From the NCBI GenBank assembly GCA_019694685.1, contig JAIBBM010000004.1:62001-126000 (forward strand): 64,000 nt of DNA. Reading direction: 5' to 3'. How positions within the stretch are numbered: position 1 is the first letter of the stretch; every line of letters starts with the position of its first letter. Positions 1 through 64,000 of the stretch are shown piece after piece. A program made the translations under genes and the position numbers. Below the pieces are notes generated by a model. It did no database searches, had not been told where the DNA came from, and saw only the letters and a program-made list of their open reading frames with translations. This stretch comes from Leptospirales bacterium (lineage in GTDB: Bacteria > Spirochaetota > Leptospiria > Leptospirales > Leptonemataceae).

Positions 1-126
1 CCAGATCGCTCGTGGGAACATTTTCATGATGAACGATTCCTTCCCGCAGGAAATCTGCGTGAAAATTTAGGGGTGCACTTCGCGCCGCTGTGGCGATTTC
101 TGGCTCATGGCTGTTCCATTTATTGA
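1..126 (+). CDS. C-terminal fragment of an unrecognised protein (partial)
   Basis: The first reading frame is open from the window edge to a TGA at 124-126 and encodes about 41 residues with an ordinary, aromatic-rich composition (PDRSWEHFHDERF near the start, APLWRFLAHG near the end). I do not recognise the family. It overlaps the start of the aminotransferase gene by 20 bases, an arrangement consistent with translational coupling in an operon, and the aminotransferase has no obvious Shine-Dalgarno sequence of its own. The open frame could also be chance read-through. Confidence 0.4.
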   Translation, partial: PDRSWEHFHDERFLPAGNLRENLGVHFAPLWRFLAHGCSIY

Positions 127-1225
127 TCTGAAGAGATGGGAGCCAGGCTTTCAGGATGCCTGGCAGAAGAAGGTGCGCGAGCTGTCTGAATCAGCTCAGT
201 TCATCGGAGGGCCGGAAGTGGCCGGTCTGGAAGCGGATCTGGTACGCGAAACGGGTGCGAAGCATTGCATCGGCTGCGCGAACGGAACCGACGCACTCCA
301 GCTTGCTCTTCGCGCAGCGGGAGTAGGTCGCGGGGATACGGTTCTGCTTCCCGATGCAACATTCTGGGCCACATTCGAAGCTGTAGTAAACGTCGGTGCG
401 GATCCTGTGACCGTAGACATTGACATGACGGATCTGCAGATGGACTACGATCTATTTGTTCAGGCAGTTCGTACTCACAAACCAAAAGCAGCCATGCTCG
501 TTCATCTCTACGGTTGGGGTTCGCGTCGTCTGGAAGACTATCGTCAGTTTTGTCGCGAGAACCATGTGATCCTCATCGAAGATGGTGCCCAGGCTTACGG
601 AGCCACATACAAAGGCAATTCTCTCTATAAGGACGCACTTCTTTCAACTGTGAGTTTTTATCCTGCGAAAGTCCTGGGTGGAGCAGGGGATGCGGGTGCG
701 GTCTTCACAAGCAGCGACGAATATGCAGAGCGTCTTCGTTCCCTGGGCAATCATGGTCGTGCAACTCATTACTCTTATGGTCTGGTTGGTTGGAATTCCA
801 GGATCTCTGCTTTTCAGGCAGCTTACATTCGCCTTTCCATTCCGCATGTGAAATCTCGCATCGAAAGCAGAAGAGCGGCCGTGAAACAATACCGCACTCA
901 TCTGGGGGAACTTCCTTCTGTTCGTCCGCCGGAAGGATTTGAAGAAAATGGTTATCTTTACTGCATTCTTTACAATCCATCGGAGAGATCTTCTGTAGAA
1001 GCGCGGTTGAAAGAGAAGGGGATCGGATTTGCAAATACATATCCCGGAAGTATGTCTTCGCAGGCTGGCGCGAAAGGCTATATCAAAGCAGCAGTCGGTG
1101 GAGACAATGCACGCAAGCTTGCAGAAAGCATTCTCAATCCTCCACTGTTTCCGTACATGACGGATGCAGAGGTTTCAGAAGTAGTGCAGAGCCTGCGACC
1201 TAAAGCCGCGCCGTTTGTTGGTTGA
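107..1225 (+). CDS. DegT/DnrJ/EryC1/StrS-family PLP-dependent sugar aminotransferase
   Basis: A 372-residue aspartate-aminotransferase-fold enzyme that would transfer an amino group from glutamate to a keto-sugar nucleotide, as in synthesis of amino sugars for surface polysaccharide. Family marks are the N-terminal PFIDL, the cofactor loop GCANGTDALQLAL, the pyridoxal-contacting EDGAQAYGA, the PLP lysine in SFYPAKVLG and the downstream GDAGAVFT and NHGR motifs. Length is normal for the family. The sugar substrate cannot be read from sequence. It overlaps the preceding partial gene and converges with the subtilisin-like gene 11 bases downstream. Confidence 0.88.
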   Translation: MAVPFIDLKRWEPGFQDAWQKKVRELSESAQFIGGPEVAGLEADLVRETGAKHCIGCANGTDALQLALRAAGVGRGDTVLLPDATFWATFEAVVNVGADPVTVDIDMTDLQMDYDLFVQAVRTHKPKAAMLVHLYGWGSRRLEDYRQFCRENHVILIEDGAQAYGATYKGNSLYKDALLSTVSFYPAKVLGGAGDAGAVFTSSDEYAERLRSLGNHGRATHYSYGLVGWNSRISAFQAAYIRLSIPHVKSRIESRRAAVKQYRTHLGELPSVRPPEGFEENGYLYCILYNPSERSSVEARLKEKGIGFANTYPGSMSSQAGAKGYIKAAVGGDNARKLAESILNPPLFPYMTDAEVSEVVQSLRPKAAPFVG

Positions 1226-1236
1226 ACGGGAGAACA

Positions 1237-3624
1237 CTATTGTGCGAGTCTGAAGCGTGCGCGTGAAAACTCCGCTTTCTTCGCATAGTCCCTGAATTTA
1301 TCGCGCACTTTCATGCGTTCTTCTACAGGGCGCTGGTGGTTGTACTTTTCTGGAAAAGTAGTGCTTTCGTTCAGCATGTTTTGCAGGGAGCGCAAACGGT
1401 ATCCCAGTTCCTCGGGTGTATTTCCAAATCCGGCCGGGATCGTAGAGGAAACGGCAACACCCCAGTTTGCGAGTGTTTCCAATCGATTTTCAATCTTCTC
1501 GATTGTGTCTATGCAGAGAAAAAGTCCCTCTGACCGGCCAGCTTTTATGAGTGCGAAAGCCAGATCATCCGCTCTGTAGTCAACAAGGCCCGACTCGCCG
1601 AACTTGCCCTCGAATGCGCGGTATCGCAGGATAGACTGATCGATCAGTTTCTGGTCTTTGGCATCCGGTTCGCTCGTCGTTTCGACCAATCCGCGGATCG
1701 CGAAGCATTCATCGTCCACCCATTCTTGATTGGATTGAATCAGTGTGAGGTATGCTTCGATTTTCTCGTGTGTGCCAGGTTCTTTGAAAGTCCAAAGCGC
1801 AACTAAAGTATTTGCATTCCATTGCTTTCGATCCAGTCTCTGGAGTAGATACGGAATGCATTTGCGATCCATCTTGCGAGAGCATACGATTGCAATGAAA
1901 TCGCTGGTCGAAATATTTTCACGGAGGAACGTTAGCTGATCTTCAAGCAACGGCGCTTCAGCAACGACGGACATTTCCCCATATTTCGCGCCGCGCCGAA
2001 CTCTCTCCCGGATCACACCAAAATTGGTGGCTACCAGCGGTCCCGCAGCCCTGCTTTCTGGGTCTAGCTCAGAATGAACCTCGATACGATTGTAATAGTC
2101 TAGAATTTTCCCGAGCTTCACACCTGGAGCGTCGTTGGTTGCAATGAACAGATCTCCGAAACGCGTCGCAAACGTGCGAAATCTTCCTCTTTGATCCGTG
2201 CGAGCTCCGTGACTGAGAAGGCCGACAGGATCAAAAACAGGGGTGGAGTTGTCCTCTGGAAGAATTGTGGTCCGCGCGATAATGTTGGATCGCACCACGC
2301 TCGCACGAGCTTGATCAAAAGTCAGGTTCGGGCTGCTCGATCGCAATAGTGCGAGAACACCGGCCACATATGGAGCGCTGAAGGACGTTCCTGATGATGC
2401 ACTCAGCATGCCTCCAGGAATATATGTGGGAACTCCGACGCCAGGAGCATATGTTGTGACTGCGGTACCGTAATTGGAAAAAGAAGCGCGACGATCATCT
2501 GAATCGAGAGCTCCCACTGAAATCACAAGAGGATGCGAAGCAATTGGTTCAAGCTCTGCAGAATCTCCGGCGTTGCCGGCTGCCGCGACAATCCAGATAT
2601 TCATTTCGCGCGCGCGTGCGAATGCCTGATTGTACAGAGATTGTGTGGAACGACTTTCTTTCTTTATCGCGGTCAGGATGGTTTCGCGTGCCGCTGGATC
2701 GTGAACATCGCGCAGTATTTGTGCATAGTCAGTGCCAACACTGAGGTTGATGATATGAGAGCGAAGCGCCATCGCTCTCGCCAGGCCTTCTAGAATGGTG
2801 AGGTCGTTTGTGTAGATGCTTTCGTCAATGACATGGAATCCCATGACTTGAATGGGCATAATTTCTGCCCGGGGTGCAACGCCAGGTAGAATGCCCTTTT
2901 CGTCTCCGCTCCCCGCTGCCACACTTGCCACGCGCGTTCCATGATCCACGACGCGCAGTACATCTCCCTTTTTCTTGATCTGGCCGTCCTCAAAGCGAGC
3001 GGATGTTGTGAGTACAGAATACGGTTCGACGATGCGACCTTTGAAAGTCGACAGCGAATCGTCTATGCCTGTATCCAGAACTGCAATGCGCACTCCCGCG
3101 CCTGAGAACTCTTTCCATACGGAGTCCAGTCCGTAGTTTCTAATATGCCAGTCTTGCGGTGAGGCCTGTGCTGTGCGAATGAAGTGCAAAAATACGTCCT
3201 CCACCAGCGGCAACGTGCGGAGTTTCGCTTCCGTCGTTTCTTGATTGACGTCGCCCTGGATTTCAATTTGAACCAGGTGGAATGTAGGAACTCCTCCAAT
3301 GATGTTTGCTTGAATCTTCGCGCGCTCCAGGTCTTTGAGGAAGCGGGCTGGAGACTGCGCAGGATTCAACCGGACTACGAATTCGTTTCGTGCGACCAGC
3401 TGACCTGTTTTAGTCTGTTGAACGTTCTGTACAGCTGTTGGTCTGATCCGACCCGGATGATACATGGCACGCGGATCTGCATCTACAATGTCAGGAAGAG
3501 ATGGTCCTGTCAGATCTCTGGAGCGCACGGCCCTGTCGTGGATCCATGTGCACTGGCAGCAGAGGAGAATGGTCACAACCGCAAAGTGGATGGCACGCAT
3601 AGCTGATTTGACGACCTGATCCAT
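1237..3624 (-). CDS. Exported subtilisin-like serine protease (peptidase S8)
   Basis: A protease of about 795 residues if started at the ATG at 3624. An ATG at 3600 (787 aa) is also possible. Longer upstream starts would run into the neighbouring hydrolase gene. The N-terminus has a hydrophobic stretch ending in a Cys-rich LLCCQC, so it is exported and possibly lipidated. The catalytic triad is visible: Asp184 (AVLDTGID), His228 (DHGTRVAS) and Ser414 (SGTSFSAPYVAG), with oxyanion Asn351 in AAAGNAG. Residues about 80-150 look like an inhibitor-type propeptide. A region of some 350 residues after the catalytic domain has no domain I recognise. Natural substrates are unknown. Confidence 0.88.
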   Translation of the reverse strand: MDQVVKSAMRAIHFAVVTILLCCQCTWIHDRAVRSRDLTGPSLPDIVDADPRAMYHPGRIRPTAVQNVQQTKTGQLVARNEFVVRLNPAQSPARFLKDLERAKIQANIIGGVPTFHLVQIEIQGDVNQETTEAKLRTLPLVEDVFLHFIRTAQASPQDWHIRNYGLDSVWKEFSGAGVRIAVLDTGIDDSLSTFKGRIVEPYSVLTTSARFEDGQIKKKGDVLRVVDHGTRVASVAAGSGDEKGILPGVAPRAEIMPIQVMGFHVIDESIYTNDLTILEGLARAMALRSHIINLSVGTDYAQILRDVHDPAARETILTAIKKESRSTQSLYNQAFARAREMNIWIVAAAGNAGDSAELEPIASHPLVISVGALDSDDRRASFSNYGTAVTTYAPGVGVPTYIPGGMLSASSGTSFSAPYVAGVLALLRSSSPNLTFDQARASVVRSNIIARTTILPEDNSTPVFDPVGLLSHGARTDQRGRFRTFATRFGDLFIATNDAPGVKLGKILDYYNRIEVHSELDPESRAAGPLVATNFGVIRERVRRGAKYGEMSVVAEAPLLEDQLTFLRENISTSDFIAIVCSRKMDRKCIPYLLQRLDRKQWNANTLVALWTFKEPGTHEKIEAYLTLIQSNQEWVDDECFAIRGLVETTSEPDAKDQKLIDQSILRYRAFEGKFGESGLVDYRADDLAFALIKAGRSEGLFLCIDTIEKIENRLETLANWGVAVSSTIPAGFGNTPEELGYRLRSLQNMLNESTTFPEKYNHQRPVEERMKVRDKFRDYAKKAEFSRARFRLAQ

Positions 3625-3649
3625 TTCCCGGTAAGAGAAAAACTCAGTA

Positions 3650-4432
3650 TTATTCTGGACCGAGAACCAGGGGTTTCCCTGGAGAAAGTTGAACGATCCT
3701 GTCTGCAAACTTGCTCTTTGAGTACACTTCATGCGCGTGTTCTTCTTTTTCCCTGAAATGCCACCACCCTGCACAATGCACCGGGATGATTCTGCGTGGA
3801 GCAAGCACTTCAGCTGCTTTGAGCGCGTCCTTCGCATGAAAAGTATAGTGGAGCGCTCCTGTCAGATATGGAAATCCGGCCCTTCCAGTGTGGAGGATGG
3901 CAGTGTCTATTTTCGCATAACGCTCTGCTATGCGATTAATTCCCTGGAAGTAAACAGTATCTCCGGAAATGTAGGTCACCCCGTTGGTCTGGCCGGGCCA
4001 TTCTAGTATGAATCCAATCACCTTGCCTGCAATTGGATTTAGCATGCGAAGACCTGTATGCTGCGCCGGCGTTGCTGTAACCTTTACACTGGTTCCTTGT
4101 ATTTCGAAACTCTGCCATTCATCAAGTCCAGTGATCCCGGGGATTCGCTTCGCCGCAGGCCTGGTGGATAGAACGAGCGGTATCTTTTTTATGAATTCTC
4201 TTCCGCTTTTATCCAGGTTGTCTTCGTGTTGGTCGTGGGAGAGTAGAACAAGATCAATTCGTCCAATTTCCTTCGGGCTGAGTGCCGGCGCGGAATACTT
4301 CTTTGAGAAAGTACCGAAACCAAAACTGTAGATTTTTCCCGGTGGATCAAAGACTGGATCTGTGAGTATGCGCAGGCCGCCGATTTCAAGCAGAAAGCAT
4401 GCTGTGTCGATGTGTGTGATGGAGACTTTCAA
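3650..4432 (-). CDS. Metallo-beta-lactamase-fold hydrolase (UlaG/NAPE-PLD-like)
   Basis: A 260-residue MBL-fold protein. It starts with the typical strand ITHIDTACFLLEIGG-LRILTDPVFDP, has a metal-site motif SHDQHEDNLD at 65-74, a second-shell ISGDT and a C-terminal PVHCAGWWHF. Relatives in this subfamily usually carry SHDHHxDN; here the middle histidine is Gln68, so one metal ligand may differ. The substrate is unknown. Its start overlaps the stop of the upstream BASS transporter by 4 bases (ATGA), so the two are co-translated and may act on related compounds. Confidence 0.75.
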   Translation of the reverse strand: MKVSITHIDTACFLLEIGGLRILTDPVFDPPGKIYSFGFGTFSKKYSAPALSPKEIGRIDLVLLSHDQHEDNLDKSGREFIKKIPLVLSTRPAAKRIPGITGLDEWQSFEIQGTSVKVTATPAQHTGLRMLNPIAGKVIGFILEWPGQTNGVTYISGDTVYFQGINRIAERYAKIDTAILHTGRAGFPYLTGALHYTFHAKDALKAAEVLAPRRIIPVHCAGWWHFREKEEHAHEVYSKSKFADRIVQLSPGKPLVLGPE

Positions 4433-5340
4433 TGTTTCCTCCAGTAAACGGCCAGTACACTTCCAATTGCTGAATGCACAAAAGAAGAAATCGCACCCGG
4501 AACAGCCACCAGGGGATTTGCGAAATTCGCGCGTGCGAGAACCACTGCAAGACCCGAGTTTTGCATTCCAACTTCCACTGAAATGGTCCGCGATGCTATG
4601 CGATCGAGGAATATCCGCGCAAGTAGAAACCCGATCAGGAAACCACCCGCATGAAGGAATACAACCGCACCAAGAAGAGAGGGTCCTGCTTCGATGATCT
4701 GCGTGCGATTCTGACCCAGGACCGAACCTACGATCATCACAATGATGATCACAGCCGCAGGCGGGGAGAAAGGAAGAATCGCCTCTGCTGCGCGAGGAAG
4801 GAGCCTTTTGAGTAAGATACCCAGAGTGACCGGCAGTAGAATCACCTGGAGCGTAGATCCGAGCAGGCCCAGGGCATCCACAGTCATTCTGCTTCCTGCA
4901 AGCATCCCTGTCAGGATTGGAGTCATGGCAACTGCAGCCACAGTTGAGATCGCAGTGATGGTCACAGCCAGAGGAACATCCGATTTTGCCAGGTAGTTGA
5001 TGACGTTAGACGCCGTTCCACACGGACAACAGGCAACCAGAATCAAGCCAACTGCAAATGGATCACTCAGAGAAAACAATTTTGCCCCTGTCCATCCAAG
5101 CGCTGGCATCACAGTGAAATGAAGGAAGGTGCCAAGGACTACTTGCAAAGGGATGCGCGATACGCGGCGAAAGTCCTCAAATGTAAGAGTGATTCCCATT
5201 CCGAGCATGATGAAAGACAGGCCCCATGTAATCATTGGAGCGTTGAACCAGGTGAAAATCCAGGGCGCGTAAAACGTGATGGCGCCAGCGATTGCCATCC
5301 ACAAAGGAAAAAGCTGGGTGAAGATACTCGAAGCCCTCAA
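4429..5340 (-). CDS. Bile acid:sodium symporter (BASS) family transporter
   Basis: A 303-residue integral membrane protein with about nine or ten hydrophobic helices. BASS-family motifs are MLGMGITLT after the second helix, the cation-site region ACCPCGTASNVI and the repeat-two motif EVGMQNSGLAVVLA. Bacterial members import bile acids, keto acids, pantoate or other organic anions with sodium; the substrate here is not predictable. It is coupled by a 4-base overlap to the MBL-fold hydrolase downstream. Its location beside the sulfate island may be coincidental. Confidence 0.85.
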   Translation of the reverse strand: MRASSIFTQLFPLWMAIAGAITFYAPWIFTWFNAPMITWGLSFIMLGMGITLTFEDFRRVSRIPLQVVLGTFLHFTVMPALGWTGAKLFSLSDPFAVGLILVACCPCGTASNVINYLAKSDVPLAVTITAISTVAAVAMTPILTGMLAGSRMTVDALGLLGSTLQVILLPVTLGILLKRLLPRAAEAILPFSPPAAVIIIVMIVGSVLGQNRTQIIEAGPSLLGAVVFLHAGGFLIGFLLARIFLDRIASRTISVEVGMQNSGLAVVLARANFANPLVAVPGAISSFVHSAIGSVLAVYWRKH

Positions 5341-5376
5341 GTCTTCGACGCTAGGACTGCCGCGAATGAAAGCAAC

Positions 5377-5407
5377 GAAAAAAAAGCCCGCCCGGGGAGG
5401 GGCGGGC
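5377..5407 (-). terminator. Rho-independent terminator after porin 1
   Basis: Read on the minus strand, an 8-bp GC-only stem (GCCCGCCC at 5386-5393 pairing with GGGCGGGC at 5400-5407) with a 6-nt loop is followed by a run of eight T. It lies about 45 bases past the stop of the porin gene and before the BASS gene, so it separates the two transcription units. Confidence 0.88.
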
Positions 5408-5451
5408 GGAACAATCGGCGAACTTGCTTTCGGAGAAATTCTATGGTTTCT

Positions 5452-7179
5452 TTAGAATTCGTATTGCGCGCGAATGAAGACTTGTTTGTTCTCTTTTTCC
5501 TTCCCGCCAAAGTCATTCGCAACGAGAGGCGCACCCTGAGTTGCAAGGTAGCTGTTTACCTGGCTTGAGAGAGTGGTCGTCGTTGTGCTGAACGTTGCGA
5601 TGTTGTCCAGGTTGTTTACCTTCGTGGTTTCTCCATTTTTGTCTTTTGATTTGAGTTTCTCCACACCCAGAGCAACAGAAAGGCGTGCGAAGGGATTCCA
5701 CGTCAGTGCGTACGTCTCGCGTTTGAAACGTGCTTTTCCTAGATCGATCGAAGGTGAGGATCCGCGAGAGGCCGCCAGAGTCACGTCGCCGTTGCCAATA
5801 TTTCCGTCGCGAATGTCCACTTCTGCAAGTTGCTGCAGGTAGGATTTCTTCGGAAGGGCGGATATGGTTCCAGAACCAGTACCGTAAATTTGGCGGGCAA
5901 TGAATCCAAACGACAAGAAGCGCGCGTGGATGTAGCCCCAGTTGGTTTGACCGTACGCATCCTGATCTGCCTGGTAGAACGTGGTGTAGTCAACGAACGG
6001 TTTTGAGCCCTGTGTTGCCACGAGAGTGTTCAGGCCGTTTTGATCTATGCGAAAAGCAGAGGATCGCTTGTCTTTGAGGAGAGCGTGTCCCGCGCCGATC
6101 GTGAATTTTAGATCGCCAAAGTCGAAGGCTGCAGCAAGTTCCTGACCGAATGCAGTGTCCTGCTTTGCTCTGGCATCCCCTTTGTAATAGTCAAAACGCG
6201 GGGAGTTGATGGTAGAAATATCTGCAGTCAGGAATTCATATTCCTGCCGTTTGATCCCCGTTGTGTTTTGCAGGCGAAATGGAAGGCCTATCGATATGTC
6301 GATATCTTTCGCTTTGCCTGTTGGATGAAAGCTCGGAATCCCATAGAGATCATATCCGTACGAGTCATTCGTGGTTCCGTTATTTCCATTCACCAGGTTT
6401 GTAAGGCTCGTTCTCACCTGAGTTTGCTGCGCTGCAGTCAATACACCTGTTGTGGCAACGTTGACGGCACCCGTGCTGCCAGTGGGGTTGAAGACGAACT
6501 GAGCATTGTTTCTGCGAAACGCTTCTCCGTTCGAAAGCATCAAATGCAGACCAAAGTAATCCGCTTTGTGAATGAAGGAAATGCCTCTATCCGCAGATCC
6601 GCCAGCAAATCCAGATTTTTCCACTGCATTCTGGTCGATGTATCTGTGTTTCCAATAGCTTTCGTTGGAATAGCCCGCCTGACCGTCTACAATCGCAACG
6701 TTTTGTTGGCCAATGCGGACACTACCGTCTCCGAAAGATGTGGTATACAAGGGCAGCGAAAAGTATGCGAATTTCAATTCTGCCACCTGCGCGCTGTTAC
6801 CTGTAGAAGTGGTCGAGTTCGTAGTTCCCAGGACGTTGTTTCCAAGAACGCCTGCGTCCACGGTTACGCGAAAGTTTGCGCCTTTCCACGGACCTTCATT
6901 TACATCACCGCGCAGATTCAAGTATGCACGGTTGATGATAAACCCTGTAGACGTTGCGGGTCTCGTACCGCCTGGTTCCAGAACGCCATTCTTTTCATAG
7001 TCGGCTCTTTCATATCCGGCAAAGATCGTACCGTCTGCTTTGAAAGAACTGATTGCTTCTTTCTCGTCTACTTTCTTGTCAAACCAGCTTGTCTCATAGG
7101 CCATGATTGCCTGGCTGCCTCCCAGAAGGGAGAGCGCGACTGTAGTTTTGCGTAGTGTTGCTCGTATCTGTGTTTTCAT
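5452..7179 (-). CDS. Outer-membrane porin-like beta-barrel protein, paralogue 1
   Basis: A 575-residue exported protein. It has an N-terminal signal (MKTQIRATLRKTTVALSLLGG...), then AYETSWFDKKVDEKE, then many short alternating strands and loops rich in Gly, Asn, Ser and Thr. It ends in RAQYEF, the terminal phenylalanine signature recognised by the barrel-assembly machinery. It is closely related along its length to the protein at 8523-10229 (shared AYETKxxDKK, GYER, RAYLNL, KADYFGLHL, GYDLYG, SYLQQLAE, IGNGxVT). It sits 3 bases downstream of the sulfate-binding protein, so it may be a channel for sulfate or other anions. The anion role is inference. Confidence 0.75.
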   Translation of the reverse strand: MKTQIRATLRKTTVALSLLGGSQAIMAYETSWFDKKVDEKEAISSFKADGTIFAGYERADYEKNGVLEPGGTRPATSTGFIINRAYLNLRGDVNEGPWKGANFRVTVDAGVLGNNVLGTTNSTTSTGNSAQVAELKFAYFSLPLYTTSFGDGSVRIGQQNVAIVDGQAGYSNESYWKHRYIDQNAVEKSGFAGGSADRGISFIHKADYFGLHLMLSNGEAFRRNNAQFVFNPTGSTGAVNVATTGVLTAAQQTQVRTSLTNLVNGNNGTTNDSYGYDLYGIPSFHPTGKAKDIDISIGLPFRLQNTTGIKRQEYEFLTADISTINSPRFDYYKGDARAKQDTAFGQELAAAFDFGDLKFTIGAGHALLKDKRSSAFRIDQNGLNTLVATQGSKPFVDYTTFYQADQDAYGQTNWGYIHARFLSFGFIARQIYGTGSGTISALPKKSYLQQLAEVDIRDGNIGNGDVTLAASRGSSPSIDLGKARFKRETYALTWNPFARLSVALGVEKLKSKDKNGETTKVNNLDNIATFSTTTTTLSSQVNSYLATQGAPLVANDFGGKEKENKQVFIRAQYEF

Positions 7180-7182
7180 GTC

Positions 7183-8178
7183 TTATTTCCTTTTGTAGAT
7201 CTGGTCAAATTCTCCGCCGTCTGCGAAGAAAGTCTTCTGAGCACTGGCCCAGCCACCAAAGAGCTCTGCAATGGTGAAGAGTTTGATTTGCGGGAAAGGG
7301 AACTGGCCCGCGATAGCAGGGTTGCTCGGGCGATAGTGATGTTTGCCTGCGATGCGCTGCCCTTCGTCTGAGTACAGATACTTCAAGTATTCTTCAGCGA
7401 TCTTTTTTGTTCCGCGTCTTTCTGCTGTCTTGTCTACAACCGTAACTGGCGGTTCTGCGAGAATGCTGATGGATGGATTGATGATCTGGAATTTACCGGC
7501 TCCAAATTCGTTCTGGATCAAATACGCTTCGTTTTCCCAGGAAATGAAAACATCTCCCTGGCCGTTCTTTGCGAATGTTGTTGTAGATCCTCTGGCTCCG
7601 GAATCCAGCACAGGCACGTTTGCGAAAAGTTGTTTGAGAAATTCTCGCGCCTTCTCTTCGCTTCCGTATTTCTTCAGAGCGTAACCGCGTGCTGCCAGGT
7701 AATTCCATCTTGCGCCGCCGGATGTTTTTGGGTTAGGCGTGATTACGGAAACTCCTGGCTTCACCAGATCGTCCCAGTCGCGAATATTTTTTGGATTTCC
7801 CTGTCTTACTACAAAGACAATGGTCGAGGTGTAAGGTGTGCTGTTGTTTGGAAGTTCCTTCTGCCATCCAGGCGCAATCAGGCGCGATCGCGTTGCGATT
7901 TCGTCAATGTCATACGCCAGTGCAAGAGTGACTATATCCGCTTCCAGTCCGTCGATGACTGCGCGCGCCTGCTTGCCAGATCCACCGTGTGATTGATTGA
8001 TCGCAACTGTCTGGCCTGTCTTGCCTTTCCAGTATTTTGCAAACGCTGCGTTGAATTCCTTATAGAGTTCGCGTGTTGGATCGTACGAGACATTGAGTAG
8101 TGTCACGTCCTGCGCGAAAGCCGGGGATGAACAGAGTGCTGCGAGCCCCAGGACGATTTTCGGAATGGTCAGTTTCAT
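7183..8178 (-). CDS. sbp: Periplasmic sulfate-binding protein of the sulfate ABC transporter
   Basis: A 331-residue periplasmic binding protein of the Sbp/CysP family, which delivers sulfate (or thiosulfate) to the CysTWA transporter. I chose the ATG at 8178 because a CAGGAG ribosome site lies 8 bases upstream and the signal peptide ([15 protein letters not shown]...SPAFAQ) then begins correctly; a longer frame to 8217 lacks these. Family motifs include [28 protein letters not shown], the sulfate-loop [15 protein letters not shown] and [12 protein letters not shown]. It lies between the two porin paralogues; the other transporter subunits begin at 10414 on the opposite strand. Candidate operator repeats lie about 100-185 bases upstream of its start. 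Confidence 0.93.
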
Positions 8179-8466
8179 AGGGATACTCCTGAAATATGCG
8201 ATCAAATCAGTCGTCATTAAAGCCCGGGCTCCTTTCGGGTTCCTTCTTTCATGAAGAGAATGTCGGAGTCTGGATTTTATATACGACTATTTCAATCGCT
8301 AATTGAGCCATAGAAAGCAAAGGCTTCCGGCTCGTCAATTAAAATATACGACTATTTTTATCGTCTTAAGGCAAGGGGAGGCCCGCCGTGAAAGGTAGAA
8401 GTGTTGTTGTTGGGGTTGGATTCTAGAGATCCGGGCATGGCGGGGAATTGGGTGTTCTCTGCCGAC
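8179..8466. other. Intergenic region between sbp and porin 2
   Basis: About 290 bases without a convincing gene. It holds the two 20-bp direct repeats (8279-8298 and 8344-8363), an AT-rich stretch around each, and a short GC-rich inverted element (AGCCCGGGCT at 8221-8230) close to the sbp start. Sbp transcription must start here unless it reads through the terminator of porin 2. I cannot assign a -10/-35 pair with confidence. Confidence 0.5.
8279..8363. promoter_or_regulatory. Pair of 20-bp direct repeats upstream of sbp (candidate operator)
   Basis: The sequence ATATACGACTATTT followed by CAATCG (8279-8298) recurs as ATATACGACTATTT plus TTATCG at 8344-8363: 18 of 20 bases identical, 65 bp apart, both in the same orientation. 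They lie in the only sizeable gap upstream of sbp. The TTTCAATCG part of the first copy also occurs at about 10331-10339, in the gap between porin 2 and cysT. Binding of a sulfur-responsive regulator is inference; no regulator gene is visible nearby. Confidence 0.5.
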
Positions 8467-8502
8467 AAAACAAAAAACCCGCCTTAAGAAGGCGGGTTTT
8501 GA
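8467..8502 (-). terminator. Rho-independent terminator after porin 2
   Basis: A perfect 9-bp stem, AAACCCGCC (8475-8483) pairing with GGCGGGTTT (8491-8499), closes a 7-nt loop. On the minus strand it is followed by an uninterrupted T run, 20 bases past the porin 2 stop. It resembles the terminator after porin 1 in position and base pairing. Confidence 0.88.
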
Positions 8503-8522
8503 AGCAGGAACGCTTGCGAATT

Positions 8523-10229
8523 TTAGAATTCGTAAGCAGCGCGGACGAAGAATTGTTTGTTTTCTTTGACTTCGCCTGCGATGTCTGTTGCCTGAAGTGT
8601 AGCCTGATTGTTGTTCTGCGATACAATCAGAGTGTTCACCTGGCTTTCCGCATTGGTTGAAGAACCCGGAGGAACAGAAGTGTTTCCTGCTGCCGTTCCA
8701 ATCGTTGGAATTTGTGCGAGGCCACTCACCTTTGTTTTGTACCCATCCGGATCTGTGGAAGTCTGTCTGCTCATGCCAACTGCGATGGACCAGCGTGGAG
8801 TGGGAAAGAATTCAATCGCCATCAGCTGTTTACGGAATCTTGCCTTACCAAGGTCGATGGTCGGGCTCGTTCCATGCGTAGAGAACATGGTTACGTTTCC
8901 ATTTCCAATTTGTCCGTCAGCAATGTCTGCTTCCGCTAGCTGCTGGAGATAGCTTTTGCTTGGAAGTGCACTCAGAGATCCACTGGAACCAGTTCCGTAG
9001 ATATCGCGGAACATGGCGCCGACCCATTTGTAACGCACATGCAAATAACCGTAGTTAGACGATCCATAAGCATCTTTGTCAATGTTGTAGTAGCGAGTGT
9101 AGTCGATGTTTGTGAGCAAACCGGTGAGGCCGGTGGAATCATAGGACAGAGTGCTTGCTCTCTTGTCTTTGTATCTGATGCCGCCTGTTCCAAGAGTGAT
9201 CTTGAGACCACCCACGTCTGCGGATACGTCGAGTTCTGAACCAACAGATTGATCCTGCTTCACTCTTTTGTCGCCAACATATGCCTGAAGCTTCGGGCTC
9301 GATAGCGTGCTGATGTCAACGGCAGTTGTTTTTGCTTCTTCATCTCGAATGCCTGTAACGTTCTGTAGGCGAAACGGAAAGTTGATGGCAACTTCAAAAT
9401 CTTTTGATTTTCCGGTTGGCTTTACAGAGAGGGCTCCGTAAAGATCGAGGCCGTAGCTGTCTGCAGTCGCACCTGTTGTGGACATAGAACGCAGGTTCGT
9501 GCGAACAGCGGCCGCGTTCGTTGCGATGCTTGAAAACGTGGTAGGGGCCTGGATATTTTGAGCATTCAGTTTGCGAAAGCCTTCTCCGTTTGCAAGGAGC
9601 AGATGGAGTCCAAAGTAGTCCGCCTTGTGAATGTATCCAATCCCTGTATCCGCTGAAGAAGACATGTTTACGTTTTCCGTAGGCAGAGTGTCCAGGTAGC
9701 GATGCTTCCAGTATCCTTCCATGGACGCGCCAGTCTGGTTGTCGGTGGTGGGAGTATGCTGCATGCCGAGGCGAAGAGAGCTCGATCCAAAATCTCCCGC
9801 TGAAAAGAGAGGCATGGTCATGTAGGCAAACTTCAGTTCTGGAACGTGGATGTTGTTTCCTGAAGCGGACGTAGTGGCCGCTGTTCCGCCTAACACCTGA
9901 CCGCCATCAAACGTTACGCGGAATCCGTAGCCCTTGTAGTCGCCGTCGGTGACGTTCCCAATCAGGTTGAGATATGCGCGTTTGATGTCAAAGCCCTGGT
10001 TGCGAGCATTGGTTCCGTTTGCGTCCGGTACGCCGCTGTTTTCTTTGTCTGTCCTTTCGTATCCGGCGAATATCACACCGTCTACTTTGAATTCTGTGTT
10101 ATTCTCAGTTTTTTCATCTGTCTTTTTGTCAGTGTACTTAGTTTCGTACGCAAAAAGGTTTCCAGTGACCGCAAATCCTGCGGCAAGGGCGATTAGCAGG
10201 GCCCTTCGTCCAATGGTGCTGTCCTTCAT
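8523..10229 (-). CDS. Outer-membrane porin-like beta-barrel protein, paralogue 2
   Basis: A 568-residue exported barrel protein from the ATG at 10229, chosen because GGAG lies 8 bases upstream and the signal peptide (MKDSTIGRRALLIALAAGFAV...) starts there. It shares blocks with the porin at 5452-7179 along its whole length, including the mature N-terminus AYETKYTDKKTDEK, KADYFGLHLLL, SYLQQLAEADI, IDLGKARFRK and the C-terminal VRAAYEF with terminal Phe. The two genes look like an old duplication surrounding sbp. A sulfate-permeable porin is likely from context only. Confidence 0.75.
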   Translation of the reverse strand: MKDSTIGRRALLIALAAGFAVTGNLFAYETKYTDKKTDEKTENNTEFKVDGVIFAGYERTDKENSGVPDANGTNARNQGFDIKRAYLNLIGNVTDGDYKGYGFRVTFDGGQVLGGTAATTSASGNNIHVPELKFAYMTMPLFSAGDFGSSSLRLGMQHTPTTDNQTGASMEGYWKHRYLDTLPTENVNMSSSADTGIGYIHKADYFGLHLLLANGEGFRKLNAQNIQAPTTFSSIATNAAAVRTNLRSMSTTGATADSYGLDLYGALSVKPTGKSKDFEVAINFPFRLQNVTGIRDEEAKTTAVDISTLSSPKLQAYVGDKRVKQDQSVGSELDVSADVGGLKITLGTGGIRYKDKRASTLSYDSTGLTGLLTNIDYTRYYNIDKDAYGSSNYGYLHVRYKWVGAMFRDIYGTGSSGSLSALPSKSYLQQLAEADIADGQIGNGNVTMFSTHGTSPTIDLGKARFRKQLMAIEFFPTPRWSIAVGMSRQTSTDPDGYKTKVSGLAQIPTIGTAAGNTSVPPGSSTNAESQVNTLIVSQNNNQATLQATDIAGEVKENKQFFVRAAYEF

Positions 10230-10413
10230 TCTATTATCTCCGATTGTTAGCGCCGACATCTGTGCCGGTTGATCTCCAGTAATGTCTGGACTTTGTTACA
10301 ATCCGAGGACAACGAGGCAAGGATTTGACGGTTTCAATCGGACCTCCCTTGAAATCCTACCAAGTGAGTCGTTATTAGATTGACCCGGCGGTGGACTCGA
10401 TTTTTTTTGTTCC
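10230..10413. promoter_or_regulatory. Divergent regulatory region between porin 2 and cysT
   Basis: A 184-bp gap from which the porin 2 gene and the cysTWA operon diverge, so both promoters should be here. It contains TTTCAATCG (10331-10339), matching part of the direct repeat upstream of sbp, and GAGTCGTTATTAG near 10367, resembling the reverse complement of the same element (AGTCGTATAT). Shared control of porin, sbp and cysTWA is inference from these partial matches. Confidence 0.4.
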
Positions 10414-11235
10414 ATGAGGAAGAAGCAGAAGGTTTTGCCGGGTTTTGGGCTCTCTCTGGGAATCACTATCTTTTACCTCGGAATTATCGTCCTTTTGCCT
10501 CTGGCGGCCCTCGGAATGAAAGCGTTCTCAGGTGGCGCATCCGCGTTTCTGGATGCTGCTTTTGATCCAAGGTCCATTGCGTCCTACAAAATCAGCTTTG
10601 GCGCGTCTCTGGCAGCCGCGCTTGTCAATGCATTGTTCGGACTGCTTCTGGCCTACGTTCTGGTGCGTTACGAGTTTCCTGGCCGCGCGATTCTAGATGC
10701 TCTGGTCGACATGCCCTTTGCTCTCCCCACTGCAGTCTCTGGAATTGCATTGACTGCGGTTTATGCACCGACGGGTGTTTTCGGCAGTGCCTTCGCGCGC
10801 ATTGGAATCAAGACGGCCTACTCGCCCGTGGGCATATTCATTGCTCTGGTATTCATTGGTCTTCCATTTGTGGTTCGCACCATTCAACCGGTGCTCGAAG
10901 AAGTGGACCATGAGATGGAAGAGGCAGCCGCAAGTCTGGGCGCGAGTCGCTTCCAGGTCTTTGTAAAGATTATTTTTCCTGAGATTCTGCCGGCTCTCTT
11001 GATTGGAACGTCTCTGGCTTTCGCGCGTGCCGTAGGAGAGTATGGCTCTGTTGTTTTTATCGCGGGCAATATGCCTTTTCAAACAGAAATCACACCACTT
11101 CTGATCATTACTAAACTGGAACAATATGATTACGCCGGAGCAGCCACGCTCGGCGCTGTGATGCTGACTGCGTCGCTATTGATCCTTTTGATCGTAAGCG
11201 CTCTAGAGCGACTGACGGGGAGGCACGAGGCATGA
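10414..11235 (+). CDS. cysT: Sulfate ABC transporter permease CysT
   Basis: A 273-residue inner-membrane permease with about six transmembrane helices. It forms the channel with CysW. The cytoplasmic EAA loop that docks on the ATPase is clear ([16 protein letters not shown] followed by FPEILPALL), and downstream [15 protein letters not shown] is typical of the CysT/CysU family. The next gene starts inside its stop codon (ATGA overlap), making cysT-cysW-cysA a tightly coupled operon. No good ribosome site is seen at its ATG. Confidence 0.95.
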
Positions 11236-12071
11236 GGAAAACCCGCTCCACTCAAGATTCGCGAACAGTCCAGTTTACGCTCATCTTTCTTGCAGTGTTG
11301 TTTTTCGCGCTCTTTCTGGCCGTTCCCCTGATTTCCGTTTTTATCGGGGCCTTTGGTTCTGGATTGTCCGTTTGGGCGGACGCAATTCTAGATCCAGCCG
11401 CACTCGCAGCAATCAAACTAACGTTGATCGTTGCCGGCATTTCCGTTCCGCTCAATACGTTATTCGGCCTTGTGGTTGCCTGGACTATGAAATTTGAGTT
11501 CACAGGAAAATCACTTTTGCTGGCTCTGATCGATTTGCCGTTTTCGGTTTCGCCTGTCATCTCCGGATTGATCTATGTTTTGATTTTTGGATTGCAGGGC
11601 TGGTTTGGAGCGTGGCTCCAGGATCATGATATTAAGATTATTTTCGCGCTTCCTGGACTTGTTCTTGCGACTTTGTTTGTAACTTTTCCATTTGTTGCCC
11701 GAGAGCTCGTATCGCTTGTGGAAGCTCAGGGCAATGAGGAAGAACTGGCTGCTCTTTCGCTGGGTGCCAGTGGGTTTCAAATTTTTTGGAAAGTGACTCT
11801 TCCAAATCTAAAGTGGGCATTGTTGTACGGTGTCATTCAGTGCAATGCGCGCGCCATGGGCGAATTCGGAGCTGTTTCCGTTGTCTCCGGTCACATTCGC
11901 GGGATGACCAACACCGTTCCTCTTCACGTTGAAATTCTTTACAATGAATATAACTTTACGGCGTCATTTGCGGTTGCATCCATTCTCGCATTTCTCGGCG
12001 TCATAACTCTGATTGCAAAAACGTTTCTTGAAAAGCGAACGCAGCAGGAAAGAAGGAAGGCATCGGCATGA
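11232..12071 (+). CDS. cysW: Sulfate ABC transporter permease CysW
   Basis: A 279-residue permease paralogous to CysT, about six membrane helices, pairing with CysT in the sulfate transporter. Its EAA loop reads [21 protein letters not shown], and the family motif [19 protein letters not shown] is present, along with [15 protein letters not shown] near the C-terminus, which is typical of CysW. It overlaps its neighbours by 4 bases at both ends. Confidence 0.95.
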
Positions 12072-13138
12072 AGATAGAAGTTCGCAATCTTTCAAAAAAA
12101 TTTGGTCAGTATCAGGCTCTCTCCAATGTCAATATAGAGGTCCCGTCGGGCGAACTTGTATCCTTACTTGGCCCGTCCGGTTGCGGCAAAACAACTCTCT
12201 TGCGAATTGTGGCGGGCCTTGAGTTTCCAGACTCGGGTCAGATTCTGTTCAGTGGTTCGGACGCTTCAGCACAAACGGTGCGAGAGCGGCACGTTGGGTT
12301 TGTGTTTCAGCATTACGCATTGTTTCGCCATATGCGCGTTTTTGACAATATCGCATTCGGACTTCGCGTAAAGCCCAGGAGCATCAGGCCGGACAAACAA
12401 CTCATCACGAAGAAAGTGAATGAGCTTTTGAAGCTAGTCCAGCTGGATCACATGGCGGATCGATTTCCAGATCAATTGTCCGGTGGGCAGCGTCAACGTG
12501 TTGCTCTGGCGCGTGCACTGGCTGTTGAGCCAAATGTGCTACTTCTGGATGAACCCTTTGGCGCACTCGACGCCGGGGTCCGTCGTGAATTGAGACGATG
12601 GCTTCGTCGTCTTCACGATGAGATTCAGGTCACGAGTCTCTTTGTCACACACGATCAGGACGAAGCTCTCGAAGTTTCTGACCGCGTCATAGTGATGAAT
12701 CAGGGACGGGTAGAACAAGAAGGAACGCCTTCGGAAGTTTATTCCAAACCGGCCAGCCCGTTTGTTTTGAATTTCCTCGGTAATGTAAACCTCTTTCGCG
12801 GCCGAATCGAACAAGGGAAAGTAAAGATCGGTCAGATGGATCTTGAAGCACCGGGAGGCGGTCAGGGCTCAGAGAATAGAGACGCTCTAGTCTATGTTCG
12901 TCCTCATGAACTTGATTTGCATAGAAGCGCGCCCGCGGATCCAATCTTCCAGGGGCTAGTAAATTACATGAATCTGGCCGGGTCCATGGCTCGCATTGAA
13001 GTCCGCCGCGACGACGGGCAGATCGTGGAAGTCGAAATGCCAAGAGACAGACTTGTAGCTGAGGGCTTTGCTGTGGGCGACGCCGTGTTTGTAAGCGCAA
13101 GCCGGACCTCGATATTTGTGGACGACTATTCTATCTAA
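12068..13138 (+). CDS. cysA: Sulfate ABC transporter ATP-binding protein CysA
   Basis: A 356-residue ABC ATPase that powers sulfate import. Walker A is GPSGCGKTT, the Q-loop is FVFQHYALF, the signature is [16 protein letters not shown], Walker B is [12 protein letters not shown], and the switch histidine lies in [11 protein letters not shown]-terminal TOBE-type regulatory domain follows from about residue 240, as in CysA proteins. It starts by ATGA overlap with cysW. Its stop overlaps the convergent stop of the SpoIIE-type phosphatase gene by 4 bases, leaving no room for a conventional terminator. Confidence 0.95.
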
Positions 13139-15690
13139 AGAAGCGATTTGATCTTCATCGCGTTCTCATTCCCTGCGTCCAGGAGCAAAGCTTCTTCCAG
13201 GATTTTCCCGGCCCTTGCTTTGTCTCCGGATGCGCGATAGATGTCCGCCAGGTTTACCAGGTTTCGAACGTTATGCGGCTCTCTCAGGCGAACGCATTCG
13301 CCAAAGTCGGCAGCTCTGGCATATTCGCCAGCCAGTTTCCCGGCGTAGGAAGCCAGGTAGTACCCATCTACGTGTTGCGGATCCAGCGCCGTGAAAGCTC
13401 GTGCGCTGCTGAATGCTTCCGCATAATTCTTAAGACGCATATGAGTTTGTGCCAGATCCAGATGTGCAGAGGGGGGACAGGTAGGATCTACGACTGCGCG
13501 ATTTAGATAGAGGATCGCATCCGTAGCCCGATCTGATGCCTGTGATTGTCGCGCAAGGCGAAGGTTCTCGCTGCATTCGGCAGACGGCTCAACTCTATCA
13601 AATGGTCCGTCTTCCAGGTAACCGATTCGCATGAGAGTCACGTCGTCGATGATTTCACCTGTTTTTTCAATGGATTCGAAGATATTATGAAGATCTCCAT
13701 TTCCTTTTTCTACAAGACGAAGGAATAAGTCGCTGTCCTCGTTGATGAGACGTTTGCCTTCCGAGTCGACATTCATAGCCAGGTCGTCGCGACCATCTGA
13801 GCCAAGGATCAGCACTTCTCCTGGTTTCATCTGATATGTTTTTACGGAGAGACTTCCCTCGAGCCCGTAGACTCCGATTTTGCGAAGAGCCATTTCGTCT
13901 TCAATAAACCTCGCCTGGCCCTGGTAGTAGCCCACAACCCACGGGTGTTCCGCGTTTATGTAATAAATGAATCCAGTTGCTTCGTCTGCCAGACCAACCA
14001 CGGCTGAAATCAGCATGGTTCCATCGAAGGACACGAATGTATTCTGTAGTTCCAGAAAGCATTCTTTCAGCCATCGTTCTGGCATTCTGCTTTGAAGCAA
14101 TGTAGACGTTTGTGTGCGCGTGATCAAGGATTTGAATACAGTGCCGAGCACAAGAGCTCCACCTGCTCCTTGAATCGATTTCCCCATGGCGTCTCCGTTG
14201 AGGAAAGCCACATAACGTCGGCCGGCGAGTTCAATGGTATGTGCAGTTACAATATCGCCGCCAATCTCTGCTTCCCATTTCTTAAATTTGAACTTCTTCT
14301 TCTGGCTGATGAGAGTTTCCACTCCGAAGATTCTGCTATCTGCACGGTTTGCGTTGAGCGGCGAAATCAGTAGAGAAGTGAGGAAGTAGTCTCCATCCTG
14401 CTGTGTTTTCATGGCCTGGACCGTGCTCAGAGTTTCGCTCAGTTCGCGAGTTCTATCTTCTACCTTCTTTTCAAGTGTTTCATTCAATTCTTCCACTGAA
14501 TTGTGGACACGCATGAATCTGTTCGCGAGAATCACAGCAATTCCAATTACAAAAATGGAGAATGAATACTTGGTGAGAGTGAGCCCGGTGTGAAATTTTG
14601 CAGAGTCGAGGATATCGAACGCAGCGCCAACGATGAACAGGACCATCCCCAGAAGCAAACGCCAGGCATCGCGATTCTTTGCTCGCATGGCTGCCGCGAG
14701 AATGAAAATGCCGTACACGAACAAAATCGGCACGGTTGCTTGCCAGATACGAAGAACAACTTCCGCCAGATGCATGGGGAGAAACAATGTGATCAGGGAC
14801 AATAGACCGTTGAAGGCTGCGAAGATCCATGTGAGCCTGCGAGCTCTGTTCAGGAAGAGGTAGTCAAAGAACAGCATCAGCCAGGGACCCAATGGGTACA
14901 GTACAACCAGCTCCACTCTCTGGATCATTCTCGTGTCGTAGGGTAACTCAAAAATTGTGTAGTGGCGAGTCATCAGATACACAAAGAGTAGAATGGCAAA
15001 CAACGCATAAAACAGGTTGTATCTGTCCTGACGCCGTTTCCAGAATAACAATAGATGATAAACACCAACAAACAGGTAGAGAGAAATCAGTACCAGGCCA
15101 ATGCGGTCTTCGCGTGAGTTTACCAGCGTTCCGTATGAGTCAATTTTGTACCCTCTAACTGCATAGAACCCGGTATGATCATACCGCGGGTCACCATGGA
15201 TTTTGACAACCAGCTGATTGACTCCAGGTTGAAGAAAGGATCGATCGAATTCATAGATCGCATCCCGCACAGTTCTGTGCGTAATGATTCTGTTGTTCTG
15301 TACCAACCCTTCAGAGCCGACCAGATTTCCGTTGATATAGATTTCGAATGCTTCTCCTATTTCCTGGAAAGCTATGCCCGGCTGTTTTTGTTCGAGGAGT
15401 GTGGCCGGCGCATGAAAGTATGCTACGAACGTATACGTTTCAAATGTGGATTCCGGAGGTTCCATTTTGGACATCCAGACGGGGAAGGCTTCAATCTTCT
15501 TCCAGCCGTCCGTGAGCTCGCCCGGGTTTTTCCCGAATACATCGGTGTCAAAGCCGCGGCGGTATTGCCAGGATACGCAGGAAGTGTCTTCCGGTTTCGC
15601 GCAAATATTTGTCAGGTCAAGGGCCTGCGCATCGAGCATCGACGGGAGTAGCGTAAGAAGAGCGCCTAACGTGACGCAAGAGGCTTTCAT
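13135..15690 (-). CDS. 7TMR-DISM sensor coupled to a SpoIIE/PP2C-type phosphatase with TPR tail
   Basis: An 851-residue membrane signalling protein. From the ATG at 15690: signal peptide (1-22), an extracytoplasmic 7TMR-DISMED2-like beta domain (about 40-190), seven membrane helices (about 197-390), a coiled coil (398-430), a SpoIIE/PP2C-like Ser/Thr phosphatase domain (about 435-680, with EIGGDI and [17 protein letters not shown]), then TPR repeats to the end. This architecture is common in Leptospirales and probably dephosphorylates an anti-sigma-factor antagonist or similar partner in response to an external ligand. It begins 8 bases after the FNR gene at the end of the cys operon and overlaps the cysA stop, so it may respond to sulfur status (inference). 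A start at 15720 is possible but cuts further into fnr. Confidence 0.85.
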
Positions 15691-15698
15691 CCAACCAG

Positions 15699-16580
15699 CT
15701 AGTAAACCTCTACGATCCATCGCCCGTCTTTTCGGTACAACTGCTTCTTGTGTTCCCACTCTTCTTCCCCCAGGCGCGCACGGAAAACATCTTCGATGCC
15801 TTTCTCCATGCCCTTTAAGCCGCAAATGTAAAGTGCAAAGTTGTCTTCAGCAAGCAATGACCGAATTGAATCGTAGTTTTCGTCTATTCTATGCTGAACA
15901 TACATTCTACCGCCTTCCGCATTCATTTCTTCTCGCGAAATCGCACACACGTGCTGGAAATGCGGGCGGCTTTCGAATTGCCGTAAGCTAGCGTCCATTT
16001 CATTGCAATAGATGAGTTCGTTCTTGAATTTAGCACCAAAGAACAATGCTAAAGTCCCGCGCCACGGCGTTGACCGTTCGCGGAAGATATGATCGAGAAA
16101 TGATTTGAAAGGTGCGATTCCCGTGCCAGTGGCAACCATAATGATATTTGTTCGATCGTCTGCCGGAAGCAGGAAATGCATTCCAACGGGCCCGGTGACA
16201 AGCACATCATCTCCAGGCTTTAGATCGCAGATGTAGTTAGATGCGATGCCCTGATAGATAGATCCGTCTTCTTTCTTTTCTATGAGTCGTTTGACGCAAA
16301 GACTGACTGTGCCGGGATGATCTGCGTCCCCACCGCGAGGAGATGCGATGCTATAGAGGCGTAGCTTGTGTGGTTTTCCATTCTCCTGGACGCCCGGTGC
16401 CAGAACCCCCAGGGATTGCCCCTCGAGGTATCGCAGATCACTTTCGCGTATATCAATGACAACATGCCGAACTTCTTCTTCGCCGCTAGTAAGTGGGCGA
16501 TTGACCAGGACTTTTGCCCTGAAAGGTTCTGATGGCTTGTAAACTTTCCCGCCGGAAAGGGCGTCCTTTTCCAGTTTCAT
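15699..16580 (-). CDS. Plant-type ferredoxin-NADP(+) reductase
   Basis: A 293-residue FAD enzyme moving electrons between NADPH and ferredoxin (or directly to a reductase partner). Features are the FAD-binding RLYSIASPRGG, SLCVKRL, the NADP-site VATGTGIAPFKSFL, the GAKFKNELIYCNEM loop, YICGLKGME and the C-terminal aromatic VEVY characteristic of plastidic-type FNR, also known from Leptospira. It lies 43 bases after cysN, and in this operon it most likely supplies electrons to the sulfite reductase. I prefer the ATG at 16580 over an in-frame TTG at 16589. Confidence 0.9.
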   Translation of the reverse strand: MKLEKDALSGGKVYKPSEPFRAKVLVNRPLTSGEEEVRHVVIDIRESDLRYLEGQSLGVLAPGVQENGKPHKLRLYSIASPRGGDADHPGTVSLCVKRLIEKKEDGSIYQGIASNYICDLKPGDDVLVTGPVGMHFLLPADDRTNIIMVATGTGIAPFKSFLDHIFRERSTPWRGTLALFFGAKFKNELIYCNEMDASLRQFESRPHFQHVCAISREEMNAEGGRMYVQHRIDENYDSIRSLLAEDNFALYICGLKGMEKGIEDVFRARLGEEEWEHKKQLYRKDGRWIVEVY

Positions 16581-16623
16581 TCGACCCAAACTGGAATACC
16601 TGCGATGAAAGTCGAGAGAGAAT

Positions 16624-17847
16624 CTAGCCTTCTATGACTCCGGCTCCCGCAGTCTGATTTGCTTCATCAATTAGAATGAAAGATCCCGTCCATCGATTCG
16701 CAAGGTAAGGATCGAAGCGAATGGCGCGCGCGAGTTTGATTCGAATTCGGCCAATATCGTTCATTGCAAGCTCTTCTGTTACGATCTTACCCAGCGTTCC
16801 CATATCCACTCGATAGTCGATCGACATGACCTGACATTTGAGCGTGTTGGTAGTATGCCTCAAGGTGTATTTTGCACCCGGCTTGAGGGCTCTGGCGTCC
16901 ATCCAGCAAACAGTTGCCGTCCATTCGTCCGCTGCGTCTGGTTCTGCTCCCGAAGCAATCAGACAACCTCTTGCCACGTCGATCTCATCTTCTATTTGTA
17001 AAGACACGGATTGAGGGGCAGTGGCTTCCGCAAGGTCCGCGTCCATCAGTCGGATGCTTTTGATTTTTGTTTTTCCGCCCGGGAATAGTTCCACTGTGTC
17101 TCCGCGGCGAATGGTCCCGGCGCAGATTTGACCGGCAAAGTACCGATCCATTTTACCGTCGCGCGGCAATAGCACATTCTGAACAGGAAAGCGAAATGGT
17201 AGTTGCGATTGATCCTTCTCCGGCATAACAGTTTCCAGGTACTCGAGGAGCGAGGGGCCATCATAGTATGGCATCTTGACGGATCGATGAACCACGTTTT
17301 CACCGAGTGATGCGCTTACTGGGATGAATTTCAAGTCGCGCAAATTCAGGTCCATAGCCATGCGCTGGTAGTCTTCTCGAATCGAATCGTAGACGGACTG
17401 ACTGTAGTCTACGAGATCCATTTTGTTGATGCACACCGCGAAGTGTTCTATCCCGAGCAGCGATCCTACAGCGGAATGGCGCCGCGTTTGTTCTGTGATT
17501 CCTTTTCGCGCATCTACTAGCAAGATCATCAGGTCTGCCGTGGATGCACCTGTGACCATGTTGCGAGTGTATTGAACGTGTCCCGGGCAGTCTGCGATGA
17601 TGAATTTTCGCTTCGCGGTCGCAAAGTACTTATAGGCCACATCAATTGTAATGCCCTGTTCGCGTTCCGCTTTCAATCCATCTGTCAGAAGTGCGAGGTT
17701 GAATTCCGTTCCAAGCTTCTGGCTGGCCTTTTCAATATTCTCCACCAGGTCCGTCTGGAGAGAATTCGAATCATAGAGCAGTCTTCCGATCAGTGTGCTT
17801 TTGCCGTCGTCGACATTGCCGGCGGCTAAGAATCTTAAAATTTCCAT
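16624..17847 (-). CDS. cysN: Sulfate adenylyltransferase subunit 1 (GTPase)
   Basis: A 407-residue EF-Tu-like GTPase that couples GTP hydrolysis to APS formation by CysD. G-motifs are GNVDDGKST (P-loop), DCPGHVQYTRNM (G3) and NKMDLVDY (G4), followed by two beta-barrel domains. The protein ends at the third domain, so there is no fused CysC (APS kinase) domain. It lies 23 bases after cysD in the operon cysI-cysD-cysN-fnr. Confidence 0.95.
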   Translation of the reverse strand: MEILRFLAAGNVDDGKSTLIGRLLYDSNSLQTDLVENIEKASQKLGTEFNLALLTDGLKAEREQGITIDVAYKYFATAKRKFIIADCPGHVQYTRNMVTGASTADLMILLVDARKGITEQTRRHSAVGSLLGIEHFAVCINKMDLVDYSQSVYDSIREDYQRMAMDLNLRDLKFIPVSASLGENVVHRSVKMPYYDGPSLLEYLETVMPEKDQSQLPFRFPVQNVLLPRDGKMDRYFAGQICAGTIRRGDTVELFPGGKTKIKSIRLMDADLAEATAPQSVSLQIEDEIDVARGCLIASGAEPDAADEWTATVCWMDARALKPGAKYTLRHTTNTLKCQVMSIDYRVDMGTLGKIVTEELAMNDIGRIRIKLARAIRFDPYLANRWTGSFILIDEANQTAGAGVIEG

Positions 17848-17870
17848 ACTATTTTCCTGATTGCCTGGAC

Positions 17871-18761
17871 CTAAAAATAACCGGAGCGCTTTCGATCTTC
17901 CATGGCTGACTCGGATCGTTTGTCGTCGAGTCTCGATCCACGTTCCGTTGTGTTGCTCGCTTTAATCTCTTCGATGATCTCATCCAGAGAAGAAGCGCGC
18001 GAAGCCACGGCGGCCGTGCACGTCATATCTCCGACAGTGCGAAAGCGGACTTCCGTTTCTGACACAGGCTCTTTTTCGAGTTTTATAAAGTCTGAAACAG
18101 GAAACAGGATTCCATCTTTTTCAAAGACCTGTCTTTTGTGCGTGAAGTAAAGATTCGGAATCGGGATTTGTTCCAGGCGAATGTAGTTCCAAACGTCGAG
18201 TTCCGTCCAGTTGCTAAGAGGAAACACCCGGACGTTTTCACCGGGTTGGATTTTTCCATTGTATATGTTCCATAGTTCTGGACGCTGGAGACGCGGATCC
18301 CATTGCCCAAACGAATCGCGCACAGAGAAAATTCTTTCTTTTGCCCGGGCTTTTTCTTCGTCTCGTCTGGCTCCGCCAATGCACGCATCGAATCTGAATT
18401 CTTCGATGGTTTCGAGCAAGGTCACAGTCTGTAGAGTATTGCGGCTTGCGAATCTGCCTTTTTCTTCAATTGCGGTGCCGCGATTGATGCTGTCCTGTAC
18501 ATTTCTCACGATGAGCTTCTCATCAATTCTCGCGGCCATTTCGTCGCGATATGTGATTGCTTCAGGGAAATTGTGTCCTGTGTCAATATGCACAAGCGGG
18601 TATGGAAATCTAGAAGGGCGAAACGCTTTGAGTGAAAGATGAACCAGAGTGATGGAATCTTTTCCACCCGAGAATAAAAGCGCCGGACGTTCGAACTGGG
18701 CCGCAGTTTCGCGCAGAATGTAGATTGCTTCCGCTTCGAGTTGTCTGAGATGGTCAATCAT
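17871..18761 (-). CDS. cysD: Sulfate adenylyltransferase subunit 2
   Basis: A 296-residue PP-loop ATP pyrophosphatase that activates sulfate to adenylyl sulfate with CysN. The PP-loop SGGKDSITL lies near residue 31, followed by FPYPLVHIDTGHNFPE, GGARRDEEKARAKER and FPLSNWTELDVWNYI, all characteristic of CysD. The C-terminus GSRLDDKRSESAMEDRKRSGYF is also typical. Its start overlaps the cysI stop by 4 bases. Confidence 0.96.
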   Translation of the reverse strand: MIDHLRQLEAEAIYILRETAAQFERPALLFSGGKDSITLVHLSLKAFRPSRFPYPLVHIDTGHNFPEAITYRDEMAARIDEKLIVRNVQDSINRGTAIEEKGRFASRNTLQTVTLLETIEEFRFDACIGGARRDEEKARAKERIFSVRDSFGQWDPRLQRPELWNIYNGKIQPGENVRVFPLSNWTELDVWNYIRLEQIPIPNLYFTHKRQVFEKDGILFPVSDFIKLEKEPVSETEVRFRTVGDMTCTAAVASRASSLDEIIEEIKASNTTERGSRLDDKRSESAMEDRKRSGYF

Positions 18762-20428
18762 TGTGCGGGCCTCACGGCAGGAAGTGCTTTCTGCAATTCT
18801 TCTAGAGGCATACGATGAGTAAAGTCACCGAATCGATCGGAAGGAGCCTGCTCTTTCCACATGGCGAAGAGTCTGTCTATGACCCCTTCCATTTCCGAGA
18901 GCGGAACATTGTCTGAAAGTTCTTTCGTAATTCTGGTTCCTTCGTAGTCCCCTCCTACATAAACTCCATAAATGTTCATACTTCTTCCAGCAAATCCCAG
19001 TTCTGCCGAGTAAGGACGCGCACAACCATTCGGGCATCCAGTCATTCGCACGGTAGGAGCTCGATCCTCGAGACCGTATTTCTCTAATTTCTTCTGAATG
19101 ACTTCAAGGAACGCGGGCAATGTGCGTTCTGACTCTGCGATAGCAAGACTGCACGTTGGAAGCGCAGGACAGGCCAGGGCTTTTGAGAAGAGGCTATTTG
19201 GTGCGTCCATACGCACGCCAGCGGCGCGAAACACCTGTTCGATGGCTGGCCTGTCAGATTCACGAATACCAAGCAGGATGAGATCCTGATCCGGGGTGAC
19301 TTGAGTGGAGAGGCGGTAATCGCGAATAACGTTTCTCAGCGAAGTCTTCAGTGAATGGCCCGCATTGTCTACGATTCTTCCTGCTAGAATGTGCAGCCCG
19401 AGCGTGAGAGTGCCGTCTTTCGCTTTTTGCCAGCCCAGGTATTCAGGTGTGTTCCATGCCGGCAGTGGTTTCTGTTCGAATTTTGCGCCGGATCTGCTTT
19501 CGGTTTCCGTTCGCATCCAGTCGATACCCTTTTCTGCGACCACGTACTTCAGGCGTGCGTGCTTTCTATCGTTGCGATCTCCGAAGTCTCGATGAATGGT
19601 TACGATGGCTTCCGCCACAGGAATCAATTTTGATGCGGGAATCCATCCGAGATTGTCTGCGACTCTCGCGTATGTTTTCGCATTGCGATGAGTTCGGCCA
19701 AGTCCGCCTCCCGCAAACACAAAGTATCCATTGATTTGGCCATTTTCGAAAGTGGCCGCGAATCCCATATCGTTCGTATAGATGTCGATGCTGTTGTTGC
19801 CCGCAGCCGTTACACCAATTTTGAATTTTCTCGGTAGGTAACGATCTCCATAGATTGGTTCCTCTACGGGCCCTGGTAGTTTTTCGTCATCCAGCCAGAC
19901 TTCTGCGTATGCGCCAGATCTTGCTCTGAAATGATCGGAGATGAGTTGAGCTACTCCATCCAGTTTCGCAAGGGAAGGATCGTTTAGAAAGTTTAACGAT
20001 TGTGTTACATTGCGAACGATGTCGCCGCAGGCACCGGTGGTGGAAAGGAGCGATTCGTGAATCTTTTGTAACGTGCGTTTGATGTCCTGCTTGAGAATGC
20101 CATGAAGCTGAATCGACTGACGGGTGGTAAGGCGCATGGATCCATTGCCTACGCGTGATGCAAGCTCGTCCCAGACCAGGTATTGCTCTGTGTTCAGCCT
20201 TCCACCCGGAATTCTTCCGCGGATCATCAGAGAATGGGCTTTTTCTGTTCCGCCTTCTTCTGTTTTTACGCGCGCATCGCGATTGTCTTGCTGGTACATT
20301 CCGTGGAATTTGAGCAGCAATGTTGTATCTTTTTCAAAGGAAGCACTGGAGTTTTTCAGCTCCTCTACTATGCTGCCTCTTAGGAAGCCAGAGTCCTGCT
20401 TGAGTTTTTCGTTCTTAGATAATTCCAT
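18758..20428 (-). CDS. cysI: Assimilatory sulfite reductase, siroheme/[4Fe-4S] subunit
   Basis: A 556-residue siroheme protein that reduces sulfite to sulfide with six electrons. The [4Fe-4S]-siroheme ligands are in the expected pattern: Cys420 and Cys426 (C-x5-C) and Cys465 and Cys469 (C-x3-C, TGCPNGCARP). The substrate-site motifs RLTTRQSIQLHG and GACGDIVRN are present. No CysJ flavoprotein is encoded nearby. The plant-type FNR three genes downstream is the obvious electron source, so it may act as a ferredoxin-type sulfite reductase. First gene of the minus-strand cys operon, divergent from cysH. Confidence 0.94.
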   Translation of the reverse strand: MELSKNEKLKQDSGFLRGSIVEELKNSSASFEKDTTLLLKFHGMYQQDNRDARVKTEEGGTEKAHSLMIRGRIPGGRLNTEQYLVWDELASRVGNGSMRLTTRQSIQLHGILKQDIKRTLQKIHESLLSTTGACGDIVRNVTQSLNFLNDPSLAKLDGVAQLISDHFRARSGAYAEVWLDDEKLPGPVEEPIYGDRYLPRKFKIGVTAAGNNSIDIYTNDMGFAATFENGQINGYFVFAGGGLGRTHRNAKTYARVADNLGWIPASKLIPVAEAIVTIHRDFGDRNDRKHARLKYVVAEKGIDWMRTETESRSGAKFEQKPLPAWNTPEYLGWQKAKDGTLTLGLHILAGRIVDNAGHSLKTSLRNVIRDYRLSTQVTPDQDLILLGIRESDRPAIEQVFRAAGVRMDAPNSLFSKALACPALPTCSLAIAESERTLPAFLEVIQKKLEKYGLEDRAPTVRMTGCPNGCARPYSAELGFAGRSMNIYGVYVGGDYEGTRITKELSDNVPLSEMEGVIDRLFAMWKEQAPSDRFGDFTHRMPLEELQKALPAVRPAQ

Positions 20429-20459
20429 GGAAATCTCTCTGTGAGGCCATCTTTTTCAT

Positions 20460-20510
20460 TTGACCCTGACAGGACAAACGATTTTAGTATTCATATCAAA
20501 TTACTAGGAA
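20460..20510 (+). promoter_or_regulatory. Candidate cysH promoter with overlapping inverted repeat
   Basis: In the 89-bp gap between cysI and cysH, TTGACC (20460-20465) is followed after 17-19 bases by TTTAGT/TAGTAT (20483-20490), a plausible -35/-10 pair. An inverted repeat TAGTA-N12-TACTA (20485-20506) covers the -10 and extends to the ribosome site AGGAA just before the TTG start. Such a placement would suit a repressor acting on cysH and perhaps on the divergent cysI. The arms are only 5 bp, so support is modest. Confidence 0.35.
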
Positions 20511-20517
20511 ATAAGTT

Positions 20518-21231
20518 TTGGACCTTTCTGCTCTAAATTTGGAACTCGCTGCCCTGTCCACTGAAGAAGTGGTTCGGAAGCTTTATGCCCTGGACCCGGC
20601 TGGCACCGTCCTCGCCTGCAGTGCGAGCATAGAGGACACAGTCCTTTTGCATATGCTGGCGGAGGCGGCAAAGTCGGCAGGAAGGAAACCGCGTGCCTTC
20701 GTGCTCGATACGGGGAGATTGCCCGAAGAAACCTACCAGGTGCTGGAAGATTGCAGGCAGAAGTACCACTTTGAGTTCGAAATGGTTTTCCCGGAATCTC
20801 AGGATGTGGAAAAGCTTTTGAGGGCAAAGGGCCCTTTTTCCTTTTACGAGAGCATTGAGAATCGCAAGGAATGCTGTCATATTCGCAAGGTTCTTCCATT
20901 AAAGAGAGCATTGTCCGGCGCCACTCTCTGGATTACAGGGATGAGGCGGGAGCAATCCGTAACGCGGGCAGATGTTCCATTTGTGGAACTGGACCAGGCG
21001 CATGGAGGCATTCTCAAAGCAAACCCTCTGGCTCTGTGGACTGAGAAAATGGTCTACGACTACGCAAGTGCGCATAACGTTCCAGTTCATCCTCTCCATC
21101 GTCGCGGATTTCCAAGCATTGGTTGTGAGCCATGTACGCGGGCCATCCAGCCCGGCGAAGACTTTCGCGCAGGACGATGGTGGTGGGAAAACGCGGATCA
21201 AAAGGAATGCGGACTTCACGTTAAGTCCTGA
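20518..21231 (+). CDS. cysH: Adenylyl-sulfate (APS) reductase, [4Fe-4S] type
   Basis: A 237-residue thioredoxin-dependent reductase converting APS to sulfite and AMP. Two cysteine pairs that bind a [4Fe-4S] cluster are present (Cys119-Cys120 in RKECCHIRK and Cys203/Cys206 in GCEPCTRA), plus the catalytic Cys231 in KECGLH. This pattern marks APS-using enzymes rather than PAPS-using ones and fits the absence of APS kinase. The start is a TTG at 20518 with AGGAA 8 bases upstream; no ATG fits the N-terminus. The siroheme gene follows after 3 bases. Confidence 0.95.
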   Translation: MDLSALNLELAALSTEEVVRKLYALDPAGTVLACSASIEDTVLLHMLAEAAKSAGRKPRAFVLDTGRLPEETYQVLEDCRQKYHFEFEMVFPESQDVEKLLRAKGPFSFYESIENRKECCHIRKVLPLKRALSGATLWITGMRREQSVTRADVPFVELDQAHGGILKANPLALWTEKMVYDYASAHNVPVHPLHRRGFPSIGCEPCTRAIQPGEDFRAGRWWWENADQKECGLHVKS

Positions 21232-21234
21232 TTT

Positions 21235-21879
21235 ATGAGTTCAAAACTCTTTCCCCTGGTGCTGGACCTTCACAATCGTCCGGTGCTCATTGCAGGAGAA
21301 GGGAGTCATGCCCTGGAGAAAATTCGCCTTCTGATTGAGTCGGGCGCACAGGTTCGTCTCTATTGTGAACCCAATGATCCCAATCTGGATGTGGTTCGCG
21401 CGCAAGTAGAATGGCGGTCCCCGCCAGTAGCCGCCCTCGACCTGGACGATGTGTTTTTTGCAGTCTATGCCGGAGAAGATCGCGCGGAGGCGGAGCGATT
21501 GTTTCAGCTCGCGGAATCAAAGTGTAAACTCTTCTGCAGCGTGGATGATCCGGCGCACTGCAACGTAATATTTCCTGCGATCGCGCGCTCGGGATCGGTT
21601 CAGGTTGCCATTTCCACGTCTGGCCTGAGCCCGACGCTCGCGCGCAGGTTGAAGGATCAGATTCAAAAAGAAATTCTTGGAGATCACATGGGTGATTTTG
21701 CGGAGTTTCTTGGATACTGCCGGACCAATCTGAATCCTAGAATTTCTGGTTTTGAAAACAAAAAGAAGTTCTGGGATCGGGTGTTTGATTCGGACGTACT
21801 TGAAATTCTGAAATCAAAAGGACAAGAGGCTGCTTACAAGAGAGTCGTGGATCTTCTGGATCTGGAACAACTGCCCTGA
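21235..21879 (+). CDS. Precorrin-2 dehydrogenase / sirohydrochlorin ferrochelatase-like protein
   Basis: A 214-residue protein matching the CysG N-terminal domain/Met8p/SirC family: the NAD-binding start FPLVLDLHNRPVLIAGEG, the catalytic region FCSVDDPAHCNVIFPA and AISTSGLSPTLARRLKDQI. It would oxidise precorrin-2 to sirohydrochlorin and possibly insert iron to make siroheme, the cofactor of the sulfite reductase encoded upstream. It lacks the uroporphyrinogen methyltransferase domain of full CysG, which must be encoded elsewhere. Coupled closely to cysH (3-base gap). Confidence 0.88.
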   Translation: MSSKLFPLVLDLHNRPVLIAGEGSHALEKIRLLIESGAQVRLYCEPNDPNLDVVRAQVEWRSPPVAALDLDDVFFAVYAGEDRAEAERLFQLAESKCKLFCSVDDPAHCNVIFPAIARSGSVQVAISTSGLSPTLARRLKDQIQKEILGDHMGDFAEFLGYCRTNLNPRISGFENKKKFWDRVFDSDVLEILKSKGQEAAYKRVVDLLDLEQLP

Positions 21880-22070
21880 GTGTCGATTTGATCTTGCTTC
21901 GCATTCGCGCTCGGTATTGAGTCTGATTTTCAATCCTCTCTTCTTTGCAGCCGCTTTTCGAAATATTATAACAGATAGAGTTTTTGTGTGATTCTAAATA
22001 GTTTGTATTTCTAAACTACATTGGGCGGATTTTCGTTGATGGTGGGGGTTGATCGAATTTTCCAGGTAAC
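21880..22070 (+). promoter_or_regulatory. AT-rich intergenic region before the dioxygenase/RidA operon
   Basis: A 191-bp gap between the siroheme gene and the next operon. Its centre (about 21955-22020) is much richer in A and T than the surroundings (ATATTATAAC, TGATTCTAAATAG, TTGTATTTCTAAAC) and probably holds the promoter for the two genes that follow, but several -10 candidates overlap and I do not choose one. The downstream GTG start has CAGG 5-8 bases upstream. Confidence 0.4.
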
Positions 22071-22904
22071 GTGAGCAAAAGCAATGGTGATAAGGTAACG
22101 TCATCGGATCTGATTACGCGCGTTGAGGGTCCAAAATTCCGGGATGGAAAAATTATTGTCTCGCCCTTGAATCCGGATGATTTGAAAACTCCGGTCGTTA
22201 TTTTCAAGAAAGTGTATCCTCCTGATTTTTTGGAAGAAGTGAGGAGGTCTGTGGTAAATCACAGATTTGCATTTGAAGACTATCACCTCAACGAAGCAGG
22301 GCTGGCGGATAACTTCAAACGATACGATGACCTTCGCACAAGAGAAAGACGTTCCTGTTTTGCGCAGATCTACTCCTTTTATTTTTGGAATCAAGGTACG
22401 CCGGAGATCGTGTCGGAATTCCTGCAATCTCTTACCCGGTTTGGCAATGTCATTGCGGGTAGAGAAGAAAATGATCGCCTGGATTTGACGGCGCAAAAAT
22501 GGGCCGCTTTGATTTGTGCGAGTTATCCTGCAGGAGGCATGCTCGGAAATCATCATTTCAGCGATGATCTGGGTGGCTATCATGATCGTTTTGACGAACT
22601 GGTGGTGCAGTTTGCAAAGTATGGCCGCGACTACAAGGAAGGAGGAGTTCATTTTGCGCGCCGCCTTCAGATGACGGAAACCTATTCGCCTTCCAACCAT
22701 GGGCCGCTTGAATTTATCGAGCCCGAGCTGGATGTAGGCGACATCATTGCGATCACAATCAAAGATGCGTATCACAGGGTAACTCCCGTTGACCCGCAAC
22801 TGGATTATCGTGATCCACTGAAAGGCCGATTCATTGGCCAACTCTACTACACACTGGCTAGCGATCTGAAGAAACTCTCCGCCTCTGGTGAGCAATCGAA
22901 ATGA
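22071..22904 (+). CDS. Putative 2-oxoglutarate/Fe(II) oxygenase-like protein
   Basis: A 277-residue protein, GTG start. From residue 150 on it follows the layout of double-stranded beta-helix dioxygenases: YPAGGMLGNHHFSDD (152-166) where the first iron ligand is expected, EGGVHF near 190, then GDIIAITIKDAYHRVTPV (224-240) with a likely second histidine at 235, and GRF (252-254) where the 2-oxoglutarate-binding arginine is expected. A clean HxD/E motif is not visible, so iron ligation may be unusual or absent. The product and substrate are unknown. It overlaps the RidA-like gene by 4 bases, implying a shared pathway. Confidence 0.5.
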   Translation: MSKSNGDKVTSSDLITRVEGPKFRDGKIIVSPLNPDDLKTPVVIFKKVYPPDFLEEVRRSVVNHRFAFEDYHLNEAGLADNFKRYDDLRTRERRSCFAQIYSFYFWNQGTPEIVSEFLQSLTRFGNVIAGREENDRLDLTAQKWAALICASYPAGGMLGNHHFSDDLGGYHDRFDELVVQFAKYGRDYKEGGVHFARRLQMTETYSPSNHGPLEFIEPELDVGDIIAITIKDAYHRVTPVDPQLDYRDPLKGRFIGQLYYTLASDLKKLSASGEQSK

Positions 22905-24016
22905 AAGCCGCCGTTTCGCGCAAAAGTGAAGTAGAGGAAATGATCGTTGTCAATGGAGTGAATGCCGCTTCCTTTCTGGAAGAGGCCAATCACCTTGTTG
23001 CATCCTATTTGAGCCAGCTGGAGCAGAAGGATCTCTCCATGGACTCCTGCATTTCTATGGTGATCTTCGTGTCAGACATCGCCAATCAGGAACAGATTCT
23101 GGAGAGAATGCCGTTCTTTCAGGATCTAAGATCCATGAACTGTGCCATTTCTATTGTGGGGGCGGCACCCGTAGGCAATCGAATCAGTCTCATCGCCCAC
23201 CATGCAGAAGAACCGGGCCTGTTCAAAAAGCTCATTAGAATTGAAGAAAATTTAAACGGCGCGCAGATCTTGCGCCTGGTCCGAAAAGATCGCGAACTTC
23301 ATATCCTATTCAATTTCAAGGGGAGACCAACTGATGACGTAGAGGGTCAGACAAGTTCTGTTTTTGAGAGACTCTTCGCTTATTGCAAATGCATGAATCT
23401 GGATCCGAAAAAACTTGTGCGGACCTGGATTTATGTGAATGATATCGACAACAATTACGCGGGAATGGTGGAGGCGCGAAAGTCGTTTTTCCACGCGCAT
23501 GGACTGACGCCTGACTCCGGTTATCCGGCGAGCACCGGGATTGGAGGACGGTCGAGAGACCATCGCCTATCCGTTCTGGTGAATGCGCATATTTACGACA
23601 ATCAAACGCAAGTGGAACGAATTCAAGCACTCACTCACATGAACCCCACAATTGAGTACGGTGTTACTTTTGAACGTGCGATGCAGGTGGAACTGGATCA
23701 GGGACGTTATGTTTACATTTCCGGCACTGCGAGCATTGACAATGAGGGTTGCATTGTTTGCGAATTGGATCTGGAAGGACAGGTGAATCGAACCGTTGAG
23801 AATATCGCGGCGCTGCTTGAGTCTTGCGAAATGAGGCTGGAAGACTTGATGTATGTATGCATCTACTTGCGGGACTTCAATGAAGAGCACAGGACAAGAT
23901 CCTGCATTCAGAAACTCTTGCCTGGTAATGTTCCGTTTGTTTTGTTGCACGCACCTGTTTGCCGTCCTGGCTGGCTCATCGAAATAGACGGTCTGGCAAG
24001 AAAAACAAGTCTTTGA
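22901..24016 (+). CDS. Multi-domain RidA/YjgF-fold protein, chorismatase (FkbO/Hyg5/XanB2)-like
   Basis: A 371-residue protein whose C-terminal part (about 255-366) is an evident RidA/YjgF domain: YVYISGTASID, GQVNRTVENIAALLESC, VCIYLRDFNEE and ending LIEIDGLA. Residues about 130-230 look like a second such domain (RTWIYVNDIDNNYAGMVEAR then PASTGIGG), and 15-100 perhaps a third degenerate one. Long proteins with this layout include chorismatases, which hydrolyse chorismate to hydroxybenzoates or dihydroxycyclohexadienoate; the penultimate-helix EID glutamate fits their catalytic Glu. Plain RidA deaminases are only about 130 aa. Translationally coupled to the preceding oxygenase-like gene. Confidence 0.55.
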   Translation: MKAAVSRKSEVEEMIVVNGVNAASFLEEANHLVASYLSQLEQKDLSMDSCISMVIFVSDIANQEQILERMPFFQDLRSMNCAISIVGAAPVGNRISLIAHHAEEPGLFKKLIRIEENLNGAQILRLVRKDRELHILFNFKGRPTDDVEGQTSSVFERLFAYCKCMNLDPKKLVRTWIYVNDIDNNYAGMVEARKSFFHAHGLTPDSGYPASTGIGGRSRDHRLSVLVNAHIYDNQTQVERIQALTHMNPTIEYGVTFERAMQVELDQGRYVYISGTASIDNEGCIVCELDLEGQVNRTVENIAALLESCEMRLEDLMYVCIYLRDFNEEHRTRSCIQKLLPGNVPFVLLHAPVCRPGWLIEIDGLARKTSL

Positions 24017-24112
24017 CTTTGCCGCCTTCTGCCTTCTTCCGCGCGCGGTGAGAACTTTCTCTGCTTCGTCTGGAAAAGGATGGCCTGCCTACCGGCCACC
24101 GGATAAGAGAGC

Positions 24113-25378
24113 GTGTCCATGCACAATACTCTGGAACAAATCCTGCGGCAGAGAGAAGTTCGCGGGGAAAGAACCGTAGCTCTCCTGCGGGCTGCGTTCA
24201 TCTCACTTGCCGTCTTTCTCGATGTCCTTGCATTCGCTCACGTCATCCCTCCCTATACCAGTTCGCCTCCCGCAGTGAGCACTCTGTTGCTCGATGCGTT
24301 TTTTCTTTCGGCAGCTCTGGCTTTTGCGATCCTCGCACTGAAGGGAGTTTACTATGGCTTCTTAAAGTTTGTTACCATCACCCTTGATTATGTTCTGATT
24401 CTTGTGATGTTCGCGTTTGACCCGTCGCTTGCTGGAGCAGGGATAGAGAACCTGTGGCTTGCTGTGATTGCACCTGTGTTCATGTTGTATCTGAACCTGA
24501 TCCGCTTCTCACAATCGGCGGCCTGGTATGCGGCGGGTTTGTCTGTCGCACAATGCGCGATCGTTGCGCGGTTGATCCTCGGTTCCTGGGAACTGCAAAA
24601 GATTCTTCCGCTTGAGTTCGGGCTCTTGATGCTCATTTCCATTGGACTTGCTGTAAGCGCCGCAGGCCGCCAGATGACGGAAGAAGCCAGTGCAAAGCAA
24701 ATGCTTGAACGTTATCTGCCACCGCAGCTGGTAAAAGAATTGCAGCGAAGCAAAGCAAGTCTGGTTCCCGGAGGCAGGCGGCAGTTTGTCACGATGCTGT
24801 TTGCAGATATCCGCGGCTTCACCAGGATTTCAGAGACGCTAAGTCCGGAGCAGGTGGTTGAGGTTCTCAACGACTATTTGTCCACCATGACAGATGTGAT
24901 TTTTGCTCACGAGGGGACCATTGATAAGTTCATCGGCGATGCAGTCATGACGATTTTCGGATCGCCCGTTAGCCGGCCAGACGACGTGGTGCGTGCCTTT
25001 CGCGCCGCTCAGGGAATGATTCTAGCGCTCGACGAATTTAACGCTCGGCATCCAGAGCTTCCGTCGCCCATTGCCATTGGTGTGGGTCTGCATGCAGGAG
25101 AGGTCATTGCCGGCAACATTGGCTCTGCAAAGCGACTCGACTACACCGTGATTGGAGACAACGTCAATCTTACTTCACGCATCGAGGCGCTGACGAAGCA
25201 CTATGGTTGCAGAATCCTGGCAAGCAGTGCTGTGATAGAGGGACTCAAACGCTGCGGTGTGGAACCGGCCGCGCGAGAAATTGATACGGTCATTGTGCAG
25301 GGTAAAACGCAGTCTGTGGTGGTGTACGAGCTGTTTGTAGAGGCTGCTCCGGCGACTGTTTCTTCCACACAGTTTTAA
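24113..25378 (+). CDS. Membrane-bound class III adenylate cyclase
   Basis: A 421-residue protein with about six membrane helices (25-190) and a cytoplasmic cyclase domain (about 225-400) making cyclic AMP from ATP. Metal-binding aspartates lie in LFADIRGFTRI and IGDAVMTIFG, the purine-site lysine in IDKFIGDA, the adenine-specifying LDYTVIGDN, and the transition-state Asn/Arg in NLTSRIEA. A short linker with ERYLPPQLVKEL precedes the domain, as in many spirochaetal cyclases. The start is a GTG at 24113 or the ATG at 24119. No partner gene is evident nearby. Confidence 0.9.
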   Translation: MSMHNTLEQILRQREVRGERTVALLRAAFISLAVFLDVLAFAHVIPPYTSSPPAVSTLLLDAFFLSAALAFAILALKGVYYGFLKFVTITLDYVLILVMFAFDPSLAGAGIENLWLAVIAPVFMLYLNLIRFSQSAAWYAAGLSVAQCAIVARLILGSWELQKILPLEFGLLMLISIGLAVSAAGRQMTEEASAKQMLERYLPPQLVKELQRSKASLVPGGRRQFVTMLFADIRGFTRISETLSPEQVVEVLNDYLSTMTDVIFAHEGTIDKFIGDAVMTIFGSPVSRPDDVVRAFRAAQGMILALDEFNARHPELPSPIAIGVGLHAGEVIAGNIGSAKRLDYTVIGDNVNLTSRIEALTKHYGCRILASSAVIEGLKRCGVEPAAREIDTVIVQGKTQSVVVYELFVEAAPATVSSTQF

Positions 25379-25709
25379 AACCGCTGCCCACGTGCGTCCA
25401 GGTCATCTGGTTGCCCTGAATGATCAGGCGGTAACGAAAATCTGTGCCGATTCCGCAAGAATGCGTTGTATCTGATATGATGTGTAAGATGTCGCCTTCT
25501 ACAGAGTAAGAAAAAGCAAAGCAGAGGTCTTCGTTTCGAAGATAAGTTCCGCGCCCACCATCGCCGAACAAAACTGCATCCCCTGTCCAGGTCCATCTGC
25601 CCTTGAGAGTGTTTTCTCCTGCAATGCGACCGACCGATGTCTGGCAGGCACAGAGGCCTGCCAAAAAGATTAAAGCGACCAGCCGTCGAGGGGCCCGCGC
25701 GAGTTTCAC
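25290..25709 (-). CDS. Small hypothetical lipoprotein
   Basis: A protein of about 139 residues if started at the GTG at 25709; an ATG at 25748 adds 13 residues. The N-terminus is a good lipoprotein signal (KLARAPRRLVALIFLAGLCAC). The mature part reads like a small beta-sandwich (GRWTWTGDAVLF, GTYLRNEDLCFAFSY, RYRLIIQGNQMTW), reminiscent of lipocalin-like envelope proteins. Its last 89 bases overlap the 3' end of the cyclase gene on the other strand. No specific function can be given. Confidence 0.55.
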   Translation of the reverse strand: MKLARAPRRLVALIFLAGLCACQTSVGRIAGENTLKGRWTWTGDAVLFGDGGRGTYLRNEDLCFAFSYSVEGDILHIISDTTHSCGIGTDFRYRLIIQGNQMTWTHVGSGFKTVWKKQSPEQPLQTARTPPQTAFYPAQ

Positions 25710-25863
25710 AATGGAGAAAGAGCTGATATGCACGCGACTGCAAACCATATTTTGCTTTGACTCACGTTTCTACAGCAGCGAAAGATCGTCTAACGTACCC
25801 AAAAATTTCAAGATGGGTTTCGGAAATAGATTGAAAGAGCCCGAGCCATACGTCTACTGAGAT

Positions 25864-27039
25864 ATGCGTGGAGCCACCTTCCTGCAGGGGATTGCCTTTC
25901 TGTTTGCAGCCGGGATCGGCTGCACTCCAGCTTTGCCCGTTTCCGCTAATCTGGATGAGACCACTGCTCTTGTGGCTGGAATTGGCCTTCTTCCTCGTTC
26001 TACCACTGCCAGTGCCACGGTAATCACGCGGGTCATGGTGGTTCTTGGAAACAACACAACGACCACAAACATCTACGACCCTTCTACGAACATGTTTAGC
26101 AACGGTCCCACACTCACCGGAAGTGCAGCACCTGGGACAATTCAGTTTACGATTCCTTCCGGGACTCATTCGGGCAAGACGTTGATTGTGCATGGCGCAT
26201 CCTCCTCCATGTATGATCCGGCTACTGGTTCCATGGTGGCGGGGCCCGCCCCTTCCGGGACCCTGGGAATTGGGTCGGCTGCTTTTGTAGTGCCCGCAGG
26301 TGGTGCGCAGCCGGGGAAAGTCATGATCGTTCATGGTGGGAGTCTACTCACCACAAGCCTCTACAATCCGGCCACTCACACCATGGGGGCAGGCGCGGCT
26401 CTTGGGTTTGGCCCAACAGGGGGATCTTTCACAATGTACATTCCAACCGGCACACAGGGCGGGAAGTTCATGACCATGCAGGCCGGTGCGCAGCGTCGTG
26501 CCATGTTCTATGACCCGGTCGGGGACTCCTATGCCACAAGTGCAAACCAGACCACAGCAAATGTGGGGGGAGATGCCTGGGCATATCTCATGACATCCGG
26601 TGCCAACCCAAACAAGATCTTCGTCGTCGTTGCCAACGGTGCCTCTACGACAAATCTATACGATCTGGCATCGGATACCTGGGCGGCCTCTTCTCCTGTT
26701 TTGACCGCCGCTGCAAGTCCCGGATCAAATGGTTTTCTAGTTCCATCGGGAGGAAACTCTGGCAAGCTACTCGTGTTGCATGGTGCGCTTACAAGCAGTT
26801 CTTTCTATGATCCTTCCGGAAACACAATGGGTGGAGGTCCTGCACTCACCGGGAACATGGGGGGAGGATCCTGTGTTTTTTCTATCACGGCTGGCCCGCA
26901 GATGGGTAAGGTGATGGTGGTGCTCGGCGGCAATCAGACCGTAACAAATATTTTTGATCCTTCCGCATCCACTTTCAGCGCGGGGCCTTCTCTCACCGCC
27001 AATGCAAACGGTGGCGCCCAGTGTTTCTCTATTCAGTAG
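25864..27039 (+). CDS. Exported seven-repeat beta-propeller-like protein
   Basis: A 391-residue protein. Its signal-like N-terminus ends in AAGIGC, a loose lipobox. The mature part from about residue 55 is made of seven repeats of 47-50 residues. Each has a strand such as VMVVLG or TLIVHG, then xNxYDPxxxxMxxGP, then xPSGxxxGK, which closes six repeats; the seventh ends at the stop in CFSIQ. This resembles kelch-type motifs, and seven copies suit a seven-bladed propeller. Composition is rich in Gly, Ser, Thr and Asn, as in surface proteins. The fold is inference, the ligand unknown, and an upstream SD is not obvious. Confidence 0.7.
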   Translation: MRGATFLQGIAFLFAAGIGCTPALPVSANLDETTALVAGIGLLPRSTTASATVITRVMVVLGNNTTTTNIYDPSTNMFSNGPTLTGSAAPGTIQFTIPSGTHSGKTLIVHGASSSMYDPATGSMVAGPAPSGTLGIGSAAFVVPAGGAQPGKVMIVHGGSLLTTSLYNPATHTMGAGAALGFGPTGGSFTMYIPTGTQGGKFMTMQAGAQRRAMFYDPVGDSYATSANQTTANVGGDAWAYLMTSGANPNKIFVVVANGASTTNLYDLASDTWAASSPVLTAAASPGSNGFLVPSGGNSGKLLVLHGALTSSSFYDPSGNTMGGGPALTGNMGGGSCVFSITAGPQMGKVMVVLGGNQTVTNIFDPSASTFSAGPSLTANANGGAQCFSIQ

Positions 27040-27099
27040 TACGATCGTGGATCGCGTGCTGTGCATGCTGAATAGCGGTTGCATGCTCACGCAAACGAT

Positions 27100-27738
27100 T
27101 CAGTGAAATCGGAAAGGAACTCCGCCTTTCGATTTGTAGCTGATGAGATGCACGGCCCTTGCGTCCTTGAAAACCCCTTTGTCCGTTTCAACGGTGACGA
27201 TCAAATTCATTTCGGGTGGAAGAGAGCGAATGCTTGCATACTCTTTGCGAATTCTAATTCCGAAATGAACCGGCCCGAAATCTCCCTGATAGGTACTTGC
27301 TTCATTTCGAATCTTCAAATGGATTCCCTGGCAACATTCGGATACAGGGATAGAGTTCGGAAATTTTTGAGTGGTGAATGCGTCGTAGTAGCCCGCTTCT
27401 ATTTCGAATAACGTTGGGACCAGTTCATGTTCTGTTGCGAGATTTACATCGATCTTACGGACGCTGCCCGCGTCCTGTACAGAAGTCACATACTCTAGCA
27501 CGAGAGAAGGATAGGCCGATTCGAACATTCCGGCTCTGTCTGTGATCAAGTGGACCGTGACGTCTGCGCCGGTTCTTCCGGCGGGCACGCCGAATTTACA
27601 ACAAGATTCATTCTTGTCTCTGTATTCAAATACTGTGCGCTCAGAACAGGCCGCGATCAGAAGAAGCACCAGGAAAGAGAAAAGTACCAGGCGCTTCTCG
27701 CGAAACTTGTAAGGTGATTCAATCAAAGCATCGTCCAC
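27100..27738 (-). CDS. Hypothetical lipoprotein (second of a pair)
   Basis: A protein of about 212 residues counted from a GTG at 27738; a TTG at 27726 is also possible, and neither has a clear ribosome site. The N-terminus KFREKRLVLFSFLVLLLIAAC is a lipoprotein signal. The mature part contains paired cysteines (ESCCKFG, SECCQGIH) and many beta-prone segments, but I recognise no family. The start overlaps the 3' end of the lipoprotein gene at 27719-28645, so translation is probably coupled. The open frame continues further upstream, but that part shadows the neighbour. Confidence 0.6.
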   Translation of the reverse strand: MDDALIESPYKFREKRLVLFSFLVLLLIAACSERTVFEYRDKNESCCKFGVPAGRTGADVTVHLITDRAGMFESAYPSLVLEYVTSVQDAGSVRKIDVNLATEHELVPTLFEIEAGYYDAFTTQKFPNSIPVSECCQGIHLKIRNEASTYQGDFGPVHFGIRIRKEYASIRSLPPEMNLIVTVETDKGVFKDARAVHLISYKSKGGVPFRFH

Positions 27739-28645
27739 AATCTTGTAGTGCAAGAAGAAGCGGGATCTGAATAGGAGATGTAACGAGGTCCACTGCAATC
27801 GCCAGGGGATAGAGAAGTGCAGGCCACATTTCGTAAATGTGTCTGCTTCTTTGATAGTAAGATTGTATAAACAAAAACTTTCCGCGAAAATCCCGGGGCT
27901 CAACCGAAACGAACATGGGCCCTCGTTTTGAAAATACAAACGTTCTTTCCTTTGCAGGCAATTCGATGATGTCGACTTCTTTCCACTGCAGAGAGGCCGG
28001 AACTTGAGGAGTTTCTCTGAGGGCAGTGAGGCCATCCGAGTCCTTTGCAGCCTTCACATTCAGTGAATATGTTTTCGTGCCCCTCCCGGTTTTTACTTCT
28101 GCATACAGAGCACTTCCTTCGATCGCGACGCGAGCAGACAATACAGGTTCCGCATTCTGGATCAGAGAATTGGGGAATGCAAAGTCCGTGGATGCAATGG
28201 GTCGCAGATCCAGGAGATAGCCTGAGTCGCAGAGGATGAACGGATTCTCTATGATCTTTTCGTTTGTAAGTTTGTGATACGGAAAGGGCGGCCCGGGGTC
28301 CACTGTGGCATCGCTCCAGATGACAGGCTCATCCCTCCGCGAGAATTCAATATTTACTTTGTACTTATAGAAACCGGTCGTACCTCGAACCTCAAAGAGT
28401 CCAATGAGGCCTGACCTTTTTTCGTCCGCATACGGAATTCCAGCGTAATACGCTGGCGGTTCATCGAATTTCAGATACTCCGGTTTCTTTTCCTTCAGGG
28501 TTTCCGTGACGCTCCAGGTCAAACAGCTCGTAAGGAGTCCTGGAATCAGTGCGAAAGTGAATCGCAGCCAGCGCGAAAGGACGTTCGCCTGGAAGGAGGA
28601 ACGATCCCGCCGAGGGATCGAAGTAGAGACCGAAGGCATCCGCAT
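27719..28645 (-). CDS. Hypothetical lipoprotein (first of a pair)
   Basis: A 308-residue protein with an N-terminal basic stretch, a hydrophobic segment and a lipobox-like GLLTSC near residue 41. The last 30 residues (LLYPLAIAVDLVTSPIQIPLLLAL) are hydrophobic and resemble the C-terminal motif of small YceK-like lipoproteins, where a VDLxTxPxxxP stretch is common. The core is beta-rich, without a recognised domain. The next gene begins within its last codons. Start codon uncertain: ATGs at 28645 and 28639 are both possible. Confidence 0.6.
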   Translation of the reverse strand: MRMPSVSTSIPRRDRSSFQANVLSRWLRFTFALIPGLLTSCLTWSVTETLKEKKPEYLKFDEPPAYYAGIPYADEKRSGLIGLFEVRGTTGFYKYKVNIEFSRRDEPVIWSDATVDPGPPFPYHKLTNEKIIENPFILCDSGYLLDLRPIASTDFAFPNSLIQNAEPVLSARVAIEGSALYAEVKTGRGTKTYSLNVKAAKDSDGLTALRETPQVPASLQWKEVDIIELPAKERTFVFSKRGPMFVSVEPRDFRGKFLFIQSYYQRSRHIYEMWPALLYPLAIAVDLVTSPIQIPLLLALQDCGRCFD

Positions 28646-28746
28646 TCATGGGCGCAGTTGGAGAGTGCGTCGAGCAATATCCATCGTCCGGTGGCGAGGG
28701 TGCTCCTTTGACTTGACTCTCTGGAACGTTCGGACGGTCTGCCCTT

Positions 28747-28905
28747 ATGAGAGAGATCGTTAAACTGGAATCGACTGCTGGGACAGGATTCTTCTATACT
28801 ACTACGCGCAACAAAAAGGCAAATCAAGAAAAGCTTGAAATGAAAAAGTTTGATCCGAAAGCCAAGAAGCACGTTAAATTCGTTGAGAAGAAGCTAAGCA
28901 AATAA
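28747..28905 (+). CDS. rpmG: 50S ribosomal protein bL33
   Basis: A 52-residue gene starting at ATG 28747. The protein begins [20 protein letters not shown], followed by RNKK and ending in [19 protein letters not shown], a standard bL33. It lacks the two CxxC zinc-binding pairs, so it is the zinc-independent form. It lies 9 bases before ispE and probably shares its transcript. Confidence 0.95.
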
Positions 28906-28914
28906 GCCGCCGGC

Positions 28915-29817
28915 GTGAACCTTGCGAGTGTCTCTTTAGAAAGTCCTGCTAAGATCAACGTCGGCCTGCGGATTCTGGGGCGCAGGATGGACGGATTTCA
29001 TGAACTCCAGGGCATATTCGTGCCCATATCATTCGGAGACCAGGTTCAAATCAAGGAATCAGAAGCCCCAGGTTTTCATTTCACACTCCATACTCAAAAC
29101 TGCCTCACCGGAGAGGCCGCTCGTCGCTTTGATGAATCCACAGAGCGCGGCGACATAAAGCAAAACACAGTATACCGCGCACTCCACGCACTGGCTCCTT
29201 TCATCCAGGACGCAAACCTCCATCTGGAAATCACTCTGGTCAAAAGAGTGCCTGCAGGCGCAGGTTTAGGCGGAGGAAGCTCGAATGCTGGAGTTGTGCT
29301 CAAGCATCTCAAGCAAAGATTGTCTCTGCGAGACGAGCGCGCACATGCAGCTGCAGTGCGCGCGGGCGCGGATGTTCCATTTTTTCTTCTCGATGGGAGC
29401 GCCTTTGTAGAAGGAGTAGGGGATCGGCTCAGACCGATTGATTTTCCACACGGCCAGGGCGTGCTGTGCCTCAGCGATTTCTATATTTCCACACCTGAAG
29501 CATACAGGGACCTGAAAAGACCTTTACAGGGGGACGCTGTTCAAGAATCTCGGACATCGTTTGAAAGGTGGCAGGAAGCGGCATTTTCCTTATGGAAAGA
29601 TGATGGTTTCTTGCACAACGACTTCGAAGAGGTTGCGTTTCAGAAGCATCCAGATCTCGCCCGCGTCAAGCAGGCATTGAAAGATCGTGGCGCTTTTGCA
29701 TCTCTCACTGGATCAGGTTCGGCCATTTATGGTCTACTGCCAGAAGGGGCCGCAGATCTTGCGAAGGAGATGGCGGAGCGGTTCCCCGGGTGCCGATTCG
29801 AGTCCTTTCAGTTCTAA
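28915..29817 (+). CDS. ispE: 4-diphosphocytidyl-2-C-methyl-D-erythritol kinase
   Basis: A 300-residue GHMP-family kinase of the non-mevalonate isoprenoid pathway; it phosphorylates CDP-methylerythritol. N-terminal SPAKINVGLRILGRRMDGFHEL, the phosphate loop PAGAGLGGGSSNAG and C-terminal SLTGSGSAIYGL are all present. Start is GTG at 28915, nine bases after rpmG. It is followed within 6 bases by tRNA-Gln, a gene order known in Leptospira. Confidence 0.95.
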   Translation: MNLASVSLESPAKINVGLRILGRRMDGFHELQGIFVPISFGDQVQIKESEAPGFHFTLHTQNCLTGEAARRFDESTERGDIKQNTVYRALHALAPFIQDANLHLEITLVKRVPAGAGLGGGSSNAGVVLKHLKQRLSLRDERAHAAAVRAGADVPFFLLDGSAFVEGVGDRLRPIDFPHGQGVLCLSDFYISTPEAYRDLKRPLQGDAVQESRTSFERWQEAAFSLWKDDGFLHNDFEEVAFQKHPDLARVKQALKDRGAFASLTGSGSAIYGLLPEGAADLAKEMAERFPGCRFESFQF

Positions 29818-29822
29818 AAAAT

Positions 29823-29894
29823 TGGGCCGTCGCCAAGCGGTAAGGCAGCGGGTTTTGGTCCCGCCATCCGGAGGTTCGAATCCTCCCGGCCCAG
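29823..29894 (+). tRNA. tRNA-Gln (anticodon TTG)
   Basis: A 72-nt cloverleaf: 7-bp acceptor stem (TGGGCCG with CGGCCCA), anticodon stem GCGGG/CCCGC with loop TTTTGGT giving TTG, and a TTCGAAT T-loop on a GGAGG/CCTCC stem. The discriminator base is G and CCA is not encoded. It sits between ispE and glmU with no space for separate promoters, so it may be processed from the operon transcript. Confidence 0.95.
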
Positions 29895-29910
29895 CATTTC
29901 AGGGGAGATC

Positions 29911-30663
29911 GTGAATCAGAGGGCCGCCGTAGTACTTGCTGCAGGAAAAGGAACGCGGATGAAATCCGAGCTCCCCAAAGTCGCTTTTCCCGTTCTGGGC
30001 CGCGCGATGATCCTTCATGTACTCGATCATCTTTCGGAAGTCGGCTTTGATCGCATTGTTCTCATTGTTGGATACGGCCGTGAAATAGTGGAAGGCCTGG
30101 TCAAAGATCGTAAAGAAAATATACAATTCGCACTTCAGGCAGAGCAGAAAGGAACGGCACATGCATTCCTCTGCGCAGAAGAAGCACTCAAGGATTTCCA
30201 CGGTTCCGTCGTTGTCACATGCGGTGACATGCCCATGATCCGCACTTCTACATTCAAGAGACTCATCGAACAGCATGCGGCTGAGAAAAACGCATCTACT
30301 GTTTTATCCGCAGTTCTTGAAAACCCAAAAGGATACGGAAGACTCGTGCGCGGTGCAGATGGAAAGCTTGCGCGAATCGTAGAAGAGAAAGACGCAACAG
30401 ATGAGATTCGCCTCATCCGTGAAACCAATTCAGGAACGTATGTTTTTGAATCGCCCGAGATCTTCTCTGTGCTACGCTCTATTGATACAAACAATAAGCA
30501 GAATGAATACTACCTTCCGGACGCAATCAAGATTCTGAATGAACGCAAACAGAGTGTTGGAGTTTGTTTCACCCAGGATGCGGAAGAAGCACTGGGAGCA
30601 AATTCACAGGAAGATGTTGCTGTACTCGAAAGCATTATGAACCGGAGGCTCGCAGGCGTATGA
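29911..30663 (+). CDS. glmU: UDP-N-acetylglucosamine pyrophosphorylase, single-domain GlmU-like
   Basis: A 250-residue nucleotidyltransferase with [19 protein letters not shown] at the N-terminus, the uridine-site EQKGTAHA, the catalytic CGDMPM, and [21 protein letters not shown]. It would make UDP-GlcNAc from GlcNAc-1-P. It stops before the left-handed beta-helix acetyltransferase domain of standard GlmU (about 450 aa), so acetylation of GlcN-1-P must be done by another protein. The GTG start has GGGGAGA just upstream; the stop overlaps the prs start by 4 bases. Confidence 0.88.
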
Positions 30664-31598
30664 GTTTTCATATCGTTGCATTCTCCGGAAACGCGAACCT
30701 TCCTCTGGCACAAGAAATCTGCAATCACCTGGGCATTCCTCTCGGACGTGCAAACGTGAAGCAATTTTCAGATGGTGAAATCTCCATCAAGCTAGAGGAG
30801 AATGTCCGCGGTCGCGATGTATTTGTAATCCAGCCTATTTCCGCCCCGGCAAACGACCATTTGATGGAAGTGTTGCTCATGACGGATGCTCTTCGTCGTG
30901 CGAGTGCCGATCGCATAACGCTTGTCATCCCTTATTACGGATATGGGCGTCAGGATCGCAAAGTAGAACCACGCGTTCCTATTTCAGCTCGCGCAGTTGC
31001 AGATCTTCTGGAGTGTATGCTGCCCACCCGTCTTTTGACCATGGATCTTCACGCGGATCAGATTCAGGGTTTCTTTCGTCTTCCTGTAGATCATCTCTAT
31101 GCAGCGCCAGTATTCGTGGAATATCTTCGCAACAAGAACCTCGATCAGCCCGTCGTTGTTTCTCCGGATTCAGGCGGCGTGGAGCGCGCGAGATTTCTGG
31201 CACGTCAAATCAACGCTGGTCTGGCTATCATTGATAAAAGACGCCCACGCGCAAACGTCGCAGAAATCATGAATGTGATCGGTGAAGTAAGCGGCAAAGT
31301 TTGTATTCTATACGATGACATGATCGACACTGCAGGAACCATCACAAAGGCCGCCGTTGCACTCAAAGAGCATGGTGCAAAGAGCGTTCTTTGTTGCGCC
31401 ACTCACGGTGTTTTATCCGGCCCGGCCATTGAGCGGCTGCGCGATAGCATCCTGGATGAAGTCATCATATCCAATTCCATTCGCCTTGATCCGTCCAAGA
31501 AGATCGACAAGATCACCGTTCTTTCCGTCGCAAGACTGGTCGGGGAAGCCATCCGTCGTATTCATAATGAAGAGTCCGTCAGTTCACTATTTTTGTAA
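30660..31598 (+). CDS. prs: Ribose-phosphate pyrophosphokinase
   Basis: A 312-residue PRPP synthase making phosphoribosyl pyrophosphate from ribose-5-phosphate and ATP. Motifs are [58 protein letters not shown] and the PRPP loop [12 protein letters not shown]. Start at ATG 30660 overlaps the glmU stop (ATGA); upstream in-frame starts would lie inside glmU. Confidence 0.96.
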
Positions 31599-31628
31599 CG
31601 CCATCATCTATAAGGAGAAAACAGGAAA

Positions 31629-32276
31629 ATGGAAGTAAAACTCTCAGCAAAAAGAAGACAGGAAACAGGAAAGAACGAAATGAATCGGCTGCGTAAGGCG
31701 GGCGATGTTCCTGGAAACATCATCTACGAAGGGAACTCCGTGATGATTTCTTTCGCAAAGGCTAGCATTCAGAAGCTGGTGCAATCAGGTCTTCGCACAA
31801 GCACAGTGATCGAATTGGATGTGGATAACCAGCCAAACCGGGTCATCGTAAAAGAAGTCCAGAGACATCCGGTCAACGGAGAAATCCTGCACGTGGATTT
31901 CTACAGATTGACTCCGGGTCGCCGCCTGACGGTAAACATTCCAGTTACCACAAAAGGCAATGCAATCGGCGTCAAAGACGGCGGAGCACTGGAGCAATTC
32001 TACAACAGCGTCAAGATTCGCACAACACCAGAAGCTCTCAAAGAGACGATCGAAGTGGATGTGACCAACCTTGGTGTTGGAGATGGCGTTCGCCTCAGCG
32101 CGCTTCCCGTTTCAAAAGAATGGGACATTCGCCTGGAAGGTGATCCGATGATCCTCAAGGTATCTCGCTCTCGCATGACTCTGGAAACAGACGCAGCTCC
32201 AGGCGCAGAAGGTGCTCCGGCTGCGGCCGCCGCTGCTGCTCCGGCTGCAGGTGCGAAAGCTCCAGAGAAGAAGTAA
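31629..32276 (+). CDS. rplY: 50S ribosomal protein bL25 / general stress protein Ctc
   Basis: A 215-residue long-form bL25 (CTC family) that binds 5S rRNA. It has the N-terminal MEVKLSAKRRQETGKNEMNRLR and VPGNIIYEG, the HPVNGEILHVDFYRL strand and a C-terminal TL5-like domain (NIPVTTKGNAIGVKDGG). The tail after residue 190 is an Ala/Pro/Lys-rich extension ending APEKK. A strong AAGGAGAAAA lies before the ATG. Adjacent to pth, as in many bacteria. Confidence 0.95.
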   Translation: MEVKLSAKRRQETGKNEMNRLRKAGDVPGNIIYEGNSVMISFAKASIQKLVQSGLRTSTVIELDVDNQPNRVIVKEVQRHPVNGEILHVDFYRLTPGRRLTVNIPVTTKGNAIGVKDGGALEQFYNSVKIRTTPEALKETIEVDVTNLGVGDGVRLSALPVSKEWDIRLEGDPMILKVSRSRMTLETDAAPGAEGAPAAAAAAAPAAGAKAPEKK

Positions 32277-32315
32277 GATTCTGCCTGAGGTTTTTCATAT
32301 TTCAGGGAAGGCGCT

Positions 32316-32879
32316 ATGAAGCTCATCATTGGTCTGGGCAATCCTGGGGAGAAATTCCAGAACAACCGGTCCAATATCGGATTCAAGATTCTCGATGTTC
32401 TTGCGAACAACAACAACATCGAGATCCGCACCAAGAAGAAGAAATCGCTCATTGGGCGCGGTGAATTCGATGGCGAGGATATTGTTCTGCTCAAACCGCA
32501 GACCTTTACGGATCTTGCGGGAGAGGCAGCGCTGTACATTGCTTCCTTTTTAAAGATCAAGCCGCCTGATATCGTCGTCATCATGGACGATTTCGGTCTG
32601 CCTCTGGGCAAGCTCGTGGTAGAAAAAGGCGGCAACGACTACAGCCACCCGGCTATCAAAAACCTGGCCATCGCACTGAAATCTCCTGAATTTATTCGCC
32701 TTCGCGTTGGAATTCTGGGTAAAACGGCGGGCAAGTTGACGCGCGATAAGTATGTTAGTTCAGAATTTGAACCAATGGAGATCCTCCAGCTCATCAGCAT
32801 CATCAATGATGCGGAAGCTGCCGTTCGATCCATCTCGAGCGGGGACATAAACGAGGTCATCGAGAAGTTCAAGCAGTGA
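32316..32879 (+). CDS. pth: Peptidyl-tRNA hydrolase family protein with substituted active-site residues
   Basis: A 187-residue protein in the standard place after ctc/rplY. The opening KLIIGLGNPGEKF, KPQTFTDLAGEA, VIMDDFGLPLGK and FIRLRVGI follow the Pth fold. Compared with E. coli Pth, however, the catalytic His20 position (TRHN) is NRSN here, the Asn68 position (MNLSG) reads TDLAG, and GGHNGLK reads YSHPAIK, keeping only the His113 equivalent. Asn10 and Asp93 equivalents are retained. It may be a diverged active enzyme or a pseudo-enzyme; whether a second Pth exists cannot be seen here. Confidence 0.82.
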   Translation: MKLIIGLGNPGEKFQNNRSNIGFKILDVLANNNNIEIRTKKKKSLIGRGEFDGEDIVLLKPQTFTDLAGEAALYIASFLKIKPPDIVVIMDDFGLPLGKLVVEKGGNDYSHPAIKNLAIALKSPEFIRLRVGILGKTAGKLTRDKYVSSEFEPMEILQLISIINDAEAAVRSISSGDINEVIEKFKQ

Positions 32880-32922
32880 TTGACGTTTCCTCGTTTCGCA
32901 CTTATTATGGAGCCGTAATACA

Positions 32923-34917
32923 ATGAATCGTAACGCGCGTTATTTCATCCTCATCCTCTTTGGCATTGTGGTCATCATGATGCTCATGGGAGGCCCGAGC
33001 AAACTCCTTCAGCCTCTGGAAAAGCCGGAAACTATCACGTTTTCGCAGTTCAAGCAAATGCTGACACCGGAGGGCAGGGCAGCCACTGGCTCTATCTTCA
33101 CACGGGCTTCTGACAAAGAAGAAGACAGCATTGTTCTTCGTATCGCGCCGCGTAAAATCACAGGTCGTTATCTAAAGCCAGGCGTTTCGATTGAAAAATC
33201 GGATTCTCTGGACAAAGTTCGAAGCAAAACCTATCCATTTGAAGCTGAGATTTCTCAGGGCGCCATCACTGAAAAGATCCAGCAATCCCTCGATGAGAGC
33301 GGAGTGATCTATAAGTTTGAAAATCCGGAGGAGGGTAGCTTGTTCAGTTCCATTCTCCAGATCCTGCCATTTGTTTTGCTCATCGGTTTTCTCTGGATGT
33401 TCATGATGCGTCAGATCCAGGCAACTGGAAACAGAGCCATGTCTTTCGGAAAGAGCAAGGCTCGTCTGATGCCGGAAGGAAAAAAGAAGCTGAACTTCCA
33501 TGACGTTGCGGGTTGCGACGAAGCAAAGACTGAACTTGTTGAAGTTGTAGAATTTCTGAAAGACCCAAAGAAGTTCCAGGCAATTGGAGCGAAGATTCCC
33601 AAGGGCGTTTTGCTGGTTGGTCCTCCGGGTACAGGTAAGACTCTTCTCGCACGTGCTGTTGCAGGTGAGGCCGGAGTTCCTTTCTTCTCTATTTCCGGAT
33701 CTGACTTTGTGGAAATGTTTGTAGGTGTGGGCGCATCTCGCGTTCGCGATCTGTTTGAGCAAGCCAAACGTCAGGCGCCATGCATTGTATTCATCGACGA
33801 AATTGATGCAGTAGGAAGGCTTCGCGGAGCGGGCCTTGGCGGCGGACACGATGAGCGCGAGCAGACTCTCAACCAGATGCTTGTGGAAATGGACGGATTT
33901 GAAGAGAACGAAGGAATCATCGTAGTCGCTGCGACCAACCGTCCAGACGTACTGGATCCTGCTCTTCTTCGTCCGGGGCGTTTTGATCGCCAGATTGTAG
34001 TAGATATTCCGGATGTAAAAGGGCGCGAAGCCATTCTGAAGATCCACGCGAAGAAAGTTCCTCTCACTTCGGATGTGTCGCTGCAAAACATTGCGCGCGG
34101 AACTCCAGGTTTCACTGGCGCGGATCTTGCCAACCTCATCAACGAAGCGGCTCTCCTCACCGCGCGTCGTAACAAGCGTCGCGTGACTCAGGATGAACTG
34201 GAAGAAGCAAAAGACAAAGTGATGATGGGTCCGGAGAGAAGATCGTTCATGATCACTCCGAAGGAAAAAGAAGTCATTGCATATCACGAAGGTGGTCACG
34301 CACTTCTGGGAACTCTTCTCGCCTATGCAGAGCCGGTTCACAAAGTTACCATCATCCCGCGCGGTAGAGCTCTTGGTCTAACTCAGCAACTTCCTACAGA
34401 TGACAAACACATCCACCCGAGCCGTTACTGGGAAGATCGCATTTGCGTTCTCATGGGTGGTCTTCTTGCAGAAGACATTGTGTTCGGAGATCGTTCTACT
34501 GGAGCATCCAACGACATTCAGGTAGCCACAAACATTGCACGTCGTATGGTTTGCGAATGGGGCATGTCCAAGAAGATTGGAACCATCAACTATTCCACAC
34601 ACAACGACAATGTGTTCCTTGGGCGCGAGATTCAGAGCCCACGCACTTACAGCGATGAAACTGCTTCTACCATTGATGAAGAAGTGAATCGTATTGTAAC
34701 AGAGCAGCGCGAGAAGGGCAGAAGTCTTCTCAACCAGCACCGTGAAAAACTGGAAAGGATTGCAAAAGCGCTTCTTGCTCATGAAAGCATTTCTGGCACC
34801 GAGCTCAACGAAATCGTGGGCGCGGATGCGTCTGAAAGCCAGAAACGTTCTCTGGATCCCAGACATCCGCATGGCATGGAACCTGCTTCCGAGCCTTCCG
34901 TCGCTCCAGCCTCGTAA
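32923..34917 (+). CDS. ftsH: ATP-dependent zinc metalloprotease FtsH
   Basis: A 664-residue membrane AAA protease that degrades misfolded membrane and regulatory proteins. Two membrane helices (about 7-23 and 144-163) flank a periplasmic domain. Walker A is GPPGTGKT (233-240), Walker B is [10 protein letters not shown], the second region of homology is [12 protein letters not shown] and the zinc site is HEGGH (455-459), with the third ligand in the [15 protein letters not shown] region. The C-terminus is Pro/Ser-rich. Last gene of the conserved prs-rplY-pth-ftsH run. Confidence 0.97.
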
Positions 34918-34959
34918 AAAAGGCTTGAGACGCCCTCGGGCCGGGGCGAGAATCGAAGC

Positions 34960-36516
34960 ATGGACGACGATTTAGTCAAGCTCCTGGCCAATCCATTCGA
35001 GGAAGATCGTCTCCAGGCTCGTGCCATGCTCGCGGGCCGGGCCCAGGACCTGGGGGAAGGGGAAACCCACGACTTTCTCAGAGACCTTCGCGCTTTTCGT
35101 GGCAGCCCCGATACAGTCCTCTATACCCACCGCAGTTCTGCGGAAACAGTTCAACAGAGACTCTTCAGCGAAACTCTAGCACCTGGTGCGCGTCATGCGA
35201 TTGAACCATACCGTGCCAGACTGACCCAGCACATCACAAGCCTTCTGAAGAACTTCAAAGTGTTTGTGGAAACATGCGGCGAAGAAATCTTACTGCGCGA
35301 AATCAAGAGACTGGAGCGGCGCTACTTTGATACAGACCCGACTCCGCAACAGATCAACTTTCTCAAACTGAAACGGATCTATGAAAAGATCAAGACGTTT
35401 CAAGAGCTGGCCCGTGTGGACTGGCGCGAAGTCTTCAAAGTAGTAGATACTCTTACAGTGATAGAAGAGACGCGCAACATGGCGCGCATTCTTGAAAAAG
35501 AAGTACTTCGTTCCATTCCGCTTTTGATGAGACGGACCGATCATTTCCTGGAAAGTGTTTCCAGCTACATGGGCGGAGGCGAAGAAGCTCGCGACCCTGT
35601 CACAGGAAGCTATCGTCTTGCTGTGAAGTACAACGCCGAGCTTGCATATACGATTGGTCATATGCTCGGCGACGAAATCTTTCAAGAAGCACAAGAGGAA
35701 GAAAAGAAAGAAGAAACCGATGAAACAGAGGAGGCGGAAACCTTTAGCGGCTCCATTGCGCGCAACATTGTCATTGATACGCGCGAAAAGATTCTGAACA
35801 AATCCAGTTTGATTTCTGCGCCATTGCTTGGCTCGCGCGACTGGAATCGCACTCCAGCATATAGCATGGAAGTTCCTGTCCGTCAGTATGAAGAATGTTT
35901 CGAGAATTTTAAACAATCCTTCATTGTGCATCTCGAGCCAGGAGTACTTCCGGCGAATGCAGCTTCCAATCAGATGGCTGCGCGTTTGAGATCTGGATCC
36001 GGCGAAAGCGTAATGGACGATTACGTGAAACTTGTCTTTGATTTGATTGAAGAAGTCGCGCAGGATCTGGTGGGTAAGGATTTTCCCGGACTGGACAAGC
36101 CACTCATCTTTCTCTATCATTGTGGGCCGATCGCCATGTTTAACATGCTTCTTCTGACCATGAAGCAGAGACAGATTGGAGAGATTCAATATCTGGATAA
36201 GTCCGGAAACGCAATTCGAGAGTATCCTCAGGAAATGCTCAAGAAGCTATTGATAGACTGGTGGCGCGCGCGATTTCTTCCGCTCGGTTCTGAGGAGATT
36301 GATTCCTACATCAACTATTCACGCTGTCTCGATCATGTGAAGAAAGACTATAGAATTCTATACAATGCGGGTGTAGAGGTTCGAAAGAAGGAACAGCCGA
36401 TGGGGCTCTACTCTGGTTTGCAGAGATGGATGCGCGAAAATCGCGCCAGAGTGTTTGGAATTCGGCGCATGGAAGTTTTCCGTCGTTTTATTCCGGGCGT
36501 GTTTCTCAATTTTTGA
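34960..36516 (+). CDS. Conserved hypothetical protein
   Basis: A 518-residue soluble protein without signal peptide or membrane helices. It is mostly alpha-helical with basic, charged segments, and has an acidic linker at about 246-264 (QEEEKKEETDETEEAE). The C-terminus has many aromatic and basic residues (LIDWWRARFLPLG, GLQRWMRENRARVFGIRRMEVFRRF). I recognise no domain. Its start lies 42 bases after ftsH, so it may be co-transcribed. The strong codon-level coding character and length support a real gene. Confidence 0.75.
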   Translation: MDDDLVKLLANPFEEDRLQARAMLAGRAQDLGEGETHDFLRDLRAFRGSPDTVLYTHRSSAETVQQRLFSETLAPGARHAIEPYRARLTQHITSLLKNFKVFVETCGEEILLREIKRLERRYFDTDPTPQQINFLKLKRIYEKIKTFQELARVDWREVFKVVDTLTVIEETRNMARILEKEVLRSIPLLMRRTDHFLESVSSYMGGGEEARDPVTGSYRLAVKYNAELAYTIGHMLGDEIFQEAQEEEKKEETDETEEAETFSGSIARNIVIDTREKILNKSSLISAPLLGSRDWNRTPAYSMEVPVRQYEECFENFKQSFIVHLEPGVLPANAASNQMAARLRSGSGESVMDDYVKLVFDLIEEVAQDLVGKDFPGLDKPLIFLYHCGPIAMFNMLLLTMKQRQIGEIQYLDKSGNAIREYPQEMLKKLLIDWWRARFLPLGSEEIDSYINYSRCLDHVKKDYRILYNAGVEVRKKEQPMGLYSGLQRWMRENRARVFGIRRMEVFRRFIPGVFLNF

Positions 36517-36567
36517 TTGCGACAGCGTGGTTTTTTCTGACTCTTGGTCTACCGGCCGGAGGCCAAC

Positions 36568-37722
36568 ATGAAACAACTTCCACGCATTCTTCCTTTCACG
36601 AAAGAGCATGATGACTTTCGCGCGATGGCTGCGGATTTCTTCGATCAAGAAGTAGCTCCGCACCATGAACAATGGGAGAAAGACGGCATTGTTCCGCGTG
36701 AAATCTGGGCCAAGGCAGGCTCTCTTGGTTTGATCTGTCCCAATTTCCCCGAAGAATATGGTGGAGCGGGCGCTGACTTTCTCTATAATCTGATTGTAAT
36801 TGAGGAATCCGCGAGAGTGGGAGCGAGCGGTTTCTTCATCAGTCTGCACGCAGACGTAATTGCACCGTATGTTTTGCACCACGCAAGCGATGAGCAAAAA
36901 CAGCGCTGGCTGCCAGGGATCATTGACGGAACAAAGATTCTGGCCATTGCTATGACGGAACCTGGTGCCGGGTCGGATCTCGCGGGCATTACCAGTACTG
37001 CCATAGACAAAGGGGATCATTATCTGGTAAACGGATCCAAAACTTTCATTTCCAACGGATATCTTTCCGATTTGATCATCACTGTTGCCAAAACAGATCC
37101 TGAAAAAGAGATCAACGGAATTTCCCTTCTCATGGTAGAACGCGGAATGGAGGGATTTGAGAGAGGCAAGCGTCTGAAGAAGATTGGCCTGAATGCGCAG
37201 GATACTTCTGAATTGTTCTATCACGATGTTAAAGTTCCTAAAGCAAATCTTCTGGGAAAGAAAGGATATGGTTTTCGCTATTTGATGAGCGAGCTTGCAA
37301 CAGAACGATTGGTTCTCGCGGCGTCCAGTATGCGCGGCTGCGAAGTGGCTCTCGAAGAAACTCTCAAATACGTGAAAACCCGAAAAGCGTTTGGGAAAAG
37401 TCTGGGCAGCTTTCAGAACACTCAGTTCAAACTGGCAGATGCTGCCACAGAAGTGGCGGCCGCGCGTTGTTTTCTCGATCAGGTGATCCTGGCGTTCATG
37501 CGAGGCGACAAGGTAGTCGTAGAGGCTTCGCAGGCAAAACTACTGTGCTCAGAACTTCTCAAAAAGACGGTGGATACGTGCCTTCAGTTCTTCGGAGGCT
37601 ACGGCTACATGATGGAATATCCCATCGCACGCGCCTTTGTAGACGCGCGCGTTCAGAGCATTTACGCTGGAACATCAGAGATCATGCGCGGGATCATTGC
37701 ATCCAAGGGTCTGGGTCTCTGA
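36568..37722 (+). CDS. Acyl-CoA dehydrogenase
   Basis: A 384-residue FAD enzyme for alpha-beta oxidation of acyl-CoA, the first step of beta-oxidation or branched-chain degradation. Family motifs are AMTEPGAGSDLAGI, NGSKTFISNG, RKAFGKSLGSFQNTQF, QFFGGYGYMMEYPIAR and the C-terminal YAGTSEIMRGII. Start is ATG 36568 because GGAGG lies 7-8 bases upstream; the preceding in-frame start has no such site. The deaminase gene begins at its stop codon. Confidence 0.94.
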   Translation: MKQLPRILPFTKEHDDFRAMAADFFDQEVAPHHEQWEKDGIVPREIWAKAGSLGLICPNFPEEYGGAGADFLYNLIVIEESARVGASGFFISLHADVIAPYVLHHASDEQKQRWLPGIIDGTKILAIAMTEPGAGSDLAGITSTAIDKGDHYLVNGSKTFISNGYLSDLIITVAKTDPEKEINGISLLMVERGMEGFERGKRLKKIGLNAQDTSELFYHDVKVPKANLLGKKGYGFRYLMSELATERLVLAASSMRGCEVALEETLKYVKTRKAFGKSLGSFQNTQFKLADAATEVAAARCFLDQVILAFMRGDKVVVEASQAKLLCSELLKKTVDTCLQFFGGYGYMMEYPIARAFVDARVQSIYAGTSEIMRGIIASKGLGL

Positions 37723-38204
37723 CGAGTTCACATCCGCTTCCTGCTGAAATCCTGGAGGAAGCATACGAACTGGCCCTTCAGGCGGATCTATCGGGCGAAG
37801 TTCCAGTCGGAGCTCTGGTTGTTGAACTCTCCACTCTGAAGATTGTGGGGCGCGGCAAGAATGAAATCATTTCGCGCAAAGATCCAACGGCCCACGCAGA
37901 GCTCCTGGCTATTCGCGAAGCATGCGCGCATTTTCAGTCTGAAAGAATGCTTCCGTCTGTTCTTGTTTCTACTCTTGAACCCTGCACCCTATGCACCGGT
38001 GCGATTCTGTTTGCGCGCGTTGCGGAGGTTCAATATTTTACGCCTGTGCTCTCAGGGGCGGGTATTGTGCGATTGCTCGATCAATTTGGTACTTCTTACA
38101 ATCACAGACCACTTCTCACTCACATAGAAAGCCACCAGGAAAAAGCCAGGCAGATTCTTGTTTCCTTTTTCGAGAGAAAGCGAGCGCGTTTACCGGAAGT
38201 CTGA
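37719..38204 (+). CDS. tadA: tRNA adenosine(34) deaminase-like cytidine/deoxycytidylate deaminase
   Basis: A protein of about 161 residues with the zinc deaminase motifs HAELLAIREA (His and catalytic Glu) and LEPCTLCTGAILFARV (two Cys ligands), arranged as in TadA, which makes inosine at the tRNA wobble position. The homologous region begins close to the acyl-CoA dehydrogenase stop, and no ATG, GTG or TTG in frame lies near it. The best candidate is CTG at 37719, overlapping the TGA in the pattern CTGA, which mimics the usual ATGA coupling. A purine or cytosine deaminase role is possible. Confidence 0.75.
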   Translation: MTSSHPLPAEILEEAYELALQADLSGEVPVGALVVELSTLKIVGRGKNEIISRKDPTAHAELLAIREACAHFQSERMLPSVLVSTLEPCTLCTGAILFARVAEVQYFTPVLSGAGIVRLLDQFGTSYNHRPLLTHIESHQEKARQILVSFFERKRARLPEV

Positions 38205-39011
38205 TTACTTTTTTGTGCGACCTGTGGTCAGTCTTCTGCCGGTGAGTCGTTCTAGATCGAGCAGCTTCACCCTCTCATTCATCTCAGTTAGAATGCTAGA
38301 AGTGATATCCTTCATGATTCGTCCAGTGACTTCCGTTTCCAGTACCTCGATGACAATGGAGCTAACGTCTGCTCCGATTTTGTTTACGACTGTACCCATC
38401 AGAGGAATACGAGCCAGGTCTCCGATGATTGACTTCGAATTGATGGAGTCGTGAACTGCTTTTTGCATGGACGCCTGATGCTTCTGAAACGTGGATCGAG
38501 CCAGTGTTTCATAGTCCAGCCTGCTCATCACTTCATCCACTCTCTCGAGTGATCTGAGGAACACAGCATCGGCGATTGTATCCACAAATATATCGCGGAA
38601 TCGGAATGTGATCTCTTCTACTACGAGTTGCCCTACATCGCGGTCAGACCTGAGGATTCTGAAATACGCAATGCCGATCTTGGCCGCGCGAAGAGCCAGA
38701 AAGTATCGCATTGGATGCAGCGGAAAAAGTCCAATCGCTTCATACCAGTGTGCGCGCACATATCCCCATCGATCTTCCTGTCTGCGAAGGCGAAGGATGA
38801 AGTCGATGGACCAGATTGCTATGAGGGAAAAGTCAAAGTAGCGAACGTAAGTGACACTGCCTTTGGGAAGGAGGTCGCGGTATGAATCGTGAAACAAGAT
38901 GAGTGCCAGATCCAGTGCCAGATAGAAGAGCAGGAAGTAGTCTGCCCCTCTGGCGGGAATCAATCGAATCCAGTCACGCCAGGTGCGATTTACGGGCTGC
39001 GCTTCAAGCAT
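38205..39011 (-). CDS. Voltage-sensor-like membrane protein
   Basis: A 268-residue protein. Four hydrophobic segments lie in the first 135 residues (about 24-44, 58-78, 88-108 and 110-130), and the last, RYFLALRAAKIGIAYFRILRSDR, carries spaced arginines/lysines like an S4 segment; WSIDFILRLRR resembles an S2/S3 charge pair of voltage-sensor domains. No pore-loop selectivity sequence follows. The C-terminal half is soluble, helical and charged. Function is unknown: a voltage-sensing regulator is inference. It starts at TAATG overlapping the stop of the citrate-lyase-like gene. Confidence 0.55.
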   Translation of the reverse strand: MLEAQPVNRTWRDWIRLIPARGADYFLLFYLALDLALILFHDSYRDLLPKGSVTYVRYFDFSLIAIWSIDFILRLRRQEDRWGYVRAHWYEAIGLFPLHPMRYFLALRAAKIGIAYFRILRSDRDVGQLVVEEITFRFRDIFVDTIADAVFLRSLERVDEVMSRLDYETLARSTFQKHQASMQKAVHDSINSKSIIGDLARIPLMGTVVNKIGADVSSIVIEVLETEVTGRIMKDITSSILTEMNERVKLLDLERLTGRRLTTGRTKK

Positions 39012-39808
39012 TAAACTGCTGCAACTGGAGCAAGCGCCAGGTCCGGTGTCATGCGCTGCAAAAGAGTTTCTGCACGCTTTCTATGGGTAGCCTGTTTGTG
39101 TGAAGGAAAACTGGCGAGGTACTGGTAAAGGTGCACTTCCCACATCAAATGCTTTTCTAGAACGCACACCGGATTTCCAGCAAGCACAGCCGAATCCATA
39201 ACCATATGCCTGGTGTTCACAGTGTCGGGGCCAATCTGACCCACGAGTTTTTCAATGGAAGCAGACTTGATGGCACCGCCCACTGAGGTGCGAAGACCAT
39301 ACTGCCTGCAGCGCGCTACAATATGAGTGCACAATTCAAAAATGATTTCATGTTCAGGTGAAACGCGCAGCGATCCGGAAAGATCTGTTCTGGCTGCTGT
39401 AACCTGGACCAGTTCCTGCGCCGCCTCTGAGGTAAGCAATTCAGTCATGCGATTGAACGCCGTTGCTGTTTCCAGGTTGAAACCCTTTTCAATTCGTCTG
39501 TAGGCTTTTGGGCTCAGAACGTCACGCATACTTTCAATGAATTTCTCGAGTGCGTAAACGGACTCGATCATGGGAGCGATGATCGCATCGACCTCGATTT
39601 CCGCCAGTTCGCGAATATCATTGCGAGCCTCGGCACCACCGATCTTTACAAAGAGGGGGCAAATATCACGAGAGAGGGCGCGGAGGATTCGGATTTCCTC
39701 AAAGGACATATCTTCCACTTCTGTGCCTGTCTTCAGGGCGGTCAGGCCGTGCGAAGAGAGATTTTCGAGTTCCAGTCTCAGATCTTCGAAGAACACGCGT
39801 TGTCTCAT
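39011..39808 (-). CDS. HpcH/HpaI aldolase / citrate lyase-like protein
   Basis: A 265-residue protein with a TIM-barrel lyase pattern: FVKIGGAEARNDIRELAEIEVDAIIAPMIES (acidic residues for Mg binding near the middle), TARTDLSGSLRV and a C-terminal GGAIKSASIEKLV segment. Relatives cleave or form carbon-carbon bonds of hydroxy-acyl or 2-oxo acids. Similarity is clear only by motif, and the typical CitE N-terminus is absent, so the reaction is uncertain. It is coupled by 1 base to the membrane protein and diverges from the crotonase gene. Confidence 0.55.
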   Translation of the reverse strand: MRQRVFFEDLRLELENLSSHGLTALKTGTEVEDMSFEEIRILRALSRDICPLFVKIGGAEARNDIRELAEIEVDAIIAPMIESVYALEKFIESMRDVLSPKAYRRIEKGFNLETATAFNRMTELLTSEAAQELVQVTAARTDLSGSLRVSPEHEIIFELCTHIVARCRQYGLRTSVGGAIKSASIEKLVGQIGPDTVNTRHMVMDSAVLAGNPVCVLEKHLMWEVHLYQYLASFPSHKQATHRKRAETLLQRMTPDLALAPVAAV

Positions 39809-39897
39809 TGGGATCCCCTTTAACAGTTTCGACCCCCGGCAGAATTCATTTAGAAGAAATTAATAGCGGAAAAACCGCGCGGCCGAGAAAACTGCTC

Positions 39898-40665
39898 ATG
39901 TCTTTTGTAAATGTCCAGACAAACGGTCCACTCTCCATCCTAACCCTCAAAAGGCCGGAAGCAAAAAACGCGCTGAACCGCGAAGTGCTCCGGGATATTC
40001 GCGAGGCCGTTTCCAAAATTGCCCAGGACCCTACCCAGCGTGTCATGATTCTCACTGGGGACGGCGCCGCATTTTGCGCGGGTGCGGATATCGCAGAAAT
40101 GAAGGGACTGAGCGCGGAGCAGGCGGAGGAATTCGCTCGCAATGGTCATGATACCATGAATGCGGTGGCCGCTTCGGATTTGATCTCGATTGCTGCCATC
40201 AACGGTTTCGCACTGGGCGGTGGCCTCGAACTGGCTCTTGCATGCGACATTCGAATCGCCTCCAGTACAGCTAAGATGGGGCTTCCGGAAGTGGGTCTGG
40301 GGCTCATTCCTGGATTCGGAGGAACGCAGAGGCTTTCACGTTTGATCGGCCGGGCCAGAGCCCTCGAAATGGTTTGTTCCGGCGAAATCATCACAGCGGA
40401 ACAGGCTGCTTCCGTTGGCCTGGTGCAAAAAGTTTCCGCACCCGAGTCTCTGATGGCGGATGCAAATGCACTTGCAGAAAAATTCTTAAAGGGTAAGGCG
40501 CCTTCCGCTCAGAAGACGGCGCGCTGGCTTGTGATCAGTGGAATGGAACTTCCGCTCAGCGCGGGCATCGAACGCGAGATCAACGCGTTTGCAGAGCTCT
40601 TCAACACAAAAGAACCGGTCGAAGGTTTGTCTGCATTTCTTGAGAAGCGCAGCCCAAATTTTTAA
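39898..40665 (+). CDS. Enoyl-CoA hydratase/isomerase (crotonase family)
   Basis: A 255-residue crotonase-fold enzyme that hydrates enoyl-CoA. Oxyanion-hole and catalytic motifs are GAAFCAGADIAEMKGL, FALGGGLELALACDIRIAS (first catalytic Glu) and MGLPEVGLGLIPGFGGTQRL (second Glu), so it should be a hydratase. The start ATG 39898 gives the usual N-terminus (MSFVNVQTNGPLSILTL); a longer frame back to 39808 has a non-homologous extension. It is a separate transcription unit, 89 bases from the divergent aldolase-like gene. Confidence 0.93.
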   Translation: MSFVNVQTNGPLSILTLKRPEAKNALNREVLRDIREAVSKIAQDPTQRVMILTGDGAAFCAGADIAEMKGLSAEQAEEFARNGHDTMNAVAASDLISIAAINGFALGGGLELALACDIRIASSTAKMGLPEVGLGLIPGFGGTQRLSRLIGRARALEMVCSGEIITAEQAASVGLVQKVSAPESLMADANALAEKFLKGKAPSAQKTARWLVISGMELPLSAGIEREINAFAELFNTKEPVEGLSAFLEKRSPNF

Positions 40666-40834
40666 CATTTCTTCCAGGTTTCTGTTCTAGAAGGCCCCGT
40701 CTCTGGCCCGGCCCTTGAGGCGGATTCTGTCACATTGACCGGACAGTCGGGCAACTTTTTTTTCTAAAATGCTTGAGCCCGGGTTAGCCAGCGGCATTCT
40801 TGAGATTCGCTCACCCAAACGCAGGAGTTTAACA
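40666..40834 (+). promoter_or_regulatory. Leader region of the bactofilin gene
   Basis: A 169-bp gap with a GC-rich stretch (GGCCCCGTCTCTGGCCCGGCC, about 40694-40714) that could form the terminator stem of the crotonase gene, and TTGACCGGACAG at about 40736, followed by TCTAAAAT at 40765-40772 as a possible -10 element. The pairing is plausible, not proven. Confidence 0.35.
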
Positions 40835-41158
40835 ATGCATGATCATAGATCCGTAATCACTCATTCCATGGCAATCTCTGGAGACCTTACGGTAGACACT
40901 CACCTCATCATAGAAGGCGCTATTTCCGCCACCAAGATTGATTCAAAGAACCACACAGTCGTGGTTGGACAGTACAGCGCAGTTCATGGCGATGTGTACG
41001 GTTCTCAAATTCTGGTTCTGGGCGAAATCAACGGAAATCTTTTCGCATCTGAAAAAATCGACATTCGCAGCACAGCTGTGATCAACGGCGATGTAAACGC
41101 TCCGCTGATCAAGATGGAAGAAAAGTCCCGCCTCAACGGCCGTCTCAACTATACCTGA
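40835..41158 (+). CDS. Bactofilin-family cytoskeletal protein
   Basis: A 107-residue bactofilin (DUF583). Short polar ends flank a beta-helical core of hydrophobic-glycine repeats (GDLTVDTHLIIEGAI, GQYSAVHGDVYGSQILVLGEINGNL, AVINGDVNAP). Members polymerise without nucleotide and place wall-synthesis or motility machinery; in spirochaetes one helps set cell shape. Start ATG 40835 is preceded by CAGGAG 7 bases upstream; a longer frame from 40769 lacks it. The 3' end runs into a 12-bp inverted repeat shared with the convergent acyl-CoA ligase gene. Confidence 0.9.
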   Translation: MHDHRSVITHSMAISGDLTVDTHLIIEGAISATKIDSKNHTVVVGQYSAVHGDVYGSQILVLGEINGNLFASEKIDIRSTAVINGDVNAPLIKMEEKSRLNGRLNYT

Positions 41159-41167
41159 TCGTTTGGA

Positions 41168-41205
41168 ACTCTACAGAGATCAGAGATCAATCGTCTCTGT
41201 AGAGT
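41168..41205. terminator. 12-bp perfect inverted repeat at convergent 3' ends
   Basis: ACTCTACAGAGA (41168-41179) and TCTCTGTAGAGT (41194-41205) are exact reverse complements separated by a 14-nt loop. The repeat begins 9 bases after the bactofilin stop and covers the last codons and stop of the acyl-CoA ligase gene on the other strand. There is no T run on either side, so it is a strong hairpin of the bidirectional type rather than a classical terminator. Confidence 0.6.
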
Positions 41206-43127
41206 GAGTCGATTTCCTTTTTATAAAGATCAAACACTACGTTTCGCTTAATCTTCATCGTTTCAGTCATCTCTTTCCCTTTCTCGAATTCCTTGCGCAT
41301 GATGTGGAATCCTGTGACCTTCTCGAAACTCTTAAATCCGTGCGAACCGGAAACCTGCTGCTTGACTATGTCCTGGAAGAATTTATGAATCTCTTTGTGA
41401 GTGTCCCACTGAGCGTAATCTGATGGGGCTTCAAATCCCATGTTCTTGAATTCTTCTTTGCATCGATCATAGTTAGGTACGATCAAAGCGCCCAGAGTCT
41501 TCTTGTCCTGACCAACCACCACGACCTGCGAAATAAAAGGATGCTCAAGCAGCTTCATTTCGATTGGCCCCGGTTCTACGTTTTCGCCACCCGCCAGAAC
41601 AATTGTGTCTTTGGCACGGCCCGCGAATTTGATTTCACCAGTGTTGGTCCAAACGAAGATATCGCCTGAGTTCAGCCAACCATCACGCATGATTTCGGCT
41701 GTTTTGTCGTCTGCCTTGTAATAGCCGCGCATCACGTGCGGTCCTTTGTGCCAGCAGACTCCTTTTACCCCTGGCCTGGTGATCACTTTTCCTGTATCAT
41801 CGCGAAGCTGGATCTGAGCTCCAGGGATAGGTCTCCCTACACAGCCTCGTCTGGGGAAGGGCAGGGCAGAGATCGCGGCCACACCTGTTGTTTCTGTCAT
41901 TCCATAGCCATCGAGAATTGGAATTCCGACTGCGCGAAAGAATACAGCCACGTGTTCCGGCAATGCGCCGGCGCCGGAGACTGCGAACTTCAAACGTCCG
42001 CCAAAAATATTCTTCACTTTCTTCAGGATGATCTGGGCGGGAATATTGAGTATGGCGAAGACCGGAAGCATGGCCGCGGCGATTGCCTTTCGCGTAAGTG
42101 TGGATGTTTTTTCTTCATCCTCTGTTTCCGCGAAGCGATCCAGAAGAGTGTCCATGATATCCGTGTATGTTTGAGCCGCGTTCAGAGCGAAGTTGAAGAT
42201 GTTCTGCGTTTTTTCTGGTTGTTTGCGAACATTGTCAAACACGCGACGATACAATTGTTCCCATACGCGCGGCACACTCACCAGAGCCGTTGGTTTGATT
42301 ACTCCCATATCCGCAGCCAGAGATATGATGCTCGCATTTGCCATACTGGAACCGCATGCGATGAGAGTGGTTTCCAGAAGTCTTTCTGCGATGTGCCATG
42401 GCGGAAGGAAAATCACGGTGCGATCTCGCTCTCCTAAAGGCAGAACCTGTTGCATTTGATTGACTTCCCAGCAGAAGCTTCTGTGCTCCAGCATTACACC
42501 TTTGGGGGATCCAGTAGTGCCGGATGTGTAGATGATAGTGGCAATCGAGTGCGGTCTAATTTCTTCTCCGCGTTTTTTTAGAAAACCTTCTCCCAGCTTT
42601 GCGAGAATCTCTTCTCCTTCTGCGAACGTATCCACCAGAAAATGAAGCTGTGTTTTCCCGAGTTTTGAAGCAATCTCATCCAGGTTCTTGAATTTTTCCG
42701 GACCTTCGATGGATATGATGTGTTTGAGACTGGGAAGTTCTCCCAGCATTCCAACTACCGTCTTGAGCATCTTCTCATGCTCGACCACGAGCACCGGGCA
42801 TTCAGTATGATTGAGAATGTAATTGATATCCTGATGCGTTGCATCGCAGCCGCGAGGCACGTCTATGCAGCCAATCGTGGTGATACCCATGCTGATCAGA
42901 TTCCATTCGTATCTGTTGTCGCACAGTAGACCCACTTTTGTTCCGGGTTCACAGCTGAGTTTGTGGATCAGATACGCCGAGAAGCGCTTCATATCCGCAC
43001 GCCAGTTGAAATACGAGACTGCGGAAAAGACTTCTGCGCGAGGATCAGGCTTCACCCAGTAACAGGGACGTTCTGCGTACGTGGCCACCGTATCCCGGAC
43101 CAGCGCGTATAAAGATTCTTTTTCCAT
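41187..43127 (-). CDS. Long-chain fatty-acid-CoA ligase (AMP-forming)
   Basis: A 646-residue adenylate-forming enzyme that activates fatty acids to acyl-CoA. Motifs are the phosphate loop TIIYTSGTTGSPKGVML, the acyl-site ISGAGALPEH-like segment, DGYGMTETTGVAAI (A4/A5), SGDIFVWTN and GRAKDTIVLAGGENVEPG (A8 region), with EKGKEMTETMKIKR containing the catalytic lysine. Length and motif spacing match ACSL-type ligases. It is monocistronic, divergent from the transglutaminase-like gene and convergent with bactofilin. Confidence 0.93.
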   Translation of the reverse strand: MEKESLYALVRDTVATYAERPCYWVKPDPRAEVFSAVSYFNWRADMKRFSAYLIHKLSCEPGTKVGLLCDNRYEWNLISMGITTIGCIDVPRGCDATHQDINYILNHTECPVLVVEHEKMLKTVVGMLGELPSLKHIISIEGPEKFKNLDEIASKLGKTQLHFLVDTFAEGEEILAKLGEGFLKKRGEEIRPHSIATIIYTSGTTGSPKGVMLEHRSFCWEVNQMQQVLPLGERDRTVIFLPPWHIAERLLETTLIACGSSMANASIISLAADMGVIKPTALVSVPRVWEQLYRRVFDNVRKQPEKTQNIFNFALNAAQTYTDIMDTLLDRFAETEDEEKTSTLTRKAIAAAMLPVFAILNIPAQIILKKVKNIFGGRLKFAVSGAGALPEHVAVFFRAVGIPILDGYGMTETTGVAAISALPFPRRGCVGRPIPGAQIQLRDDTGKVITRPGVKGVCWHKGPHVMRGYYKADDKTAEIMRDGWLNSGDIFVWTNTGEIKFAGRAKDTIVLAGGENVEPGPIEMKLLEHPFISQVVVVGQDKKTLGALIVPNYDRCKEEFKNMGFEAPSDYAQWDTHKEIHKFFQDIVKQQVSGSHGFKSFEKVTGFHIMRKEFEKGKEMTETMKIKRNVVFDLYKKEIDSLYRDD

Positions 43128-43235
43128 CTGGAGGGGAAGATGAGCCGAAAGCCTTCGAGGTCAAGGAAAATCGCTCTCAGGGCCCCTGGTTGGAAAGAGT
43201 TGATCATCCTGAGGCTTTGTGCGTCTAATAACATA

Positions 43236-44666
43236 ATGCGCCTGATCATCATCCTGTTCCTGTCACTTGTTTCATCCCTCAGCGCGGAGAGGCTGATAGA
43301 GGATCATTTCTTGATTTCCATGCAAAGCCAGGCGATGGGCACTTATACGCGCATTATGGATAGAGACGAGTCGACCGGAGAAATAGAGACGCGAGTTGAA
43401 ATGCAAATTCGCATCAAACGTTTCAAAGAACCAGTGGTTATATCGCGCACCTCCATTGTGCGCGAAGACAAGAGCGGCCGTCCTATTGCGTTTGATATCA
43501 TTTCCAATGAATCACAAATTCCGGCGAAGACGCATGGCATGCGCGTCGGCGATGAGTTTGTTGTGACCACGGAAAGTGCAGGGAAAATAAAAGAGACCAG
43601 AGTCGCGGCGCCAGAAGAGGCAATCGGCCCGAGAGCCGCGGATTTGTTGCAGCAACAGAAAGGATTTTCTCCAGGCACATCCTACGAGTACGAAGTGTTT
43701 TCGCCGGATAGTGCGGATGACCTGGTAAATGATTACAATGTGGAAGTAATAGGAACATCCAAATTCAAGACACCCCGGGGCGAAGTGGATGTCTCGGTTG
43801 TAAAGTCTCATCCGCTTCCTGGAGGTCCGGCAGAAACCAGTCTCGTAGGAAAGGATGGAACCATTTATTCTCTCGAGTTAGAGTCCGCTGGATTTAAAAT
43901 GACACGCGCTACGCGCGAGGAAGCGGCGGCGACTCAGTTCAACGCAGATGTTGCTGATCTATTTTTCATTCCAGTGGAAGGATCGATCGATCGACCTCGA
44001 GCCAGCAAACAATCGCGCTTTGAAATTTCGTCCAGCAAGGGTGTTCCAATGATTGCCTCTGTGGCGTATCAGCAAAGCGAAAAGAAAGGAGATAAACTGA
44101 TTGTCACACAGAAAGTACCCTTGCTACCGAGGGGTGCTCGTGCACCTGCTCCCGACGCGAAAGACCCCAATCGTCTTCCAGATCGTTATGTGAACTCGGA
44201 TGATCCGGAAATCATCAAACTGGCCGCAAAGATCGTAGGAAAGGAAACGGATATTTCCAGAAAAGTAATGCTCATGAACAGCTGGGTGTTTCGTCATATC
44301 GAGAAGAAGAACTTCAGTGTAGGATATGCAAGCGCATCGGAAGTTGTGCGAAATCTGGAAGGTGATTGTACAGAACACAGTGTGCTGTTCGCGGCACTGG
44401 CGCGTTCGCAGGGAATTCCAACGCGCCTGGCACTGGGAGTCGTCTATATGGAAATGGAAGGGAAGCCTTCTTTTCTCTTCCATCAATGGAATGAAGTCTA
44501 TGTTGGAGGGCAGTGGATTCCAGTCGATCCGACCTTCGGAGAGGCACCCGCCGACGCATCGCGCGTTTTGATCGGGTACAATTCAGAGTCGCGCGAGTCT
44601 TCACAAAGGCCAGGCATAGACTGGGCAGGTCAGGTCAGAATTCGAATTCTAGGACCAGGCGAGTAG
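43236..44666 (+). CDS. Exported transglutaminase-like protein
   Basis: A 476-residue protein from ATG 43236, which gives a clean signal peptide (MRLIIILFLSLVSSLSAE). The C-terminal half is a transglutaminase/protease-like domain with the triad Cys in EGDCTEHSVLFAALA, His in FLFHQWNEVYV and Asp in IPVDPTFG. The N-terminal 300 residues are beta-rich and similar to the DUF-type front part of bacterial proteins of this class. It may cross-link or cleave envelope protein; substrate unknown. The lipoprotein gene follows after 9 bases. Confidence 0.82.
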   Translation: MRLIIILFLSLVSSLSAERLIEDHFLISMQSQAMGTYTRIMDRDESTGEIETRVEMQIRIKRFKEPVVISRTSIVREDKSGRPIAFDIISNESQIPAKTHGMRVGDEFVVTTESAGKIKETRVAAPEEAIGPRAADLLQQQKGFSPGTSYEYEVFSPDSADDLVNDYNVEVIGTSKFKTPRGEVDVSVVKSHPLPGGPAETSLVGKDGTIYSLELESAGFKMTRATREEAAATQFNADVADLFFIPVEGSIDRPRASKQSRFEISSSKGVPMIASVAYQQSEKKGDKLIVTQKVPLLPRGARAPAPDAKDPNRLPDRYVNSDDPEIIKLAAKIVGKETDISRKVMLMNSWVFRHIEKKNFSVGYASASEVVRNLEGDCTEHSVLFAALARSQGIPTRLALGVVYMEMEGKPSFLFHQWNEVYVGGQWIPVDPTFGEAPADASRVLIGYNSESRESSQRPGIDWAGQVRIRILGPGE

Positions 44667-44675
44667 GCAAACGCA

Positions 44676-45326
44676 GTGGATCTCAGGAAATTCTGCGTTC
44701 TCTTGATTGCGGGGTCGTGTCTCAGTTCGTGCGCGCGGTCGATGAGCATCTCAGAACAGCAGACGCAGCAGAATGAGATCATGATGTTTTTTCGATACCT
44801 TACGAACGCGAACTTCTCCTGTGCATCTAGAGGTTTTTGTTATTTCTACGTCACGCAGGCAGCGCAGGCAAGTGCAAACATTGGCGGCATCGCGACCGGA
44901 GATTCCATGTGTTCTGCGGATCCGGCGCGACCGACAGCCGCTACGTTTACGGTGAAAGCATTTCTTGTCGGAAGTACAGTGCGCCGCGCGAGTGTTTCTG
45001 CAAGTGTAGGGGACGGTCAGATTGACTGGGTACTGCTTGCAAACCAGGAATACAGACAGGCCAACGGCACAACGGTAATAGGGATCACCGGAGCGAACCG
45101 ATTGTTCTCTTTCCCCCTCAGCGCCGGCTTTGTGAATTCTGGAATCTCTTACAAAACAGGAATGGACACTGCATGGAGAAATTCTGGAAATGATTGCGGC
45201 GCGTGGAGCAATACAGCGGGCAATCAAGATCTGGGAAACGGCAACGTTACTTCGAATATGTCGATTTTCGGTGGAACCATTGCCTGTACGAATCCAGGTT
45301 ACTACCTCCTCTGCGTAGAGCAATGA
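44676..45326 (+). CDS. DUF1554 lipoprotein
   Basis: A 216-residue protein starting at GTG 44676. A lipoprotein signal (FCVLLIAGSCLSSC) precedes a domain with the DUF1554 (PF07588) pattern: FYVTQAAQASANIGGIATGDSMCSAD, then TFTVKAFLVGSTVRRAS, IDWVLLANQEYRQANG, SGISYKTGMDTAWRN and the terminal YYLLCVEQ. The family is characteristic of Leptospira surface or secreted lipoproteins and resembles a C-type-lectin-like fold with disulfides. Function not established. Followed at once by the tandem-repeat array. Confidence 0.88.
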   Translation: MDLRKFCVLLIAGSCLSSCARSMSISEQQTQQNEIMMFFRYLTNANFSCASRGFCYFYVTQAAQASANIGGIATGDSMCSADPARPTAATFTVKAFLVGSTVRRASVSASVGDGQIDWVLLANQEYRQANGTTVIGITGANRLFSFPLSAGFVNSGISYKTGMDTAWRNSGNDCGAWSNTAGNQDLGNGNVTSNMSIFGGTIACTNPGYYLLCVEQ

Positions 45327-45406
45327 GTTCGAGCGTGGCTTGCACGGGAATAATTCTACGTACTACATAGCATATTGCTCGGGCTTTCGAGACGCCCACA
45401 TCGTCT

Positions 45407-45922
45407 CCGGATGTAAAACGAACAAGAATTGCGTGATAATTGCGGGAGATGTATGTAATACGTCGTTCTATTGCGTGATAAAACCCGGGCGGGTAATCCG
45501 CGCCACCTTCACTTGCGGCCCACACCGCCCCCGGATGTAAAACGAACAAGAATTGCGTGATAATAGAGGGGGGATGTATGTAATACGTCGTTCTATTGCG
45601 TGATAAAACCCGGGCGGGTAATCCGCGCCACCTTCACTTGCGGCCCACACCGCCTCCGGATGTAAAACGAACAAGAATTGCGTGATAATAGAGGGGGGAT
45701 GTATGTAATACGTCGTTCTATTGCGTGATAAAACCCGGGCGGGTAATCCGCGCCACCTTCACTTGCGGCCCACACCACCTCCGGATGTAAAACGAACAAG
45801 AATTGCGTGATAATAGAGGGGGGATGTATGTAATACGTCATTCTATTGCGTGATAAAACCCGGGCGGCAGTTGCAAGGTGGGCGGGCCATCCGCGCCAGG
45901 TCCGCTGCGACCCACACCGCCT
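45407..45922. repeat. Array of four about 125-bp tandem repeats
   Basis: Units start with CCGGATGTAAAACGAACAAG at 45407, 45531, 45656 and 45781 (124, 125, 125 and 142 bp). Units 2 and 3 are nearly identical. Unit 1 differs in one internal block (TTGCGGGAGA instead of TAGAGGGGGGA). Unit 4 carries an 18-bp insertion that duplicates GGGCGG and a diverged end. Each unit contains ATTGCGTGATAA twice, about 52 bp apart, and a GC-rich hairpin (GGCGGGTAATCCGCGCC). The period is not a multiple of three, so it is not coding. It fills the gap between two lipoprotein genes. Confidence 0.92.
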
Positions 45923-45966
45923 GAGAAATGAATGGACAACTCCTGTGTGAGGGATACAGGAATGCC

Positions 45967-46458
45967 ATGAGAATCATTGCACCCCTGTTTCTTGTAATCC
46001 CGTTCATGGTAGTTTTGCATTGCTCCAGTGGGATGGCGCGCACTCATTACCCTGCGCTTTCCGGATCCTGGAACGTCGATCTGGACTGGACCATTCAGGA
46101 TGAGAATTTTAAGCGGGTCGCAAAGACGAGTCCGGATGCAATGCAGAAGGCACGCTTCCTGTCTCGCATCACGTCGATGACATTCGGGGAAGAGCGCTAT
46201 TCTGCAACGATTGATTTTCGGGTTTTGTCTGCAGAAGAAAGAGTCGCAGGCGGAGTGCCAAACCGGGCCATTGAAGACAGCGTTGCAATCATGGATTCCA
46301 GATTGGAAAACGGAGTGTGGAAGCTTACGATTCTGGGGAATAAATCTCACAGGCTCGAAGTGAAATACGTGAAGGTTCTATCCGAAGACCATCTTGTGTT
46401 TACTGCGAGTCCTGTCGGCCCGGAAGACTTTCCTCTTCATTTGCGCCGCAAGAACTAG
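45967..46458 (+). CDS. Hypothetical lipoprotein
   Basis: A 163-residue protein from ATG 45967 with a lipoprotein signal (MRIIAPLFLVIPFMVVLHC). The mature part starts with LSGSWNVDLDWTIQD, giving a beta-strand pattern like small lipocalin/LolA-type envelope proteins, but no family is recognisable. An ATG at 45928 would add 13 residues reaching into the edge of the tandem repeats and spoil the signal peptide. It converges with mnmA 20 bases downstream. Confidence 0.65.
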   Translation: MRIIAPLFLVIPFMVVLHCSSGMARTHYPALSGSWNVDLDWTIQDENFKRVAKTSPDAMQKARFLSRITSMTFGEERYSATIDFRVLSAEERVAGGVPNRAIEDSVAIMDSRLENGVWKLTILGNKSHRLEVKYVKVLSEDHLVFTASPVGPEDFPLHLRRKN

Positions 46459-46478
46459 AAGGACCGGATCGACTTCCT

Positions 46479-47621
46479 TCAGGTTTTCTGGATCACTCCC
46501 CCGGCAAGGACTACATCTTCCGGGAGATCATGGGCATTCGCAAGTTCTACAGACGGAAAGAACACTGCACTTTGACCGGGAGTCACGGCACCTGCACCTT
46601 CGAGAAGTCTCACTCGCAGTATGTCGCCTTCCGGCTTTCCATTCCACGCGATCTTATCAGAGCTTCCAGCGCGCGACACCACGCAGGAGACAGGATTCGC
46701 ACGATAACGCACTTGTACGCGTGCATGAATTTCACCGGAAAAATCCTCGGGCCCGAGCGCCTGGTAGATCGTCTGTTCTACGTAGAATTCGCGCATGAAA
46801 TCGTCTTCATCCGTTCCAAGAATGACGTCGCCGTTTGTTTCAATGCTCATTACGTAGAGAGGCTTTTGCCACGAGATTCCGAGACCCTTTCTCTGACCTA
46901 CTGTGTAGTTTTCTTTTCCGGAATGTTTTCCCAGAATCCTTCCGTCTCTGTCTTTGAAATAGCCGGGTTGAAATTCAACTCCCTGTCTTTTCAGAAAAGA
47001 GCGGTAGTCGTTTTCCGGAACAAAGCATATCTCCTGCGACTCTTCTTTCTCTGCGACGACCAGATCGTGCCTGCGAGCGATTTCGCGAACGGCAGGTTTC
47101 TCCATGTCGCCTAACGGGAAGATGGAATTGGCCACCGCATCCTGCGAAAGCCCGTAGAGGTAGTAAGCTTGATTTTTTCTATTGTCGCGGCCAACACGAA
47201 TGCTGTGTCTTTTTCCCGCATGGGTCCGCGCATAGTGACCTGTTGCAATTCGATCAATGCCAAGAGATCTGGCCTTTTCAAATAGAATTCCAAACTTGAC
47301 GAACGTATTGCATTCTACGCATGGATTGGGAGTTCTTCCTGAAACGTAATCCAGCACAAAACGGTCCATCACGGACTCTTTGAAAGCCTTCTCAATTCGC
47401 ACTACATAGAATGGAATGTCCAGGTGAATACCAGTGTCTCTGGCGTCCTGGACGTCTCTGGGGCTACAGCATGACTTCTTTCTTGTATCACAGGCAACTG
47501 CTTCGTAGTCCCACGTGCGAAGATTCACACCCACTACTTCGTAGCCCTGTTCAATCAACAGAAGCGCGGCCACAGCGCTATCCACGCCACCCGACATTGC
47601 AACCAGGACTTTCTCTGCCAT
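46479..47621 (-). CDS. mnmA: tRNA-specific 2-thiouridylase MnmA
   Basis: A 380-residue PP-loop enzyme that thiolates U34 of Lys, Glu and Gln tRNAs. Motifs are the N-terminal AMSGGVDSAVAALLL, TPNPCVECNTFVKFG with the first catalytic Cys, ATGHYAR, SQDAVANSIFPLGDMEK and ESQEICFVPENDY with the second Cys. The C-terminal barrel includes VGQRKGLGI. It takes sulfur from a persulfide relay, a possible link to the sulfate island, though not adjacent. Confidence 0.95.
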   Translation of the reverse strand: MAEKVLVAMSGGVDSAVAALLLIEQGYEVVGVNLRTWDYEAVACDTRKKSCCSPRDVQDARDTGIHLDIPFYVVRIEKAFKESVMDRFVLDYVSGRTPNPCVECNTFVKFGILFEKARSLGIDRIATGHYARTHAGKRHSIRVGRDNRKNQAYYLYGLSQDAVANSIFPLGDMEKPAVREIARRHDLVVAEKEESQEICFVPENDYRSFLKRQGVEFQPGYFKDRDGRILGKHSGKENYTVGQRKGLGISWQKPLYVMSIETNGDVILGTDEDDFMREFYVEQTIYQALGPEDFSGEIHARVQVRYRANPVSCVVSRAGSSDKIAWNGKPEGDILRVRLLEGAGAVTPGQSAVFFPSVELANAHDLPEDVVLAGGVIQKT

Positions 47622-47671
47622 GTTTTACCACTTTACAAAAAGACCGGGCGTGCGGCACTTCCTTTTGAACG

Positions 47672-49498
47672 GTGAAATTTAGACCTTTTCCGCAGATTCT
47701 GGCGTTTCTCATCCTGACGGCTCTGTCGGCGGATTCGTCGAGCCTTGTCATAGGCACATCCTACTTCGCATTTTCACCTAACGGGGACGGGATTCAGGAT
47801 GAAATCGAAGTGCGGTTTCTGGAAATCCCATCCTCTCTCGAAACACCGGCCGATTACGCTTTGCGCATCGAAAACGATCGTTCCCTGGTTCGCACCATTC
47901 GGGCGGATTTACGGTGGATTCGTCCCAGGCGAGCGGTGTCCAATTTGTTTCTTCCATTCGCAGAAACGGTTCGTCCTCTCTCCTTTCCAGAAAGCATACC
48001 GTGGGACGGAAGGGATGATGCCGGGAAGATCCTGCCCGATGGCAACTACAGAATCACAGTCACTGCAGCCGATGCGAGCGGGCGTGTGAGCAATTCCAAT
48101 TCAGTTACGGTGGAACTTTCCACTCGCAGGCCGCAGCTTACTCTTTCGGCGGATGTTCGCGCGATTGTGCGCGGAGTCACTCAGGACGGAAAGCCAGCCG
48201 ATTCTACGAAAGGAGAATTTGCGATCTCGCAATCCGCGCAGGCGGATCCAAAGACTGTTTTTACTGGAAGGATCGTAAACGCGGCCGGGGAAATCCTCGA
48301 AACGCGAACATGGCCCGGGACTCTTTCTCCTAAGATCATCTGGAACGGAAGAACCGCAAAAGGCGATCTAGTTCCGTGGGGATGCTACACGTACTGGCTC
48401 GAAGCGCGCAGTCCAGCTGGCGTAGTCGTACGCGAAAGCATCCCCGGCCTCCTTGTGGTTACAGAACTTCCTCAAATCGACCTTCAGCCGGATGAATCCT
48501 TTTCGCCTAACGGCGATTCGGTGAAAGACAAGATCCAGTTTTTGATTCAATATTTCAATCAATCGCTCAGGGCTGGTGTGAAGTCCTATCGCCTTCAAAT
48601 TTTGACTCACGACTCGCCGGAAATCATATACGATACACAACCTCAAAGAGTCCTTCCTGGAATTCTGGTGTGGGATGGAAAAAACGCGGCAGGGGCGATC
48701 GTCAAAGATGGGATATACGACGCGAAACTGACGTTGGAGACCACTCAGGGCACTGTATCGAGCGCACCCAGATCGTTTCGGGTGGACACGTCACCACCCG
48801 GCGTTTCGTTCTCTTCCAGTTCTTCCAGCTTCTCGCCGGATGGCGATGGGGAAGAAGAAGACATTTCTTTTAAGATGGACGCGGCGGATATTTCCGGTAT
48901 AGAACAATGGACGATTCGCGTTCTAGTAACACCGGACACGCAGAATCGATTTCAAAAGCTGATTCGCACATGGCAGGGAGCGGCCTTGCCAGAGCGAATC
49001 ATGTGGAATGGTTTGTCGGACGCGGGTGAGCCGATTGAATCCCTGGAGACTTTCACTGTGGTGCTTGAGGCCCGCGATCGAGCCGGTAACCTTTCTAAGC
49101 CGGAAAAGCTAGTTGTGCGAAGTAAGACGTTGCTTCGTCCTGTGGCACCAGGGCAGAGAGCTCTCTATGCCAGAATCCCTGTGCAAAAGTACTTCAATGC
49201 GGACTCTACTCTCACTTCGCAGGGAGAAGCGGCCATCAGCGATGTACTTTCGCATCTGTCACGCTTTCGCAAATACAACATTCATCTATATGTGAACTCC
49301 GGACTTCCTGGTGGGGAAGAGCAAAACCTGGAAATCACAGAACGTCGCGCACTGCAGTTGTACAAAAGAATGCAAGGTTCCTGGAAGGACAGAATGGATT
49401 TCCAGGGTCTCGGAGAATCAGAAATTCTCAATCCTTCTCCAGACGATTTTTCCCAGTATAGAAACGAACGCATCGAGCTTCAGTTGTATGTGCCTTGA
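47672..49498 (+). CDS. Envelope protein with FlgD-like Ig repeats and an OmpA-like C-terminal domain
   Basis: A 608-residue exported protein, GTG start, with signal peptide (FPQILAFLILTALSA). Three segments begin FSPNGDG or FSPDGDG (near residues 34, 277 and 387), a Ca-binding-like motif that opens Ig-type domains. FlgD-like strands of the type WDGRDDAGKILPDGNY, WNGRTAKGDLVPWGCY, WDGKNAAGAIVKDGIY and WNGLSDAGEPIES follow. From about 515 the sequence resembles the peptidoglycan-binding OmpA C-terminal domain. Likely periplasmic or surface-anchored; no enzyme motif. Confidence 0.8.
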   Translation: MKFRPFPQILAFLILTALSADSSSLVIGTSYFAFSPNGDGIQDEIEVRFLEIPSSLETPADYALRIENDRSLVRTIRADLRWIRPRRAVSNLFLPFAETVRPLSFPESIPWDGRDDAGKILPDGNYRITVTAADASGRVSNSNSVTVELSTRRPQLTLSADVRAIVRGVTQDGKPADSTKGEFAISQSAQADPKTVFTGRIVNAAGEILETRTWPGTLSPKIIWNGRTAKGDLVPWGCYTYWLEARSPAGVVVRESIPGLLVVTELPQIDLQPDESFSPNGDSVKDKIQFLIQYFNQSLRAGVKSYRLQILTHDSPEIIYDTQPQRVLPGILVWDGKNAAGAIVKDGIYDAKLTLETTQGTVSSAPRSFRVDTSPPGVSFSSSSSSFSPDGDGEEEDISFKMDAADISGIEQWTIRVLVTPDTQNRFQKLIRTWQGAALPERIMWNGLSDAGEPIESLETFTVVLEARDRAGNLSKPEKLVVRSKTLLRPVAPGQRALYARIPVQKYFNADSTLTSQGEAAISDVLSHLSRFRKYNIHLYVNSGLPGGEEQNLEITERRALQLYKRMQGSWKDRMDFQGLGESEILNPSPDDFSQYRNERIELQLYVP

Positions 49499-49997
49499 GT
49501 TTGCAGTATCCTGGCGGAGGCGAGCGGTTGCTTTTTGTTTGATCGTGCAGACTTTTCTTATTTCAGGCACTCTGATTGCTCGTGGCCCCTTTGATTTTTC
49601 GCACTATTCAACTCTTCGAGAGGGGACGCGATTTAAGATTCAAAATGGAGGCGAATGGATTGGTAAAGGCCAGATCGTTTCTATTTCACGAAACCAGATA
49701 CGTATGGTGTTTGAAATTCACAAATCAGGCGTGAGCGTCCGCGGAGATGTTTCTCTTTCGCATATCAGAACTGAAAAACAATTTGAAATTCTGGCCTTGA
49801 ACTATTCCGGCAACGTGAATGGTGCGCCAGAGAATTCAAGTGAGCAGGTGAAGTCGGACTTGTTTTTATGTGAGAATGGAATCCTGGCCTTTCGCTTTTT
49901 GAAAGGCTCAAGATTCTTCCAGCTTTCAGTAAATCGGGCAGGCGAGTCCTCTGTCACCACGGACTGGGGAACGGGAAAGCTACTGCCCGAGCGCTGA
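49488..49997 (+). CDS. Hypothetical exported protein
   Basis: A 169-residue protein from ATG 49488, overlapping the stop of the preceding envelope protein by 11 bases, so likely coupled. A hydrophobic N-terminal segment (AVAFCLIVQTFLISGTLIA) looks like a signal peptide or anchor. The remainder (GEWIGKGQIVSISRNQIRMVFEI) has the beta-barrel rhythm of small SH3/PilZ-like domains, but I do not claim a family. It is the last gene of the two-gene unit. Confidence 0.6.
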   Translation: MCLEFAVSWRRRAVAFCLIVQTFLISGTLIARGPFDFSHYSTLREGTRFKIQNGGEWIGKGQIVSISRNQIRMVFEIHKSGVSVRGDVSLSHIRTEKQFEILALNYSGNVNGAPENSSEQVKSDLFLCENGILAFRFLKGSRFFQLSVNRAGESSVTTDWGTGKLLPER

Positions 49998-49999
49998 GG

Positions 50000-50179
50000 T
50001 TATGCTTGCAGGTCGATCTGGTTTTCGGCGGATGATGTAACTTGCTCTGCAACATTCATCTTAACCGCTTTGCTTTGAAATTCTTGAGTCTTATCTACAA
50101 TCGTTTGATTGAGCTCGTTGAGCATACGCGTGGAACGACTGATTGCTTCGAAACCGGGTGATCCAGATTCAATTTGCAT
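50000..50179 (-). CDS. Small conserved-looking 59-aa protein
   Basis: A 59-residue gene from ATG 50179 with a near-perfect ribosome site (GGAGG 7 bases upstream) and TAA at 50000-50002. The protein (MQIESGSPGFEAISRSTRML at the start, then a Gln/Asn/Lys-rich helical part ending AENQIDLQA) looks amphipathic. It recalls small YjfB-type motility-associated proteins in length and style, but similarity is weak. It lies 72 bases after rpsI on the same strand. Confidence 0.65.
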   Translation of the reverse strand: MQIESGSPGFEAISRSTRMLNELNQTIVDKTQEFQSKAVKMNVAEQVTSSAENQIDLQA

Positions 50180-50251
50180 GACTGCCTCCGTGCAGGCACA
50201 TTTGGGCCTTTTACATGATCGGCAGATTTTGCAAATTACTGAAGAAAAAAA

Positions 50252-50644
50252 TCAGCGTTTGGAGAATTGTGTGCCGCGGCGTGCTTTGCGCTTGCCGTAT
50301 TTCTTTCTTTCCACCATTCTCGGGTCGCGCTTCAGGAATCCGGCCTTCTTGAGGTCCGTGTGGAGTGCTGGATTGACTGTTTGCAGAGCGCGAGCGAGGC
50401 TGAGGCGAACTGCTCCTGCCTGGCCTGTGATTCCGCCGCCCGCCACGTTAGCAGACACGTCATACTTGGCTTCAAGACCGGCCAGAACCAGTGGCTGAGC
50501 TGCTGTCTTTTGCAGGCGAGCAAGTGGGAAGAACTCTTTGAGGTCCTTTCCGTTTACAATGAACTTACCCGTGCCCGCTGTCAATTTAGCGCGCGCTACT
50601 GCGGTCTTTCTTCTGCCTACAATGAGAGTTGCTTTCACAGCCAT
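50252..50644 (-). CDS. rpsI: 30S ribosomal protein uS9
   Basis: A 130-residue uS9. Recognisable by GRRKTAVARAKLTAGTGKFIVNGK, GGGITGQAGAVRLSLARAL and the C-terminal RDPRMVERKKYGKRKARRGTQFSKR, whose final Lys-Arg reaches the tRNA in the P site. It follows rplM by 15 bases, the universal L13-S9 operon. Confidence 0.97.
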   Translation of the reverse strand: MAVKATLIVGRRKTAVARAKLTAGTGKFIVNGKDLKEFFPLARLQKTAAQPLVLAGLEAKYDVSANVAGGGITGQAGAVRLSLARALQTVNPALHTDLKKAGFLKRDPRMVERKKYGKRKARRGTQFSKR

Positions 50645-50659
50645 GATGCTTTCCTGATA

Positions 50660-51100
50660 TTAGATCTGAGTTGGTTTTTGTGGTTTGTGTGGATGCTCTG
50701 CGCCCGCGTAAATCTTCAGGTTGCCCATGATTTTGCGTCCAAGAGGACCGGAAGGAATCATGCGTTTTACCGCTTTTTCCACAGCCAGAGTTGGATGCTT
50801 TTCGAGGATCGTCTTGAGATTGAATTCTTTGAGTCCACCTGGATGGCGGGAGTGATGGCGATACATCTTATCTTCCATCTTTCTTCCAGTAGTGCGAATA
50901 TGCTTCGCGTTGATGATGACTACGAAATCGCCAATGTCTTGATTCTCTGAAAAATCAACACGGTGTTTTCCGCGCAGTCTATGAGCAGCCTTGGAGGCGA
51001 GACGCCCCAGGATCTGGTCTTTTGCGTCAATGAGGACCCAGGACTTAACGATTTCCGGGTCTTTGGTGACTTTCGTCTTCTGGTTCTCGAGAATAATCAT
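50660..51100 (-). CDS. rplM: 50S ribosomal protein uL13
   Basis: A 146-residue uL13 from ATG 51100; an in-frame TTG at 51112 would add four residues. Key segments are KSWVLIDAKDQILGRLASKAAHRLRGK, NIGDFVVIINAKHIRTTGRKMEDKMYRHHSRHPGG and the C-terminal MIPSGPLGRKIMGNLKIYAGAEHPH. Operon partner of rpsI. Confidence 0.96.
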   Translation of the reverse strand: MIILENQKTKVTKDPEIVKSWVLIDAKDQILGRLASKAAHRLRGKHRVDFSENQDIGDFVVIINAKHIRTTGRKMEDKMYRHHSRHPGGLKEFNLKTILEKHPTLAVEKAVKRMIPSGPLGRKIMGNLKIYAGAEHPHKPQKPTQI

Positions 51101-51127
51101 TGCCAGTGCCAATCGTACCGAAACGCT

Positions 51128-51589
51128 TCAGGGGTCAAGGCGAAATGAGGGGAAATTCGTTGCGTTTACCTTTCCTTCCGAGGACATAATCTTCTCTCTC
51201 TGCTTCTTCATTCCTTGCAGATCTTCGAGCATTTTCATGAGTTCACGGCGCGCATCCGGGATGGACATTTTGCCTCCGCGCAGTCCGTGTTCTAACCGTT
51301 CGAGCCTGAGATGGAGGTCTTTGAGCGTCTGCTCTTGTTGCTTTACTATCTTTTTGATGCCTGCGAGCGCTCCGGTCTGCTTGTCGAGCGCGGCGCGCCC
51401 TTTTGCCAGGTGCCCATCAATCTTTTCCAGATGACTGTGCATCTTCTTCTGCGTGGCCTTTGCCTCTTTGATGCGAGTCGCTCTTTCTTTTCGCTTAACT
51501 TCCAGATCTCCAGTCAGCTTTTTGTTCTCTTTCTCAAGCTGAGAGAGCATGTTCTTTAGAGAGTTCGCTGCATCTGCTACGTCTTTCAT
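51128..51589 (-). CDS. Hypothetical coiled-coil protein
   Basis: A 153-residue, strongly charged, almost entirely helical protein with continuous heptad-like spacing between about 10 and 135 (SLKNMLSQLEKENKKL, QEQTLKDLHLRLERLEHGL). No signal peptide. It starts by 4-base overlap with mltG and precedes rplM by 27 bases, so it is part of that operon. FlxA/ZapB-like division or scaffold proteins have similar make-up; no specific assignment is possible. Confidence 0.65.
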   Translation of the reverse strand: MKDVADAANSLKNMLSQLEKENKKLTGDLEVKRKERATRIKEAKATQKKMHSHLEKIDGHLAKGRAALDKQTGALAGIKKIVKQQEQTLKDLHLRLERLEHGLRGGKMSIPDARRELMKMLEDLQGMKKQREKIMSSEGKVNATNFPSFRLDP

Positions 51590-52590
51590 ACAGGAGCACC
51601 ACCCAGATACTTCTGTTTGGCCTCATTGTGCTCTTTGAATGTTTTGGAAAAGTGATGCGATCCATCCGGTTTGAGAACGAAGAAGAGAGCGTCCGTTGCT
51701 TCCGGGTGAAAAGCTGCGCGAAGTGCCGGAAGTCCTGGATTTGAGATGGGCCCGGGAGGAAGTCCTTTGTGGATGTACGTGTTGTAAGGCGATTGAATCA
51801 CAAGATCTCTTTCGTATAGTTTCTTGTGAGGGCGCTCAAACAAGTATTGAATGGTGGCACACGATTCGAGTTTCATTCTCTTTTCCAGGCGATTCTCAAA
51901 TACCTGGGCCATGAGAGGTAGCTCTTCGCGCTTGAGCGCTTCTCTTTCAATGATGGAAGCCATGATTACTTTTTCATGGAGTTCTTGCGGTGTGATATTT
52001 TCTGCGGCTCCCGCTTCGCGTGCTTTCTTCAAGAACTGGCGGATCATCAAATCTTGAAACGATGTCGCGGAATATCCGAGAGGCACACTGTATGTTTCCG
52101 GAAACAAGTACCCTTCTGTTGTCTTTGCCGGAATTTTGTATTTTGCCAGAACCTGCGGATCTTCTGTCAGCTTGAGAAATTCTTCCGTCGTTTTGACCAG
52201 ACCCTTGGCCACCATTTCATCCGCGATCTGTCTGTTGTGCCATCCTTCCGGGATGGTGATGGAAATCATTTTTACTTTGCCACGAGAAATCAGAGAAGCG
52301 ATTTCACCAGCAGACATACCGTCATTGATTTCATAGACTCCCATTTTGATCTTGCCGCCGGCTGTGGTTCGCAGCAGAAATCGAAGGTACGCTGAATTCG
52401 TGATGAGCCCTTCTGCCGCGAGGCGTTCGCTGACACTGCCTGGCCCGCTTCCGGATTCGATTTCAAACAATACTTTCTTTGAGCCATTGCCCGGGGGGCG
52501 ACCGGGGCCTGCGATGGCGAATAGTCCGGCTCCTATGAGAAGTGCGGCGGCGGCGCCAATGATGATTCGGATGATTTTCTTCTTGTCCAT
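51586..52590 (-). CDS. mltG: Endolytic peptidoglycan transglycosylase MltG
   Basis: A 334-residue YceG-family enzyme that cuts nascent glycan strands. An N-terminal membrane helix (about 8-27), a LysM-like part (residues 40-100) and the catalytic domain are visible: TTEGYLFPETYSVPLG, MASIIEREALKRE with the catalytic Glu, YNTYIHKGLPPGPISNPGL. Length is standard. It lies 5 bases after the crotonase-like gene. Confidence 0.94.
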   Translation of the reverse strand: MDKKKIIRIIIGAAAALLIGAGLFAIAGPGRPPGNGSKKVLFEIESGSGPGSVSERLAAEGLITNSAYLRFLLRTTAGGKIKMGVYEINDGMSAGEIASLISRGKVKMISITIPEGWHNRQIADEMVAKGLVKTTEEFLKLTEDPQVLAKYKIPAKTTEGYLFPETYSVPLGYSATSFQDLMIRQFLKKAREAGAAENITPQELHEKVIMASIIEREALKREELPLMAQVFENRLEKRMKLESCATIQYLFERPHKKLYERDLVIQSPYNTYIHKGLPPGPISNPGLPALRAAFHPEATDALFFVLKPDGSHHFSKTFKEHNEAKQKYLGGAPV

Positions 52591-52595
52591 GAACG

Positions 52596-53423
52596 TTATT
52601 CGTCCTTGAAAGTGGGTGTCCTTTTTTCTTCGATTGCTTTGAGTGCTTCTCTGAAATCCTGAGTTTGATACGTCTCAGCCTGAAAATGCGATTCCAGCTG
52701 GATTGCGTTTTCAATGTCTGTTGCTTCGTAGAGAGACCTTTTGGCAAGACGCACTGCTCTGGGTGCTCCGAGTGCGATTTCGCGCGCGATCTCTGTGACT
52801 TTCTCTACAATGGTGTCTGCCGGAAACGTTCCGTGACAGATTCCCATCTGCTCTGCTTCCGTTCCGGAAAAATATCTTCCGGTGAGTATGAGTTCCTGGG
52901 CTCTCATCATTCCTGCGATTTGTTTGAGAAGAAAAGAGGATCCCATTCCAGGATGGATTCCTATGCGAACAAAATTCAAAGAGTACTTCGCATCCGGAAC
53001 AAAATAGCGAAGGTCACATGCCAGAGTGATCGCGAGCGCCGCTCCAATCGCATGGCCATTGACTGCTGCGAGAACCGGGAAAGGCATGTGACGCACTGTG
53101 AGAAACAATCTGTAGAAGGACTGCATGAATTCTGTGTTCTCTTTGGGAGTTTTCTCAGCAAAGCTCTTGAGCAGCTGGAAATCTCCGCCGCTTGAGAAGA
53201 CTCCGTTTTTACCAGATAGAATGCAAGCCCGTGGAAGAGGATGTTCGCCTGCAAGCGCATGCATGACGCGGTGAAAGGAAAGACCCATTTCCAGAGTCAG
53301 CGAATTCCTGGTCTCTGGCTGATCGAACTTTACATGAACGATAGTTCCGCCATTCACTTCTTCTCTTGTTACTTCTACTTTTGAGCCTAATTCCAAAGCC
53401 GGAACCCCTCGATTTGAATCCAC
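52596..53423 (-). CDS. Crotonase-family protein (enoyl-CoA hydratase/isomerase-like)
   Basis: A 275-residue crotonase-fold protein. The oxyanion-hole region (SGKNGVFSSGGDFQLL) and HAIGAALAITLACDLRYF are clear, but neither catalytic glutamate of the hydratases is kept: GAALAI and SLNFVRIGIHPG stand where GGGLEL and PEVGLG occur. It is therefore probably not a hydratase; isomerase, hydrolase or other crotonase chemistry is possible. It overlaps the end of the biotin carboxylase gene by 37 bases from ATG 53423; a TTG at 53396 with GAGGGG upstream is an alternative start. Confidence 0.82.
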   Translation of the reverse strand: MDSNRGVPALELGSKVEVTREEVNGGTIVHVKFDQPETRNSLTLEMGLSFHRVMHALAGEHPLPRACILSGKNGVFSSGGDFQLLKSFAEKTPKENTEFMQSFYRLFLTVRHMPFPVLAAVNGHAIGAALAITLACDLRYFVPDAKYSLNFVRIGIHPGMGSSFLLKQIAGMMRAQELILTGRYFSGTEAEQMGICHGTFPADTIVEKVTEIAREIALGAPRAVRLAKRSLYEATDIENAIQLESHFQAETYQTQDFREALKAIEEKRTPTFKDE

Positions 53424-54898
53424 GGTAGCAGATCTCCGCCGGTCTGAGCCAGATTGAGTTCTGATCCGGAGATTTGTTTGCCGCCAAGGTAAGTTAAAAC
53501 AGAGGCGGATGCCCGGGCAAGCTCAACTGTGTCTGGAGAAGAAGTTCTTCTAAAAGAAGGGAAGTGCTCGGGGATGAATCCAGTCGTGATTTTGCCCGAC
53601 CGAAATACAGGGTGCCTTACAATCGAACGCAAGAAGTCCAGGTTGTTGTTTGGCCCAAACAAAACCGTTTCGTCTAGAGCCTTTGTCATTTTGTCGATCG
53701 CTTCTGCGCGATTGACGCCATGGGATATGATCTTTGAAATCATGGGATCATAGTGGATGGTGACTTCGTCTCCTGACTCAATGCCCGAATCGACTCGAAC
53801 GTCAGCCGGAGTCTCAAAAAGGTGCACTTTGCCTGTAGCCGGAAGGAAATTCTTCTCCGGATCCTCCGCATACAGTCTGACCTCTATGGCATGCCCCGTC
53901 TGGCTCAAAGAAGCGGGATCAAAGGAGAAAGGTAGCCCGCCTGCCACACGGAGTTGTTGTTCCACCAGATCGATTCCAGTGACCATTTCAGTGACGGGAT
54001 GCTCCACCTGGAGCCTGGTATTCATTTCGAGGAAATAGAATGTGCGTTCTGTGTCTGAATAGATGAATTCAACGGTTCCGGCATTTACATATGACACTGC
54101 TTCTGCTGCCAGAACGCCCGCTTTCATGATCTGTTCTCTTAGAAGTTCGGTGAGGGCAGGGCTCGGGCTTTCTTCTACGATCTTCTGATGCCTTCTTTGC
54201 AGAGAGCATTCTCTTTCAAAGAGAGCGACCACTTTGCCATGCGAATCGCCTAACACCTGTACTTCGATGTGCCTGGGACTGGAGACGTATTTTTCAACAA
54301 AGACTCGATCGTCGCCGAATGCTCCGAGTGCTTCCCGTTTTGCCGCTTCGAGCGCCGGGATAAACTCTTCTTCTCGGGTGACCACGCGCATCCCCCTTCC
54401 TCCTCCCCCGGCGGAAGCCTTGATGAGAGCGGGAAGCCCGATCGACATGGCTGCTTCTTTGAGTCGTCCAGGACTCTGGTCATCTCCATTGTATCCTGGT
54501 ACAACGGGAACCCCTTTGTCTTGCATGAGTTTGCGAGCGGAGATTTTGTCTCCCATGGATCGAATTGTATCCGGTGACGGACCAATGAATTGAATGCCTT
54601 CTGCAGCCAGTCTGCTTGCAAATTCAGCATTCTCGGACAGGAATCCATATCCAGGATGAACTGCGGCAGCTCTAGTCTTCTTGCAAGCCGCGATAATTGC
54701 TTCGATATTCAAGTATGAGCTACGCGAATCGGGAGGCCCAATCTCAATAGCCTCATCTGCAATTCGAACTGCCAGAGAGTTACGATCAGCACTTGAATAT
54801 GAAACTATTGTGCGAATGCCCAGCTTGCGGCACGTTCGCACGATGCGCACCGCGATTTCGCCGCGATTCGCAATGAGAACTGATTCAGGTAGACTCAT
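53387..54898 (-). CDS. accC: Biotin carboxylase (acetyl/propionyl-CoA carboxylase alpha-type)
   Basis: A 503-residue ATP-grasp biotin carboxylase. Motifs are ANRGEIAVRIVRTCRKLGI, AVHPGYGFLSENAEFA, the glycine-rich ATP loop KASAGGGGRGMRVV, FVEKYVSSPRHIEVQVLGD, ECSLQRRHQKIVEE, the catalytic region FLEMNTRLQVEHPVTEMV and AIEVRLYAEDP. It lacks a C-terminal biotin carrier domain. A carboxyltransferase is not adjacent; the next gene is a crotonase. The substrate (acetyl-, propionyl- or other acyl-CoA) cannot be told from this subunit. Confidence 0.93.
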   Translation of the reverse strand: MSLPESVLIANRGEIAVRIVRTCRKLGIRTIVSYSSADRNSLAVRIADEAIEIGPPDSRSSYLNIEAIIAACKKTRAAAVHPGYGFLSENAEFASRLAAEGIQFIGPSPDTIRSMGDKISARKLMQDKGVPVVPGYNGDDQSPGRLKEAAMSIGLPALIKASAGGGGRGMRVVTREEEFIPALEAAKREALGAFGDDRVFVEKYVSSPRHIEVQVLGDSHGKVVALFERECSLQRRHQKIVEESPSPALTELLREQIMKAGVLAAEAVSYVNAGTVEFIYSDTERTFYFLEMNTRLQVEHPVTEMVTGIDLVEQQLRVAGGLPFSFDPASLSQTGHAIEVRLYAEDPEKNFLPATGKVHLFETPADVRVDSGIESGDEVTIHYDPMISKIISHGVNRAEAIDKMTKALDETVLFGPNNNLDFLRSIVRHPVFRSGKITTGFIPEHFPSFRRTSSPDTVELARASASVLTYLGGKQISGSELNLAQTGGDLLPWIQIEGFRLWN

Positions 54899-55306
54899 GG
54901 GCGTAGAAAGGCTGCGACCGGGGCAATGTCAATTGCAATTGCTTGTGCATTTCGCATGCCAGTTTTTTGGTTTTGAAACTTCATGCTCGAGCCAACGATG
55001 AAGGTTCCGCTTGCTGTAGCTTCGCATGATGACTCGAATGCGTTCGCATCTTGTCTCTTCTCGCACACATGTTGCGAATGAAGTCTTCGCACATTTTCGC
55101 ACAAGTTTTCTCCGCACATTCGCTTTCGATTTTCGCGCGTTTTTGCGAAAGTGTTGTTCATATCCAAAAACATGTCGTTCATTTTCGTGACGCGTGCGAA
55201 AGTGAAAAGTTTTTTCATCTTCGCGCACTCCTTCGCATTTTTGTTATTGACCGGTTGGATAAATTAGCGCTTCTAAAGAACATCCCCATAGATAGTGAGG
55301 CAATGC
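54899..55306. other. 400-bp intergenic region enriched in TGCGAA/TTCGCA hexamers
   Basis: Between the divergent accC and small HTH genes. TTCGCA or its complement occurs at 54951, 55021, 55043, 55073, 55086, 55096, 55144, 55195 and 55232, with near matches in between; two copies at 55086 and 55096 are in 10-bp phase. A minus-strand open frame (54895-55218, 107 codons, with AAGGAG before its ATG) overlaps the cluster, but its composition is odd and I do not call it. TTGACC at 55247-55252 may serve the HTH gene. Confidence 0.45.
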
Positions 55307-55480
55307 ATGAAGAAAAATTGGACAGACCTTTCGTCCTCGCAAAAGGCGAGCATCGAAAAAGCATATCGTTCAGGCCAGGAGCCTGGTCAGATTGCTGGCA
55401 AGTATGGTCTGAAGCCCAAGCAGGTTTCAGATCAAGCATATCGTAAGAATTGGTCCAAACGCTCCAAGCGGGACCGCTAG
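55307..55480 (+). CDS. Small helix-turn-helix protein
   Basis: A 57-residue basic protein from ATG 55307 with GTGAGG 6 bases upstream. Residues about 14-45 have the shape of a helix-turn-helix (KASIEKAYRSGQEPGQIAGKYG then LKPKQVSDQAYRKN), similar to transposase-type or sigma-region-4-like HTH, and the ends are rich in Lys and Arg. It is complete by itself with no sign of a truncated transposase. DNA-binding is inference. The hexamer-rich gap lies immediately upstream. Confidence 0.6.
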   Translation: MKKNWTDLSSSQKASIEKAYRSGQEPGQIAGKYGLKPKQVSDQAYRKNWSKRSKRDR

Positions 55481-55493
55481 ACTCTTGACCACG

Positions 55494-55517
55494 TTGGATG
55501 AGCCCCGGCGGCTTTTT
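55494..55517 (+). terminator. Possible weak terminator after the small HTH gene
   Basis: AGCC-CCGGC-GGCT followed by TTTTTC forms a short hairpin with a T run just past the HTH gene (about 55500-55517). The stem is only 4 bp, so terminator strength is doubtful. The rest of the 130-bp gap shows nothing else. Confidence 0.3.
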
Positions 55518-55610
55518 CAGCGTGGGTTGTTTCCCCGTTTTTCTCGTTAAAAAATCAATTGCACTGGTTTAGGTCTTGCAATCAGGCAGGCCCATCTCCG
55601 ATAATTCATT

Positions 55611-55943
55611 GTGAGATTCCTGGTTCTAATTGTCCTGGCTGCTTGCTCCGTGCCCACCAGGAGCGGTCCGTCTTATCTGGGCGTTCTCTATCAGGAAAGC
55701 CGGGAAGGTGTAGAAGTGGTGCAAATCTATCCGGGAAGCCCGGCCCGCACGGCTGGTCTTGCCATTGGTGACACTATTGTCGCTGTGGACGGCCAGAGAG
55801 TGGGTAGATCTTCTTCTTTGCGCGCCGCCATCATGGAACGCAGGCCTGGCGCCACCATTCGACTCACAGTTCTTCGCGCCACGGGCGAGCGAGCGGATCT
55901 CGACGCTGTGGTTGACGTTCTCCCTGCCAATTTGCGTAAGTGA
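55611..55943 (+). CDS. PDZ-domain lipoprotein
   Basis: A 110-residue protein starting at GTG 55611. A lipoprotein signal (MRFLVLIVLAAC) is followed by a single PDZ domain: SYLGVLYQESREGVEVVQI, YPGSPARTAGLAIGDTIVAVDGQ and LRAAIMERRPGATIRLTVLR. There is no protease domain, so it probably binds protein C-termini in the periplasm. It lies 3 bases before nadC and may be in that operon. Confidence 0.8.
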   Translation: MRFLVLIVLAACSVPTRSGPSYLGVLYQESREGVEVVQIYPGSPARTAGLAIGDTIVAVDGQRVGRSSSLRAAIMERRPGATIRLTVLRATGERADLDAVVDVLPANLRK

Positions 55944-55946
55944 AAC

Positions 55947-56849
55947 ATGCGTCAGCATTTCACTTCTCCCGTGGCTTCCATTCAGCCGGAGGACTGCGAT
56001 GCGTTGATTCGCCTCGCGATCGCAGAAGACGCGCCGGCCGGTGATCCCACGTCAGAAGACATCTTTACGCCGCAAATGCGCACGACCGCTCGCCTCGTTG
56101 CCAGAGAGTCCGGAGTGCTGTGCGGCATGCCTCTGGTCCTGCGTCTTCTGGATCTCTTTGAGAAGGAAGCAGGATACAAGATAGAACTCGTAAGCTCCGA
56201 CAAGGATGGGGATCATTTTGAAAGAGGTTCGGTTCTTTTGACTTTGAAAGGTCCCGTGGTGGGCATTCTTAGACTGGAGCGACTTCTATTGAATTTTCTT
56301 CAATACCTGAGCGGCATTGCAACTACTACGAGCGACGCTGTGCGAAGTGCTCCTCCCGGAGTTTTTATACTCGATACCAGGAAGACTCTGCCAGGATATA
56401 GACGCCTCGCAAAGTACGCAGTCTACACCGGCGGCGGCACAAATCACAGAATTCATCTCAGCGAAATGGCAATGATCAAAGACAATCACATTGCAGCCGC
56501 CGGTGGAATCCGAAGTGCGGTCGATTCGATTCGTGCGAAGCATCCACAGCTTCCTATTGAAATCGAAGTGGATAGGGTGGAGCAAATCCCGGAAGCTCTT
56601 TCACTTTCTCCGAGAGTCATTCTGCTCGATAACATGACTGCGGATACGGTTCGGGCCGCTGTTGCGAAAATTGCGTCTATCTGTAAAACATCCGGAGCAA
56701 TGCCGCCTATCGTTGAAGTTTCGGGTGGATGGACGCCTTCTCGAATCAGTGAACTTAATTCTATGGAACTTCCGGTTGGAGTTAGCATGGGATTTCTCAC
56801 TCATACAACCCGATTTCTGGATCTCAGTCTCGAAGTGGATCCTGCATGA
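55947..56849 (+). CDS. nadC: Nicotinate-nucleotide pyrophosphorylase (carboxylating)
   Basis: A 300-residue quinolinate phosphoribosyltransferase of NAD synthesis. Motifs are EDAPAGDPTSEDIF at the N-terminus, ERLLLNFLQYLSGIATTT, LDTRKTLPGYRRLAKYAVYTGGG, NHRIHLSEMAMIKDNH and VEVSGGW. Start ATG 55947. First of a run of genes joined by 4-base overlaps: nadC-TPR-purK-purE-hydrolase. Confidence 0.95.
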   Translation: MRQHFTSPVASIQPEDCDALIRLAIAEDAPAGDPTSEDIFTPQMRTTARLVARESGVLCGMPLVLRLLDLFEKEAGYKIELVSSDKDGDHFERGSVLLTLKGPVVGILRLERLLLNFLQYLSGIATTTSDAVRSAPPGVFILDTRKTLPGYRRLAKYAVYTGGGTNHRIHLSEMAMIKDNHIAAAGGIRSAVDSIRAKHPQLPIEIEVDRVEQIPEALSLSPRVILLDNMTADTVRAAVAKIASICKTSGAMPPIVEVSGGWTPSRISELNSMELPVGVSMGFLTHTTRFLDLSLEVDPA

Positions 56850-57754
56850 ACGAAATCAAAGTTCTCTACGATGGCGCGCTTGCTCTGGAAAGGAAAGGAA
56901 AGCCAGACGATGCCATCAAGTACTACACGGAAATCATCAAGTTAGATCCTGGCTTTCGCGCGGCCTACAACAACCTCGGTGCGATCTACGCGCGAAAGGG
57001 CAGACAGGATCTGTCCATCGCCAATTTCGAAAAGGCGTTGTCCCTGGGAGAAGATGAGGCAGTTCATTTCAATCTGGGCACGGAGTACTTTCGTCGCGAA
57101 GAGTTGGAGAAAGCTCGGCATCACCTGAAGGCGGCACTCAGGATTCATCCTCGCATGCTGCGCGCGCATATTGTACTGGCTTATCTTTATGAGAAAGCGG
57201 GCGCGCCGGAGAAGGCGGAAGTCTATTTCAAAAATGCCCTGGTCGTGGAACCTTCCAATCGCATGGCAGCACTTGGTCTGGCGGTGAGTCTGACCGGTCG
57301 AGGCGAGGAAGCAGCAGCGCTCCAGATTGTGCGCTCTTATCTAAAGGAAAAACCAGGGGATCTAACTTTCGAGAATCTTCAGGCCTCTCTCCTTCTTGCA
57401 ACAGGGCAAGTAGAGCAATCCAGGCAGGAGTTTCTCAAGCTTGCGAAGACATCTGCGGAGTTTACTTCTTTCACGGATCATGTGCAGAAAGCGCGTTCGG
57501 AAAAAGATGAAGAGTTCAGCGCCATGTTCGAAGGGATGGATCTGAAAATTCAATCCCGGACTCGCCGCGTACTGGAAACCAGAAAGAAGCAGGCGGCCGC
57601 GGATCCAACTGAGAAGAAGCAGGAAGTGAAGGATCTCATGGATTTGAGTTTTCTCTATCTGTTTAAAGGTGATTCGGACAAAGCTCTGCAGCTATTGTTT
57701 CAGGCAAAAAAATTAGGCGAAGAAACACAGGGCGGAGAAAAACCTGCGTCATGA
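56846..57754 (+). CDS. TPR-repeat protein
   Basis: A 302-residue soluble protein. At least four consecutive TPR units are visible from residue 5 to 150 (ALALERKGKPDDAIKYYTEII, AYNNLGAIYARKGRQDLSIANFEKAL, VHFNLGTEYFRREELEKARHHLKAAL, AHIVLAYLYEKAGAPEKAEVYFKNAL), with more degenerate ones after. No signal peptide. Probably a scaffold. Its stop and start overlap both neighbours, between nadC and purK. Confidence 0.85.
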   Translation: MNEIKVLYDGALALERKGKPDDAIKYYTEIIKLDPGFRAAYNNLGAIYARKGRQDLSIANFEKALSLGEDEAVHFNLGTEYFRREELEKARHHLKAALRIHPRMLRAHIVLAYLYEKAGAPEKAEVYFKNALVVEPSNRMAALGLAVSLTGRGEEAAALQIVRSYLKEKPGDLTFENLQASLLLATGQVEQSRQEFLKLAKTSAEFTSFTDHVQKARSEKDEEFSAMFEGMDLKIQSRTRRVLETRKKQAAADPTEKKQEVKDLMDLSFLYLFKGDSDKALQLLFQAKKLGEETQGGEKPAS

Positions 57755-58854
57755 TTGGAATCCTCGGAGGAGGACAGCTTGGCAGATTCCTGGTCAACGC
57801 AGCGCGAGAGTGGGACATCGAATGTGCCGTGCTTGACCCGGACCCGGAAGCACCTGCCGGAAAAATTGCAGCTCGATTTGAAACTGGAAACCTCACCGAC
57901 TCTTCGCGGGTCCTGGATTTCGCGCGCGGCCTGGATCTACTTACCGTTGAGATAGAAAACGTAAGTGCAGATGCTCTGGAAGAAATAGCAACACGCATTC
58001 GAGTTCATCCGTCGGCGTCTGTTCTTCGGATCGTTCAGGACAAAGGCATTCAGAAAGATTTCTATAGAAGAAATAACATTCCAACTGCACCCTATCGCCT
58101 GATTTCCTCCAGAGAGGAATTGCCCGATTCTGAATCTTCTTATCCGTTGATTGTCAAACAGAGAAGAGGTGGATACGATGGGCGCGGCGTGAAGAAAATC
58201 AATTCGCCTGCAGATAGATCGGAAGCATTTGCAGAACCTTCCGTTCAGGAGGAATGCATCAGCATTGATCAGGAAATTTCTGTCATCGTCAGTCGCAATG
58301 AGTTTGGGCAGATGGCAGCTTTTCCAGCCGTGGAAATGGTTCCCACTCCAGCACACGTGCTCGACTATTTACTCAGTCCAGCTCGAATCACAGAAGATCA
58401 ACACAGACGCGCCAATGAGATCGCCTTTGAAATTGCGGAACTCATTGGACTTGTCGGAATTCTTGCAGTGGAGATGTTTATTTCCAATGATCAAGTGCTG
58501 GTCAATGAAATCGCGCCGCGTCCTCACAACAGCGGCCATGCGACCATAGAAGCAAACATGACTTCGCAGTACGAGCAACATCTGCGCATGATCCTGGGTC
58601 ATCCGCCAGGTCCTACCGATTCCCTGTCTTCGAGTGCTCTTTTGAATCTGCTCGGTCAGGGAGACGGAACGCCTCTCATACATGGAATGCGAGAAGCGAT
58701 GGGCATTCCAGGTGTGTCCGTGCACATGTATGGCAAACGAGTGTGCAAACCGGGAAGAAAGATGGGGCACGTTACGGTTCTTGCTCCAGATCGATCTATT
58801 TTGCTTGAGAGAATCGAATTGGTTCGCAGTGTGCTCCGTGTGGGGCCGCAATGA
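57751..58854 (+). CDS. purK: 5-(carboxyamino)imidazole ribonucleotide synthase
   Basis: A 367-residue ATP-grasp enzyme making N5-CAIR from AIR, bicarbonate and ATP in purine synthesis. Motifs are [43 protein letters not shown] and [18 protein letters not shown]. It overlaps purE by 4 bases, the standard purK-purE pairing although in the reverse order to E. coli. Confidence 0.96.
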
Positions 58855-59342
58855 ATCAGCCAGTAGTTTCTATCATCATGGGCAGTGCATCGGATCGTTC
58901 TGTCATGGAACAGGCCGCCGTCGCGCTCAAAGAGTTTTCTATTCCTTACGAAATGACCATCGTCTCTGCTCATCGCACTCCAGATCGAATGGTCGAATTC
59001 GCTGCCTCTGCGCGAAAGAGAGGGATTCGCGTGATCATAGCCGGAGCGGGCGGAGCCGCACATTTGCCAGGAATGGTCGCGTCTCTGACAGAGCTACCCG
59101 TGATTGGCGTGCCCATCCTTTCCTCCAATTCACTGGATGGTTGGGATTCTTTACTATCTATTGTGCAAATGCCAGCGGGCGTTCCAGTGGCAGCTGTTGC
59201 AGTGAACGGAGCAAAGAATGCAGGCGTTCTTGCGGCTCGTATTCTTGGCGCGGGTGATCCTGATTTACTCGACCGGATGCGAACATTCATGAACCAGCAG
59301 CGTGACGTGGTTCTCGAATCTGCCCGGGAGATGGAACAGTGA
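58851..59342 (+). CDS. purE: N5-carboxyaminoimidazole ribonucleotide mutase
   Basis: A 163-residue class I PurE converting N5-CAIR to CAIR. The signature [45 protein letters not shown] and [27 protein letters not shown] are all present. It starts at ATGA overlap with purK and ends overlapping the GTG of the following hydrolase. Confidence 0.96.
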
Positions 59343-60256
59343 GGCGGACCGTTGCGATTCTAGCTTCTGTGGGAATCGTTCTGGCCGTATTGCCTTTTGC
59401 CTGTGACGGAGAACGTCATGCGATCACTGAACAGGATCGAGCGGGAAAGCCCGGTCAATTTGCCGGCCTTTCGCAGGGAGTAACTCACTACGAAATAGCC
59501 GGGCCGGCGAAGGGGCGTCCGGTGCTTCTGGTTCACGGCTTTTCAGTTCCTTATTTCATCTATGATTTTGTTTTTGAAGCTCTTGTTCAAAAAGGATTTC
59601 GTGTGATCCGCCTGGACCTGTACGGGCGCGGACTTTCGGATCGCCCTGACGTTGTCTATGATCTTGATCTCTATGACAGGCAGCTGACGGATCTCCTGGA
59701 TTATCTCAAGATTTCGCGCGTTCACATTGTAGGATCTTCCATGGGGGGACTCATCACCGCGAACTTCTTAAGAAAGCATCCAGAGAGAGTTTCCCGCGCG
59801 GTGTTCATTGCGCCTGCGGGCTTTCCTATGCCACTTCCTATTAGCGCGAAAATTGGCCGCGCGCCCTATATTGGAGATTACATTGTGCGCGTGGCTGGAG
59901 ATCGCATCTTCGTAAAGAACAACAGTGCAAGTTTTTTTGGCAATGTGCCTCCTGGTTTTTACGAAAGGTTTGGAGAACAGATGCAATTCAAAGGATACAA
60001 GAGAGCTCTGCTGTCTTCCCTGCGAAACATGCCACTGGAAAGTGGAGCGTCCATTTTCGATGAAGCAGGGCGAAAGAAGATTCCGTCTATCGTTATCTGG
60101 TCCAGGCAGGATGGAGTTCTTCCCTATTCCAACGCGATTCGCGCACAGTATTCGCTCGGAGCGTCAGAACTTATTTCGCTCGAGGGCACGGGGCACACGC
60201 CTCACTTTGAAAATCCACAGATGGTGATTCCGCACATCCTGAAGTTCTTCCAGTAG
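59339..60256 (+). CDS. Alpha/beta-hydrolase, probable lipoprotein
   Basis: A 305-residue alpha/beta-hydrolase. GTG start overlaps purE. Motifs are [15 protein letters not shown] (oxyanion loop), the nucleophile elbow [11 protein letters not shown], the acid region [12 protein letters not shown] and [12 protein letters not shown] with the catalytic His. The N-terminus ([18 protein letters not shown]) is a lipoprotein-type signal, so it is likely anchored outside the cytoplasm. Lipase or esterase is the general expectation; substrate unknown. Confidence 0.85.
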
Positions 60257-60360
60257 CACGTTGAAATTTCTCCACATGGTTGCAGACCCGCAACGACTCG
60301 AGAAGATCGCTCCCTTGAATCGGACTTGCTTCACGGAGTCCTTCTAATTTTGTTTCACTC

Positions 60361-62193
60361 ATGTGCGGTATTGTAGCGTATCTGGGACCGAAGTCAGTCG
60401 ACTCGGTTCTTCTAGTCGGTCTAACGCGTCTTGAATACCGGGGTTACGATTCCGCCGGCATCGCCGTTCTGGATAACGGTGAAATCACGGTCAGAAAAGA
60501 AAAAGGAAAGATCAAAGATCTTGAAGATTTGCTGCTCACGCATCCAGTGGAAGGGACCATTGGAATTGGACACACTCGCTGGGCTACGCACGGAGAACCC
60601 AATCGCCAGAATGCGCATCCGCATGTTGACAATCACGGAAAAGTGGCAGTCGTTCACAATGGAATCATAGAGAATCATCACACGATTCGTCAGGAGCTGA
60701 TTGAAAAGGGTCACGTCTTTCATTCTGAGACAGACACAGAAGTGATTCCTCATCTATTTGAAGATTATTACAAGAAGCACAAGGATTCTGCGAAGGCTCT
60801 TCAGGAAACCATCGCGCGCCTGGATGGCCGGTACGCATTCGTGGTACTGGTAGAGCAAGAGCCGGATCGTCTCTATTTCGCACGAAGCGGTTCTCCTCTT
60901 GTCTATGGGCGCGGAAGAGGAGAGAGTTTTCTTGCAAGCGACGTGTCCGCCATTGTGCCGGCAGCCAAAGAACACCTCCACATAGACAATGATCAGTGGG
61001 GCTGGATTACAAAAGATAGTCTTGAACTTCGTAGCAAAACAGGTGAGGCAGTTCCGTTTGAAATGTCCAGAACTCAGATCGATGTCAAAGCACTCGATCG
61101 TGCTGGATACGACCATTTCATGCTCAAGGAAATCCATGAGCAGCCCGGCATTGTAAGAAGAATTATTCAAAGTCGCATGGACGATGAGGGAATTGTTCGA
61201 TTCCCTGAAATGAATTTACCAAACGATTTTCTCAATCGTGTTACGCGCTGCATGATTACTTCCGCTGGAACGTCCTGGCATGCGGGGATAGTAGGAAAAT
61301 TCTATCTGGAGCAGTTTGCGAGGCTTTCCACTGAAGTGGATATTTCTTCTGAATTTAGATATCGCAACCCGATTGCGGATGGGGAAACCCTCGTGATGGC
61401 CATATCTCAGAGCGGGGAGACAGCAGACACGTTAGCCGGCATTCATCAAGCAAAAGCAAAGTTCTGTCGAGTTCTATCTTTTGTCAATGTAACCACATCT
61501 AGCATTGCGCGCGAATCCAATGCGTTCATTGATTTGATGGCTGGTCCGGAGATCGGTGTGGCCTCTACCAAGGCATATACGGCGCAATTGATGAATCTTC
61601 TATTCTATGCTCTCTTCACTGCAGGCATAAAGTGGCTCGTGAGCAAGGAAGAACGTGAGCAGATCCTGCACGAGATCCGTCTCCTTCCTGAGAAGATGGA
61701 ACAGATTCTGGCGCGTGCAGATGAAATCAAGAAATGGGCGAGCGAACTTCGTGATTCCAAAGACTTTGTTTTCCTGGGCCGATCGTTCAACCACCCGACT
61801 GCTCTCGAAGGGGCACTGAAACTCAAAGAAATTGCATATGTGCATGCATCAGGATATGCGGGCGGAGAGTTCAAGCATGGACCTATCGCTTTGATTTCAG
61901 ACCAGATGCCTGTGATCTGCATTGCACCACAGTGTGACCTTTACGAAAAAATGGTTTCAAATATTGAAGAAGTTCGTTCGAGGAAAGGCCGCATCATTTC
62001 CATTTACACAGAAGGGGACACGATTGTTCCTTCGAAGTCTGATTATTCATTTGCGATTCCACAATGCGCGGATTACCTCACTCCAATCCTGACAGTATTG
62101 CCATTGCAACTGTTCGCATATTATTCTGCGCTCGAGCGCGGGTGCGAGCCTGATCAGCCGCGCAACCTCGCCAAGTCTGTTACGGTGGAGTAA
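60361..62193 (+). CDS. glmS: Glutamine-fructose-6-phosphate aminotransferase (isomerizing)
   Basis: A 610-residue enzyme making glucosamine-6-phosphate, the first step to UDP-GlcNAc. The N-terminal glutaminase begins MCGIVAYLG with the catalytic Cys after Met, GIGHTRWATHGEPN and ENHHTIRQEL follow; two SIS domains contain AISQSGETADTLAG and GRSFNHPTALEGALKLKEIAYVHA, and the C-terminus is NLAKSVTVE. No Shine-Dalgarno sequence is evident before the ATG, and the 104-bp gap upstream is too short for a glmS ribozyme. Confidence 0.97.
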   Translation: MCGIVAYLGPKSVDSVLLVGLTRLEYRGYDSAGIAVLDNGEITVRKEKGKIKDLEDLLLTHPVEGTIGIGHTRWATHGEPNRQNAHPHVDNHGKVAVVHNGIIENHHTIRQELIEKGHVFHSETDTEVIPHLFEDYYKKHKDSAKALQETIARLDGRYAFVVLVEQEPDRLYFARSGSPLVYGRGRGESFLASDVSAIVPAAKEHLHIDNDQWGWITKDSLELRSKTGEAVPFEMSRTQIDVKALDRAGYDHFMLKEIHEQPGIVRRIIQSRMDDEGIVRFPEMNLPNDFLNRVTRCMITSAGTSWHAGIVGKFYLEQFARLSTEVDISSEFRYRNPIADGETLVMAISQSGETADTLAGIHQAKAKFCRVLSFVNVTTSSIARESNAFIDLMAGPEIGVASTKAYTAQLMNLLFYALFTAGIKWLVSKEEREQILHEIRLLPEKMEQILARADEIKKWASELRDSKDFVFLGRSFNHPTALEGALKLKEIAYVHASGYAGGEFKHGPIALISDQMPVICIAPQCDLYEKMVSNIEEVRSRKGRIISIYTEGDTIVPSKSDYSFAIPQCADYLTPILTVLPLQLFAYYSALERGCEPDQPRNLAKSVTVE

Positions 62194-62200
62194 GACCATA
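62184..62200 (+). promoter_or_regulatory. Ribosome site and ATA start of the beta-helix gene
   Basis: GGTGGAG (62184-62190) lies inside the last codons of glmS and is followed, after 7 bases that include the glmS stop, by ATA at 62198, the first codon from which the homologous reading frame proceeds. No ATG, GTG or TTG occurs in frame between 62192 and 62381. A CTG at 62177 is the only other close alternative. Confidence 0.5.
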
Positions 62201-63295
62201 TCTTACGTTATCCTAATCGATTCGGGTAGTCCAGAAACACTCCCTCTGGCGCGCTTTCGTTCTGTCTTCTCTCTACGAGATGGAATCTATTCACCTCTGA
62301 CTCGAGCGCGAATTGCTCATCCAACAGCCAGGCTGGTTTTTTTTCATCCGGCTTTTTCTTACGAAAAGGCAGTCTGCGAAATGGAGGCTCGTGGAGCAGA
62401 CAGCATTGCATTTCAAGATTCTCCTCTTCGCTCTGAATTTCCTCGAACACCGCATGAGATAGAAAACGGTGCACTTGCAAAAGGAATCTCTTTTGTTCGC
62501 GCTCGACCTGGTTCTCTTTTTTCGCGTTTGGATTCCATAGGCGAATCCATAAAGAATGACCTGCCTGTATATCTGGCACGCAGTGGCGATTCCGTAAAAG
62601 CACCTGACCATGCACAGGTGATCGGACCGTCGGACGCGCTCCATATTCACGCAACTGCTACAATTCATCCCGGTGTAATTTTCAACACAGAGGATGGTCC
62701 CATCGTTGTGGATGCAGGAGCGAAGATCTCTCCATTCAGCTATCTTTCAGGCCCATTGTATGTTGGGCCGCGTGCGCAATTGGATCATTTGAAGATTGCA
62801 AATTCGATCGTGGGCGAAGGTTGCAGGCTTGGCGGAGAAATAGAATCGTCTATCTTTGGTGATTTTACAAACAAACACCACGAGGGTTTTGTGGGTCACA
62901 GTTTGATTGGCAACTGGGTGAATCTGGGTGCGCTCACCACCACATCCGATTTGAAAAACAATTACGGCAAGATCAGATTGCATCTGCCTGGAGCAGTGGT
63001 GGAAACAGGGCGAATCAAATTTGGCTCCATTCTGGGCGATTGCGTCAAGACTGCGATTGGCACAATGCTAAACACAGGATCAGTTGTGGATGCAGGATCG
63101 AGCGTGTTCGGGGGGAGGCCTCCGGCGTATCTCGGGCCACTTTCCTGGGGACTTACCGGTCAGACATATGAACTGGATCGCTTCCTCAAGGATTGCGAAA
63201 CAATTTTTGCTCGCCGCTCTCAGACTGTGCCAGCCGCCATGCGCCGTATGGTAGAGCTGTCCGTTTCACTTGACGCCGGCTACACCGGAAGCTGA
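62198..63295 (+). CDS. Left-handed beta-helix protein, GlmU-like sugar nucleotidyl/acyltransferase family
   Basis: A protein of about 365 residues if translation begins at ATA 62198; from ATG 62381 it would be 304. The upstream part (VILIDSGSPETLPLARFRSV, then SLRDGIYSPLTRAR) matches the N-terminal layout of the GlmU-like family with a reduced nucleotidyltransferase domain, so the longer form is probably real. From residue 150 on, hexapeptide repeats form a left-handed beta-helix (IHATATIHPGVIF, DGPIVVDAGAKISPFSYLSG, and GSVVDAGSSVFGGR near the end). It follows glmS directly and may provide the acetyltransferase function missing from the one-domain GlmU (inference). Confidence 0.75.
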   Translation: MSYVILIDSGSPETLPLARFRSVFSLRDGIYSPLTRARIAHPTARLVFFHPAFSYEKAVCEMEARGADSIAFQDSPLRSEFPRTPHEIENGALAKGISFVRARPGSLFSRLDSIGESIKNDLPVYLARSGDSVKAPDHAQVIGPSDALHIHATATIHPGVIFNTEDGPIVVDAGAKISPFSYLSGPLYVGPRAQLDHLKIANSIVGEGCRLGGEIESSIFGDFTNKHHEGFVGHSLIGNWVNLGALTTTSDLKNNYGKIRLHLPGAVVETGRIKFGSILGDCVKTAIGTMLNTGSVVDAGSSVFGGRPPAYLGPLSWGLTGQTYELDRFLKDCETIFARRSQTVPAAMRRMVELSVSLDAGYTGS

Positions 63296-63302
63296 ATCCA
63301 AC

Positions 63303-63581
63303 ATGGCTCAAAAGAAAAAGCCTACGTTTGAAGAAGCACTGTCGGAGCTAGAGGAGATCACTCGTCTACTGGAGAGTGGGGAGTTGACGCTCGACCAGTC
63401 TGTGGAAGCATATGAGAAGGGCATGGAACTGAAAAAGGCCTGCTATGAGATGCTTTCTACGGCTGAGAAAAAGCTCGAATACCTTGAAAAGAAGGATGGG
63501 GAGTTGAAGCGTGTAGCTCTGGCGTCCGAAAATATGAGAGCGGATAATCGTCTTTTTGAAGACGACGATTCGGAGGACTGA
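63303..63581 (+). CDS. xseB: Exodeoxyribonuclease VII small subunit
   Basis: A 92-residue helical protein with the XseB pattern: PTFEEALSELEEITRLLESG, LTLDQSVEAYEKGMEL and AEKKLEYLEKK. It partners with XseA to degrade single-stranded DNA; XseA is not in the window. Start ATG 63303; a GTG-like longer frame from 63270 overlaps the previous gene without benefit. Confidence 0.93.
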   Translation: MAQKKKPTFEEALSELEEITRLLESGELTLDQSVEAYEKGMELKKACYEMLSTAEKKLEYLEKKDGELKRVALASENMRADNRLFEDDDSED

Positions 63582-64000
63582 ATGCGATTCTTACTAATCC
63601 TCGCGGCGCTTTTGATGGCCAGTTCGTGCAGAACTCCGCCCGGCTGCAGCAGCACTTTTTGCGATTACAAGGACGAACTGACCGTCTACGGACGCAACGT
63701 TCATCTTCTATATGAAGATAACTTCCGCGAGATTTCGTCTAACTGTGCATTTCGCACGGAACTCACGACAGGTGACTATGTGCCTATGACCCAGCAACAG
63801 GCCCTGACCATCCTGCGAAACATGGCGGGAGAGATGGGCGGAAATGCTCTTGTTTTTCAATCATTTAGAAAAAGTAAGGATGCGTCCGGTCGAGTCTACG
63901 TCTGTTCCAATTTCGGAAGCGCCACTTCGGGCCAGGTGCAGTCCAATCAGATCTCCACTCAAAGCACAACGCAAACTCAGTCTCAGGTCAGCTCTGTTGT
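63582..64000 (+). CDS. Lipoprotein, DUF4156-like, cut by the window end
   Basis: From ATG 63582, with GGAGG 6-7 bases upstream, the frame is open to the window end (139 codons shown). A lipoprotein signal (MRFLLILAALLMASSC) precedes a Cys-rich domain (SNCAFRTELTTGDYVPM, ILRNMAGEMGGNALVFQSF, SGRVYVCSNF), resembling DUF4156-type envelope lipoproteins. A Gln/Ser/Thr-rich tail begins near residue 118 and is incomplete. It follows xseB without a gap. Confidence 0.75.
   Translation, partial: MRFLLILAALLMASSCRTPPGCSSTFCDYKDELTVYGRNVHLLYEDNFREISSNCAFRTELTTGDYVPMTQQQALTILRNMAGEMGGNALVFQSFRKSKDASGRVYVCSNFGSATSGQVQSNQISTQSTTQTQSQVSSV

Follow-up and report, generated by a model that had tools for sequence, protein, structure and literature searches.

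Chorismatases of the FkbO/Hyg5/XanB2 type are reportedly built as a pseudo-trimer, with three RidA-like domains in each chain. Glu334 of Hyg5 has been described as the catalytic glutamate, and G164, G231 and C318 of Nat-hyg5 as the residues of the Hyg5-type subfamily (PMC7170507), while the reaction of a chorismatase is not accurately predictable from sequence alone (PMC3949708). A covalent trimer of Rid domains is likewise found in 3x-RidA proteins, which are repeats of the RidA subfamily (PMC4433059).

The window analysed here, a stretch of 64,000 nucleotides from the draft genome of a Leptospirales bacterium (134 contigs, 93% complete, 6% contamination), contains a two-gene unit in which a putative sister family of the chorismatases is coupled to an orphan protein family. 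The chorismatase architecture itself is already known; no described pairing of the kind was found, as the first-pass annotation had also remarked. Unlike FkbO, Hyg5 and XanB2, the chorismatase-like protein has a partner gene, and no PKS/NRPS or pigment genes were seen nearby.

Layout and surroundings of the gene pair

Gene 1 (22071..22904, plus strand, GTG start, 277 aa) encodes an orphan, oxygenase-like protein and gene 2 (22901..24016, plus strand, 371 aa) a predicted chorismatase-fold protein of three RidA-like domains. The stop codon of gene 1 and the start codon of gene 2 overlap in the four bases ATGA (22901..22904, plus strand), for which translational coupling is expected, and the pair is preceded by an AT-rich intergenic leader of 191 bases (21880..22070, plus strand; 39% G+C versus 50% for the window). 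Both the two-gene operon and the AT-rich leader proposed in the first-pass annotation are thereby borne out, and the two reading frames are not chance ORFs, since homologues in the same order occur in another phylum. A plus-strand promoter scan of the leader detected no promoter-like site, an Rfam scan of the leader gave no match, and a terminator scan at the locus found nothing. At 48% G+C, the pair is close to the neighbouring genes tested (48–53%), so that composition alone is no mark of foreign origin.

The pair is flanked by a siroheme-type gene (21235–21879) before it and an adenylate cyclase gene (24113–25378) after it. It does lie beside a sulfate island, as had been pointed out, but the connection does not extend beyond position: two genomes of the same genus share genes with the window up to the siroheme gene and carry different genes after it, which leaves the link to the sulfate genes only positional. 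The adenylate cyclase had 54 and 70 matches in these two genomes, an unusually large cyclase repertoire. Elsewhere in the window's own genome, two near-identical PhyH-type oxygenase genes were present on contigs C79 and C18, reflecting either a duplication or an assembly effect.

The second gene and its wider family

Pfam identified a RidA domain (PF01042) at the C-terminus of the gene 2 protein (residues 266–367, E = 3e-20), and a match to FkbO_Hyg5-like_N fell below threshold. Three RidA-like domains can be delimited, at about residues 1–109, 110–255 and 256–371. Profiles of these thirds, taken from an 82-member alignment, matched each other (middle versus C-terminal E = 3.9e-6, N-terminal versus middle E = 2.8e-4, N-terminal versus C-terminal E = 4.1e-4), with all 15 control comparisons with other families at 0.036 or worse. 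Judged by these profiles, the N-terminal RidA-like domain, suggested at first pass as perhaps a third and degenerate copy, is real and the most degenerate of the three.

A sequence search of solved structures returned FkbO (4bps, E = 6e-6) and Hyg5 (5ag3, E = 2.4e-4), and the family profile of gene 2 matched Hyg5 at E = 8e-13. Foldseek comparison of an AlphaFold model with a pLDDT of only 67 (pTM 0.73) ranked the same two chorismatases above every single-domain RidA structure, with whole-chain matches to 4bps (E = 1.2e-15, TM 0.60/0.67, 388 columns) and to 5ag3 (E = 2.0e-15, about 390 columns). The modelled three-domain build is that of the known chorismatases. Two alternatives had been raised for this protein, a RidA trimer mimicked in one chain and a chorismatase; given that chorismatases are said to be such pseudo-trimers, they amount to the same idea, and the whole-chain fold match upholds it.

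Gene 2 nevertheless stands well apart from the described enzymes. Its membership of TIGR04444 (FkbO/Hyg5 chorismatase) was rejected by a score of 61 bits versus a curated cut-off of 325, with control proteins from Streptomyces and Pseudonocardia plasmids scoring 519 and 357 bits, and against TIGR00004, a model for RidA imine deaminases, it reached 48 bits (cut-off 106). Identity to FkbO/Hyg5/XanB2 chorismatases was below 30% (about 27–29% for plasmid-borne FkbO/Hyg5 family members), the N-terminal part is of a different length and sequence, and Trp358 takes the place of Leu. With so low a score and identity, a change of substrate is quite possible.

The catalytic Glu, the Cys, the Gly and most other active-site residues of the chorismatases are kept all the same. 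The predicted active-site stretch APVCRPGWLIEID (23951..23989, plus strand) holds C354, R355 and E361, of which C354 aligns with Hyg5 C327 and E361, invariant in the alignment, is equivalent to the catalytic glutamate (Hyg5 E334, FkbO E338) whose retention the first-pass annotation had named as a check. By alignment, the PASTGIG motif of the central domain (P209–G215; 23525..23545, plus strand) contains G213, the counterpart of Hyg5 Gly173, while the SGTASI motif (23720..23737, plus strand) contains G275, the counterpart of Hyg5 G240 (Ala in FkbO); G213, G275 and C354 together supply the Gly, Gly and Cys of the Hyg5-type subfamily. Across 85 family members and three chorismatase-like reference rows, invariant positions were R174, W176, Y186, R193, T212, G213, I214, F257, R259, G275, T276, A277, Q294, N301, Y322, C354, R355, L359 and E361, and nearly every conserved position is common to the gene 2 family and the Streptomyces and Pseudonocardia plasmid chorismatases that pass the cut-off. 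P209 was seen only in gene 2, its Omnitrophota homologue and true chorismatases (0 of 83 other family members), and A260, also as in chorismatases, in gene 2, the same homologue and three other members. FkbO R311 is not conserved, being S334 in gene 2.

A scan of species genomes found 97 relatives of gene 2, of which 80 were kept, from Bacteroidota (mostly Prevotella and other Bacteroidales), Fibrobacterota, Spirochaetota, Lentisphaerota, Planctomycetota, Latescibacterota, Parcubacteria, Bacillota and Omnitrophota. By sequence, gene 2 belongs with them to a separate sister family of the chorismatases, of putative function, which databases label 'Rid family hydrolase'. Members from Bacteroidales, Fibrobacterota, Spirochaetota and Acidiphilium plasmids are like gene 2 in length and domain build, about 30–43% identical to it and share all active-site residues, but, in contrast to the clade of paired genes, their position 209 is Ile/Leu/Val, their position 260 is nearly always Gly, and they lack gene 1. 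The top-scoring relative overall was the Omnitrophota protein, which the tree placed as sister to gene 2 (support 100/99). When three chorismatase-like rows were used as outgroup, the remaining 44 members were separated from this pair clade and the chorismatases with support of 95/88. Rooted in this way, the family would have the pair clade as its first branch, a tentative placement because both the pair clade and the outgroup have long branches.

A shared genomic neighbourhood was looked for across the whole family and none was found, the neighbours being variable. In four Fibrobacterota genomes a ResB-like gene for cytochrome c biogenesis comes directly after the relative, and in some Bacteroidota it follows a di-haem oxidoreductase gene (L025 4430–5851, L145 4620–6026), with imelysin and porin genes also nearby on a Parabacteroides plasmid. 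Seven Prevotella-type genomes have a PD40 beta-propeller gene just upstream, often itself preceded by a DUF6057 gene. A Parcubacteria relative adjoins a CMP-sugar synthase-like gene.

The partner gene and the spread of the pair

Searches with gene 1 against Pfam, NCBIfam and PHROGs gave no match even at E 1–10, and there was none among PDB sequences either. Its sequence places it in an undescribed protein family that looks weakly oxygenase-like, and in which two further members were found: an orthologue in an Omnitrophota genome and, in the same genome and cluster, a paralogue with 30% identity (L092 1468–2316; L107 6446–7294) upstream of B12-binding radical SAM genes. H161, H162, D166, H235 and R253 are conserved in all three. 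The lack of a clean HxD motif, already recorded at first pass, is common to the three members: in a register taken from a weak profile comparison (H161-H162-F163), the acid position is Phe, Phe and, in the paralogue, Thr (HHT for HHF), while the distal H235 is kept.

Fe(II)/2-oxoglutarate oxygenases (PF13640, PF05721) are like gene 1 in the spacing of the first His, the distal His and the following Arg and in the GG and GD turns; gene 1 is unlike them in the HxD Asp replaced by Phe or Thr and in lacking detectable membership. In profile comparisons the pooled oxygenase set came first by a marginal difference (24.5 versus 21.0 for an unrelated control), and four oxygenase profiles were all within the nine best of those compared. 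An initial comparison with PF13640 proteins (E = 0.0018) was dropped, as the E-value became 0.04 with a changed set, in which column-shuffled decoys reached 21.7 versus 20.8. The AlphaFold model, from an alignment of three sequences only, had a pLDDT of 33, and Foldseek with this poor model returned mostly 2OG oxygenases in the top rows, none of them significant. The dioxygenase proposed in the first-pass annotation thus did not find a significant family or fold match; it is retained as a lead, from layout and weak profile similarity.

We give a smaller, though appreciable, chance to gene 1 not being an Fe(II)/2-oxoglutarate enzyme at all but a beta-sandwich protein, cupin-like or otherwise, that lacks a bound metal and whose role beside gene 2 is perhaps structural or regulatory, an option compatible with any reading of the latter. 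The absence of HxD from all three members and the empty Pfam, NCBIfam, PHROGs and PDB sequence searches fit such a protein, whereas the invariant H161, H162, H235 and R253 in oxygenase-layout spacing, the rank of the four oxygenase profiles and the composition of the non-significant Foldseek rows argue against it.

The pair recurs, with its order kept, in one Omnitrophota genome (L010 5081–5884 and 5887–7086, separated by a 2-base gap), at 50% identity for gene 1 and 37% for gene 2. There it is part of a cluster that is rich in radical SAM genes and also carries sugar genes of the nonulosonate type, in which Pfam recognised B12-binding radical SAM proteins, SPASM radical SAM proteins and a TPP enzyme; from reading of the sequences, a NeuB-like synthase, a WbqC-like protein, an SpsF-like cytidylyltransferase, an LmbE-type deacetylase and putative methyltransferases also appear to be encoded. 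No sugar or radical SAM cluster genes of this sort were found among the neighbours of the window's own pair.

Conservation of the pair across Leptospirales, which the first-pass annotation had suggested examining, was rejected, as it was for Spirochaetota at large: gene 1 was found once among 61 relatives and once among 393 genomes of the phylum, each time in the window's own genome and in no other of about 390. Absence of the pair from related genomes is an outcome that the first-pass annotation had named as refuting. Its recurrence in a phylum not related to this one, on the other hand, lends support to a functional unit that moves horizontally. Apart from chance-level matches, two over all these searches, gene 1 was absent from other Omnitrophota (236 genomes, then 324 of one class, partly overlapping), from 64 Latescibacterota and from 39 genomes with relatives of gene 2. 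It was not found in phages, plasmids or viral contigs, and a scan of 84,980 species genomes for exact peptide patterns, all derived from gene 1, had no hit; this is weak evidence, since the Omnitrophota orthologue, which came to light through its position next to gene 2, had escaped that scan. As the genomes searched are samples and the window's genome is a draft, the rarity of gene 1 holds for the sampled genomes. So far, the two-gene unit is rare and known only from two very distantly related bacteria. From its joint presence in two phyla, the same gene order and the sisterhood of the gene 2 proteins, the simplest and likeliest reading is that the two genes spread horizontally together, which two instances support but do not prove. 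Overall, the observation made at first pass is confirmed and its interpretation partly supported.

Possible chemistry of the two-gene unit

The unit probably serves to produce a small aromatic acid and to modify it. Starting from the fold of gene 2 and its three-domain build, the conservation of its active-site residues and the recurrence of the pair, which we regard as established, we lean slightly towards a horizontally acquired unit in which gene 2 converts chorismate to a hydroxybenzoate and gene 1 is a tailoring, oxygenase-like partner. Gene 2 would be a chorismatase-type lyase/hydrolase whose active site, like that of FkbO and Hyg5, lies where the central domain meets the C-terminal one. 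If it works as Hyg5 does, E361 would protonate the enolpyruvyl methylene of chorismate, pyruvate would leave and the ring would aromatise. The Hyg5-type Gly275 and Cys354 make a hydroxybenzoate, likely 3-HBA, the expected product; 4-HBA or a dihydrodiol is also possible, since sequence is no reliable guide to the type of product. Gene 1, probably a double-stranded beta-helix protein of the Fe(II)/2-oxoglutarate type, would then act on this product or a conjugate of it. We infer the gene 2 step, with its substrate and product, from residue conservation, and the gene 1 step, with its oxygenase chemistry and place in the order, only from gene order and layout.

The grouping of the pair clade with chorismatases (95/88), P209 and the Acidiphilium plasmid setting described below support this proposal; the score of 61 versus 325 bits, S334 in place of FkbO R311 and the lack of a significant family match for gene 1 count against it. 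So does the taxonomic range, most relatives of gene 2 coming from Bacteroidales and Fibrobacter, where the genes next to them differ from case to case. These bacteria use menaquinone, and we know of no obvious use for hydroxybenzoate in them.

Rather unlikely, in our estimate, is a variant in which the chorismatase fold and acid/base machinery of gene 2 act on some compound other than chorismate, either an enolpyruvyl or an enamine/imine one, which gene 1 would tailor; an intermediate made by the glycan cluster, linked to a sugar or derived from an amino acid, would be an example. It gains from the low identity and sub-threshold score, from a wide family living where hydroxybenzoate has no known use, and from the sugar-related surroundings of both the Omnitrophota pair and the Parcubacteria relative, but loses by the invariance of nearly all chorismatase-conserved residues across the family and by the pair clade being its most chorismatase-like part. 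Very improbable is a generic RidA imine/enamine deaminase of the 3x-RidA kind directed against reactive intermediates, with gene 1 an unrelated neighbour: the Pfam RidA domain, the 'Rid family hydrolase' labels and the known 3x-RidA fusions would suit it, but gene 2 has Leu348 at what we take to be the RidA Arg105 position (hand alignment with E. coli RidA), its central and C-terminal motifs are chorismatase-type, its best whole-chain fold matches are chorismatases, and the two genes occur together in two phyla.

If, as in the favoured chorismate reading, gene 2 and its relatives act on chorismate, the large 'Rid family hydrolase' family of gut Bacteroidales, Fibrobacter, spirochaetes and others would be an aromatic-acid producer overlooked by annotation, and the pair would bring into chorismate chemistry an orphan family whose conserved His-His motif is unusual. 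2OG halogenases have an HxG/HxA site, of which the HHF/HHT of gene 1 is reminiscent. In a more far-reaching and doubtful combination, gene 1 would found a new Fe(II)/2OG-like family with a two-His iron site (HHF/HHT for HxD), and it would modify the hydroxybenzoate that gene 2 makes, for use as an aromatic unit of a surface glycan. The sister family would in this combination be a hitherto unrecognised supplier of hydroxybenzoate that needs no oxygen, with a candidate among its members for the 4-HBA synthase that certain Alphaproteobacteria are missing in ubiquinone synthesis.

Ubiquinone synthesis starts from 4-hydroxybenzoate. A 2025 study left the source of this compound in Hyphomicrobium denitrificans unexplained (PMC12423496). 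On the Acidiphilium plasmids pACRY03 (L142 3491–12228) and pACMV3 (L143 5357–10905), SCP2, U32 and U32 genes, in an order resembling the UbiT-, UbiU-, UbiV-type layout of oxygen-independent ubiquinone synthesis, are followed by a relative of gene 2 and then by pdxST. This place after UbiT/U/V-type genes makes the relative a testable candidate for 4-hydroxybenzoate supply, and the plasmid set possibly reads like one for life without oxygen. The same arrangement is present on a third, near-identical plasmid filed under Acidithiobacillus, the three being one lineage and hence one observation, and an anaerobic ribonucleotide reductase is encoded further along in two of the three.
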